This document shows positions 1 to 42,054 of a stretch of DNA of 42,054 nucleotides, one piece after another (position 1 is the first letter of the stretch; each line of letters opens with the position of its first letter). The stretch comes from a bacterium (GTDB lineage Bacteria > Armatimonadota > Chthonomonadetes > Chthonomonadales > Chthonomonadaceae). Below the pieces are notes generated by a model. It saw only the letters and a list, made by a program, of their open reading frames with translations, made no database searches and was not told the origin of the DNA. Position numbers and translations under genes: made by a program. The stretch is from contig OMJJ01000314.1 of the NCBI GenBank assembly GCA_900299305.1, forward strand, positions 1-42,054, given 5' to 3'.

Positions 1-2
1 GG

Positions 3-25
3 GGTGGTATATCGTACCCCGAAAT
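3..25. repeat. 23-bp direct repeat, left copy
   Basis: Identical to positions 1885-1907. The core is TATATCGTACCCCG, and GGGGT at 1-5 can pair with ACCCC at 16-20. The two copies lie just outside the HNH/ATPase gene pair, one past the HNH stop codon and one upstream of the ATPase start. They could be a target-site or attachment-site duplication, or two copies of a dispersed regulatory motif. Confidence 0.7.
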
Positions 26-38
26 GAGGGCGAGTGCG

Positions 39-620
39 CTATCTATCGTGAGGAAGTAGTTTTCCTTGTCTTCTGAGTTCTTTTGCAACGAAGGGGGCGT
101 TCTCTTCGAGAATTCTGAGGCTTATATCCCCGCTCAGGTACTGCTCTGCCACCTTGATACGCTCATTGTAGAAAAGAGGGGCGTTTAGCTTCAACCGTGT
201 TATAGTATCTTGTACTTGGGTACGTTTAGAAGCATCCAGAGCAGGGCTAGGCTTTACTCGGTAGCCCAAAAGTTCCAGTTGAAACCAGCCGTCTTCTATC
301 TCGAAGGGGTCGAGTACGTCGCCAAAGTCGCGTTTGCTTGAATTCAGGCGAGAGCAGACAAGGCGATAGTTGCTCCACTCGTAGATGTTATCTCTGTCTT
401 TGGGTTTTGGCGCAAAATGGTCGGCAGACCGCGCCCCCGTTATAGGGTGAATACGAAAGCAGGAGTAGGCGCAAATCTCATGATATGCCGCCATAAGGTC
501 GTCTAAAGCTCGTGTCCAGTAGGGACGGATTTTACCCTTTCTGGCTAAAGCACGAAGACCGGGCTGGCGCACTTTGCTGTCGAAAGTAGCGGATTCGGGG
601 GCAGGAACTACCTTAATCAT
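39..620 (-). CDS. HNH nuclease, Septu PtuB-like
   Basis: 193-residue protein with an HNH-like core. A CAYSC cysteine pair at about residue 51 is followed by ADHFAPK (the DH of HNH) and then by WSNYRLVCSRLNSSK, with the conserved N and the LNxSK end that usually reads CNxxK. This layout matches HNH nucleases of the PtuB type that partner ABC-like ATPases. The second zinc-binding CxxC is reduced to one Cys. The start ATG overlaps the TGA of the upstream ATPase (ATGA at 617-620), so the two are probably translationally coupled. The inferred role is a DNA- or tRNA-cutting effector of a defence module. The HNH call is fairly firm; the Septu assignment rests on the pairing. Confidence 0.72.
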   Translation of the reverse strand: MIKVVPAPESATFDSKVRQPGLRALARKGKIRPYWTRALDDLMAAYHEICAYSCFRIHPITGARSADHFAPKPKDRDNIYEWSNYRLVCSRLNSSKRDFGDVLDPFEIEDGWFQLELLGYRVKPSPALDASKRTQVQDTITRLKLNAPLFYNERIKVAEQYLSGDISLRILEENAPFVAKELRRQGKLLPHDR

Positions 621-1837
621 CGCTCCACCTCAAGCCCTTCTTTGAAAGCACACCAGCGCAACCAAAAACTATCAATCTCTCCCAACGACTTGCGAAGGTC
701 TGCATCCACCTCTTCTATTTTCTCTTTTGAAGGAGCATCTTCGTGGGCAAGCGCAAGTGCCTTCTGTATCGCCGTCTCTGCTTCCAACGAACGGGCTTGC
801 TTGAGGTCAAATGCTTCACTGGTGAGCCAGTTAGAGACATCTCCCAACCTCGTGAATACCTGCTTCTCCAGTGCTACCTCGCGCTTTTCACCCACCAGAT
901 TCAGGTCGAACCAAGCATCCTGTTTCGCATCGAAAGCGGACTCTGCCGAAGCGAGTACGAGAGGGGAGTGCGTGGTGGTAATCAGTTGGATATGCACATC
1001 ATTATCGCCGGTCAGGGCTTTCATCACTTCTAATAGAGATGGTACAATGCGCCTTTGCCATTGCGGATGTAGGTGTCCCTCTATCTCATCAATCAGAAAA
1101 ACAATCTCTTTTGCGGGAGGTGTACCGCGCAGATTACAAGCGGCTAAGTGTTCTTGCCAAGCCCAAACCAATAGGTACGCGAGAGCAACTATTCGGCGTA
1201 GCCCTGCGGAGGCGTGTATAATCGCTACCTCCTGTCCGTAAGGCATTTTCAAGGTTGGGTAACGCTTGGGGTCGTCGATAGCGATTTTGCGAAGTTCCCC
1301 CACCTCAATGAGGTCTCCGGGAGAAGGTGAGAGGACGCGAAGCACACTTTGCAGTTGGTCGAAATAGGTTGTATCTTTGGAACTCTGCCACAACGCCCAG
1401 TCGCGAATAAGCCCTTCACACCTTCCATTTCCATCCCACACCTCTTTAGGGGCAAAGTGGTAGACTACAGGCTCCGCTACTTTGCGATTACGTTCTGACT
1501 CCCATACAGAGAAGCCACCATCCACTTGGGCATATATCACAGGTTTGTTTGATACAAAACGTTTTCTATGGAAGTTAATCCATCGACCATCGGCTCTATC
1601 AAAGTCACGAATATCTTGTATATCATCAAAACGATATGTAATCTTCCCCTCCGCAGGAGGCTGGTGCGGTACTATCTTCTCCCTTGCCCACGTTCGCGTA
1701 AATGCCCACCAAGCCACATCCAGCAGAAACGTTTTACCAAGCCCGTTATCCCCCGTGATGATATTGAGGCATGGCGAAAACTCCACCTCCATTTTAGGGG
1801 CAGGTCCCACATTCTCAAAACCTAAATGTTTCAGCAT
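617..1837 (-). CDS. ABC/AAA-type ATPase, Septu PtuA-like
   Basis: RecF/OLD-like ATPase. It has a Walker A GDNGLGKT near the N-terminus, a signature-like segment HASAGLRRIVALAYL in the middle, a Walker B LIDEIEGHLHP and an H-loop TTTHSPLVLAS near residue 300. No TOPRIM domain is visible, so this is not a Gabija GajA. A GTG start at 1867 is possible, but the ATG at 1837 has AAGGAG about 11 nt upstream and begins at the usual family N-terminus (MLKHLGFENV), so I prefer it. It lies first in a two-gene minus-strand operon with the HNH nuclease. In Septu the ATPase senses or gates and the HNH protein cuts. No reverse transcriptase is seen, so there is no sign of a retron. Confidence 0.78.
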   Translation of the reverse strand: MLKHLGFENVGPAPKMEVEFSPCLNIITGDNGLGKTFLLDVAWWAFTRTWAREKIVPHQPPAEGKITYRFDDIQDIRDFDRADGRWINFHRKRFVSNKPVIYAQVDGGFSVWESERNRKVAEPVVYHFAPKEVWDGNGRCEGLIRDWALWQSSKDTTYFDQLQSVLRVLSPSPGDLIEVGELRKIAIDDPKRYPTLKMPYGQEVAIIHASAGLRRIVALAYLLVWAWQEHLAACNLRGTPPAKEIVFLIDEIEGHLHPQWQRRIVPSLLEVMKALTGDNDVHIQLITTTHSPLVLASAESAFDAKQDAWFDLNLVGEKREVALEKQVFTRLGDVSNWLTSEAFDLKQARSLEAETAIQKALALAHEDAPSKEKIEEVDADLRKSLGEIDSFWLRWCAFKEGLEVER

Positions 1838-1884
1838 AGCCGGGCAGTCTCCTTGATGTTCACTCACTCAGAGCAGTTTCGAGA

Positions 1885-1907
1885 GGTGGTATATCGTACC
1901 CCGAAAT
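1885..1907. repeat. 23-bp direct repeat, right copy
   Basis: Exact copy of 3-25. It sits in the 130-bp divergent gap between the ATPase gene (minus) and the threonine synthase gene (plus), where it could also overlap promoters. Beyond the 23 identical bases the copies stay similar for a few bases (GAGGGCG versus AAGGCG). Confidence 0.7.
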
Positions 1908-1968
1908 AAGGCGCGGTGGTACAAAAAGGAGGGCTTTCCCTGCGTAAAAGGCAGGACATTCCCCAAAA

Positions 1969-3072
1969 GTGTGGTATCCTTATTTCACACCTGCGGATTT
2001 AAGGAGTACCTTCAATTTGTATTGCGGAGTTATCGAGCGTTACCGCGAACGGCTTCCCGTCTCGGTGGATACCCCTGTCGTCTCTCTGAATGAGGGTGCG
2101 ACTCCCCTCATTGCCCTGCCCCGCCTCGCTACTCAGATTAGCCCCTATCTCACCCTCTACGCAAAACTAGAGGGCTTGAACCCCACCGGCTCCTTTAAGG
2201 ATAGAGGCATGACGATGGCGGTGACAAAAGCGAAAGAGGCAGACCAGACTACCGTAATGTGCGCCTCCACCGGAAACACCTCCGCCGCCGCCGCCGCCTA
2301 CGCTGCCCGTGCGGGTATGGGGTGCTACGTACTGATTCCCGACGGAAAAATTGCGCTAGGGAAGATGTCGCAAGCGTTGATTCATGGTGCAAAGGTGCTT
2401 GCCATTAAGGGGAACTTCGACGATGCTCTCCGCCTCGTGCGTGAGATTTGTGCCACCCACCCCATCGCCCTCGTCAATTCGGTGAACCCCTATCGGCTAG
2501 AAGGGCAAAAGACAGCGGCGTTTGAGGTAGTCGATGAACTCGGAGACAGCCCCGATATTCACGCTCTCCCGGTAGGAAACGCGGGGAACATCACTGCCTA
2601 CTGGAAGGGCTACCGTGAGTACTTCCAAGACAAAAAGTGTGCCAAACTCCCCCGAATGATAGGCTTTCAGGCGGAGAACGCCGCCCCCCTCGTGCATGGC
2701 AAACCGATTCCTTATCCCGACACCATCGCTACCGCCATTCGCATAGGCAACCCCGCAAGTTGGGAGGGAGCCACTAATGCTCGCGACGAATCGTGCGGCT
2801 CTATCACGGCGGTATCAGATGCCGAGATACTGGTGGGGTATCAGCAGTTGGCGCAGTTGGAGGGGCTTTTTGTGGAGCCAGCGAGTTCCATCTCCATCGC
2901 CGGGCTAAAAAAACTAGCACAACAGAACTTCTTTACACAGCCTGTTACGGTGGTTATCACTCTCACGGGGCACGGCTTAAAAGATCCAGATACCGCCATT
3001 CATCACGTCGAGAATACGCTGATTACCGTCTCAGCGGAGCGGGATGCCGTACTCAAAGCAATCGGATATTAG
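1969..3072 (+). CDS. thrC: threonine synthase
   Basis: 367-residue PLP enzyme of fold type II that converts O-phosphohomoserine to threonine in the cytoplasm, the last step of threonine biosynthesis. The PLP lysine is in NPTGSFKDRGM (about residue 78), followed by the ASTGNTSAAAAAYAARAG phosphate/substrate loop and the PVGNAGNITAYWKG loop near residue 200. The length fits the short bacterial class. The start is GTG with only a weak AGGCAGG upstream; an in-frame TAA at 1945 limits other choices. It is a housekeeping gene next to the defence-like module and is followed by a terminator at 3142-3168. Serine or cysteine enzymes of the same fold are less likely given the motif set. Confidence 0.9.
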   Translation: MWYPYFTPADLRSTFNLYCGVIERYRERLPVSVDTPVVSLNEGATPLIALPRLATQISPYLTLYAKLEGLNPTGSFKDRGMTMAVTKAKEADQTTVMCASTGNTSAAAAAYAARAGMGCYVLIPDGKIALGKMSQALIHGAKVLAIKGNFDDALRLVREICATHPIALVNSVNPYRLEGQKTAAFEVVDELGDSPDIHALPVGNAGNITAYWKGYREYFQDKKCAKLPRMIGFQAENAAPLVHGKPIPYPDTIATAIRIGNPASWEGATNARDESCGSITAVSDAEILVGYQQLAQLEGLFVEPASSISIAGLKKLAQQNFFTQPVTVVITLTGHGLKDPDTAIHHVENTLITVSAERDAVLKAIGY

Positions 3073-3141
3073 CAGAAATCCCTGCTCATTCTCCCCTCTA
3101 CCAGTGTAGGAGAGACCAAGAGAAGAGACGAGGGAGCCACA

Positions 3142-3168
3142 GGGGAGTAACGACACTCCCCCTTTTTT
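3142..3168 (+). terminator. intrinsic terminator after thrC
   Basis: Stem GGGGAGT / ACTCCCC (3142-3148 with 3155-3161) and loop AACGAC, followed by six T at 3163-3168. It is placed between thrC and the DinB-like gene. Confidence 0.8.
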
Positions 3169-3188
3169 GACGCCGAGGAGAACGAAGA

Positions 3189-3668
3189 ATGTTACCTGCA
3201 CCCGTGCGAAAGTACTTGCTTATCAGTTTGGCAAGTTCCCCTGAAGTTCTGGAAGCACTTACTGAAGGGCTTTCCGCTAACGACCCCCAATGGGATGTGC
3301 GCCCCTATTCAGACCGTTTTACCCTACGCGAAGTGGTCGCGCACCTCGCCGACTGGGAACCCATTCACCTTGAGCGTATTCAGCGTATCCTTGCGGAAGA
3401 CGAACCCACCCTACCCGACATCGACGAAGAGCAGATAGCCATAGAACACGACTACGCAAGCCAAGACCCCATCGAGAACCTAAAGCGTTTTCGGGAAGGG
3501 CGCAAAGCGGTAGCAGATGTACTCAAATCGCTCTCTGCCGAGCAACTGAACCGCACCGCGATACGCCCCCCAAGTATCGGGCGCATCACCCTCGATAAAT
3601 ACGCAACACTGATTTGTGTACACGACGGCTACCACTTCCAACAGGTAGTAGAGTGGCGCAAAGCCTAG
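3189..3668 (+). CDS. DinB-like four-helix protein
   Basis: 159-residue soluble protein with the DinB/YfiT layout. The first helix region contains the metal-ligand type segment VVAHLADWEPIHLERI (about residue 58) and the end carries ICVHDGYHFQQVVEW. The histidines in HLADW and HDGYH are where the family's divalent-metal triad lies. Many such proteins are thiol-dependent (bacillithiol/mycothiol-type) transferases or have no known substrate. The start ATG has GAGGAG 8-9 nt upstream. A second, more degenerate member is at 32022-32549. The DprA-like gene starts 19 bases downstream, so the two may share a transcript. Function beyond the fold is not predictable. Confidence 0.8.
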   Translation: MLPAPVRKYLLISLASSPEVLEALTEGLSANDPQWDVRPYSDRFTLREVVAHLADWEPIHLERIQRILAEDEPTLPDIDEEQIAIEHDYASQDPIENLKRFREGRKAVADVLKSLSAEQLNRTAIRPPSIGRITLDKYATLICVHDGYHFQQVVEWRKA

Positions 3669-3687
3669 AGACCCAGAGGTAGCCACA

Positions 3688-4620
3688 GTGAGCGGAGTAC
3701 GTGAAACCCACATCAACCTAACTCAGCTGATTCTGTTGCTACACAACCTACCGGGTGTGGGTGAGCAGACACTTACCCACATCCTCACTCACCGCGAAGC
3801 AAACGAACTAGCCCCCAAAGAGATTCTCGCCTATACCCCAAAGCAGTGGCAAGAGACTCTCAAAGTATCCGCAAAGACCACCCAACACTTTTTTCAGAAC
3901 CAAGAGGCACTTCTCAAAAAAAGTCAAGAGCAGGAGAGAACGCGCCGCCTTAACGACATTCATCTGTTTGATATTGGTAGTGCCGCCTACCCCTCCTACC
4001 TAGAGGCTTATGACTCCTTTCCCCCACCCGTTGTCTATGCGCGTGGCAACCTCTCTTTACTGGAGCCCACCGTTACAAAACGTTTCGCTATTCTTGTCTC
4101 TAACAATCCCACACCCGCTATCCTCCAAAAACTAAACGAGATTACCGAGGCTCTCTGTCATGCGGGGGGCATAGTAGTAACGGGGCATGACCGCCTACCT
4201 TACAAACGTGCGGCTCTCGCCGCCCAACACGTCAACCGCCCCATTCTCTATGTGCTAGACCAAGGGTTACGCTGTGCGCTAGGCAAAAACTTCGATAAGG
4301 TGCTTTTCGCGGAGGCAAGCATCCAAGACGACTCCTTTAACACCGATGTCGATGTCGCGGTCTCGCACCTTCCATTCGATGTTCCCGCCATGCACAATCT
4401 ACAACGCAGAGATAGAATGGTAACCAGTTTTGCCAATGTACTTATTGCCTTAGATGTGCGCCCCAATGGAGTCATGTTTTCGGAAGCGAAACGTGCCTTC
4501 GAGCAGAAACGCCGGCTCTTTGTCTCTACCGAGGGACGTGAGGGGAATCGTGTTCTGCTGGATATGGGGGCAACCGCCCTACCCACTGGGTCGGACTGGA
4601 TACAGAAGGTTTTGGGATAG
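3688..4620 (+). CDS. degenerate DprA/Smf-like protein
   Basis: 310 residues. The N-terminal part resembles the helix-hairpin-helix region of DprA (LHNLPGVGEQTLTHIL), then comes the typical lead-in YPSYLEAYDSFPPPVVYARGN, and then a Rossmann-like half. DprA binds single-stranded DNA and loads RecA during uptake of DNA. Key DprA marks are altered: the GSR of the nucleotide-binding loop reads SNN (FAILVSNNPTP), and the SGxAxGID/AH motif is not recognisable. The region equivalent to FPxRNR is reduced to LQRRDRMVTSFANVLIALD. It starts with GTG. The family call is good; canonical competence function is doubtful. It may be a DprA relative of defence or mobile-element type, given the methylase relic 24 bases downstream. 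Confidence 0.72.
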   Translation: MSGVRETHINLTQLILLLHNLPGVGEQTLTHILTHREANELAPKEILAYTPKQWQETLKVSAKTTQHFFQNQEALLKKSQEQERTRRLNDIHLFDIGSAAYPSYLEAYDSFPPPVVYARGNLSLLEPTVTKRFAILVSNNPTPAILQKLNEITEALCHAGGIVVTGHDRLPYKRAALAAQHVNRPILYVLDQGLRCALGKNFDKVLFAEASIQDDSFNTDVDVAVSHLPFDVPAMHNLQRRDRMVTSFANVLIALDVRPNGVMFSEAKRAFEQKRRLFVSTEGREGNRVLLDMGATALPTGSDWIQKVLG

Positions 4621-4644
4621 AGATAAGGATTTTTGAGGGAGAGT

Positions 4645-4704
4645 ATGCACGCAGATTTTATCAATCAGGTTGTGCTAGGGGACTGTTGCGAAGTCCTTTC
4701 TTGA
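4645..4704 (+). pseudogene. N-terminal relic of a DNA methyltransferase
   Basis: A 19-codon open frame with a fair ribosome site (GAGGGAGAG) encodes MHADFINQVVLGDCCEVLS and then stops. INQxxLGDCxEVL is the opening motif of many N6-adenine/N4-cytosine methyltransferases, normally followed by a DPPY motif some 15-20 residues later. Nothing after the stop continues the domain in any frame before the sigma gene at 4768. I therefore read it as the surviving head of a deleted methylase. Such a short match could be chance, so confidence is moderate. Confidence 0.5.
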
Positions 4705-4767
4705 GGGTCGAACTCATTTTGGGGTAACTTATAGGTAGCCAACTCTCACAATAAAGAAAGAGGTACT

Positions 4768-5397
4768 ATGCGATTAGGCTCCTACCATAACCATCTTGCG
4801 CGGATTTTAGGAAAGCCGAAGCAACTTCTCTCCGACCGTGAAATAGTTCACGCCTGTACTGAGGGGAGAAGCATCGCATGGAATGCCCTCATAGAGAGGT
4901 ACGAGGGGCTGATATACAGTGTTACTCGCCGTATGGGGCTTTCGGAGCAGGATTCGGGGGATGTGTTTCAGGAGGTCTGTCTGATTTTACTGAATCACCT
5001 TCACGAACTACGCCATATCGAACGCTTGGGCGGCTGGCTCGTCACAACAACAAGGCGAGAAGTGCTACGTCTCCTGCGCCGCCGCCCTCTACTGAACGAG
5101 GCAGACCTTACCCCACTTTCAGAAGGCATGGAATCTCCTCTTGCTCTCCTTCCCGACCCCGATGGTACTCCTGAAGAGAGGCTTTTGGAGTTGGAACGAG
5201 GTCGTCTGGTTTCGCAAGGAATGGTAAACCTCTCTCCAGAGTGCCAACGCCTCCTAACACTGCTCTATGTTAACGACCCTCCTGCCACCTACCAAGAGGT
5301 AGCGGAGACTATTAAGCGTCCGATAGGTAGTATTGGTCCTTCGCGGGCGCGTTGCCTAAAAAATTTGCAAGAGATACTACAAAATTTGGGTTGGTAG
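4768..5397 (+). CDS. ECF-type RNA polymerase sigma factor
   Basis: 209 residues. Sigma region 2 lies at about 35-100 (WNALIERYEGLIYSVTRRMG, then DVFQEVCLILLNHL and the WLVTTTRREVLRLLRRR segment that contacts the -10 element). Region 4 lies at about 150-205 (SPECQRLLTLLYVND, then a helix-turn-helix TYQEVAETIKRPIGSIGPSRARCLKNL). There is no region 1 or 3, so this is a group IV (extracytoplasmic function) factor. It has a 30-residue N-terminal lead and an Arg-rich linker. It is the first gene of a plus-strand series with a lipoprotein, an anti-sigma-like protein and a TPR-CHAT protease. The GTAACTTATAGG stretch upstream could hold a promoter; I cannot define it further. Confidence 0.88.
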   Translation: MRLGSYHNHLARILGKPKQLLSDREIVHACTEGRSIAWNALIERYEGLIYSVTRRMGLSEQDSGDVFQEVCLILLNHLHELRHIERLGGWLVTTTRREVLRLLRRRPLLNEADLTPLSEGMESPLALLPDPDGTPEERLLELERGRLVSQGMVNLSPECQRLLTLLYVNDPPATYQEVAETIKRPIGSIGPSRARCLKNLQEILQNLGW

Positions 5398-5484
5398 TGT
5401 ATTTTTAACACCTATAGCCTTCTCTCTAGTAACAAGGCTCGCACAATGGAGCCTAAAAAAACTCATTCTGGAGGCTGTATTTCA

Positions 5485-6990
5485 ATGAAAAAGTGGCTGT
5501 TAGGTTGTGTAGGGTTGATGGGAATAGGTTTAGCAGGCTGTGGTAGCGGAAGCGGCTCTGTGGGTTCTGGCATAACAGGTGGTACACGCAGTGTAGGGGT
5601 GTATGTAACAGACGATATACGAACGGGTTATGATAAAGTGTGGGCAGAGGTGCATAAAATTGAGATGACCTCCTCTACCGGAGCAAGCACTGTTCTGTTT
5701 AACGACCCCAAAGGTAAGATTGTCGATTTGCGTAGCCTACACGACGCGCAAGGCTCACGCTTCCTCTTTCTATCTAATCAGAGTGTTCCTGCGGGAACCT
5801 ATACCAGTATGAAGGTGACGGTAGGAAACAAAATGACGCTCTTTACTACCGGCGCAACGGTAGGGAAATCTGTCACCATGAACCCTGCTTTGCCTGTGGA
5901 TGGACAAGGGAACACGCAGATTTCGGTGAACTTGCCCACTCCGGTAGTGGTAGACAGCAGTAGCGCAAAGGTTGTAGTAGACTTCGACCTCTCTAAGTTC
6001 GATATTTCGGGCGGGCAAGTGACTCCTGTGGTAAAGAAGGGAGACACTTCTACCATCGACAATCCGGCGCGACATGAGAACGAAGATATACGAGGGGTTG
6101 TCTCTGCTCTCTCTGGTACTGCTCCCGCGTTGCAGTTCACCCTCTCGCCGTCATCGGGAAACCCGCTTACCGTAACTCTGGATAGCGCAACCACTCTCTT
6201 TTTTCAGAGTGGTGCAACCAACCCCCTGCTTGCTAACGGGCAAAAGGTAGAGGTTCGTGGTATTGTAGACCCAACGACCAACACGCTCAAAGCCACAGAG
6301 GTGAAAATTGAAGATGCCTCTCAATCTGCCGAGTCTCATTCGGAGGTAAAAGGGCTTTCTGGTGATGCCAATTCAACTACCGGGACTTTTACCATAACGG
6401 TTGGTGAGGCAGAGGACTTCTTACCTGCTACGAGCAAGGTCACTGTGCTTACGAACGCGGCTACCGTCTTTCGAGCAGACAGCGGGGTAAAACTCTCTGC
6501 TACTGACTTCTTTTCTCGCTTATCGACCCCTGCCGTGGTTAAAGCGGAAGGAACTTATGATGCTGCGAGCAACACCCTTACTGCTACCGTGGTTAAGATA
6601 CGGAAATCGGGAAACAACAGCAGTGAGGACGGTGGAAGCGGAAGTAACGGCGGGAATGGCGGCAACGGTGGAAATGGTAATGGTGGCGGTAGTAACGACG
6701 GGGGAAGTGGTCATCAGGGGCGCGAAGCAGAGGTTGCAGGAACCATCTCCAACTCTAGCGTAGCAAGTAGTAATCTACAACTGAACCCCGTTACCAAGTT
6801 TGAAGGGTTTAGTTTTGCAGGTGGAACCCTGAATGTGGTTACTACCGATACTACCGAGTTTCGCGGAGCGCAGGGCAAGGTGTCTGCCACTGACTTCTAC
6901 GCAAGCCTGAGCAGTAGTACCAAAGTAGAGATAAAGGGGAGTTATAAGGATGGAACGTTGACGGCGGTTCGCATCCAAGTAGATAACTAA
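5485..6990 (+). CDS. lipoprotein with DUF4382- and DUF5666-like domains
   Basis: 501 residues from the ATG at 5485, chosen because TGGAGG lies 10 nt upstream and the protein then opens with a lipoprotein signal (MKKWLLGCVGLMGIGLAGC). An earlier start at 5446 would bury the signal. After the signal comes a DUF4382-like beta domain (GVYVTDDIRTGYDKVWAEV to about residue 190). Three DUF5666-like OB-type repeats follow (IRGVVSAL..., SEVKGLSG..., EVAGTISN...), each ending in a 'VKI' strand. A Gly/Asn-rich linker separates repeats 2 and 3. It is probably anchored in the outer or cytoplasmic membrane. Its function is unknown. Its place between the sigma and anti-sigma-like genes suggests a regulated or sensing surface component. 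Confidence 0.82.
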   Translation: MKKWLLGCVGLMGIGLAGCGSGSGSVGSGITGGTRSVGVYVTDDIRTGYDKVWAEVHKIEMTSSTGASTVLFNDPKGKIVDLRSLHDAQGSRFLFLSNQSVPAGTYTSMKVTVGNKMTLFTTGATVGKSVTMNPALPVDGQGNTQISVNLPTPVVVDSSSAKVVVDFDLSKFDISGGQVTPVVKKGDTSTIDNPARHENEDIRGVVSALSGTAPALQFTLSPSSGNPLTVTLDSATTLFFQSGATNPLLANGQKVEVRGIVDPTTNTLKATEVKIEDASQSAESHSEVKGLSGDANSTTGTFTITVGEAEDFLPATSKVTVLTNAATVFRADSGVKLSATDFFSRLSTPAVVKAEGTYDAASNTLTATVVKIRKSGNNSSEDGGSGSNGGNGGNGGNGNGGGSNDGGSGHQGREAEVAGTISNSSVASSNLQLNPVTKFEGFSFAGGTLNVVTTDTTEFRGAQGKVSATDFYASLSSSTKVEIKGSYKDGTLTAVRIQVDN

Positions 6991-7005
6991 AACTACCTTA
7001 CTTCT

Positions 7006-7039
7006 GTCGGCGCATAGCATATTTATGCTTTGCGCCGAC
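7006..7039 (+). terminator. strong hairpin between lipoprotein and anti-sigma-like gene
   Basis: Stem GTCGGCGCA / TGCGCCGAC (7006-7014 with 7031-7039), continued by AGCAT / ATGCT (7016-7020 with 7025-7029) around loop ATTT. Only CTTTA follows, so termination may be partial. It lies inside the plus-strand series and may separate expression of the sigma/lipoprotein pair from the anti-sigma-like/CHAT pair. Confidence 0.6.
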
Positions 7040-7085
7040 CTTTACCCCCCACTGTTTTGCAATAGGGAAATGGATAGGGCATGAG

Positions 7086-7694
7086 ATGAACAACGAGTGC
7101 GATATTTCTTACCAACAACGGGTAGATTACCACGACAAAAAACTGAATACAGAAGAGAGGGTGTGGCTAGAGCAACATATCGAGGCGGGGTGTATCCTCT
7201 GTAGAGACAGTATGGTACAGATAGCCCAGATAGTGGGAGCACTACACGCCTCCCAACTGTCTCATGCCCCCCAATCCGTACTCAATCGAGCCTACGCACT
7301 CTTTCGCCCCCACATGGCTACACAGAGCCTTGTACAACATATTGCCTCGCTTATCTTTGACAGCCGTACTAACCAACGCCTATCGTTTGTTCGGGGTGAG
7401 CAGAGCGAAGCAGTACAGAGGCTGTATGAGACAGACAGACACCGGATAGATTTGTGGGAAGAGCCTCAAACGGAGCAACGTTCCTATATTATAGGGCAAG
7501 TAGCACACAAGGAAGATGAAGAGACGATTGCTCCCATGCGCGTTATCGCCTATACCGAGACCGGAGATGGCATTGAGGCACGCTTGGATTCTGGAGAGTT
7601 TCATCTGCCTGCGCTCACCTCTGGAAGATACGATATTGAGGTACTGATAGGAGAGGGTGAGATTTTCCTAGCAGGTATTGTGGTAGGAGAATAG
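7086..7694 (+). CDS. putative soluble zinc-finger anti-sigma factor
   Basis: 202 residues. The first 40 resemble the zinc-binding anti-sigma domain (zf-HC2 type): VDYHDKKLNTEERVWLEQHIEAGCILCRD, with H31, C36 and C39 as likely zinc ligands plus H16. No transmembrane helix is present, unlike most membrane anti-sigmas. The C-terminal part (about 140-202) is beta-rich and acidic (ARLDSGEFHLPALTSGRYDIEVLIGEGEIFLAGIVVGE). The CHAT gene begins 4 bases after its stop and uses a ribosome site inside its last codons, so the two are coupled. I infer that it binds the sigma factor at 4768-5397 and might be a substrate or partner of the CHAT protease. The finger spacing Hx4Cx2C is one residue longer than usual. 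Confidence 0.62.
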   Translation: MNNECDISYQQRVDYHDKKLNTEERVWLEQHIEAGCILCRDSMVQIAQIVGALHASQLSHAPQSVLNRAYALFRPHMATQSLVQHIASLIFDSRTNQRLSFVRGEQSEAVQRLYETDRHRIDLWEEPQTEQRSYIIGQVAHKEDEETIAPMRVIAYTETGDGIEARLDSGEFHLPALTSGRYDIEVLIGEGEIFLAGIVVGE

Positions 7695-7697
7695 GCT

Positions 7698-10418
7698 TTG
7701 GAGACGCTTTCCGACCTACTCTCTCAAGCCTCTCGCCTCTTGCAGGAGGCTCCCGAAGAGAGCCTCCAGATAGCACAAAAAGCCCGCAATATGGCAGAGA
7801 GCGCACAGGAGAGGCTCTCTGCCTCTTTAGCAGGACGACTAGAAGGGCAGGCATTACGCCTTTTGGGGCGGCACGAGGAGGCTCTAACTGCGCTGCATGT
7901 TGCCTCAGAGAGTGCTGCTCTTGCCCAAGACGCGCTTTTAGAAAACCAGATACGCATAGGCTGTATCGATTCGCTCTGCGTAATAGGGCGAGAGGAAGAA
8001 GCACTAGAACTCGCGCAGATTCTGAAAGAGCGTTTTACTGCCCTATACTCTCCGGTAGATGTGGCGAAGGTATGGGTTAATATCGGAAATATCCACTATC
8101 GGCGAGACGAATACCCACAGGCACGCCTCTGCTTCGAGCAGGCTCTCCCCATCTTTGAGGAGGTTGGTGACACCCTCTCTTTTGGGCGGGTTCAGGCGAA
8201 CCTTGCTAATATCCTCAGTTTGCAAAATCAGGTAGAAGAGGCACTGCAAAGGTTTACGTTGGCGCGTAAGGCGTTTATGGCGCAAGGGGTTACACCCTAT
8301 GTTGCTATGCTAGACTCCAACGTAGGATTTTTGCGTTATATCTCTGGCGAACACAATGCCGCCCTGCATCTTATGGCACAAGCACGGCAAGAGTTTGTCC
8401 GCCGTAATATGGAGGTGGAGACGGCGAAGTGCGAAGCGGATATGGCAGATGTCTATCGAGACCTCAACCTCTTCCCCGAAGCCCTAGAGCGTTATCAGTG
8501 CGCTATCGCTCTTTTTGAACGCCTCTCACTCTCTTACGAACTGGCACGGGCAGAACATGGACACGCAGAAATCTTATTTGCCCTCGAAAGAGTGGAAGAG
8601 GCTTTTGCCGCACTAGAGAGGGCAGAACGAGGTTTTCTTCAACAGAAAAACAAGATACAGTTGGCGGGAATACTTATTACACGGGCTAGGTTTCTGCGCT
8701 ATGTGGGTAATAACGAATCGGCGTGTCAGGTTGCTGGAAAGGCACTTCGCGCATTGCGAAAACAGAATCTAGGGGGGTGGGCGGCGGAAGCCGCGTACAT
8801 AATTTATGACGTTCTATTAGAGGGTGGAGAGAACAAGGTTCGTGCCATGCAAACCGTCAAACGAACTGCGCTCCAGTATCATCGTCGTTGGCTGGCGAGC
8901 CGTGCTGAAAACGCTTTGGGAAACTATTTTACTCATAACCACTCGCTTGCCAAAGGAATAAAGCACCTAAGAAGTGCTGTAGAGATACTAGACGAGGCAC
9001 GTACTACTCTCCCCTCCGAAGAGATGCACTCTGGCTATCTGAGGGGGAAACTCTATCTTTACGAAGACCTCATCTCTGCGCTGTTGGAGCGAGGAAGCAG
9101 AGGCGATATTATAGAGGCTTTGGAATGGACTGAACAGTCGAAGTCACGCCTTATGCTAGAGCGAATGAGAAACCCAGACCAAAAGCAGGAAGTAAACGAT
9201 ACGCTTCAACGCCTCCGCGCCAAACTGAACCGCGCCTACTTTCAAATTCACTCCCTCGAAGAAGATGCCCTTCATCGTCCCCTTCGCCCAGAAACCCCTC
9301 CACTGGAGAGCCTGAAATCGCTAGAGAAAGAGTACCGCTCTGCACTTAGAGAGCGGGATATGTTGGCGGGTTTCCCTACATCAGAGGCGGAAAAGCATGA
9401 AAACAAGACACTCTCTCAAGTTCAGTCTGCTCTCAAGCCAAATGAGACATTGATTGAGTATTTCGCACTTCATGGGGAGCTGTGCGCGTTTGTTATCACC
9501 TCTAAAAACGTGCGGGTAGAGCGTAATTTTGCCTCTTTACAGGAGATTGCCTACCTTGCACGCCGCCTACGCTATCACCTCCAACGCTGTGAGATTGTGG
9601 GCGCAACTCGCGCAAGTGAAATGGCTACACGCTCTATTTTACAAACGCTCTACGAGAAGGTGTTTAAGCCACTAGAAGAGGGCATAGTCTCGGATCACCT
9701 GATTATTGCGCCGCATGGGGTTCTGCATGGACTACCCTTCAGTGCCTTTTTTGATGGCGAGAGTTATCTCATTGATAAATACGAAACCCTCTATACACCA
9801 AGCGCGGCTATCTGGCTCTCTCATGTAGTTAGACCTGTTGATAGCACACCACGACACAAGCAGGTACTGCTAATGGGCATCTCTGCCCCCGGTATAGAGC
9901 AGGCGCAGGTAGAAGTAGAGGCATTGGGGCACCTGTTGCCCGATTCTCACCTCTTTCTTGGAGAGCAAGCCACTACACAAGCCTTTTTGCAGGAGGTAGA
10001 GAGTAGCCGCTGGATTCATATCGCCACCCACGCTCTTTTTCGTGCTGATAACCCTCTCTTTTCTGGGCTACTCTTTTCGGATGGCTGGCTTATGGCACAC
10101 GACCTCTACCCTCTGCGCTTAAACTGTGAACTGGCGATGCTCTCCGCGTGTAGAACGGGAGTCTCTTGTGTGGAACCGGGAGACGAACTGTTCGGGCTGG
10201 TGCGCGGGTTTCTTACCGCAGGAGTGCGAACTCTGGGAGCCAGCCTCTGGTCTGCGGATGATAACACTACTGCACAGACTATGAGCCGATTTTATCAGGA
10301 GATGTTGGCTGGGAAATCTGGACTAGAGGCACTGCGTACTACGCAGAGAGCCATCCGTGAATCCTCACCGCACCCCTACTACTGGGCGAATTTTATACTG
10401 ATAGGTTCTCGACTCTAG
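7698..10418 (+). CDS. TPR-CHAT protease (caspase-like)
   Basis: 906 residues. Residues 1 to about 420 are tandem tetratricopeptide-like helices (for example VWVNIGNIHYRRDEYPQARLCFEQALPIFEEVGD). A helical linker is followed by a C-terminal CHAT domain from about 620. The catalytic pair is intact: His778 in IHIATHALF and Cys818 in LSACRTG, with the usual GDELFGLVRGFLTAGVRTLGASLW tail. CHAT domains are clan CD cysteine proteases related to caspases and separase, and TPR regions sense or bind partners. The start is TTG with GGAG about 10 nt upstream inside the anti-sigma-like gene. No signal peptide, so it is cytoplasmic. By context it could cleave the neighbouring zinc-finger protein to free the sigma factor. 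That substrate is inference. Confidence 0.9.
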   Translation: METLSDLLSQASRLLQEAPEESLQIAQKARNMAESAQERLSASLAGRLEGQALRLLGRHEEALTALHVASESAALAQDALLENQIRIGCIDSLCVIGREEEALELAQILKERFTALYSPVDVAKVWVNIGNIHYRRDEYPQARLCFEQALPIFEEVGDTLSFGRVQANLANILSLQNQVEEALQRFTLARKAFMAQGVTPYVAMLDSNVGFLRYISGEHNAALHLMAQARQEFVRRNMEVETAKCEADMADVYRDLNLFPEALERYQCAIALFERLSLSYELARAEHGHAEILFALERVEEAFAALERAERGFLQQKNKIQLAGILITRARFLRYVGNNESACQVAGKALRALRKQNLGGWAAEAAYIIYDVLLEGGENKVRAMQTVKRTALQYHRRWLASRAENALGNYFTHNHSLAKGIKHLRSAVEILDEARTTLPSEEMHSGYLRGKLYLYEDLISALLERGSRGDIIEALEWTEQSKSRLMLERMRNPDQKQEVNDTLQRLRAKLNRAYFQIHSLEEDALHRPLRPETPPLESLKSLEKEYRSALRERDMLAGFPTSEAEKHENKTLSQVQSALKPNETLIEYFALHGELCAFVITSKNVRVERNFASLQEIAYLARRLRYHLQRCEIVGATRASEMATRSILQTLYEKVFKPLEEGIVSDHLIIAPHGVLHGLPFSAFFDGESYLIDKYETLYTPSAAIWLSHVVRPVDSTPRHKQVLLMGISAPGIEQAQVEVEALGHLLPDSHLFLGEQATTQAFLQEVESSRWIHIATHALFRADNPLFSGLLFSDGWLMAHDLYPLRLNCELAMLSACRTGVSCVEPGDELFGLVRGFLTAGVRTLGASLWSADDNTTAQTMSRFYQEMLAGKSGLEALRTTQRAIRESSPHPYYWANFILIGSRL

Positions 10419-10661
10419 CCTCACCCGCTTTCGATTGAAAACACCTTTCCCGAAATTTTTGAAAAAAATCTGTACAATCGGTATTTTTTCGTTGCGCTAC
10501 CTCCTCTATAAGACAGCAATGCCCCCAATCGGTTATTTGCCTACTTTTAGGTTGTGATGTGTGAATAACTTCACAATACAAAAGTGTAGGATGTGATAGA
10601 ATAGAGCAGGAACCCCTTTCTGCTTACAAACGAAAGATTAACTACAGAGGGAGAGTGTGGT

Positions 10662-11870
10662 ATGCAAAGTAGATGGTTACGGCTATTAGGTATTGGTGTA
10701 CTGCTATCTGGTGTGTTTGGAGCGACTTCGGCGTATGCAGACGATCACGTAAAGGGGTATGTCCTAATGCGTGTAGACACAGATGTCGAAAACGAAGTTG
10801 AAAATGAGATAGATGGGGTCTGCAAAGACCATAAGTCCTCTGTTGCAGTACAGACTGCAAAGCAAGGGTTGGTCACACTTATCACCCCTAACGGCAAAAG
10901 TGACGACGATTTTGTGATAGAGCTACGCGGCGACAAACGGGTTCGATACGCAGAGTTAGATAAACTTCATAGTCTCCCGCTAGTATCAGGAAAGCCGTTC
11001 CACTTTCCTTTTGACCGCGGAAATAACTCAGGGAAGTACAACTCGCAAAACGCGAAAGCCCAAGTTAATCTAAGCTCCTCTCTTTCAAAAACGGGAGGCG
11101 CAGGAGTGCAGGTGGCTGTTTTGGATACAGGTATAACCTTTAGCCACCCCGTTTTGAAGGGAGTTGCTCTTGCAGGTGCAAACTTTGTGAGCCAATCTCT
11201 GACCCCCAAGGATATTGCAGATACGCCCGCCTCGCTTGCAGTAGGACACGGTACGATGGTATCGGGAGTTGTCGCTCTTATCGCCCCAAAAGCCAAAATC
11301 CTACCCGTTCGTGTTCTTAACGCCGACGGCACTGGCTCTACCATGAGCATTATTCAGGGAATAGAGTACGCCATACAGCAAGGTGCTCAGGTTATCAATA
11401 TGAGTTTTGGCACAAACCTCTCTTCAGACATAATGGATGAGGTTTTGGAAGAGGCTGCGGATAAAGGTGTGATACTGGTAGCCGCGGCAGGTAATGAAGC
11501 CTCTGATAAACTACTCTACCCTGCCTCCCACTCTGCTACGCTCTCGGTAGGTTCGGTGGATGCCAGTAACAAAAAGTCCGTATTCTCCAACTACAACAAG
11601 AAACTGATTCTGCTCGCTCCGGGCGAAAATATCCAGAGTGCTTTCTCGGATGGGGCATACGCTGGCGGCTCTGGTACGTCCTTCTCTACGCCGTTTGTGA
11701 GCGCATTGGCGGCTCTGCTACTGTCCAAGTACCCCAATAAGCCTATTGACTGGATAAAAGACCAGATACGAGAATCTGCAAAACCGCTCGATAAGTCTAA
11801 TCCTAATTACAAGGGTAAGTTAGGACGCGGGCTGATTGACATTCAGAATGCGATGTCGGGCAACCACTAA
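10662..11870 (+). CDS. secreted subtilisin-like serine protease (S8)
   Basis: 402 residues. A Sec signal peptide (LLGIGVLLSGVFGATSAYA, cut near residue 26) is followed by a pro-domain-like region to about 130 and an S8 catalytic domain with the full triad: Asp155 in VAVLDTGI, His196 in GHGTMVSG and Ser340 in GTSFSTPFV. The oxyanion Asn is in AAAGNEA. It should be exported and mature by loss of the pro-region. The ATG start follows GGGAGAG. It lies 243 bases after the TPR-CHAT gene, in an AT-rich gap where I see no gene and no firm promoter, and ends at a strong terminator. It could be a target or downstream effector of the sigma/CHAT system. Confidence 0.92.
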   Translation: MQSRWLRLLGIGVLLSGVFGATSAYADDHVKGYVLMRVDTDVENEVENEIDGVCKDHKSSVAVQTAKQGLVTLITPNGKSDDDFVIELRGDKRVRYAELDKLHSLPLVSGKPFHFPFDRGNNSGKYNSQNAKAQVNLSSSLSKTGGAGVQVAVLDTGITFSHPVLKGVALAGANFVSQSLTPKDIADTPASLAVGHGTMVSGVVALIAPKAKILPVRVLNADGTGSTMSIIQGIEYAIQQGAQVINMSFGTNLSSDIMDEVLEEAADKGVILVAAAGNEASDKLLYPASHSATLSVGSVDASNKKSVFSNYNKKLILLAPGENIQSAFSDGAYAGGSGTSFSTPFVSALAALLLSKYPNKPIDWIKDQIRESAKPLDKSNPNYKGKLGRGLIDIQNAMSGNH

Positions 11871-11892
11871 CCGCTCTTTGGGTAACTTTTGA

Positions 11893-11930
11893 GGCTCTCC
11901 TTTCACCCGAAAGGAGAGCCTTTTGCTTTT
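11893..11930 (+). terminator. intrinsic terminator after subtilase gene
   Basis: Perfect 11-bp stem GGCTCTCCTTT / AAAGGAGAGCC (11893-11903 with 11910-11920) and loop CACCCG, followed by TTTTGCTTTT. Confidence 0.92.
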
Positions 11931-11996
11931 AGAGTTTTTGTAAAATCTTTTGTAATCGTGTATTTATCTTCTTCTTGCTCTCCTCTTATAGATAGC

Positions 11997-12062
11997 AAGA
12001 CCAAAATAGAGACTTAAATATGAAGTAGTCTTTTGGTCTTAAAACCAAAGCCGACACTCGGC
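11997..12062 (+). promoter_or_regulatory. structured leader with competing hairpins
   Basis: In the leader of the 755-residue secreted protein, AAGACCAAAA (11997-12006) pairs perfectly with TTTTGGTCTT (12031-12040), reinforced by GACT/AGTC inside. The right arm can instead pair with ACCAAA at 12044-12049 (TTTGGT at 12032-12037). A third hairpin, GCCGA-CAC-TCGGC, follows at 12050-12062. The first two structures exclude each other, as in switches. I could not match it to a known riboswitch consensus. Confidence 0.45.
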
Positions 12063-12126
12063 GAGGTCGCTCCATTCTTGCAGATGGAACACGTTTCAAA
12101 ATCTATCAAAATAGGGAGAATCTACC

Positions 12127-14394
12127 ATGATTACAGGTAAACCTGAGTTTGCTTTGACGGCACAAAAGGAAAAGCGTGCCGTTCGCGTAAAGTATTCAAA
12201 AAATCGGTCTATAAAGAGTAAATGGATGCTCGCCTCTTGCACCCTCCTCCTCTCTTCAGTGCTGATGTTTGGTGCGTCGGAGTTCGCACGCGCCACTGCA
12301 TACGGCTCTATCAATAACTTCGACTGTGTGAACGATACAGGCGTTGAGGCGCATGGTTTCGACATAGAGTTGGATGATATTCGGAGTAAGGACATCACCT
12401 ACACCTTTGACTACAACCACTACGGGGTTCCCAAGATAACCGAAGACCTTACCGACCCACTTCACCCTAAAGTTTTGGTACGGTATGCCAGTGCGAAAAA
12501 CCCAAACGGCACATGGTCGGCATACACGGCGATTCCTTCCGCGCCTATTGCCCCTACCATGGGACACCAGTTCACCAACCCCTCTATAAATTTCGGGGGA
12601 GAGCATTTCGGAGTGGGATTTAGTAAGGTTCCTTCAGCGGTAAAGTATAACTGGCTCATAGATGATGGGCGCGGTAATCTGGCACATGGTGCACCTGTAC
12701 AGGTATCTACACCGACATTCACCTATGTAGCACCGGCAGTTGCGGCTCCTGCTCAGATTGTAGCAAAAGTTGTGCCTCCTCCTCCCCCTGTGGCACCTCC
12801 TTTGCGCTTTGGTGAGGCAACTTGGGTAAAAGACATTAAGACGACGACCCACAACGCAAAAAAGGTGAAACTGGTAGACCTCGTGGGGGATGACCCCGGT
12901 AAGCCACAACCTTGGGCAAATGGAGAACCCGCCGAAGTAGAGACCGAATGGCGTATTCTTCAAACCGAGTTTGCCGCCAACAAGGGCGGTAAGAATGGCG
13001 AACTCAAGGGTGCCGCTCAAGATTTGCCAAACGGGAATGAAGTTGTAACCCGCCGCTACGAGTTCTACAAATATATTGGACCCATCGACGCGGAATCGGG
13101 AGAGGCGATGGGGGATGCCGTTGGAAAGGCAGACCCTGATGGGATTCACTTCTATGGGATAGGTGTGGTTACATTCAACGACCATTTAGACCCTTTCACG
13201 GGTGAGTGGGTTACGAAGACGGTAGACCTTTCAAAAGTTTGGGTGGTGGGTTCCTTCTTTGGAGCGCAGATGGCAGGGGTAGATGTGGCACCGAACTTGG
13301 GCTTGATAGACCACATACAAGACGGAGAGGTCAATGTTCCCTACGCAGAGAGGTCTGTTGTGATTGCGGGCGGAGCCGCGTTTCAGGCGACCATTAAGAC
13401 AGGGCTTCTTCCCGATGGTCTCACCTTGAACAAGTTGACGGGTGTGCTTTCGGGCGCACCGACAAAGGCAGGAACCTTCGCATTTACGGTGCAGGCATTT
13501 GATACTACGGGGGCATTGATTACGAAGGACTACATCGTAAATGTCACCGATGGCGGCGCACAGCCCATCTTTACTCTCGCGTTTGGCGTGCCTACCATTA
13601 TTGGCGGACAGCAGGGGCAGGGAGTAGTGACCCTGAGTTCTCCCGCTACGGCAGATACTACTGTGTCTCTGTCTTCTTCTAAGACCAGTGCCGCGAAAGT
13701 TCCGGCGAATGTGAAAGTGTTGAGAGGCAGCTCCTCTGCGAACTTTCTCGTAAATACCAGTGTGGTCTCTACGAAGGCAATCGTGACTATCACTGGCAAA
13801 TTGAGCGGCGTAGCACAGAGCGCAGCAGTGACGGTTCTACCTATTCAACTGACCACGTTTACTTTGGCGAAGACCTCTGCTTTGGGAGGTACACAGGTTT
13901 CCGCTACGGTGTCGTTGAACTCTGCCGCCGTGGTAGACACTGCGGTAACGTTTACCTCGTCGGATGTATCTGTAGCCGTTCCTGCTAGTGTGACGATACC
14001 CAAGGGGGGGCTAATCGCAACGGTTAATCTGAATACCTCGCCAGTAGCGGTAGCAACAACGGCAAACCTTACGGCAAAATCGGGTGCTATCACCTTGAAA
14101 AAGACGCTCAAGGTTACGCCTCCGACGCTCTCTACCTTTACGCTGTCGCCGACGATGGTAAAGGGCGGTGCAACCTCTACTGGAGCGGTAACGCTTACGG
14201 GGGCGGCTCCGACAGGTGGGTATACTCTTACGATTACGAGTGGCTTACCGATAGCAACGGTTCCTGCCAGCATAACCGTACCCGCAGGAGCGACTACAGC
14301 GACCTTTACGATAAACACTTCGGTAGTTGCCACGACGAGTATTGTAAAGATAACCGTAGGCACGAAGTCCGCAAATCTGAAAATCACACCCTAA
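12127..14394 (+). CDS. large secreted protein with Ig-like repeats
   Basis: 755 residues. A basic 33-residue lead is followed by a hydrophobic signal (MLASCTLLLSSVLMFGASEFARA). A unique region (about 55-430) contains a Pro-rich spacer (VPPPPPVAPP). A putative-Ig domain of the He_PIG type follows (GLLPDGLTLNKLTGVLSGAPTKAGTFAFTV). Three tandem repeats of about 85-95 residues end the protein, each running from 'FTL' through 'VP(A/V)...V' and 'T(V/A).(V/L)NTS' to a closing 'KVTP/KITP' strand. Base bias in the repeats (ACG/ACC/GTA) fits a Thr/Val/Ala-rich extracellular beta protein. The start has AGGGAG 8 nt upstream. No C-terminal anchor is visible. It is probably a surface or matrix protein; its specific role is unknown. 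Confidence 0.8.
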   Translation: MITGKPEFALTAQKEKRAVRVKYSKNRSIKSKWMLASCTLLLSSVLMFGASEFARATAYGSINNFDCVNDTGVEAHGFDIELDDIRSKDITYTFDYNHYGVPKITEDLTDPLHPKVLVRYASAKNPNGTWSAYTAIPSAPIAPTMGHQFTNPSINFGGEHFGVGFSKVPSAVKYNWLIDDGRGNLAHGAPVQVSTPTFTYVAPAVAAPAQIVAKVVPPPPPVAPPLRFGEATWVKDIKTTTHNAKKVKLVDLVGDDPGKPQPWANGEPAEVETEWRILQTEFAANKGGKNGELKGAAQDLPNGNEVVTRRYEFYKYIGPIDAESGEAMGDAVGKADPDGIHFYGIGVVTFNDHLDPFTGEWVTKTVDLSKVWVVGSFFGAQMAGVDVAPNLGLIDHIQDGEVNVPYAERSVVIAGGAAFQATIKTGLLPDGLTLNKLTGVLSGAPTKAGTFAFTVQAFDTTGALITKDYIVNVTDGGAQPIFTLAFGVPTIIGGQQGQGVVTLSSPATADTTVSLSSSKTSAAKVPANVKVLRGSSSANFLVNTSVVSTKAIVTITGKLSGVAQSAAVTVLPIQLTTFTLAKTSALGGTQVSATVSLNSAAVVDTAVTFTSSDVSVAVPASVTIPKGGLIATVNLNTSPVAVATTANLTAKSGAITLKKTLKVTPPTLSTFTLSPTMVKGGATSTGAVTLTGAAPTGGYTLTITSGLPIATVPASITVPAGATTATFTINTSVVATTSIVKITVGTKSANLKITP

Positions 14395-14415
14395 GAAACA
14401 TTGGGTAAGTTAGCG

Positions 14416-14455
14416 TAGAGGCGATTGCGAGATAGGATGCTCGCAATCGCCTCTA
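14416..14455. terminator. bidirectional terminator between convergent genes
   Basis: Perfect 16-bp stem TAGAGGCGATTGCGAG / CTCGCAATCGCCTCTA (14416-14431 with 14440-14455) and 8-nt loop, with TTTTG on the plus side. It serves the Ig-like gene (plus) and the FG-GAP gene (minus). Confidence 0.92.
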
Positions 14456-14536
14456 TTTTGTTTGCCTACATATCGGGGGTAGGGAGGTCTGGTATAACGG
14501 AAGGTGGAAGCATTTCATGCTTGGGGCGTATGAGTT

Positions 14537-16234
14537 CTAAGAGTTTGGTTCGCGTATCGGAAGGATTTGGTCGGCTTTGATATGAGAAAGAGTTTGAACT
14601 TTGCCGGATAACCAATGAATTTCTAGGGCGTCTACCTGCTCTATCCTTCCAAGACCAAAATGGACGCGCGGATCACTGTCTCCTGCGTAGCTCTCTCCCC
14701 CTGCTAAAACCCGCATCTGTCGTTTACCTGCGATAGTTGCAATACACTGCACGCCCACTGGAGTAGTACAACCTTGCCTATTGGTGAGTTGAAGCGTTAG
14801 CCAATGTTGTGGTGTGGAATCGTTGTGTAGCAAGGTGGGGCGGTCATCCGATGCTGTAACCAGAATGTCTATGCGTCCATCATTGTCAAAGTCGGCAAAA
14901 TAGGCTCCACGATGCACTCGAACATCGTCTGAGGGAAGCGATTGTGGAGCATTATGAAAAATATGATTCTCGCCGTTCAACAAAAGTAGATTTGCCTGCT
15001 TCCACGAGGAAGCCCCATTAGCGGCTTTTGCATAGGGACTAACATGTCCATTCGCACAAAATATATCTAATACCCCTCTATTTTGTGAGTCAAAAAAGCC
15101 TGTGCCAAATCCCAAATAGGGTGTCGTCGCCTCTGCAATTCCTGTCTCACCACTTACATTCAAGAAGTAGTGCCCTTCATTCCTATAGAGGGCGTAGGGT
15201 TCATTTTGAAAGGTTGTCACAAGTATGTCTAGGTCACCATCTTCATCAAAATCCCCTACCGTAACCCCCATATTTGCCTGTTCGGTGCCTGTGATTCCGA
15301 AAGCAACGCCTTGGATCATACTCATCTCTTCAAAGGTTCCATCCCCTTTATTATGAAGCAGAGAGTTGGGTCCTAAATCATTGGCAACAAAGAGGTCTAA
15401 CTTACCATCTCCATCAAAATCTGCTGCAGCTACTCCCAAAGACCGACGATGCTCCAAAGCAACCCCTGCACGCTGAGTAATCTCGCTAAAGGTTCCGTTG
15501 CCGTTGTTATGATACAATACGTTGGTAGATGCCGTGTAGGTATTAGGAGAGCAGACATCAGGTTCCCCATGCGGACCTCTACATTGAATATCGGAATCGA
15601 CTTTCCATTCACAATAGCGCAAGACAAAAAGGTCTAACCTACCATCCCCATCGGCATCAAACCAGACCGCTCCTGTAGAGAAACCTTTCAGCCCCGTTCC
15701 CGACTTTAATGTAATATCTTCAAACGTACCATCTCCGCGATTATGATAAAGGGTATTCTTTCCATAACAACAGACATAGATATCGGTGTGTCCATCGTTA
15801 TCAAAATCTCCTGCCGCGGCGGCAATTCCATAATCGGTATCGGTATTGCCAAACGCATTTGGCGAAAGAACAAAGTGCCCATGCTTGTCGTTGAGATAGA
15901 GCCTTTGATGTTGCCGAGGGACTCCCTTCTGTTCACAAATACCAAGAGGTTTGGGCTGTGGAAAATAGATATCCATATAGCCATCCCCGTTGGCATCCAA
16001 TACGGTGGCTCCTGCCGCAACCTGCTCGACAAAGTAGCGTTGCCCACAACCTCCATGACTCTGCTGAAAGGCAAGCCCACTTTCACGCGTCTTATCTGAA
16101 AAAGAAGCAATAGGAGTTAGAGGGGTATTGATAGTAGACGGACTCGTGTTCGAGTTTGAGGAAGGCTTAGGATGACACCCCCAAATCACGCTACTTAGTA
16201 GTAGCCAGGCAATCCCTAACAGAATACGTCTCAT
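14537..16234 (-). CDS. FG-GAP/VCBS and ASPIC/UnbV lipoprotein (CRTAC1-like)
   Basis: 565 residues. The lipoprotein signal ends at LLSSVIWGC, followed by a Ser/Thr-rich tether. At least six FG-GAP-type repeats carry calcium-binding DxDxDGxxD loops (DANGDGYMDIYF, DFDNDGHTDIYV, DADGDGRLDLFV, DFDGDGKLDLFV, DFDEDGDLDILV, DFDNDGRIDILV), which should form a beta-propeller. The C-terminal 70 residues match the ASPIC/UnbV domain (GGESYAGDSDPRVHFGLGRIEQVDALEIHWLSGK). It is an outer-surface protein of unknown ligand. Its ATG overlaps the TAA of the TPR gene by one base (16234), so the two are coupled. In other bacteria this pairing with TPR proteins is common. Confidence 0.9.
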   Translation of the reverse strand: MRRILLGIAWLLLSSVIWGCHPKPSSNSNTSPSTINTPLTPIASFSDKTRESGLAFQQSHGGCGQRYFVEQVAAGATVLDANGDGYMDIYFPQPKPLGICEQKGVPRQHQRLYLNDKHGHFVLSPNAFGNTDTDYGIAAAAGDFDNDGHTDIYVCCYGKNTLYHNRGDGTFEDITLKSGTGLKGFSTGAVWFDADGDGRLDLFVLRYCEWKVDSDIQCRGPHGEPDVCSPNTYTASTNVLYHNNGNGTFSEITQRAGVALEHRRSLGVAAADFDGDGKLDLFVANDLGPNSLLHNKGDGTFEEMSMIQGVAFGITGTEQANMGVTVGDFDEDGDLDILVTTFQNEPYALYRNEGHYFLNVSGETGIAEATTPYLGFGTGFFDSQNRGVLDIFCANGHVSPYAKAANGASSWKQANLLLLNGENHIFHNAPQSLPSDDVRVHRGAYFADFDNDGRIDILVTASDDRPTLLHNDSTPQHWLTLQLTNRQGCTTPVGVQCIATIAGKRQMRVLAGGESYAGDSDPRVHFGLGRIEQVDALEIHWLSGKVQTLSHIKADQILPIREPNS

Positions 16235-17598
16235 TATGGTACGGCTCCTAACGCCTTAATGCCCTCTAATGCACGTTGATTTTTTTGCTCAAGTTGCAAT
16301 ACCATAAGATACTGGTCTCGCGAAGGACCGCGCATTCCCAGGTCACGGTATCTATCCGCAAGGATAAGGTGTAAGCCAACACTTTCAGGGTGTAACGCGC
16401 TCAGGTTTTGGAACTGTTTCAGTTGTTGGGCATCTCGAACTAAGTCTTGTGCAATTTGTGATGCCTCTTTGGCTCTCTTTGGTCTGCCAAGGCGGTTATA
16501 TATGAGTGCCAACTGTTGGTATGGGTAGGCACGATTTGGGTTGAGCGTGGCAGACTGCTCGAAAAGTTTTCTCGCCTCCTCTAAGCGATTTGCCCGAAGG
16601 CACGCAACTCCATATCTTTCCAAAAACCGCCCTGTTTTTGGGGAGAGTTGTACGGCTTTCTCAAACATTTGTAGGGCTAAAGGGAGCGCATTCGTCTCTT
16701 TGCTTTGCTGAAGCATCTGCCCCATCATGTCATAGAGTGCTGCTTCATTTGGAAATTTTTTCAAACCCTCTTCAAGCACTTTACGCCCTGTTGTCCGATC
16801 TCCCGAAGCAATATAGGAACCCGCCAGAGAGAACGTCACCGATGCTCTGTCGGGTAGAAGGGTTTGCGCTTGAGTATAGTAGGAGATGGCACTATGATAG
16901 TCACGCTGGGTGAGGCAAAGCCTCCCCAATCGGTAGGTTATCTCTCCTTTTTGGTTCCAGTTAGATAAGATACTCTCCAACTCATGGCGAGCCTCTGCCA
17001 GTTGCAACTTAAACTCGGAGCGATTAGGAAATTGGAGTGCCGCCTCCATCAAGGCAGTTCCCAATACAGCGTGGTGTGCCGAATTGTTAGGGGAGAGGCG
17101 CACCGCATTACGAGCCGCATCGGAGGCTTCGAGGTAGCGTTTTTCATGAAATAAGGCTCCTGCCAAACCTGCCCACGCTTCATCACTGTTTTTCCATTTT
17201 TGGGTGATGGTACGGTATGTAGTTTCAGCCGCAAGGAGGTTCTTTTCAGAAAAATCAAGAGAAGCTAATGCGAGCAGTGCTTTGGGGCTTTTCGGCTCCA
17301 AGGTTATTATCTCTAGGAGTTGCTTGCGTGCCTCTTTCCAATCCTGATTAGTTTGGTAGGCTTCTACCAAATCCCAATGCCGTTGAGGGTCTTTGGGTGC
17401 CTGTTGTACAGCACGGATAAGCAAGGAGATGTCGGTTTTTGAGGATGATGTTGTCGGTTGGGAAACTGGGGAGGGTTTCGTTGGGGAAGGAGGGGCAACG
17501 GTCGGATTAGCCTTGTGCTGTTGGTTTCTCACTAACAGCACAAGGCTAACAAATAAGCTGCCAAAGACCATCAAGATAGCGATACGCTTAGATTGCAT
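16234..17598 (-). CDS. membrane-anchored TPR protein
   Basis: 454 residues. An N-terminal transmembrane helix (IAILMVFGSLFVSLVLLV, residues 7-24) is followed by a Pro/Ser/Thr-rich linker to about 55 and then about ten tetratricopeptide units (for example AYPYQQLALIYNRLGRPKRAKEA). The TPR part should lie in the periplasm. A ribosome-site-like GGGTGAGAA precedes the ATG. It is translationally coupled to the FG-GAP/ASPIC lipoprotein through a TAATG overlap, so the two probably act together as a surface assembly. No enzyme domain is visible. Confidence 0.88.
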   Translation of the reverse strand: MQSKRIAILMVFGSLFVSLVLLVRNQQHKANPTVAPPSPTKPSPVSQPTTSSSKTDISLLIRAVQQAPKDPQRHWDLVEAYQTNQDWKEARKQLLEIITLEPKSPKALLALASLDFSEKNLLAAETTYRTITQKWKNSDEAWAGLAGALFHEKRYLEASDAARNAVRLSPNNSAHHAVLGTALMEAALQFPNRSEFKLQLAEARHELESILSNWNQKGEITYRLGRLCLTQRDYHSAISYYTQAQTLLPDRASVTFSLAGSYIASGDRTTGRKVLEEGLKKFPNEAALYDMMGQMLQQSKETNALPLALQMFEKAVQLSPKTGRFLERYGVACLRANRLEEARKLFEQSATLNPNRAYPYQQLALIYNRLGRPKRAKEASQIAQDLVRDAQQLKQFQNLSALHPESVGLHLILADRYRDLGMRGPSRDQYLMVLQLEQKNQRALEGIKALGAVP

Positions 17599-17663
17599 AT
17601 GTCCAGAATTCTCACCCTCTGATGAGTATATACGACTACCTTGGGTACGTCAAAGCAGTCATC

Positions 17664-17714
17664 AGGAACTCATTGCAAAGTATCCAGAGAAAAACTTTGC
17701 CGAGAACAGTTCCT
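17664..17714. repeat. nested inverted repeat between lipoprotein and TPR genes
   Basis: AGGAACT (17664-17670) pairs with AGTTCCT (17708-17714), and inside it GCAAAGT (17675-17681) pairs with ACTTTGC (17694-17700). There is no T tract on the minus side, so it is more likely a processing or regulatory structure than a terminator. Confidence 0.45.
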
Positions 17715-17732
17715 CAAAAGAAACTTCACAGG

Positions 17733-17948
17733 CTACTTTGTACTCGTGGCTCCTCCTGCTTGTGAGCCTCCTCCCCGACGGGCTCCCATCTCAGCCGCTT
17801 TCTGTTCGTACTTAGAGCGTACCTCTGCTCCTTCTTTCTCTTCTACGGCTTTACTTCCTCCACACCCGATGTGAATCAACAGAACCGCTGTAGCAAGTGC
17901 TATGCGTAGTAGCAATCGGGCATGAGGTGGTGAAATTCGTTTCCTCAT
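17733..17948 (-). CDS. small lipoprotein
   Basis: 71 residues from the ATG at 17948, chosen because GGAGGAG lies 7-8 nt upstream. Starting 10 codons earlier would put a non-basic stretch before the signal. The N-terminus MRKRISPPHARLLLRIALATAVLLIHIGC is a lipoprotein signal with the lipid-acceptor Cys in IHIGCGG. The mature part is about 40 residues, charged then Gly/Ala-rich (GARRGGGSQAGGATS). Small lipoproteins next to prepilin-like genes are common in this type of genome. No function can be assigned. It sits between the prepilin-like and TPR genes on the same strand. Confidence 0.68.
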   Translation of the reverse strand: MRKRISPPHARLLLRIALATAVLLIHIGCGGSKAVEEKEGAEVRSKYEQKAAEMGARRGGGSQAGGATSTK

Positions 17949-17970
17949 AGTATACTCCTCCAAAAGACAT

Positions 17971-18005
17971 ACAGGCATCTGTCCTCAACAAAGACAAATG
18001 CCTGT
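17971..18005 (-). terminator. hairpin after prepilin-like gene
   Basis: ACAGGCAT (17971-17978) pairs with ATGCCTGT (17998-18005), extended by TGTC/GACA across one mismatch. On the minus strand it is followed by ATGTCTTTTGG, a short T run. It may be a partial terminator setting a higher level of the prepilin-like protein than of downstream genes. Confidence 0.55.
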
Positions 18006-18016
18006 ATCCACAGAAT

Positions 18017-18769
18017 CTATTTTAGTGGCTCGCTACAGTCATCTTGAACAGTCCAGTTGCAAGGTTTGCTAGAGCCGGAACGTGCCCATTTCGCATGTCC
18101 GTCCGCATAGACCGCATTGAAGCCTAAAGCGTGTCGCTCATACTGCTTGCGAACCCATGGGTCAGGATTGAAATCAAAGAACCAGTCTGCCCAAAGCTCG
18201 CCCATATCCGAATCCACTATCCAGATAGAGCCTGCGGGGTCAGCAATTACAGAATCGGCAATGCCATGTCCCACCTGCACAATAGCACCAAGGCTATTGT
18301 AGTGCGGGTCTCGGAAGCCATGATGGCTACCGTAGTTCGTGTTCCATAGAGGACCGAAAGTACCCCAATCCTCAACTGTATTCACCCCGTAACTCATCTT
18401 TTTGACCTTTTTCCCCCCCTCATCATACCATTGATTACGAGGTGCCGCCCAATCTTGCGTCCAAGAGTGCGTCGGGCAGATGGCTATCTGGCGGCTTTTC
18501 ACATAGGGTTGTAAAAGGTCATCCCACCAGTCAATGTCGTTGTCAAAAGAGGGGCGTACATAGTGGAATGGGGGTACAAAGTTGTCATCATAGTCCTGAG
18601 TATACATACGTGCAGCAGTTCCCCACTGTTTAAGGTTACTCAGACAACTCGCACCTCGCGCTTTGTCACGTGCTTGCGCGAACACAGGGAAGAGAATGGC
18701 TGCCAGTATTGCAATAATTGCAATAACGACGAGCAATTCGATAAGAGTGAAGCCTCGTTTTTGATACAT
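18017..18769 (-). CDS. prepilin-like protein with H-X9-DG-type C-terminus
   Basis: 250 residues from the ATG at 18769 (AAAGGAA about 8 nt upstream). It begins with a classic class III signal, [20 protein letters not shown], cut after Gly by a prepilin peptidase, with Glu at +5. Then come [21 protein letters not shown] and a C-terminal block containing [14 protein letters not shown]. This is the large prepilin-like family expanded in Armatimonadota and Planctomycetes, exported by type II/IV machinery. It lies 56 bases after the LacI-type regulator gene, in the same direction. A longer start at 18823 would place 18 residues before the signal and is less likely. Confidence 0.88.
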
Positions 18770-18825
18770 ACGAAGTTCCTTTCTGGTGCTAATAGGCACT
18801 CTTCTAGTAATACAGTCACACACAG

Positions 18826-19821
18826 TTAAGTTGAGTTGCCTGTAACGAACTCAACTGGTAACACTTTGAGAGGTAAGACTTCTACACCATCCACCATTGC
18901 GACCAGGTTATGGATTGCTTGTTGTGCTACCTCCCGCCACGGAACTCGGACAGTGGTCAATTGAAGGAGACTGGTAGAGGAGGAGATACCATCAAATCCG
19001 ATAATCCCAAAATCTTTGGGGACAGAGACTCCTTCGCGATGACAGGTAGCCCAGATGCGATATGCCGTCAGGTCATCCCACGCCACCAGAGCAGTCCAAC
19101 GTCGCTCTGTAGGTAATTGACGCCAATGCTCTAAGAGTTCTTTCTCTTTGCCAATCTTAACCACATCCCAATTATCCACGATAATACCGTGTCTCTGTGC
19201 CTCTTTGAAAAAGATGTCTTGCCGTTGGTGGACAGAAGAGGCTTCCATGATTTGTGAGCAATAGAGAACACGTTTGTGTCCCTCTTGTGCAAGAAATTCA
19301 ACAATTTTTCTTGACCCACTAACATCGTCCCCAACCACAGAAGGTATCTGAGGTAGAGCATCTACAATGGCAACAACTGGAATAGAGGAGGCACAGAGTC
19401 GCTCCACAAGAGGAGTGTTTTTGGGGCCATAGTAGACAAGTCCATCGCTACGTCCATTCGTAAGACTAGTATAGATGGCCTCTTCTTCATCTATCGGGCT
19501 TATGCTATGCAAAAGTAAGTCCTTTTGACAAGCACCACACCCTTCTTGAAGCCCTACAATAATTTCTGAAAGCCAAGGGTCGGACGCAGAGATGCCGATG
19601 TGTCCAACATAGAAGCCAATAATATTGGTAAAGCGACGTCGCAATGAACGCGCAAGCTCATTGGGTCTATAACCAAGTCGTTGTGCGGCTTCTGTTACTC
19701 GCGATTGAGTGTTTTTTGATATTCTTAGGTTGTCGGCTTTACCTGAAAGTACGGCAGAAACGGTCATTTTGCTGATACCCAAGTCCTTCGCTATGTCTTG
19801 TAGCGTGACAACTCTATTCAA
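18826..19821 (-). CDS. LacI-family transcriptional regulator
   Basis: 331 residues. The N-terminal helix-turn-helix is [23 protein letters not shown] (about 5-27), followed by the hinge region [22 protein letters not shown] and a periplasmic-binding-protein-like sensor domain ([11 protein letters not shown], then [10 protein letters not shown] and [13 protein letters not shown] near the end). Such proteins bind sugars or related effectors and palindromic operators. It directly precedes the prepilin-like gene, so it probably controls the minus-strand locus down to 14537. I found no clear operator palindrome upstream of either gene. Confidence 0.92.
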
Positions 19822-20132
19822 AAAGAACCTCCATCGGTATTGGCTTTAACGATACAGCATAGCTTAAATGACCCCTGTGTGTCAACGGTAGCTTGAAAAA
19901 ACTTGTAAGTAACTACAGGCAAACGTGAATTATATTACAATGATGGGTTTGGGAAACAAGAGTTTCTCTAGAGCTACATTAGCCGCGTCTATCTCCAACG
20001 GCAATACACAGATTGAGGGGATTTTGAATGGAACTACGCCAGTAGTCTATGGGCAAGCCTTACCAGAGGTCGCACATCAATGTAGAGAATCAGAAGCACG
20101 CTGGCAGGAGTTGGGTTTCATGATATGCTGCT
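19822..20132. other. gap upstream of the LacI-type gene
   Basis: About 310 bases. The first 100 should hold the minus-strand promoter of the regulator gene. The rest has an open frame from 19925 with unconvincing composition and no recognisable protein, possibly debris of the recombinase remnant that follows. No RNA gene or repeat seen. Confidence 0.4.
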
Positions 20133-20450
20133 ATGGCAGGGGCGGGTCTGGGGGCATACACGAGCCTATTAAGGGAAATCGGTGAGCAACGAGAGGCGAT
20201 TGAAAAGCGGATAAGTCAATCCGAAGGGCAACTGAAACGCGACAGGGTATCCCCTACTGATGAAGCGGCTTTACTGGTTGCGGTGATGCAAGATATACAA
20301 GAAGCCCTGTTCGCCGACGAATTAACTTCTGCGGAGAGGCGAAACTGTCTGCAACGAATCGTGGAGCAGGTTACTCCGAATGAGAGTGAAGAGGGCGATT
20401 TTGGGGTAACCATTCGCCTAAAACCCCCTCTCTCCAGCCTCTCAAAAAGT
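20133..20450 (+). pseudogene. C-terminal relic of a site-specific (serine-type) recombinase
   Basis: The frame reads a coiled-coil stretch (LLREIGEQREAIEKRISQSEGQLKRD) and then ELTSAERRNCLQRIVEQVTP, EGDFGVTIRLKPP. This resembles the end of large serine recombinases, where a coiled coil is followed by 'eeRrellrrlVerV...v.i.f'. No catalytic N-terminal domain or zinc ribbon is found upstream, where the frame is closed by TGA at 20121. Downstream the frame runs on as antisense of the next gene, so the true end is lost or near 20450. It is likely the tail of a decayed mobile element. Confidence 0.45.
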
Positions 20451-20458
20451 TTAACCCC

Positions 20459-21607
20459 TCAAATTGTTTCGATTATCTCGATGTTGGCACGCGGTACAGT
20501 CACTTCACGTCCGTCGGCGAGTTTAGTTTGTAGTACACGTACCCACGTCTCCGATTCTACCTGTACCAGTTCGGAGGGGAGTGCGGTAACGGTGCCTAGT
20601 ATCCCGAAGTAGGGTTCACGAATGACACGAATCGGTGTACCGATATTCAGTTGTCCGCTTTGAGCATTAGATGCCTCGATGGGAGTAGCGTTTTTTAAGG
20701 GGACAATCACTTCGGGGCGAATAACACCAGCGCGAATCTGCGTCGCGCCATTGATAGAAGCAACCTGCCCTTGTAGCGATTTCAGCAGTTGGAAGGTACG
20801 CTCCGCCATATTGATAGTTCCGAAGCCCTCCGTTACTATGAGGGTGAAGGGAATGGCTTCGTGTCCGGTTATCGCGACCCCAATATCGTAGCCGGGAGAA
20901 TTCAAGGCAACCGCAAGATAGTCCATGAGGTCTCTATCTACCACTCCACCTACCACAATCCCAAGCACTCCACACTCTGCCGCTTTGCGTAACCCCGCCC
21001 CCGATATGTTCGAGCCGCCGATGATGATTTTGCCTTTGTGGGAGGGGGTGATATTGGTGTCGGTAATGGGGTCGGCGTGGCTATTGGTAACCGTTACCAG
21101 TTCTGCTTGCCGCTCACCACCTACCCCAAAGATACCCTGCACCAATGCACCTTCACAGGTAACAACCACGCCCTCACCCGCGATTACTCTGCTGATAGTA
21201 CCCTCTACATAGGCATCTTTTTCAATGGGAGTAGCGGCTTGCCGAATACCGACGTGACCCGTGGTGGAGGAGACGAGTTCTACCGTACCCGTAACAGGAG
21301 AGCGCACTTCCGAGCGGAAAAAGCGTCCCAAAAGCCCTTTGGTCTCGCCAAGCAGGTCGTTTTGCGAAACCTTGTCACCTATCTTGACCTTGAGTAGACC
21401 CACAACATCCGTAGGTTCTACACCCAGTTTTTCTGCTACCTTCACCGTCTGCATAATTCCGGGTATCTCAGTACGTGCGACTACCGTTCCCGAAGAAACG
21501 GTGTCGCCCTGCTTTACAAGCACATCGCCCTTGAGGGGCAGACGGCGTACCTTCTCGATGGTAGTGTGTGCGCTAACTCTTAGTCCGGGGGTGTATGCAG
21601 TTCCCAA
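20459..21607 (-). CDS. barrel-sandwich/KOW-like protein of the mutL operon
   Basis: 382 residues, no signal. The N-terminal 120 residues contain repeated Gly/Val hairpins with 'GDxVxxG' turns (LKGDVLVKQGDTVSSGTVVA, KIGDKVSQNDLLGE, SPVTGTVELVSSTTGHVGI), as in lipoyl-like barrel-sandwich hybrids. The middle (GKIIIGGSNISGAGLRKAAECGVLGIVVGGV) looks like a separate alpha/beta domain. The C-terminus has a KOW/SH3-like stretch (IGTPIRVIREPYFGILGTVTALP). The start is TTG with GAGGAG upstream. It is the last gene of the minus-strand mutL operon, 29 bases after the pilin-like gene. I do not know its function. The fold suggests a scaffold or a carrier-binding protein. Confidence 0.75.
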   Translation of the reverse strand: MGTAYTPGLRVSAHTTIEKVRRLPLKGDVLVKQGDTVSSGTVVARTEIPGIMQTVKVAEKLGVEPTDVVGLLKVKIGDKVSQNDLLGETKGLLGRFFRSEVRSPVTGTVELVSSTTGHVGIRQAATPIEKDAYVEGTISRVIAGEGVVVTCEGALVQGIFGVGGERQAELVTVTNSHADPITDTNITPSHKGKIIIGGSNISGAGLRKAAECGVLGIVVGGVVDRDLMDYLAVALNSPGYDIGVAITGHEAIPFTLIVTEGFGTINMAERTFQLLKSLQGQVASINGATQIRAGVIRPEVIVPLKNATPIEASNAQSGQLNIGTPIRVIREPYFGILGTVTALPSELVQVESETWVRVLQTKLADGREVTVPRANIEIIETI

Positions 21608-21636
21608 AGGCTTGCTTCTCCTCTTCTAACAGATGT

Positions 21637-22287
21637 TTACGGGCTGGTTTGAAAATCTTGTTTGGTGCGCTGTTCGATGCGCCCACTGGCGAGTACCACC
21701 AACGAAGTCGCCCCTTTGGGGTCGCTGGTAAAGTGTGGAAAGTCGAGGTGCTTCCCCAGTTTATCCGCCTCCATCCCTTTTTGGCGAGGAAGCAAGGCGT
21801 GTTCGTTCAGTTTTGCACCCACCTTTTCCACCAGTAGTACCAGTTCGTTGGGTGCCATATCTTTTTGCCTATCGTCTTTGTTGGTAGGTTCTAGGTTGTA
21901 CCCTGCCGCCGCCTCGTTGTACACATAGCCGATGTCTTCACCATCACCGGGTCCTCTCAGGTACGACATGGCACCACCGGGAGTATTCGGGGGGGCATGG
22001 AGGTAGCCCGCCGCGAGCTCTGCCCATCGTTCAGAGGGAGGAAGGCGACCATCCCAGTCTTGTGCATAAGTCGCAAGGGCTTTGTATAGATTAAGCAGGT
22101 TGTTTCTGCCGATAGTGATGTCGCGTTGAGACTTAAAGTTCAGATAGACACGGTATCCCACCGGCAAAAAGATAAGAACTAACATCAACACGAAAGCGTA
22201 ACTAAGGCGTGTCAGGAGGCGTTGGTCTAGCCTCAATGTCGCTTTTTTACTGGGGCGTTCCGGTGACGGGTCGGTTACGTCGCTCAT
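21637..22287 (-). CDS. membrane protein with pilin-like ectodomain, no prepilin signal
   Basis: 216 residues from the ATG at 22287, which overlaps the TGA of the methyltransferase gene (ATGA) and has GGAAGGAAG upstream. After about 30 polar residues there is one transmembrane helix (LSYAFVLMLVLIFLPVGYRVYL). Then comes NNLLNLYKALATYAQDWDGRLPPSERWAELAAGYL, strikingly like the post-helix part of the prepilin-like proteins (compare [19 protein letters not shown] at 18017-18769). It lacks the GFTLIE cleavage motif, so it should stay as a simple membrane protein. Function unknown. Confidence 0.78.
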   Translation of the reverse strand: MSDVTDPSPERPSKKATLRLDQRLLTRLSYAFVLMLVLIFLPVGYRVYLNFKSQRDITIGRNNLLNLYKALATYAQDWDGRLPPSERWAELAAGYLHAPPNTPGGAMSYLRGPGDGEDIGYVYNEAAAGYNLEPTNKDDRQKDMAPNELVLLVEKVGAKLNEHALLPRQKGMEADKLGKHLDFPHFTSDPKGATSLVVLASGRIEQRTKQDFQTSP

Positions 22288-23147
22288 ACGTGCTTCCTTC
22301 CATGATGTGAGGGGCGGGTGCAACGTGCCGTGTAGTAGTACATCAGCACACCAGATAGCCCCTCCACATCCATAAATTCGGTAAGCATTTTGTGGAACTC
22401 TGGCTTGGAGTAGCGGTAGTAGTAGATGCCCGTGCGATGCTCCCCCTCTTTTTTATCGAAGAGGCGCGTATAGAGCGAATGTTTGTAGGCAGAGATAACG
22501 ATGGTCGCTTTGGGCTGGGAGGTACGTGCCATTTCGGAGACCATCATCCCGCGCCCCTTAGCGGTAGGAACGTGCTCCAGTACACCACACGAGACTGCCA
22601 CCGTAAAAATCTCGCTCTCTAGGGGCATGGCGCAGTTATCTGCCTGTATCAGATCGACGTTGGTAATCCCCTCTGCCTCCAACTTTCTACGGCATCGTTT
22701 TAGCGATTCGATAGAGAAGTCTACCGCGATAACGCTCTTACATTTGGGGGCAAACACACGGGTCATTCGCCCCGTTCCACAACCTGCCTCTAGTAATACG
22801 TCGGTTGGGCGCAGTTTCATTTGCCCAAGCGTGTACGGAATCTCCACTTTTCCAAAAAGGCGGAGGTTTTTCATCTTGTCGTAGTCATCTGCCTCGTTGT
22901 CTCTCGCCGCCATTTCGCTCTTTTTCTGCCGAATCTCCGCCTCAATTTCGGGGGTTATCTGCTGGTCGTGGAGTTCTTTTGGCATCATACGGGTAATGCC
23001 GTCCTCTATGGGGAAGTGTGAGCCGCACCCCGCACAGTGGATAAACCCCGTAAGAGTACGTCCTTGCTTTTCGGTAAGGGTCTCTAGTTCTAGGGGGTTG
23101 GGGCAACGGTTGGGGCAACGTAGTAGTGGAAAAGTTTCCTGTCTCAT
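22284..23147 (-). CDS. SAM-dependent methyltransferase with zinc-ribbon N-terminus
   Basis: 287 residues. The N-terminal 50 resemble a Trm112-like zinc ribbon (Cys11, Cys15, Cys38, Cys41, then HFPIEDGITRMMP). A class I Rossmann methyltransferase domain follows: motif I LLEAGCGTGRMTRVF (about 119-133), acidic VIAVDFS, then LIQADNCAMPL and VSCGVLEHVP. The target is not predictable; the ribbon-plus-methyltransferase form is common in lipid, quinone and sugar methylation. It follows mutL by 21 bases and overlaps the next gene, so it is operonic. Confidence 0.85.
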   Translation of the reverse strand: MRQETFPLLRCPNRCPNPLELETLTEKQGRTLTGFIHCAGCGSHFPIEDGITRMMPKELHDQQITPEIEAEIRQKKSEMAARDNEADDYDKMKNLRLFGKVEIPYTLGQMKLRPTDVLLEAGCGTGRMTRVFAPKCKSVIAVDFSIESLKRCRRKLEAEGITNVDLIQADNCAMPLESEIFTVAVSCGVLEHVPTAKGRGMMVSEMARTSQPKATIVISAYKHSLYTRLFDKKEGEHRTGIYYYRYSKPEFHKMLTEFMDVEGLSGVLMYYYTARCTRPSHHGRKHV

Positions 23148-23168
23148 GGTAGCGGCAGACTGCGGCTC

Positions 23169-25004
23169 CTATTCTGCGGTGGGAATGTTCATGGCGTGGA
23201 GCCACTCTTTTAGTTTGGCAATACGTGCCGTGTCGTCGGCAGGTAGTACGATAGAACGCCCCCGTGTGTCGATAATGATACCCGACACACCGCCCTGCAC
23301 CTTTTGGCGTATCTCTTTGCCCTTACCTGCACCCAAGTCGAAGTTACGGGTGGGGGTAACGGTGATGTCGGCACTCTCTGGCTCTCCGTCATTGCCATTT
23401 TTGAACCCAAGTGGGTAGACCTTAATGGCTCCGAACGGAATACTCTCCGTCTTACCCTGAAACTCTACGGTAACGCACGGCTCTCCCTCTTTGCCTGTGC
23501 CTACAGGGGCGATACAGGTTCCTAAATAGATAAGGCAGTCGCGCTCGAAGACCTGTGTGGCGGCGGCGGGGTGTACCATTGAGAGGACACCGAGTTGGGG
23601 CATCATAAAGATAGAGTCGACGGTGAGGAGGGTAACGCCTTCGGGTTGGTAGGCATCCATCATCATCAGGGCAGACTGTTCACGGCGGGGCGCATGAGAG
23701 AGAACCCCACCCGACCCCACAATCATGTCCAAAGACATCATATCTACAAGGGTTTTACCCGTCCCTTGTGTGTCGAAGATGTTTCCGATGTTCTTCTCGG
23801 TAGCCACACCTGTAAGCCCACGCGCTAACGACTTGTGATGCTCAAAAGCGAGGCGCAGTGCTTCACGGCTAACGGCTTGCTCTATCTGCAAATCCATAAG
23901 GCGTTGGGGGATGGTGGTAGGGCGAATCATCTTGTTGCGGAGTTGGTTTCGCAAATCGGCATCAGAGGTGTGGAAGGGTAGCCACCGTTTGATGTTCTCT
24001 ACCTTCGCTTCGGTGAGGACGTTACAGATAGAGTAGGACATTCCGAGGTTCGCCGATACGGTACGGTTGAAGATGCTTTTGAAGACCGAGAAAACGTCGG
24101 TAGTCGCGCCGCCAATGTCTACTCCCAGAACATTGATACTGCGCTGTTCGGCTATCGCTTGCATAATTTTGCCTACCGCGTTGGGGGTAGACATGATGTC
24201 GGCACTCGTCCAAGTGGTAAGCTTGCCATAGCCGGGAGCCTGTTGCATTACGTGTTCTAGGAAGAGGTCGTGAATGGCTTCACGGGCAGGGAGTAGGTTC
24301 TCTCTGTCCATCGTGGGGCGTAGGTTATCTACCTGCCGCAGAGCCACTTTACTACCGATAAGCTCCTCTACCTGTGCAAACGCCTGTTTGTTTCCCGCGT
24401 AGATAACAGGGAGTTTTAGCCCAATACCGAGGCGTGGGGTAGGGTCGGCAGAGACGAGCATCTCGGACATCTCTACGAGGTGCGAAACGGTTCCGCCGTC
24501 GGTTCCTCCCGACATAAGTATCATGTCGGGGCGTAACTGGCGTAGCCGCTCCACGCGCTCATGCTCTTTGCGGTTGTCATCTACGGCGATAACGTCGATG
24601 ATAATTGCTCCCGCACCTAGCGCGGCGCGTTGTGCGCTTTCGGCACTCATCTTCATTACGACCCCAGAGACCGTCATCTGCAAGCCGCCACCTGCGCTAG
24701 AGGTAGAGAGGTAGAGGTCTACTCCTGTCTTCTCATCTTGCGCGGGTGTTTGCGGTCTGCCTTCACCACCGATAAGCGATTTACCGCTGAGTTCTTCGAT
24801 TTCGCGTACTGCGTTCACCACACCCACCGTTACATCATCGAATGGGGCTTCTACCGTAGTGGGAGCCTCTCCGCGCACCACAAGGCGGTACTCGCCTGTA
24901 GGCTGTTGTTCGATAAGAATGGCTTTGGTGGTGGTGCTTCCGCAGTCGGTAGCGAGAATAGAACGGGCGCGGGTAGCGTCTTTTAGTACGGGATTTTCGC
25001 TCAT
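23169..25004 (-). CDS. glmL: glutamate mutase L-type ASKHA ATPase (MutL/GlmL family)
   Basis: 611 residues. It has two phosphate-binding motifs of the ASKHA (actin/Hsp70/hexokinase) fold: ATDCGSTTTKAILIE near the N-terminus and GVDIGGATTDVFSVF at about 295. The segments MILMSGGTDGGTVSHLVEM and GVLSHAPRR are typical of the GlmL/MutL family. In clostridia this protein is encoded between the two subunits of the B12-dependent glutamate mutase and is thought to help it. Here no mutase subunit is in the window; the companions are a methyltransferase and two structural proteins. A promoter with a perfect minus-strand TATAAT lies at 25057-25062. This family is not the DNA mismatch protein MutL. Confidence 0.85.
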   Translation of the reverse strand: MSENPVLKDATRARSILATDCGSTTTKAILIEQQPTGEYRLVVRGEAPTTVEAPFDDVTVGVVNAVREIEELSGKSLIGGEGRPQTPAQDEKTGVDLYLSTSSAGGGLQMTVSGVVMKMSAESAQRAALGAGAIIIDVIAVDDNRKEHERVERLRQLRPDMILMSGGTDGGTVSHLVEMSEMLVSADPTPRLGIGLKLPVIYAGNKQAFAQVEELIGSKVALRQVDNLRPTMDRENLLPAREAIHDLFLEHVMQQAPGYGKLTTWTSADIMSTPNAVGKIMQAIAEQRSINVLGVDIGGATTDVFSVFKSIFNRTVSANLGMSYSICNVLTEAKVENIKRWLPFHTSDADLRNQLRNKMIRPTTIPQRLMDLQIEQAVSREALRLAFEHHKSLARGLTGVATEKNIGNIFDTQGTGKTLVDMMSLDMIVGSGGVLSHAPRREQSALMMMDAYQPEGVTLLTVDSIFMMPQLGVLSMVHPAAATQVFERDCLIYLGTCIAPVGTGKEGEPCVTVEFQGKTESIPFGAIKVYPLGFKNGNDGEPESADITVTPTRNFDLGAGKGKEIRQKVQGGVSGIIIDTRGRSIVLPADDTARIAKLKEWLHAMNIPTAE

Positions 25005-25050
25005 AGCGTTGGGTGTCTCTCCAGCAGTTGGGTTATGTGGGCGATTAACG

Positions 25051-25109
25051 GGTTAAATTATACCCGCGACAACCTCATTACGGAGTCTAGTTCGCCTTTT
25101 GTGCCGTAA
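25051..25109 (-). promoter_or_regulatory. promoter-like element upstream of glmL, copy 1
   Basis: On the minus strand TATAAT lies at 25057-25062, 53 bases before the glmL ATG. The block from 25051 to 25109 is related to 26377-26436: CGCGAC(A/C)ACCT, then GTTCGC and TTTTGT and GTA, with two 1-base gaps. The shared block covers the -10 and the region upstream of it, so it may be a common regulator site. No good -35 hexamer is visible. Confidence 0.55.
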
Positions 25110-25141
25110 TCTCCTCCTAAATTGAGTAGTTACCGAAGCAT

Positions 25142-26278
25142 TCAGTTTTTAGAAAATGCCGAAATGTGATTGGCTTCGAGAACGCACCGCAGTCTCACTT
25201 CATTTATGTTGCTGTGCCGCCAAAGCACCTTACCTTGGCTACTAAGGAGGTAGTTGGTTCCACCGGACATTGCACGGTAGGCATTGGAGACCTGCTCCTT
25301 ACCGCCCCCGTCTTTCCCATCTAACCCCATCGGGTACGGTATCTGATATTTTACAAGAAAATCCTTTGCTTTCTCACGGCTGTCGGTAAGGTTAATGGCA
25401 ACTACAGCAAGCCCCTTGTCCTTCAGTTTGTGTATTTCTTTGACTGTAGGGAGTTCTAGAACACAAGCACCGCACTCCGCAAAGGTAAAGTTAAGGAGTA
25501 CGGCACGATTTGACTTAAGCAGATCTGCCAACGAGAGGGGGGAACCGGTTGGGGTCTTTAGGTCGAATAGGGGGGCTGTTGCGCCTACCGGAAGAAAGTC
25601 ATGGTATGGGTTTTCCTTATCCGTAGTGATATGCACCGTCGCTGGAGGCGTGTAGGCGCACTGTTGTGGTGTCAACGGTACGTTTAGGCGTAGATCCCGA
25701 ACCCACAACTTCTGCGCGGGGGCGGTGGTATTGGTACTCTTTATCGCCTCCATCTCGATTCCTTCCAGTAAGCCGCTCTGACCGATGTAGAAGGTTGTCG
25801 CGCTACGACCGAAGGAGGGAGGGCATTTCACAACCTGATAGGTCACATTATCTCGTTGGTAGGCTCCGGCAAAGGTGGGATGCACAAAGGAGCGTAACTG
25901 ACCCGGCTCTAAAAGGTAGGTTAGATACAGTATTGTCGCGGATATATTGGCAAAGTCGTAGAGTTCTTCATAGTCCATAACGTTACCAGAGTTCGAGGCT
26001 TCCTCCACAGAAACGAGATGTCTGCCCTGAGATGCGATAACGCTCTTCTTGCCATTGGCATCTGGAAAATTGAGAAGGATGATACTGGGCTTCTTCATGC
26101 GTAATGTGCCGGTGATGGGGGAATCTGATCTGAGTAGCACTGCCTCCACCGTTTGTGTTTGCTGGGCAATCCTCTCAGCACGATGAAGCAACTGTTCGCC
26201 TTTCGTGTCGGCATGCATCGGGGTAGAAGCGACCAGTATCAACAAACTCAGCAAGCAGCTTCCCACATATTGTCTCAT
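25142..26278 (-). CDS. secreted LolA-like/thioredoxin-fold fusion (TlpA-like)
   Basis: 378 residues. A signal peptide (CLLSLLILVASTPMHA, cut near 23) leads to an N-terminal half like LolA/DUF2092 lipoprotein-carrier folds (RAERIAQQTQTVEAVL, GTLRMKKPSIILLNF, GLLEGIEMEAI) up to about 215. A TlpA/redoxin domain follows, with the active site CGAC (Cys269, Cys272) in NFTFAECGACVLELP and the LPVGATAPLFDLKTPTG lead-in. It should act in the periplasm as a thiol-disulfide protein, with the first domain perhaps binding a hydrophobic partner. It shares a promoter-like block with glmL. The active site with Glu before Cys is unusual but workable. Confidence 0.88.
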   Translation of the reverse strand: MRQYVGSCLLSLLILVASTPMHADTKGEQLLHRAERIAQQTQTVEAVLLRSDSPITGTLRMKKPSIILLNFPDANGKKSVIASQGRHLVSVEEASNSGNVMDYEELYDFANISATILYLTYLLEPGQLRSFVHPTFAGAYQRDNVTYQVVKCPPSFGRSATTFYIGQSGLLEGIEMEAIKSTNTTAPAQKLWVRDLRLNVPLTPQQCAYTPPATVHITTDKENPYHDFLPVGATAPLFDLKTPTGSPLSLADLLKSNRAVLLNFTFAECGACVLELPTVKEIHKLKDKGLAVVAINLTDSREKAKDFLVKYQIPYPMGLDGKDGGGKEQVSNAYRAMSGGTNYLLSSQGKVLWRHSNINEVRLRCVLEANHISAFSKN

Positions 26279-26295
26279 TAGTTAGGCTCCTCAAT

Positions 26296-26314
26296 ATCTG
26301 TCCTATAGACAGAT
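26296..26314. promoter_or_regulatory. perfect palindrome in the leader of the redoxin gene
   Basis: ATCTGTC-CTATA-GACAGAT, a 7-bp perfect inverted repeat 18 bases upstream of the ATG at 26278. The left half plus loop (ATCTGTCCTA) recurs at 26355-26364. It could be an operator or a translation-controlling hairpin. Confidence 0.45.
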
Positions 26315-26376
26315 GACGTTTTTTAGTACGATGTTTTCGCTTTTAGCATCGATTATCTGTCCTAATAGGCTGAATA

Positions 26377-26436
26377 GGTTAGTCGTGTTACACTCGCGAC
26401 CACCTTTTTATGAGGCTCGTTCGCTTTTGTAAAGTA
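26377..26436. promoter_or_regulatory. promoter-like element, copy 2, between redoxin gene and flgF
   Basis: Related to 25051-25109. The minus-strand hexamer matching TATAAT is TGTAAC here. It lies about 100 bases upstream of the redoxin gene (minus) and 200 upstream of flgF (plus). The remainder of the 356-base gap (26279-26634) shows the palindrome at 26296 and a weak CCCC/GGGG stem near 26483-26500 followed by TTTT, but no gene. Confidence 0.5.
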
Positions 26437-26634
26437 CGCAATGTGGGGCGTTTTGTGACAGTGCAAGAAAGATTCCTAATTACCCCTAAAAAATACGGGG
26501 TTTTCTGCCAACCATCTAGTTGTGAAGGACTGTGTTTCTTGGGAACGCGCACTTCACACGGATTTTCCTCCGTCCACAGCCGCCCCTCCCTCACAAAACA
26601 CCCCTATCACCTTACAACAGGAAACCCTTCAACT

Positions 26635-27387
26635 ATGGAACGTGGTGTCTACTCTGCCGCGAGCGGTATGCTCGCCCAACAGTCCTTACAAGAGATACTT
26701 GCCCAAAACGTGGCAAATGCCACTACCGTAGGCTATAAGCAGGACACTATGACCTTTCGCGCCGCTCAAAACATGGCACTCCAACGCCTTAGCGGGGCGA
26801 GTTCGCGAGGGGTCGCTATTGGGGAGATGGGTACGGGGGTCTCTAAAGACCAGACGTATATCGACTGGCAGTCGGGTCCCATCACCACCACCAATAACCC
26901 CCTTGATGTGAGTCTTGCTCCCGGTCAGTTCCTTAGCGCACAGGTGGGTACGCGGGTGCTGTATACCCGTGCGGGCAACCTACAAATCGACGGCACGGGC
27001 AACCTTGTTACCAGTAACGGGCGCAATATCCTAGATACACAAGGACGCGCCATTAACGTAAAGGGACGCTTGAACATCACCATCGACGGACGTGGTAACG
27101 TTCTCTCGAACCAACAGCCTATCGCACGGATACAGGTTATTCAGGCAGACACTACCCAACTGGAAAAAGAGGGCGATACCTTCTACCGCGCTACTCGTGC
27201 CAACGGGGTACAAGCCGCCGCCAACCCGCAAGTGCGTCCCGGTAGCCTAGAGCAGTCGAACGCAAACGTGATGCAGGGGCTGGTACATCTTATCACCGTT
27301 TCGCGCAGTTTCGAGATGGCGCAACGCGCCCTCACTACCCAAGACGAACTCCTCCGACAAGCCACTACGGAGATTGGAAAAGTCTAA
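26635..27387 (+). CDS. flgF: flagellar basal-body rod/hook protein FlgF
   Basis: 250 residues from the ATG at 26635 (ACAGGAAA upstream). The open frame extends 75 codons further up, but that part has no flagellar character. The N-terminal rod signature is MERGVYSAASGMLAQQSLQEILAQNVANATTVGYKQD. The middle D1 region has TTTNNPLDVSLAPGQFLSAQ, YTRAGNLQIDGTGNLVTSNG. The C-terminal coiled coil NANVMQGLVHLITVSRSFEMAQRALTTQDELLRQA closes the rod fold. FlgF forms the proximal rod and sits before FlgG, as here. It is exported by the flagellar type III apparatus, so no signal peptide is expected. It could be a second FlgG, but order and length favour FlgF. Confidence 0.9.
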   Translation: MERGVYSAASGMLAQQSLQEILAQNVANATTVGYKQDTMTFRAAQNMALQRLSGASSRGVAIGEMGTGVSKDQTYIDWQSGPITTTNNPLDVSLAPGQFLSAQVGTRVLYTRAGNLQIDGTGNLVTSNGRNILDTQGRAINVKGRLNITIDGRGNVLSNQQPIARIQVIQADTTQLEKEGDTFYRATRANGVQAAANPQVRPGSLEQSNANVMQGLVHLITVSRSFEMAQRALTTQDELLRQATTEIGKV

Positions 27388-27460
27388 AGTTTTTTGTACC
27401 GACGATATGGACTGCTCGCACCACTCCCCAAAGAGAGACGCGGCGGAATATCGTCCGAAA

Positions 27461-27484
27461 TGCCTCCAAACGACAGCGGAGGCA
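27461..27484 (+). promoter_or_regulatory. hairpin between flgF and flgG
   Basis: TGCCTCC / GGAGGCA (27461-27467 with 27478-27484), 10-nt loop, no T tract. It lies a few bases before the AAGGAG ribosome site of flgG and could tune message stability or translation. Confidence 0.4.
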
Positions 27485-27506
27485 GTAAGGAGAAACAGAA
27501 ACCGTC

Positions 27507-28295
27507 ATGCTACGTTCCCTATTTACTTCCGCTACCGGACTCTCCGCCCAGCAGTTTAGCCTCGATGTGGTTGCAAACAACCTCGCCAACGTAGGAACCA
27601 CCGGATTCAAGAGAAGCCGCGCCGAATTCCAAGACCTTATCTATCAGGTGAACCGCGAACCCGGTGGGCAGACCGGTCCCAACTCTAGCCTCCCAACAGG
27701 TTCGCAGGTAGGGCTTGGCGTTACCGCAGGAACCACCGTTCCCGTCCATATTCAAGGCACGATGCAGACCACCAATAACCCCACCGACCTTGCTATACGG
27801 GGTAATGGCTTCTTCAAGGTACAGATGCCCGACGGCACTACTGGCTATACCCGTGCTGGGGCGTTCTCTATAGACGGAAACGGCAAACTGACCACCGCAG
27901 AGGGGTATGCACTCCAACCCGAAATCATCATCCCACCCAACCATATCGGGGTTGATATTAGCGCAGAGGGCAACGTTCTCGTAAAGATACCCGGTCAGCA
28001 GAACCCGCAACAGGTAGGGCAACTCCAACTCTCCAACTTTACCAATCCAGGAGGGCTTCGTGCACTCGGTAGTAACCTGTTTTCTGCCACCCAAGCCAGT
28101 GGGCAAGCCGTAGATGGCGCACCCGGTCAGCAAGGCACGGGTACTCTGCTACAGGGCAGTTTGGAAGCGTCGAATGTGGATGTGGTGGAGGAGATGGTAA
28201 GGATGATTATTCTCCAACGCGCCTACGACACCAACTCGAAGGTTATCCAGACCGCCGACGAACTACTAAACACCACCAACGGCATTAAGCGATAG
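27507..28295 (+). CDS. flgG: flagellar distal rod protein FlgG
   Basis: 262 residues, the normal FlgG length. N-terminus MLRSLFTSATGLSAQQFSLDVVANNLANVGTTGFKRSRAEFQDL and C-terminus SNVDVVEEMVRMIILQRAYDTNSKVIQTADELLNTTNGIKR are diagnostic. The middle has TTNNPTDLAIRGNGFFKVQMPDG. It builds the distal rod that crosses the periplasm to the outer-membrane ring. The ATG has AAGGAG upstream. It is followed within 12 bases by flgA, in the conserved flgF-G-A-H-I-J order. Confidence 0.95.
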   Translation: MLRSLFTSATGLSAQQFSLDVVANNLANVGTTGFKRSRAEFQDLIYQVNREPGGQTGPNSSLPTGSQVGLGVTAGTTVPVHIQGTMQTTNNPTDLAIRGNGFFKVQMPDGTTGYTRAGAFSIDGNGKLTTAEGYALQPEIIIPPNHIGVDISAEGNVLVKIPGQQNPQQVGQLQLSNFTNPGGLRALGSNLFSATQASGQAVDGAPGQQGTGTLLQGSLEASNVDVVEEMVRMIILQRAYDTNSKVIQTADELLNTTNGIKR

Positions 28296-28306
28296 AGGAG
28301 GGCGTT

Positions 28307-29347
28307 ATGCGTAGCCTAGTACTCTGTAGCCTCTGTTTTCTAATCTCTCCTGCGTTCGCGCAACAGCCGACGGGAGCCAAAGCCAACCTGAAGGGTAGCC
28401 TGAAAATCTCGCTTCCCAAAGGGCAGACAAACTCGCTTGCCAACTCTCCCATTATCGTTACGGTTCGTAACACTATTGAGGTAAGTAGCGACTTCTTTAA
28501 ACTGGGAGAGATAGCCGACATCGCAGGGCGCGACGAGGCATACAAAAAGCAACTCGCCGAACTAGAGATAGGACGTGCCCCTCTTCCCGGCTACTCACGC
28601 TCTCTGATGCCCGGCGACATCGTGGTAAAACTACGCGCCGCAAAACTAGAGAGTGACCGCATCGAACTGATAGCACCGCCCTCTATGCGCGTTACCCGTA
28701 GCAAAAGTGATGTAGCCACCAGCAAACTCGCACAAATCGCGCTAAACAGCGTTCGGGAGGCACTAGGAGAGACACCCGGAACCACCTTTGAGGCGCAACC
28801 GCCCCTCAGTTCTCCCATACTGCCCGCGGGTACGTTACGATATGTCGCGGGGGCATATCGGGGAAATCCAGACACGGGAAACCTTACCGTTCCCATAAAC
28901 ATTCTTATAGACGATAAGCCCCAGCAGACCGTAGAGATAACGGTCAAAGTAAAGCGTAAAATCAAGGTCGCCGTTGTAACACGCATTGTAGAGTCGAGAG
29001 AAATCCTAACCTCCGATGATGTTATGCTCGCCCAAATCGAACTACCCAGCGGCTTTACTCAACCGCTAACCACCCTAAAAGAGGCGATAGGCAAGCGCGT
29101 AAAGCGTAGGCTCTTCCCCGAAAGCCCGCTCTCGCTCTCGTTTTTAGAGACCCCGCCTGCCATTAACAACCAAGACAAGATTACACTCGATTTTTCGATA
29201 GGGCAACTCCAGCTTACCGCTATCGTGACTGCAAGGCAGAGCGGCGCAGTAGGAGACACCATTCGGGTCTACTGTGAAGAGACCAAAAAAGAGATAGAAG
29301 CCGTTATCGTAGATAGCAAAACAGTGCGCCTACCCGCCGCCAACTAA
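28307..29347 (+). CDS. flgA: P-ring assembly chaperone FlgA
   Basis: 346 residues. A signal peptide (LVLCSLCFLISPAFA) is followed by an N-terminal region (about 45-180) and a C-terminal SAF domain (VAVVTRIVESREILTSDDVMLAQIELPSGFTQPLTTLKEAIGKRVKRRLFPESPLSL). A beta domain closes the protein (QLTAIVTARQSGAVGDTIRVYCEETKKEIEAVIVDSKTV), the typical FlgA end. It acts in the periplasm to polymerise FlgI. It is clearly longer than enterobacterial FlgA, chiefly at the N-terminus. Ribosome site GGAGGG precedes the ATG. Confidence 0.9.
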   Translation: MRSLVLCSLCFLISPAFAQQPTGAKANLKGSLKISLPKGQTNSLANSPIIVTVRNTIEVSSDFFKLGEIADIAGRDEAYKKQLAELEIGRAPLPGYSRSLMPGDIVVKLRAAKLESDRIELIAPPSMRVTRSKSDVATSKLAQIALNSVREALGETPGTTFEAQPPLSSPILPAGTLRYVAGAYRGNPDTGNLTVPINILIDDKPQQTVEITVKVKRKIKVAVVTRIVESREILTSDDVMLAQIELPSGFTQPLTTLKEAIGKRVKRRLFPESPLSLSFLETPPAINNQDKITLDFSIGQLQLTAIVTARQSGAVGDTIRVYCEETKKEIEAVIVDSKTVRLPAAN

Positions 29348-29361
29348 GAGGAGAAAATCCC

Positions 29362-29982
29362 ATGCGTGCCATCACTCTACTATCTGTTCTCGTTTTTTTG
29401 CCCACCCCTACCGGAGCAAACGCAGACTCCCTTTTCCCTGTTAAAGAGGTAAAGAAGACTCTGCGTGGTAGTACCAACACCAATCTCGCCTCTCTCTATG
29501 CCGACGTACACGCAAGAAATGTGGGCGACCTTCTTACCGTTACCATCTCAGAAAACACCACCGCAAAAGCGACTGCCGCCTCCAAAACCTCGAAAGACGA
29601 ATCGGTGAGCGGCATCGCTAGCACGGGGCTTTTCCAACGCCTCTTCCGTGATTTGAACCTAAGCGCAAACAGCAACCGCGCCGCCAATGGAACGGGTGAG
29701 ACAGGGCGCACGGGAACCATCACCACGACCCTATCGGTGCAGGTGAAGGAGATACTAGATAACGGGGTGCTTAAAATTGAAGGTTCGCGCCTCATTACTA
29801 TCAATAAAGAGACTCAGCGCGTTACGCTTACCGGCATGATTCGCCCCGAAGACATTCTGCAAGATAACTCCATCGCCTCTACCTTTATCGCAGACGCACA
29901 AGTAAAGTACGATGGTAAAGGCATTGTGGGAGACACCCAGAAGATGGGCTTACTCACTAAAATTTTCCGCTCTATCTTTTAG
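29362..29982 (+). CDS. flgH: flagellar L-ring protein FlgH
   Basis: 206 residues. FlgH marks: SLYADVHARNVGDLLTVTISENTTAKATA, a Gly/Thr-rich middle, and VKEILDNGVLKIEGSRLITINKETQRVTLTGMIRPEDILQDNSIASTFIADAQVKYDGKG. It forms the outer-membrane bushing of the basal body. Most FlgH proteins are lipoproteins. Here the signal (ITLLSVLVFLPTPTGANA) has no Cys, so it would be cut by signal peptidase I. The ATG has GAGGAG 8-9 nt upstream. A repeat-like element separates it from flgI. Confidence 0.93.
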   Translation: MRAITLLSVLVFLPTPTGANADSLFPVKEVKKTLRGSTNTNLASLYADVHARNVGDLLTVTISENTTAKATAASKTSKDESVSGIASTGLFQRLFRDLNLSANSNRAANGTGETGRTGTITTTLSVQVKEILDNGVLKIEGSRLITINKETQRVTLTGMIRPEDILQDNSIASTFIADAQVKYDGKGIVGDTQKMGLLTKIFRSIF

Positions 29983-30023
29983 GCTTGGGGGTGGAGTGCA
30001 GAGTATGTGAAACTGGCAGGTAG

Positions 30024-30163
30024 CTCACCCCCTCTAAATCTCCCCCTTAACAAGTGGGAGACTTGCAATTCACCCGTTCCTGTTCAGTTTTGAGATTAAG
30101 ACAGCCTTTTTTCAGAGGCGACGTTCCTTCCCCTTGTGAAGGGGAAGGCTAGGATGGGGTGAG
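30024..30163. repeat. MITE/REP-like palindromic element inside flg operon
   Basis: About 140 bases bounded by inverted CTCACCCC (30024-30031) and GGGGTGAG (30156-30163). The right part holds a perfect 10-bp hairpin CCTTCCCCTT-GTG-AAGGGGAAGG (30126-30148), followed by CTAGGATGGGGTGAG. The left part has CCTCTAAATCTCCCCC. Purine/pyrimidine-rich pieces of this style are typical of dispersed bacterial repeats. It fills the only large gap of the flg cluster, between flgH and flgI. Confidence 0.6.
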
Positions 30164-30188
30164 TGTACCCCGATTTTGGAGATATACC

Positions 30189-31460
30189 ATGAAGACCCCT
30201 CTCTTCTATACGTTGTGTTTGGGACTATCGGTAGTTTCTGTCCGCGTTCGTAGTGAGGAACTGGATGCCCCTCGTACCAAAACGAACGCCCCCAAAGAGA
30301 CAAAGCCCAAAGCGGATAGCAAAAAAGCAAAAGCCGACGACAAAACCGCCGACACGCCTATCCCCGATACCACCGCCAAACAGAAGCCCGCCATCCCCGT
30401 CGAAAAGCCTTCTTACGAGATAGGGCAGGTGCGAATTAAAGACCTTGCAGACGTACAAGGGGTACGCGGAAACCAGTTGTTTGGGTACGGGCTGGTAGTG
30501 GGGCTAGAGGGTACAGGAGACGGGCAACTTAGCCTTTTCACGGTGCAAAGTACGATGAATATGCTTCGTAAACTAGGAACCACCCTCAACATTACGCCCC
30601 AGCAACTCCAACTCAAGAACGTCGCCGCCGTCATGGTGACAGCGGAACTGCCCGCTTTCGCTCGTAAAGGCGCGAAGATAGATGTTACCGTCTCCTCTAT
30701 CGGTGACGCGAAGTCGTTACAAGGGGGCGTACTTCTCCAAACCCCGCTTTTGGCGGCAAACGGAGATGTGTATGCCGCCGCGCAAGGCTCTATCTCTATT
30801 GGAGGGCTGAACATCTCGGCGGGAGGGGCAAGCGTACAGAAAAACTATGTAAACGTGGGGCGTATACCCAAAGGGGCGTATGTAGAGCAAGATGTAGAGA
30901 CCAACCTCAGCGAGAATGGCATGGTACAACTCTCCTTACGAGACCCCGATTTCACCACGGCAAGCCGTATCGCTGATGAGTTGCGCCGACGTAACTACGC
31001 CGCCCAAGCCGCTGATGCGGGAAGTGTGAAAATTGTGGTGCCGCAAGAGCAGTCCAAAGACCTTATCCGCTTTTTGGCAGAGGTAGAGGCTATCTACGTA
31101 ACCCCTGACGTACAGGCGCGTATCGTAATCAGTGAGCGCACCGGAACCGTGGTTGTAGGTGGAAACGTGCGTTTGGGACCTGGAACCATCTCACACGGCT
31201 CTATCAGCATCAAAATTGAGAATGCACCGATAGTCATTCCTCCTGCCCCATTTAATAACTCTCCCGGACAGGTGGTACAGCAGAACACCGTCGAAGTGAA
31301 GGAAGAGAAAGCGAAATTCGCCCCCATTCCCACCACCAAAACCGTAGAGCAGATGGTTAGCACTCTCAGCCGATTGGGGCTAACCCCCCGTGACCTTATC
31401 ACTGTGCTTCAAGCCATGCACCGCGCAGGGATGATAAGCGCACAACTGGAGATACAGTAA
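30189..31460 (+). CDS. flgI: flagellar P-ring protein FlgI
   Basis: 423 residues from the ATG at 30189 (TTGGAGATATACC upstream). The in-frame codons before it belong to the repeat element. The signal region is FYTLCLGLSVVSVRVRS. Then comes an unusual Lys/Ala/Asp/Pro-rich spacer of about 40 residues (around 25-65) not found in typical FlgI. The conserved body follows: VRIKDLADVQGVRGNQLFGYGLVVGLEGTGDG, NVAAVMVTAELPAFARKGAKIDVTVSSIGDAKSLQGGVLLQTPL, and the end LSRLGLTPRDLITVLQAMHRAGMISAQLEI. It forms the periplasmic ring around the rod. Its stop overlaps the next ATG (TAATG). Confidence 0.95.
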   Translation: MKTPLFYTLCLGLSVVSVRVRSEELDAPRTKTNAPKETKPKADSKKAKADDKTADTPIPDTTAKQKPAIPVEKPSYEIGQVRIKDLADVQGVRGNQLFGYGLVVGLEGTGDGQLSLFTVQSTMNMLRKLGTTLNITPQQLQLKNVAAVMVTAELPAFARKGAKIDVTVSSIGDAKSLQGGVLLQTPLLAANGDVYAAAQGSISIGGLNISAGGASVQKNYVNVGRIPKGAYVEQDVETNLSENGMVQLSLRDPDFTTASRIADELRRRNYAAQAADAGSVKIVVPQEQSKDLIRFLAEVEAIYVTPDVQARIVISERTGTVVVGGNVRLGPGTISHGSISIKIENAPIVIPPAPFNNSPGQVVQQNTVEVKEEKAKFAPIPTTKTVEQMVSTLSRLGLTPRDLITVLQAMHRAGMISAQLEIQ

Positions 31461-31810
31461 TGCCCGGAAACGTTGGAATAGATGTCGATAGGCTCCTTAC
31501 GCACAGCCCCGGCGGCGATACCGCGGATATAAAAAAAGAGAAACTCAAAAAAGCGACTCAGGGGTTCGAGTCGGTCTTTATCGGGCTGATGTTGAAGCAG
31601 GTACGGAAGTCTTTGGATAGCGGTAAGTCGGCGATGGGGAACAGCTCTGAGTCGCGCCTCTATAAAGAGATGATGGACGAAGCACTTGCGGGGCGCATTA
31701 GCGAAAGCGGGAGTTTTGGGCTGGCAAAAACGCTCTATCAGCGTATGGAGAAGCATCTTGGTTTGCCGGAAGAGGCGGTTATTAGGGAGAGCATTAAGAA
31801 GAAGCCCTAA
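31460..31810 (+). CDS. flgJ: rod-binding protein, FlgJ N-terminal type
   Basis: 116 residues matching only the rod-binding domain of FlgJ: KKATQGFESVFIGLMLKQVRKSL, then YKEMMDEALAGRISESGSFGLAKTLYQRM. The peptidoglycan-hydrolase half found in gamma-proteobacterial FlgJ is absent, as in many other phyla, so a separate enzyme must open the wall for the rod. It is coupled to flgI by a one-base overlap and ends the flg series. The following 211 bases contain no gene and no strong terminator that I can see. Confidence 0.87.
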   Translation: MPGNVGIDVDRLLTHSPGGDTADIKKEKLKKATQGFESVFIGLMLKQVRKSLDSGKSAMGNSSESRLYKEMMDEALAGRISESGSFGLAKTLYQRMEKHLGLPEEAVIRESIKKKP

Positions 31811-32021
31811 ATCACAAGATATTTTGAAGTGTATTGACTACCCTCTTTGGTGAAATTTAGCCTATACCTGTTCCGGTGAGATAGGGTTACAGAATACTCC
31901 TCACGTAGCGTGATAGTTCTACTGGTAAAGGGCGAATGGAGGAGTTCCCCTGTTTGGTAGCGAAAACCTACAGCGTATCCTCTCTATCTCCGAAACTGTC
32001 GGACTTTACAGGAGAACGCTA

Positions 32022-32549
32022 TTGAGCTATCAACCTCACACGGAGAACGAAGCGTATGCGCTCGTGCTCTGCAACCACCTACAATCCTTCATCGACTATC
32101 TCCGTAAACTACCTCCTGAAAAGTGGGACTGGGCTCCCGACCCCGCTGCCCCAACTGCTCGAATTCTCGCCACGCACGCTTGGCAGTGGCTACAGTGCGA
32201 CCGTCAACATATCATTGAGCCAGATGCCTCTCTGCATCCACGTATTCCCGACCCACCCAGTGAGCCCGAGATGATGTGCCAAGCACTTCAGGAGGAGACT
32301 GAATGCTGGCGCGCACTACTACAGGGACTTACACCGGAGCAACTGGATGAGGAGCGTTTCCAGTTCAATGGGGGTTTTCCACTAAATGTGCGCGGCTTCA
32401 TCTGCCACACTATTATGAATGCCATCTACAAGAATGGTCAGTTCACCACTCTCTTCTTTGCGCTAGGGCTAGATGGCAGGGAACCCTATACTGCCCCCTT
32501 ACCTAACCCGTTCTATGAACAGCGTTTCGGGGGTGTCTCTGGGTTATAA
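32022..32549 (+). CDS. DinB-like protein (second, divergent)
   Basis: 175 residues. The layout resembles DinB four-helix proteins: LVLCNHLQSFIDYLRKLPPEKWDWAPDP, then ILATHAWQWLQCDRQHI (first His), a middle helix LQEETECWRALLQGLTPEQLDEE, and GFICHTIMNAIYKNGQFTTLFFALGLDG. The second histidine pair of the metal site is not convincing (HTIMNAIYKNGQ), so the site may be degenerate. The start is TTG with ACAGGAGAAC upstream. No operon partner is obvious. Function unknown. Confidence 0.72.
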   Translation: MSYQPHTENEAYALVLCNHLQSFIDYLRKLPPEKWDWAPDPAAPTARILATHAWQWLQCDRQHIIEPDASLHPRIPDPPSEPEMMCQALQEETECWRALLQGLTPEQLDEERFQFNGGFPLNVRGFICHTIMNAIYKNGQFTTLFFALGLDGREPYTAPLPNPFYEQRFGGVSGL

Positions 32550-32656
32550 ACTGTTGTGAAATTCGATACCCTCCCAAGAAGCGTTGCCTGAATCACAAGT
32601 CCCGTGAAAAGCATCGTATCTGTGTGTGGAAATAACTTCGGAAAGGAAATCAGTAG

Positions 32657-33307
32657 ATGTCTCCATCCAATCAGCGTATCTCCTCCAGTGGCAGTGTCCC
32701 ACCTACAGTATGGGGTTTTCTGCTCCTTATTCCGTCACTGTTCCTGCTGACCTCTGGTGCCAAGGCACTGATGGCGATGATGCAGTATAAAGCACCGAAA
32801 GTTGTGTCTTATGCCGAATTTACAAAGACCATGCCAAAATCTGGGTGGTACACAATAAAGGGAGGTGCTGTCGATGTACGGAAGGCAGTCTATTGGGAGC
32901 AGAATGGGGTTTGTGTGGATGTGTATGCTCCGCTACAGCCTGTTACGGGAGGCGCAAACCATAGTAACGACATCTATGTAGAGATTGACGACCCAAAGAC
33001 CTTATCTGTTTTTCAGGATTTAACCTACGCACGGAAGAAGGAGGGGGAAGCCGGAGCGCAAAGATTTATTGCGAAACACATCGACACGTTTTTACAACAC
33101 CGAGATGTCTCCGGTACTATCTCTTATGGGCATAGAGACCCATTGGGTGAATGGTCAAATGCGGGATTAAATGCGGATACCCTTACTTTTGTAGATGATG
33201 GATGGAGACCCAACCCACTGCTTGGCTATGCTGGCACAGGCGTAGGTGTACTCCTTACCCTGTTGGCTCTTTCACTACTCGCAAAGGGGCTGTTCCGCCC
33301 AAGATAA
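32657..33307 (+). CDS. membrane protein with two transmembrane helices
   Basis: 216 residues. The first helix is at about 18-42 (VWGFLLLIPSLFLLTSGAKALMAMM) and the second near the C-terminus (LLGYAGTGVGVLLTLLALSLLAKGLF). Between them is an extracytoplasmic or loop domain of about 145 residues with GWYTIKGGAVDVRKAVYW and VYAPLQPV. I do not recognise the family. The ATG follows GGAAAGGAAATC. It ends at a strong bidirectional terminator. It could be an ORF-sized accessory membrane protein; composition is normal for the region. Confidence 0.75.
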   Translation: MSPSNQRISSSGSVPPTVWGFLLLIPSLFLLTSGAKALMAMMQYKAPKVVSYAEFTKTMPKSGWYTIKGGAVDVRKAVYWEQNGVCVDVYAPLQPVTGGANHSNDIYVEIDDPKTLSVFQDLTYARKKEGEAGAQRFIAKHIDTFLQHRDVSGTISYGHRDPLGEWSNAGLNADTLTFVDDGWRPNPLLGYAGTGVGVLLTLLALSLLAKGLFRPR

Positions 33308-33327
33308 GCGATACCGTTTCTAGGGTA

Positions 33328-33361
33328 TCCGCAAGGGGACACTCTTACATCCCCTTGCGGA
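33328..33361. terminator. bidirectional terminator
   Basis: Perfect 12-bp stem TCCGCAAGGGGA / TCCCCTTGCGGA (33328-33339 with 33350-33361), 10-nt loop, between convergent genes ending at 33307 (plus) and 33369 (minus). Confidence 0.9.
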
Positions 33362-33368
33362 ATATCCT

Positions 33369-33923
33369 TTACCCATCTATTATCGCACCACCCAAAGGCT
33401 TATACTCACGCTGGGCTTTCTCTGCCGCTTTCACCGCCTCCTCACTCTCCTTTATCTCTTGTTGTAGGTCGAACGCACGGATAGAGAAGTACCCCGTGCT
33501 CTGCTTTACATTGATTAAAGAGAGGTAGACTTTTGTGTCTGGAGTCAGTGCATCGGGCTTGAGGGCGCTTCGTGTAGCCTCCATGTTACCCATCATCAAG
33601 GGGTTCATGCTTTTGGCACGCAGGGTATAGGTTATCAAGAAAAGTTGGTCGCCTATCGTAACCGTCTCTCCTTTGGTATACGCTCTTGCTCCCTCGGTAG
33701 GACTCACCATCCCCATCATTCCATAGATAAAATTGAGGTAGCCCCCTAGCCCTTGCGGATTGATAGGACTAAAACTATATCGCCGCCAGCCCTCTCCTAA
33801 ATCCTTGAGCATAAGGGTAGGCGGGTTCGTTTTCCCTTGCAGTAGCCGCATAAAGTCGGTGGTTTGGGCGAAACTCGGAACCGAAACTACCCACAGAGTA
33901 ACTATCAGCAGTAGGCGTTTCAT
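33369..33923 (-). CDS. secreted protein, paralogue of its upstream neighbour
   Basis: 184 residues with a signal peptide (LLLIVTLWVVSVPSFAQ). The body follows the same plan as the N-terminal half of the gene at 33920-34900: LLQGKTNPPTLMLKDLGEGWRRY versus IFSGKTHPLSYKLKDLTREWASM, and KGETVTIGDQLFLITYTLRAKSMNPLMMGN versus KGEVVAVGDTQYLITYALPAKRIDMAALMN. TPDTKVYLSLINV also matches TPDSLLTLTLVNV. It ends in a charged helix (EIKESEEAVKAAEKAQREYK). Its ATG overlaps the upstream stop (ATGA, 33920-33923). Family not recognised. Confidence 0.8.
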   Translation of the reverse strand: MKRLLLIVTLWVVSVPSFAQTTDFMRLLQGKTNPPTLMLKDLGEGWRRYSFSPINPQGLGGYLNFIYGMMGMVSPTEGARAYTKGETVTIGDQLFLITYTLRAKSMNPLMMGNMEATRSALKPDALTPDTKVYLSLINVKQSTGYFSIRAFDLQQEIKESEEAVKAAEKAQREYKPLGGAIIDG

Positions 33924-34900
33924 GGCTTTTTCCCTCCTTTGGGGGCGGTGTGCGCCTTTTTACGCGGCGGCTTTGGCTTGGGGGCAGGTTTCGGAGGCGG
34001 CGCACTGGTGAGTATCTTCATTTGAGACTGCTTTAGTAGCCTCTGAAAGTCCGCTTCGGGCAGAATTTTGGCGTGCCCATCTGCGAATACGGCGGCACGG
34101 GTTCCATCACTGCTTGTGCTAGGCTCGTACATCAGTATCGTTTCGGCGGGGCTGGCAATTTCCGCAAGGCTGTGATAAGAGAGAGAGGTGTTCGCGACAT
34201 AAGTCTGTTTTTTGTCCGTATCTGGAACAAAGAACAGGTCGTTGTTCTTTAGGTAGGGCATGAGGACACTGCGAAGTTTTTCCGGTGACTTCATGGGAGG
34301 CATTACCTCGTCGTAGTCTTGGCAGTACATCATCGCCGCCAAACCCAACTGCTTGAGGTTGCTCAGTGAGGTCACTTTTGCCTTTTTCTCGTCTTTGGGC
34401 GGGTGTATCTCTTCCTCGTTGCGCCTCAGCTCTTCGTCCATATCAAACGGGTGTATCTCGCTTAGGTTGGACATAGAGCCGACATTTACCAGCGTAAGCG
34501 TAAGCAGGGAATCCGGCGTTAATTTGATTGGCTTGAAGGCATCTGGGTCGGTGCGAGGGGTGTTCATTAGTGCCGCCATATCTATCCTTTTGGCGGGTAG
34601 TGCGTAGGTAATGAGGTACTGTGTGTCACCTACCGCAACAACCTCTCCTTTGGTGACGAATGTGCTACCTCCCGCAAACACCGCAGAGAGCATCTGGAGG
34701 TAGTCCGTCTTCGTTGCGGACTGCCCTACGCGCATACTCGCCCACTCACGGGTGAGGTCTTTGAGTTTGTAAGAGAGTGGATGGGTTTTGCCGGAGAAAA
34801 TTTCCGACATCGTTTCCGAAGAAGTTTTTGTACTCTGTGCGGTGCTAAGGACAGGGAGTCCCATTACCAGCAACAGGTACACGATTTTCAGTAGTCGCAT
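33920..34900 (-). CDS. secreted protein fusing a duplicated module to a pilin-like C-terminus
   Basis: 326 residues. The signal peptide is LLKIVYLLLVMGLPVLSTA. Residues 25 to about 160 form the module shared with the downstream paralogue. From about 178 the protein reads VTSLSNLKQLGLAAMMYCQDYDEVMPPMKSPEKLRSVLMPYLKN and later AAVFADGHAKILPEADF, which is the post-helix half of the prepilin-like (H-X9-DG) family. There is no prepilin cleavage motif or hydrophobic stalk. A Pro/Lys-rich tail (PPPKPAPKPKPPRKK) may bind the envelope. Export is by Sec instead of the pilus pathway. Confidence 0.82.
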   Translation of the reverse strand: MRLLKIVYLLLVMGLPVLSTAQSTKTSSETMSEIFSGKTHPLSYKLKDLTREWASMRVGQSATKTDYLQMLSAVFAGGSTFVTKGEVVAVGDTQYLITYALPAKRIDMAALMNTPRTDPDAFKPIKLTPDSLLTLTLVNVGSMSNLSEIHPFDMDEELRRNEEEIHPPKDEKKAKVTSLSNLKQLGLAAMMYCQDYDEVMPPMKSPEKLRSVLMPYLKNNDLFFVPDTDKKQTYVANTSLSYHSLAEIASPAETILMYEPSTSSDGTRAAVFADGHAKILPEADFQRLLKQSQMKILTSAPPPKPAPKPKPPRKKAHTAPKGGKKP

Positions 34901-34956
34901 AACTGAGTGTCCTTTCCGTAGGGGACAAGGCAGTGGTTAGCGGTGAGCAGATATGT

Positions 34957-35748
34957 CTACCCCTCGCTATGATACTCCGCAAGGGTTCGCTTTCCTACCT
35001 CCAGCACTTTCGAGTCGTCCCAACGCTCTAGGTAGGAGTATTTGGGGTGATGATGTTCTTTGTAGGGGTTGTTGTGTTTGGTATTGTAACAACAGATAAG
35101 TGTCCAGCGGGAGTGAGGGCTATAGTTCGCATCGGAACGGTGGAGGGTATTGGAGTGGAAGAAGCACGCCGTTCCCGGCTCCATCTCTACATAGACCAAA
35201 TCGAGTATCTTCATAGCCTCGTCCACTCGGCTCATATCTGCCCCTGTCTGGTCGGCAACCACACCATGTTCCATTCGCCCCAGTTTGTGTGAACCCCGTA
35301 GCACCTGCAAACAGCCATTCTCCTTGTTTGCCCTGTCTACGGCTATCATTACGCTCGCCATATCGGGGTAGAGGCAACCGTTGTTGTACCAGTATCCGTA
35401 GTCCTGATGCCACTCCCACGCGCCTCCTACAAACGGCTCTTTCATGGTCATTTTGTGGTGATAGTGGTACACCTCATCACCAAGTAACTGCTCCATACTA
35501 TCCACGATACGCCGACACCGCGAGACCGCGCTATAGATGTCGTCGCTAAGAGAGTTTTTCAGGGAGATGCGGGTGGTGTTTCCCTCTTTGTCATGCCTAT
35601 CCAGTGCTTGTTTGTCCAGTTCTGCGTCGGCATGAGCGATTTTTCCCATGACCTCCATCTCTTCCTCATTAAATAGTCCGGGAATAATAAGGTAGCCGTC
35701 CTCATGGAACTGTGCTACCTGCTCTTCTGTTAGTTGAAACTGCGCCAT
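34957..35748 (-). CDS. phytanoyl-CoA dioxygenase (PhyH) family protein
   Basis: 263 residues. This is a non-haem Fe(II)/2-oxoglutarate-dependent oxygenase. Iron ligands are His114 and Asp116 in WEWHQDYGYW, with distal His203 in FHSNTLHRSD. The 2-oxoglutarate-binding Arg is Arg214 in SRWTLICCY. The N-terminus QFHEDGYLIIPGLFNEEE is typical. Members hydroxylate small molecules (ectoine, CoA esters, natural products); the substrate here is unknown. Ribosome site AAAGGTAG precedes the ATG. Upstream lie paired TGTGACAC motifs and a structured, terminated RNA on the same strand, suggesting control. Confidence 0.9.
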   Translation of the reverse strand: MAQFQLTEEQVAQFHEDGYLIIPGLFNEEEMEVMGKIAHADAELDKQALDRHDKEGNTTRISLKNSLSDDIYSAVSRCRRIVDSMEQLLGDEVYHYHHKMTMKEPFVGGAWEWHQDYGYWYNNGCLYPDMASVMIAVDRANKENGCLQVLRGSHKLGRMEHGVVADQTGADMSRVDEAMKILDLVYVEMEPGTACFFHSNTLHRSDANYSPHSRWTLICCYNTKHNNPYKEHHHPKYSYLERWDDSKVLEVGKRTLAEYHSEG

Positions 35749-35770
35749 TGTCTTGTCTACCTTTCAAAAA

Positions 35771-35798
35771 TGTGACACTCTCTTAGTTATTGTGACAC
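35771..35798 (-). promoter_or_regulatory. paired TGTGACAC motifs upstream of PhyH gene
   Basis: TGTGACAC occurs at 35771-35778 and again at 35791-35798, exactly 20 bases apart (about two helical turns), within 50 bases of the PhyH start. TGTGA is the half-site of CRP/FNR-type regulators, though here the two are direct and not inverted. Likely an operator. Confidence 0.45.
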
Positions 35799-35890
35799 AT
35801 TTTTAGGGTGGGAAGTTCGGTAACGCCGTGGGGAAAAGAAGGAGGAAAAGGCTCTTGACAGGAGTGCCATAACGCCTGTAGACTCGAAGA

Positions 35891-36010
35891 GAAGCAAAAC
35901 AAAAAACTCAGGGAGGCTGTTCCGCCAACAGCCTCCCTGAACGTGTCCCCTTGGGTGGGTTCAGAATGCGCCCCCGTCACCACACCGCCGGTTCCACAGC
36001 CTCGATTTAG
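35891..36010 (-). ncRNA. candidate structured RNA or attenuator with terminator
   Basis: On the minus strand a perfect 14-bp stem (TCAGGGAGGCTGTT with AACAGCCTCCCTGA, 35940-35927 with 35921-35908) is followed by GTTTTTTGTTTTG, a textbook terminator. Just upstream lies a GC-rich stretch in an AT-rich gap. A second GAGGCTGT (36003-35996) can replace the terminator's left arm and pair with ACAGCCTC. It may be a small RNA, or a riboswitch-like leader of the PhyH gene 150 bases downstream. It does not match SRP, tmRNA, RNase P or 6S well enough to name. The rest of the 576-base gap shows no gene. Confidence 0.5.
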
Positions 36011-36324
36011 TGGAGTACTTATTTGCTAATTTTTTGTTGCAACACTTGAAAACGAACCCTCAAGAGAGATGTGACAGAGACCTCTGCAAAATTTTTAGAG
36101 CGTATACCCACTCTGCTACGTCTATCTATTACCGATTTCCCACCCTACAAGAGAAACAGGCTATCCGTAACCCCCTTCTCTCTGGTATCATGGAGAGGTA
36201 AAACTACACTATACAGCAGAACTGCTTTCAGGCGAACTTCCCCATTAACGGAGTTCGTCTCTTACTACGAACTATCGCCGCTCGCTAACCAACATTAGAG
36301 CGGCTCTTAAAAGGAGTCGAAACC

Positions 36325-37443
36325 ATGTCAAAGTTTGCGCTGACTGCGCTACTGGCTACCTCGTTTGGAGTGGGGCTAACCCTTCCTGTTATGGCGCAAC
36401 AGCCCGTGCCTACCAAGCCCAGCACCTCCGTTATCAAAGATGAACCCAACCCCGTAGTGGGTTCGGTGGGAGATACCAAAGTCCTTTGGGAGCAGGTAGT
36501 TGCCCGTATGATGGTAGATAACAAGGACGGATTTTTGGGTAGCATCTCCGCTATCATTGGTCAGGAGGCAGGGAAAGCCCTGTTCGGTAATCCTCCCAAA
36601 AACGAAGTTACCATCTCCCGCGCACTTGCCTTAAAAGCACTGCGCGAACAGCCAACCCAACAGGTTATCATCACCCTCAGTACCATGCTGGATGAAGAGG
36701 CGATGCGTCAGGAGATGCTCAAGCAGAACATCCACGTAGATGACAAGAGCGTGTCGGATTTTCTTGCGAAGGTACTGGGCTTTATGCGAAAACGAGGGCA
36801 GATTCCCGCCAACGTTACCGACGACCAGTTCCTACAACAACAGGGGCTAACCAAAGATTCCGCCATTAAGACCATGCGCCCCCGCGTGTTTGCCGGCGCA
36901 CTCTGGGAGAAAGATTTCGAGCAGACCACACTCGGACACCCCATCTCTCCCAGCGACTTTGTACAGGCGCGTCATATTCTGGTGATGTTTAAGCGACCCG
37001 CCCCCACTAAACCCGAAGACGTGAAGAAGGACGAGCAAGCCGTTCTTGAGAAAATCAAGAAAATCGCGGAAGAGATAAAGTCGGGTAAGAAGACCTTTGA
37101 AGCCGCCGCCAAAGAGTATGGCGAGGACGGAACCAAAGAGAAGGGCGGCGACTTGGGGGCGTTTGCGCGTAGCGCAATGGTTAAAGAGTTCGAGACCGTC
37201 GCCTTCTCTCTAAAGCCCGGTGTACTTAGCGACCCCGTAAAAACTCAGTTCGGGTATCACATTATGCGCGTAGACAAACTAGGCAAAGACCTTACCGCCG
37301 CAGAGCGTGACGAAGCACTAGAGCAGGTCAAGAACCGTGGGGTTCAGACCTATATTCCCAAGTTGCGCCAAAAAGCAAAGGTTGTCAACTTGCTTCAAGC
37401 CCTTGCCCCCACGGGCGGTGGTATCCCCGGCGGCGGTCAGTAG
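36325..37443 (+). CDS. secreted parvulin-type peptidyl-prolyl isomerase (PrsA/SurA-like)
   Basis: 372 residues. The signal peptide is LTALLATSFGVGLTLPVMAQ. The N-terminal chaperone region is helical and charged (VGSVGDTKVLWEQVVARMM to about 205). The parvulin domain follows: VQARHILVMFKRP, then KKTFEAAAKEYGEDGTKEKGGDLGAFARSAMVKEFETVAFSLKPGVLSDPVKTQFGYHIMRVDK. It helps fold exported proteins in the periplasm. A Gly-rich C-tail (GGGIPGGGQ) is odd. The start has AAAAGGAGT upstream. sucC follows after 22 bases. Confidence 0.9.
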   Translation: MSKFALTALLATSFGVGLTLPVMAQQPVPTKPSTSVIKDEPNPVVGSVGDTKVLWEQVVARMMVDNKDGFLGSISAIIGQEAGKALFGNPPKNEVTISRALALKALREQPTQQVIITLSTMLDEEAMRQEMLKQNIHVDDKSVSDFLAKVLGFMRKRGQIPANVTDDQFLQQQGLTKDSAIKTMRPRVFAGALWEKDFEQTTLGHPISPSDFVQARHILVMFKRPAPTKPEDVKKDEQAVLEKIKKIAEEIKSGKKTFEAAAKEYGEDGTKEKGGDLGAFARSAMVKEFETVAFSLKPGVLSDPVKTQFGYHIMRVDKLGKDLTAAERDEALEQVKNRGVQTYIPKLRQKAKVVNLLQALAPTGGGIPGGGQ

Positions 37444-37465
37444 TTGGTAAAGGAGACGAAGTAGA

Positions 37466-38617
37466 TTGAAGTTACACGAATACCAAGCGAAAGAGATACT
37501 CAAAAAGTATGGCGTAACCGTTCCCAAGAACACGGGTATCGCAACAACCCCCGCAGAGGTACGGGCGGCGGTAGAGGCGATAGGCGGACGCGGAGTAGTG
37601 AAGGCGCAAGTACATAGCGGTGGACGCGGTAAAGCGGGGGGCATCAAAGTAGCCAACTCTCCTGAAGAGGCAGAGCAGATTGGCTCTCAGATTCTGGGAA
37701 TGCTTCTCAAAACGCACCAAGTACCAGAGGGTATCACTGTACAGCAAGTACTTATCGAGGAGCCTATCTCCATCGCACAAGAGTACTACCTTAGCGTATT
37801 GCCAGACCGCAACTCTCAGCGCAATGTGTTTATCCTAAGCGCAAAGGGCGGTATGGACATTGAGGCGGTAGCAGAGGAAGACCCCGACGCGATTGTACGC
37901 CTCTCGGTAGACCCCCTCGTTGGGCTAAACGACTTTGAACTGCGCGAAGCCATCGCAAAAGCCAAACTCGACCCCGCCTACACCAACAAAATCGTGGTGT
38001 TTATGCGCCAACTCTATCGTGCTTATATGGAGTCGGATGGTGCGCTTGCCGAAATCAACCCGCTTGCGATTACCGCAGATGGGCGCGTGCTTGCGGCAGA
38101 CGCGAAGTTCCAGATAGACGATAGTGCGCTGTTCCGCCATGCAGAGTTAGAAGCCGCCGCCGAAGAGAGTTTTGAAGACCCCATCGAGGCGGAAGCACAT
38201 AAGCAAGACATCGCTTACGTGCGACTGGGCGGTAATGTGGGGCTGATGTGTAACGGTGCAGGTCTCACCATGAGTACCATCGACGAAGTGAAACGAGCCG
38301 GTGGCAACCCTGCCAACTTCCTCGACGTGGGCGGTGGCGCACAAGCCGAGCGCGTTAGCAAATGCCTCTCCCTCGTCCTCTCCGACCCCAATGTAAAAGG
38401 GGTGCTCATCAACATCTTCGGGGGGATAACGTGGTGCGATGAGGTGGCGAAAGGGGTTATCGCAGGAACTGAGACCCTCAATGTCAAGGTTCCTATTGTG
38501 GTGCGCCTCGCGGGTACTCGTGCGGCAGAAGGAGCCGCTCTCCTCGCACAGACAAACCTCATTCCCGCAACAACCATGCAGGAAGCCGCCGCCAAAATCG
38601 TGAGCCTCGTCGGTTAG
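37466..38617 (+). CDS. sucC: succinyl-CoA synthetase, beta subunit
   Basis: 383 residues, normal for SucC. It starts with TTG (AAAGGAGACG upstream). The ATP-grasp domain begins MKLHEYQAKEILKKYGV, with VVKAQVHSGGRGKAGGIKVA and DGALAEINPLAITADGRVLAADAKFQIDD. The CoA-ligase domain has GLTMSTIDEVKRAGGNPANFLDVGGGA and KGVLINIFGGITWCDEVAKGV. With SucD it makes succinate and ATP from succinyl-CoA in the citric-acid cycle. The alpha subunit gene, usually next door, is not in the window; a HEPN gene follows instead. Confidence 0.96.
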   Translation: MKLHEYQAKEILKKYGVTVPKNTGIATTPAEVRAAVEAIGGRGVVKAQVHSGGRGKAGGIKVANSPEEAEQIGSQILGMLLKTHQVPEGITVQQVLIEEPISIAQEYYLSVLPDRNSQRNVFILSAKGGMDIEAVAEEDPDAIVRLSVDPLVGLNDFELREAIAKAKLDPAYTNKIVVFMRQLYRAYMESDGALAEINPLAITADGRVLAADAKFQIDDSALFRHAELEAAAEESFEDPIEAEAHKQDIAYVRLGGNVGLMCNGAGLTMSTIDEVKRAGGNPANFLDVGGGAQAERVSKCLSLVLSDPNVKGVLINIFGGITWCDEVAKGVIAGTETLNVKVPIVVRLAGTRAAEGAALLAQTNLIPATTMQEAAAKIVSLVG

Positions 38618-38676
38618 TTCGCAGAGTAGCCCCTTTGTGCTATTACATAGGGGCTACTCTGAAACCATCCCATCCC

Positions 38677-39081
38677 ATGAACCGTACAGACCTTCAAAAC
38701 CTTGCGCTTATTCGGTTAGAAGAGGCGAAAACGCTACTAGACAATAAGCACTATTCTGGCGCATACTATCTTTGTGGGTATGCGGTGGAGTGTGCGCTAA
38801 AAGCCTGTATCGCCAAGCGAACACAACAGTACGACTTCCCCGATAAAGAGACAGTACAAAAGAGCTGGGTTCACGACCCCGAAAAGTTACTTATTGTCGC
38901 CGACCTCGATAAAAACATGAAGGTAGCGGGGGCGGAAACAAGGTCACAATGGGCAATCGTCGTGAAATGGAATGAGAGTACACGGTACACCACAAAAAGC
39001 CAACAAGAGGCACAAGAGATTTATGATGCTACAGCCGACGATACGACAGGAGTACTTGCATGGATAAAACAGTACTGGTAA
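38677..39081 (+). CDS. HEPN-domain protein
   Basis: 134 residues from the ATG at 38677, the first ATG that begins the domain (MNRTDLQNLALIRLEEAKTLLDNKHYSGAYYLCGYAVECALKACIAKR). That block is the HEPN core helix pair; later VHDPEKLLIVADL matches the helix after it. The usual catalytic Rx4-6H of RNase HEPNs is not clear, so it may be non-catalytic. The 3' end overlaps the next gene by 22 bases. HEPN proteins commonly act in toxin-antitoxin and defence pairs; here the partner is not a nucleotidyltransferase. No strong ribosome site is visible. Confidence 0.75.
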   Translation: MNRTDLQNLALIRLEEAKTLLDNKHYSGAYYLCGYAVECALKACIAKRTQQYDFPDKETVQKSWVHDPEKLLIVADLDKNMKVAGAETRSQWAIVVKWNESTRYTTKSQQEAQEIYDATADDTTGVLAWIKQYW

Positions 39082-39476
39082 TGTTTTCTCTGGCAGAGGG
39101 AAAACGCCTTGTGGAACTCCTTTTACAGAACCCCAAAATTGACCTACAGGCAGGGTTTTGGTACTATCAAGAGGATGTAGACAGGTGGTACTTGGTGTTA
39201 GCAACTCCTTTGGTAGACACTCAAGGGACAAGCAAGGCGTATGAACATATTATTAACGTAATGGATAGTATGATTCCACAACCCCAGTGGTTTGAGTTTA
39301 CAGAGTTATATGCGAAAAGCCCGAACGACCCCCTTGTCAAAGCGGTGCAGTCGTTGGGGGCGGTAGAGTTTGGTGAGCAAGGGCATTTCCTAAGAGGTAG
39401 ACGTGTAGGCGGTACTTATATCGACGAGGCTTATGTCTACTTCGTGGCAGAAGAGGCGTGTAGCGCGGTATCGTAA
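39060..39476 (+). CDS. unknown protein coupled to the HEPN gene
   Basis: 138 residues, soluble, no known motif that I recognise. It begins MDKTVLVMFSLAEGKRLVELLLQ and includes AGFWYYQEDVDRWYLVLATPLVD, and it ends with GGTYIDEAYVYFVAEEACSAVS. The alpha/beta pattern and aromatic Trp/Tyr residues suggest a folded domain. It overlaps the HEPN gene by 22 bases in another frame, so translation is coupled and a two-protein module is likely. Whether it neutralises or assists the HEPN protein is unknown. Confidence 0.68.
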   Translation: MDKTVLVMFSLAEGKRLVELLLQNPKIDLQAGFWYYQEDVDRWYLVLATPLVDTQGTSKAYEHIINVMDSMIPQPQWFEFTELYAKSPNDPLVKAVQSLGAVEFGEQGHFLRGRRVGGTYIDEAYVYFVAEEACSAVS

Positions 39477-39515
39477 TCCCGCAAAAAGAAGAAGTTCAAG
39501 GAGAGTTTGATAGTT

Positions 39516-39722
39516 ATGGGACGATGGGTGATTGAGGCGAAAGGGACACAACAGGTACTTTTTCACTACTGCGATATTGCCTCGTATCAAGATAATAGCG
39601 ACATACTACAGCAGGATTTGGGCGGTGGCTACGTGCGCTGTGAGCGTTGCGCCGAAAAGTTCTTACCCGCTTCCGAACCGGGGAATCCGCGCCTTCTGCT
39701 AAGGCTGAAACGAAACGAATAG
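39516..39722 (+). CDS. small protein with CxxC motif
   Basis: 68 residues from the ATG at 39516, chosen because AAGGAGAG lies about 10 nt upstream; a TTG 9 bases earlier would sit too close to it. The sequence has VLFHYCDIASYQDN and later GGYVRCERCAEKFLP, so one CxxC plus a possible HxxC could bind zinc. Arg/Lys-rich end. No family recognised. It lies between the HEPN pair and the GtrA gene with short gaps on both sides. Confidence 0.55.
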   Translation: MGRWVIEAKGTQQVLFHYCDIASYQDNSDILQQDLGGGYVRCERCAEKFLPASEPGNPRLLLRLKRNE

Positions 39723-39728
39723 ACTATT

Positions 39729-40190
39729 TTGACATCACTAGACACTCTTATCCCACATCCCACCCTACGCCAGTTCATCAAGTTCTGCGTTATCGGCTTC
39801 TCTAGCATGATTATCGACGTGGGGCTATGGAAACTACTGATGAACCGTTTTGGGTGGCACTGGATACCTGCCCAAACGCTCTCCTTTGCCTTCGCGGTAA
39901 CTAACGGCTTTATCTGGAACAGTTTCTGGACGTTTCGGGGGCTAGGTTCTGGTAAACGACACGAGCAGTATGCCCGCTTTGTAGGGTTAAACGTCATCGG
40001 CTACCTGCTGAATATCGGCATTATGAAGGGCATACTCATTGCGTTTACAGGGCATATAATCCACGATGGTAAGCACGAAGATATGCACCTCAATATCGCG
40101 AAGGGGGTCGCCATCCTCTGCGTAGCGTTCTGGAACTTCTTCTCTAACAAAAAGTGGACGTTTAACGCCCCTACCCCACAGGAGAACTAA
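39729..40190 (+). CDS. GtrA-like membrane protein
   Basis: 153 residues with four predicted transmembrane helices (FIKFCVIGFSSMIIDVGLWKLLM, IPAQTLSFAFAVTNGFIWNSFWTF, VGLNVIGYLLNIGIMKGILIAF, VAILCVAFWNFFSNKKWTF). The NxxWTF end and the 'Rxxx-FxxxG' start are GtrA/DPMS marks. Such proteins help flip or transfer polyprenyl-linked sugars in cell-surface polysaccharide synthesis. The start is TTG without a clear ribosome site. A later ATG would remove the first helix. Confidence 0.85.
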   Translation: MTSLDTLIPHPTLRQFIKFCVIGFSSMIIDVGLWKLLMNRFGWHWIPAQTLSFAFAVTNGFIWNSFWTFRGLGSGKRHEQYARFVGLNVIGYLLNIGIMKGILIAFTGHIIHDGKHEDMHLNIAKGVAILCVAFWNFFSNKKWTFNAPTPQEN

Positions 40191-40193
40191 GCC

Positions 40194-40541
40194 ATGCCCT
40201 CATTCGAGGTTATCTACGACGAAGAAGAGGATGTGCTAGAAGTCACCTTCGAGTCGTTTGACGAGTCATTTGCGCGTACTATCGCCCTCAACGACTGTAT
40301 TCTCCTCTACACCGACCTTAACTTTCAGCACAGCTGGGGCTTGAGCCTCTACGGGTACGGCACACTCCTCCAAGTAAACGAAACGGTGTTAGATGGGGTT
40401 CTCGTCCTCTCCGAACCCAATCGCCTCCACATTCTCCACCTTCTCTCACAACCCCCCGTGAGCCATTTTCTAGACCTACGAGACAGGGAAAACGGGGTCG
40501 CGGTTATCAAATCTCCTACCTTCGAGGCACTGATAGGCTAG
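40194..40541 (+). CDS. small protein with DUF2283-like N-terminus
   Basis: 115 residues. The N-terminus FEVIYDEEEDVLEVTFES resembles the 'YDxExDvLyIxf' motif of DUF2283 and related antitoxin-like proteins. The remainder (HSWGLSLYGYGTLLQ, VLVLSEPNRLHILHLLSQPPVSHFLDLRD) is not recognised. The ATG is 4 bases after the GtrA stop, with AGGAGAAC upstream. It may be a leftover component of a toxin-antitoxin-rich stretch; the next two genes are such a pair. Confidence 0.65.
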   Translation: MPSFEVIYDEEEDVLEVTFESFDESFARTIALNDCILLYTDLNFQHSWGLSLYGYGTLLQVNETVLDGVLVLSEPNRLHILHLLSQPPVSHFLDLRDRENGVAVIKSPTFEALIG

Positions 40542-40571
40542 GGGGTATAGGATACAAAGGAGAGTGTAGCC

Positions 40572-40898
40572 ATGACATTTGATATACAACCGATGAGACA
40601 GACTTATGAGGGAACATGGAGAGAGGTACAGCAGTATGCTCAGAAGATACCCCTCAATAGCCATGTGCATCTCGTTATAATCGCACCAGAGGAAGCCGCA
40701 GAAGAGGGTGAAGAATCTTTTGCGCCCTTAAAGCCCTATAACGTACAAGAGTTCCTCAACCCTAATCATTTCTACTTTACTGCCCCTCAAGAACAGTTCG
40801 ACCACGCACTGGACGAACTTGCCGCCATGAATGAAAACGTACCTATACTCTCCGATGGAGCATTTGACCGTGAGTTTCTCTACGAGGATAGTCTCTAA
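40572..40898 (+). CDS. putative antitoxin of a PIN toxin pair
   Basis: 108 residues. An N-terminal part (TYEGTWREVQQYAQKIPLNSHVHLVIIAPEE) resembles the first strand-helix of VapB-like antitoxins seen in cyanobacteria and allied phyla ('w.ei...a..l.g..v.l.vl'). An acidic linker follows, and a helix near the C-terminus. The stop and the PIN gene start overlap (TAATG at 40898), typical of antitoxin-toxin operons. AGGAGAG precedes the ATG. The identity rests mostly on position before the PIN gene. Confidence 0.65.
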   Translation: MTFDIQPMRQTYEGTWREVQQYAQKIPLNSHVHLVIIAPEEAAEEGEESFAPLKPYNVQEFLNPNHFYFTAPQEQFDHALDELAAMNENVPILSDGAFDREFLYEDSL

Positions 40899-41339
40899 TG
40901 CCCTATCTTGTGGACACCAACGTGGCGACAAGGCGAATTCTACCTACCGACCCGCAGTATTCTAGTGTCACGACCGCTATACAAAAACTACGGATGCAAG
41001 GAGAAGTCCTCTATATAACCCCACAGATTTTGGTAGAGTTTCACGCATTGGCGACACGCCCACAAGAGGCAAATGGGTTGGGACTATCTGTAGCCCAAGC
41101 CAGCCTCGAAGCCCGAAAAATAGAGGCGATATTCCCGCTTCTGCCCGAAACTCCGGCGGTGTATCCTTTATGGCGCAACTTAGTAGAAGACGTACAACAT
41201 TATGGGGCGACAGGTTTATGACGCTCGCCTAGTGGCAGTCATGCAGACTTATGGAGTTACCCACCTACTGACTGTGAACCCGACACACTTTCGACGCTTT
41301 GTAGAGATTACAGTGGTTGAGCCTCAAAACGTTATCTAA
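40898..41339 (+). pseudogene. PIN-domain toxin (VapC-like), frameshifted
   Basis: The first frame (40898-41221) has the PIN start MPYLVDTNVATRRI with Asp6 and later LVEFHALATRP with the conserved Glu, and runs to HYGATG before a TGA. The domain continues in the +1 frame from about 41208 to 41339: RQVYDARLVAVMQTYGVTHLLTVNPTHFRRFVEITVVEP, carrying the third acidic residue in YDARLVA and the final Asn-type motif. Both halves are intact, so the gene carries one frameshift. Adding one extra CGACAGGT after 41215 restores YGATG-RQVYDARL, the usual family spacing. It is either recently inactivated or phase-variable. Confidence 0.82.
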
Positions 41340-41491
41340 GCCCAATCTCCTAGTTTTGAGGAGTGATTGTCAATATAAAAGTGTTATTAAGTGGCAATAA
41401 GTATTAAAATAAGCGTTAGTGCATCGCACTACATTTGAGAGGCAAACTTCCTTCCCTTGTAACATCTGTTTCCAAGAACGGAGTAACCCGT

Positions 41492-42054
41492 ATGCCTGTG
41501 TTATGGCGCATTATACACGAAATTCTATTTATTCTAGGTCTATGTATTCTCGTTGTTGGGATAGTTGCGTATGTATACTTTAAGAGACTAAAGACGGTAT
41601 GGCGACGCTCCGCCCCGTGTGAACCTAACACTACCAAACCTCAAGACGACCCCCTTCCTCCCTTTCTAGATGCTATTGACCGAGAGGATATAGAGACCGT
41701 CAAGCAACTATTGGAAGAAGGTACCGACCCGAATAGTTTTGTCGATGACAGCCCTTGGAAAGATGGTTCCATGCATACAACGGCGTTGATTATCGCAACA
41801 GGCACTGGTAATATTGCCCTTGTAACTCTTTTGTTGGATGCGGGGGCTGATATAGACTACTGTTCCCTAAGATATGGGACTGCTCTTTCCGTAGCCGCGG
41901 CAAATAGTGATTTTCCTATACTACAGTATCTGGTGGAAAGAGGGGCAAATGTCAATCTATTTCCCGAAACAGGCTATATGGTTCTTTATGAGCCAATTTG
42001 GGACGGCAATTTGGAAATAATAGACTATCTGATACAGCACGGAGCCGATGTCAA
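41492..42054 (+). CDS. membrane-anchored ankyrin-repeat protein (partial)
   Basis: 187 complete codons to the window end with no stop. The ATG has CGGAG 8 nt upstream. An N-terminal transmembrane helix (ILFILGLCILVVGIVAYVYF, about 11-30) leads to a basic segment and a Pro-rich linker. Ankyrin repeats follow: FLDAIDREDIETVKQLLEEGTDPN, ALIIATGTGNIALVTLLLDAGADID, ALSVAAANSDFPILQYLVERGANVN, and IWDGNLEIIDYLIQHGADV. Ankyrin stacks bind proteins; the ligand is unknown. The C-terminal part lies outside the window. Confidence 0.85.
   Translation, partial: MPVLWRIIHEILFILGLCILVVGIVAYVYFKRLKTVWRRSAPCEPNTTKPQDDPLPPFLDAIDREDIETVKQLLEEGTDPNSFVDDSPWKDGSMHTTALIIATGTGNIALVTLLLDAGADIDYCSLRYGTALSVAAANSDFPILQYLVERGANVNLFPETGYMVLYEPIWDGNLEIIDYLIQHGADV

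Follow-up and report, generated by a model that had tools for sequence, protein, structure and literature searches.

A GlmL-like ATPase in Armatimonadota genomes without glutamate mutase and its candidate six-gene membrane module

MutL/GlmL is described in one report (PMC4682846) as a chaperone that reactivates glutamate mutase. Two NCBIfam models represent the closest described systems: the GlmL equivalog NF040745, which covers the GlmL/MutL of glutamate mutase, and NF040744, which covers a GlmL-related ornithine degradation protein. A looser likeness is offered by MreB-MreC-MreD and PilM-PilN-PilO, assemblies of an ASKHA protein with membrane proteins in which a cytosolic actin-fold ATPase is accompanied by bitopic and polytopic partners.

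The window analyzed here, a stretch of 42,054 nucleotides, is contig C314 of a 4.47-Mb assembly that is 95% complete (the host genome). The host belongs to Armatimonadota, its nearest named records being Chthonomonas-like MAGs. The window contains four closely packed open reading frames, all on the minus strand. The first encodes a MutL/GlmL-type ASKHA ATPase of 611 aa (23169..25004), referred to below as MutL. After a gap of 21 bases follows a zinc-ribbon class I methyltransferase of 287 aa (22284..23147), which is joined through an ATGA stop/start overlap to a single-TM pilin-like protein (21637..22323). The latter is annotated as a 228-aa ORF, but its true start is probably at 22287, giving 216 aa. 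After another 29 bases comes a barrel protein of 382 aa (20459..21607). The first-pass annotation had described these four genes as tightly packed, and the junctions bear this out.

The window ATPase compared with genuine GlmL

The window MutL scores far above the PF13941 gathering cut-off (425.5 bits versus 27), and the match covers profile positions 1-450 of 450. However, it falls below the cut-offs of the narrower models, with 227.6 bits versus 475 for NF040745 and 176.9 versus 204.05 for the GlmL-family model. It belongs to the same family as NF040744 (206.8 bits) but lies far under the cut-off of 600 for that model, and, unlike in the NF040744 system, no aminomutase is found among the four B12-binding matches of the host genome. 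A plasmid search with MutL returned 10 records, all 26-29% identical, and those with annotation were labeled GlmL or glutamate mutase L. A PDB sequence search with MutL gave no match.

Genuine GlmLs and the window MutL share 28-32% identity spanning the first ~490 residues of the latter, and the ATP motifs are common to both. The stretches DCGSTTT (D20), DIGGATTD (D296), and GSGG (G430), which we take to be the phosphate-1, phosphate-2, and adenosine motifs of ASKHA ATPases, are invariant across 52 aligned MutLs. By these residues the ATP site of the window MutL is intact, and the protein is a predicted ATPase. The two groups differ in length: four control GlmLs taken from plasmids have 461-467 aa versus 611 aa for the window MutL, which carries a C-terminal extension of ~120 aa (residues about 492-611). 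An extension of 111-130 residues is present in 25/25 aligned Armatimonadota MutLs, picked out of 121 loci, and is absent from the control GlmLs. The Armatimonadota MutLs and genuine GlmLs also form two clans in a phylogenetic tree, with a split support of 100/99; because the outer rows of the tree are long-branched, we rely on the MutL/GlmL split only. Thus, the window MutL shares the PF13941 family and the ASKHA ATP motifs with the GlmL of NF040745 systems, but as judged from sequence it stands apart from them in its separate clan and its C-terminal extension, in having membrane partners (see below), and in the absence of a glutamate mutase.

The first-pass annotation had read the locus as a GlmL-type gene without glutamate mutase and had proposed a search of the genome for mutase genes. 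We found GlmE (PF06368, the large mutase subunit) in none of 61 genomes, that is, neither in the host genome nor in the 60 others, whereas MutL exceeded its cut-off in 52 of the same 61. The proposal that this GlmL-type ATPase has a job apart from glutamate mutase is therefore well supported. As a control, genuine plasmid GlmLs were flanked by glmS and glmE in all three annotated records; the fourth record has no annotation at its flanks and is not part of this count. The four B12-binding matches of the host genome all lie on contigs other than the window's, and judging by their translations we take them to be methionine synthase, two radical-SAM B12 proteins, and a MerR-type B12 regulator. 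No protein of the module defined below matched a B12-binding family. These results show that automatic "GlmL" labels in Armatimonadota are no pointer to glutamate fermentation.

Constant and variable partners of MutL

MutL has a strict partner in the barrel protein, whose gene is present in 53/61 genomes. The barrel protein matches PF13375 (RnfC_N) weakly, under the gathering cut-off (24.1 versus 25.6 bits), and the barrel protein of another locus, L039, scores 14.8. An AF2 model (pLDDT 81) suggests an N-terminal barrel-sandwich part, a middle swivelling-type domain, and a C-terminal KOW/SH3 domain. By VIA-align, the middle domain of the model gives matches with Z of 8.5-8.8 and rmsd of 2.7-3.9 over 101-128 residues, to what we take to be swivelling-type domains. 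The C-terminus matches a KOW/SH3 fold with Z of 9.2 and rmsd of 1.0 over 51 residues, a match of fold only that implies no function. KOW domains are also among the weak matches of a PDB sequence search with the barrel protein, and a Foldseek search with the model found no match along the whole length. Among 20 loci in which the barrel gene occurs apart from MutL, no recurring pathway was seen in the neighboring genes; a response regulator lies near such MutL-free barrel loci in two families.

Several distant MutL-barrel loci adjoin four extra genes, DUF6754, c41, c44, and c42. The host genome carries these four together on contig C101, away from the window. The C101 DUF6754 protein is a full member of PF20539 (301.3 bits versus a gathering cut-off of 27), a family without a described function and with no mention in the literature that we searched, while c41, c42, and c44 belong to no family in Pfam or NCBIfam. 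Searches of these two databases showed no sequence relation of the partners to those in MreB-MreC-MreD or PilM-PilN-PilO assemblies. Of 40 DUF6754 loci, 37, including that of the host genome, have the full order DUF6754-c41-c44-c42; the three exceptions are L187, which is cut by a contig end, L176, which is interrupted, and L194, which has the first two genes only. A TM protein of ~160 aa is encoded upstream of DUF6754 in 26/40 loci, and a protein of ~110 aa in 31/40. A simple hydropathy scan with a positive-inside reading predicts that the DUF6754 domain is cytosolic, that c44 has a soluble domain outside, and that c41 and c42 are multi-TM proteins. A PDB sequence search with c44 gave chance-level matches only, no relative of DUF6754 or c44 was confirmed on viral contigs, and no DUF6754 was found on plasmids. 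The structure model of DUF6754, built from two sequences, was weak (pLDDT 58), and we set aside the top Foldseek hit of this model, a universal stress protein (E 1.3e-3). Nor do we claim homology between DUF6754 and c44, which formed the best profile pair (P 0.0045) yet with a probability of 7.7%.

MutL and these partners are co-inherited. Among the 61 genomes, MutL is present in 52, the barrel gene in 53, DUF6754 in 52, and c44 in 51; all four occur together in 49, none in 7, and a mixed set in 5, whose completeness is 64-78% (G012, G019, and G030), 80% (G036), and 92% (G051). A draw of 161 genomes with completeness of at least 90%, 51 of which are also in the 61-genome set, gave MutL in 150 and DUF6754 in 148, with both in 147 and neither in 10. 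The two genes thus agree in 157/161 genomes, the exceptions being MutL alone in G051, G070, and G102 and DUF6754 alone in G063 (Fisher 1.3e-12, for related species that are non-independent). The genomes in which the genes are jointly absent represent four or more lineages (f1 g2/g4/g9; f7; f11 g76; f14 g102), and among them two 1.5-Mb genomes, G153 and G154, are without the module though the rest of their family carries it. As far as gene content can tell, the components are kept together and lost together, and the best reading is that the module is nearly universal in Armatimonadota yet dispensable. Since it is kept in about nine-tenths of near-complete genomes and lost as a block, it must do something substantial.

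Physical linkage points the same way. Of 51 genomes with both MutL and the barrel gene, 30 have the two on a single contig at most 4 kb apart. All six genes are contiguous in 11 loci from distant families (L039, L057, L074, L111, L173, and L262-L267), and two further loci, L268 and L269, are cut by a contig end but keep the first five genes, the fifth being partial in L269. Both arrangements were seen, MutL-barrel-cassette and cassette-MutL-barrel. We regard it as close to certain that a six-gene module, comprising MutL, barrel, DUF6754, c41, c44, and c42, exists. No recurrent neighbors point to a pathway, and no work on a MutL/DUF6754 module was found in the literature searched, which consisted mostly of papers open without subscription.

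In contrast to the barrel protein, the methyltransferase and the pilin-like protein are accessory components limited to certain lineages. A class I domain is present in the methyltransferase (Methyltransf_25, 62 bits), along with an N-terminus that is weakly Trm112-like (Trm112p, 15.3 bits versus a cut-off of 22). At E<=1e-40 it is found in 27/61 genomes, versus 51-53/61 for barrel, DUF6754, and c44. Its gene lies near MutL in at least 10 of 105 distinct MutL loci, the pilin-like gene in at least 19, and the barrel gene in at least 27 (the latter two by plain BLAST clustering); all three counts are lower bounds because many of the stretches end early. For the pilin-like gene we use this earlier BLAST-cluster count, as its HMM family (c7) drifted and absorbed general prepilins. 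The best 16 methyltransferase matches all adjoin MutL or barrel, the gene lies immediately upstream of barrel in two further families, and at L251 it overlaps the barrel gene by 8 bp. The pilin-like protein has one TM segment (43-61 of the 228-aa ORF) and no Pfam match at E<=0.1, hence no prepilin methylation motif PF07963; it contains what we take to be a DUF1559-like stretch. The first-pass annotation had coupled all four window genes and proposed to survey their co-occurrence, adding that a glutamate mutase strictly co-occurring with the ATPase, together with variation of the other three genes, would count against its proposal. What we found is no such mutase and variation in two of the three: the coupling survives for MutL and barrel and is lost for the methyltransferase and the pilin-like protein. 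The idea that the unit consists of the four window neighbors finds no support here: the constant partners of MutL are the barrel gene and four membrane genes on another contig, invisible from the window. In our inference the genes naturally form a single six-gene operon, which was split in the window lineage, with the MutL-barrel half then gaining other genes.

Flagellar genes lie downstream of MutL in Fimbriimonadales, and flagellar rod genes are also close by in the window. We considered a flagellar link and rejected it because FliG does not follow the module: FliG, our negative control, is present in 35/61 genomes without association with MutL (p 0.31) and in four of the seven genomes that lack the module.

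A possible envelope machine and its alternatives

Based on these observations, we think it probable that all six proteins assemble into a single inner-membrane machine that acts on an envelope component, with MutL as its cytosolic ATPase. MutL would be the motor, its lobes closing upon ATP. The C-terminal domain of MutL and the barrel protein, an adaptor with its swivelling-type domain and an SH3/KOW domain for docking, would pull on the domain that DUF6754 exposes to the cytosol, DUF6754 being the cytosolic face of the membrane part. The membrane core of c41 and c42 could then relay the movement to c44, the outer face, whose soluble domain is predicted to lie beyond the membrane. Its likely use would be to assemble, remodel, or transport some component of the envelope at the expense of ATP, much as GlmL-type reactivases remodel their mutase (PMC4682846). 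We picture the methyltransferase and the pilin-like protein as clients or modifiers peculiar to certain lineages, with the methyltransferase perhaps modifying a client or some part of the module. We are evenly divided over the fuller proposition that this is an undescribed six-protein membrane ATPase system, nearly phylum-wide, in which an ATPase recruited from B12 reactivases drives an envelope machine by transmitting force or conformational change outward from the cytosol, with the divergent copy at L173 (see below) perhaps from another phylum. Although about nine in ten near-complete Armatimonadota genomes carry the gene set, no function is known for five of its six products, and the name of the sixth misleads. 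The module provides a defined protein set that could serve, in cultured species, to test for an ATP-driven membrane complex of a new kind.

MutL could instead be a nucleotide-switched scaffold in the manner of FtsA, MreB, or PilM, recruiting membrane proteins and not driving work. An ASKHA-type, cytosolic, soluble protein with bitopic and polytopic partners would suit such a role. However, genes for cell shape, division, or pili are never recurrent beside MutL, and we know of no relative within the GlmL clan that forms filaments. We therefore consider a scaffold unlikely, though worth keeping in mind. It is somewhat more doubtful still that MutL keeps its ancestral job and the module reactivates another radical or corrinoid enzyme, a membrane-linked client. 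To our knowledge, all characterized GlmL-type relatives serve adenosylcobalamin enzymes, and the host genome, with its presumed methionine synthase, uses B12. Yet no module protein matches a B12-binding family, the B12-binding proteins of the host are encoded on other contigs, and four of the partners of MutL are membrane proteins.

A unit made of the four window genes, with the methyltransferase and the pilin-like protein as core parts, is highly improbable: the tight packing with its ATGA overlap, the methyltransferase-barrel overlap in another family, and the position of the 16 best methyltransferase matches speak for it, but the patchy occurrence of these two genes beside the steady presence of barrel, DUF6754, and c44 speaks against it. 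That MutL is an ordinary GlmL reactivating an adenosylcobalamin-dependent glutamate mutase, as its PF13941 match, its identity to genuine GlmL, and the common ATP motifs might suggest, has hardly any probability left and is already refuted by the lack of GlmE, the scores below both GlmL cut-offs, and the glmS-glmE setting and missing C-terminal extension of genuine GlmLs, unless the 5% absent from the assembly contains glmE and the gene was also overlooked in 60 relatives.

A divergent copy of the module

One of the loci with all six genes is a divergent copy (L173) in the MAG G029, which has 6% contamination. It lies next to genes that we read as FolC and a phosphomannomutase. Its MutL is 30% identical to the window MutL and keeps the C-terminal extension, but the second phosphate motif is degenerate, so ATP hydrolysis is perhaps not needed everywhere. 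The c44 protein of this copy has a zinc-ribbon-like N-terminal extension. The copy may be contamination from another phylum; its style strikes us as reminiscent of Chloroflexota.

Genes bordering MutL and the barrel gene

Immediately upstream of MutL, on the same minus strand, lies a gene for an AhpC-TSA/TlpA-like thioredoxin-domain protein (25142-26278), the N-terminal region of which has no Pfam match. At the other end, the barrel gene is overlapped at its 3' end by a plus-strand open reading frame (20133-20612), the translation of which we take to resemble a C-terminal serine recombinase fragment. Judging from its sequence, this reading frame is perhaps a mobile-element scar adjoining the module. 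Elsewhere in the window, two genes lie back to back on the minus strand (14537-17598) and overlap by one base; one encodes a TPR protein, the other an FG-GAP/ASPIC-UnbV protein.

Genes accompanying the cassette in relatives

Two additional genes are conserved upstream of DUF6754, at L166 and others among the 40 loci fetched around it: one encodes a transmembrane protein of ~160 amino acids (26 loci), and the other a protein of ~110 amino acids with the conserved stretch LFLEMHKP (31 loci). Neither protein has a Pfam family. In the genome search for the cassette protein c44, matches with one internal stop codon were reported in six Armatimonadota genomes (G020, G025, G033, G037, G047, and G060).

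Barrel and GlmL-like genes apart from the module MutL

At loci L240-L242, L254, and L255, where the barrel gene is separate from MutL, the next gene encodes a response regulator, an arrangement found in two families. From its sequence we presume this regulator to be OmpR-type, and one of the two families presumably also has a PAS-type sensor. One Armatimonadota genome, G070, carries a second, shorter GlmL-like gene (L260, contig C75, 2-1453; PF13941, 493 bits) in addition to the module MutL (L261). Unlike the module MutL, the L260 protein lacks the C-terminal extension; contig C75 begins at this gene, and therefore a mutase neighbor on that side would not be visible.
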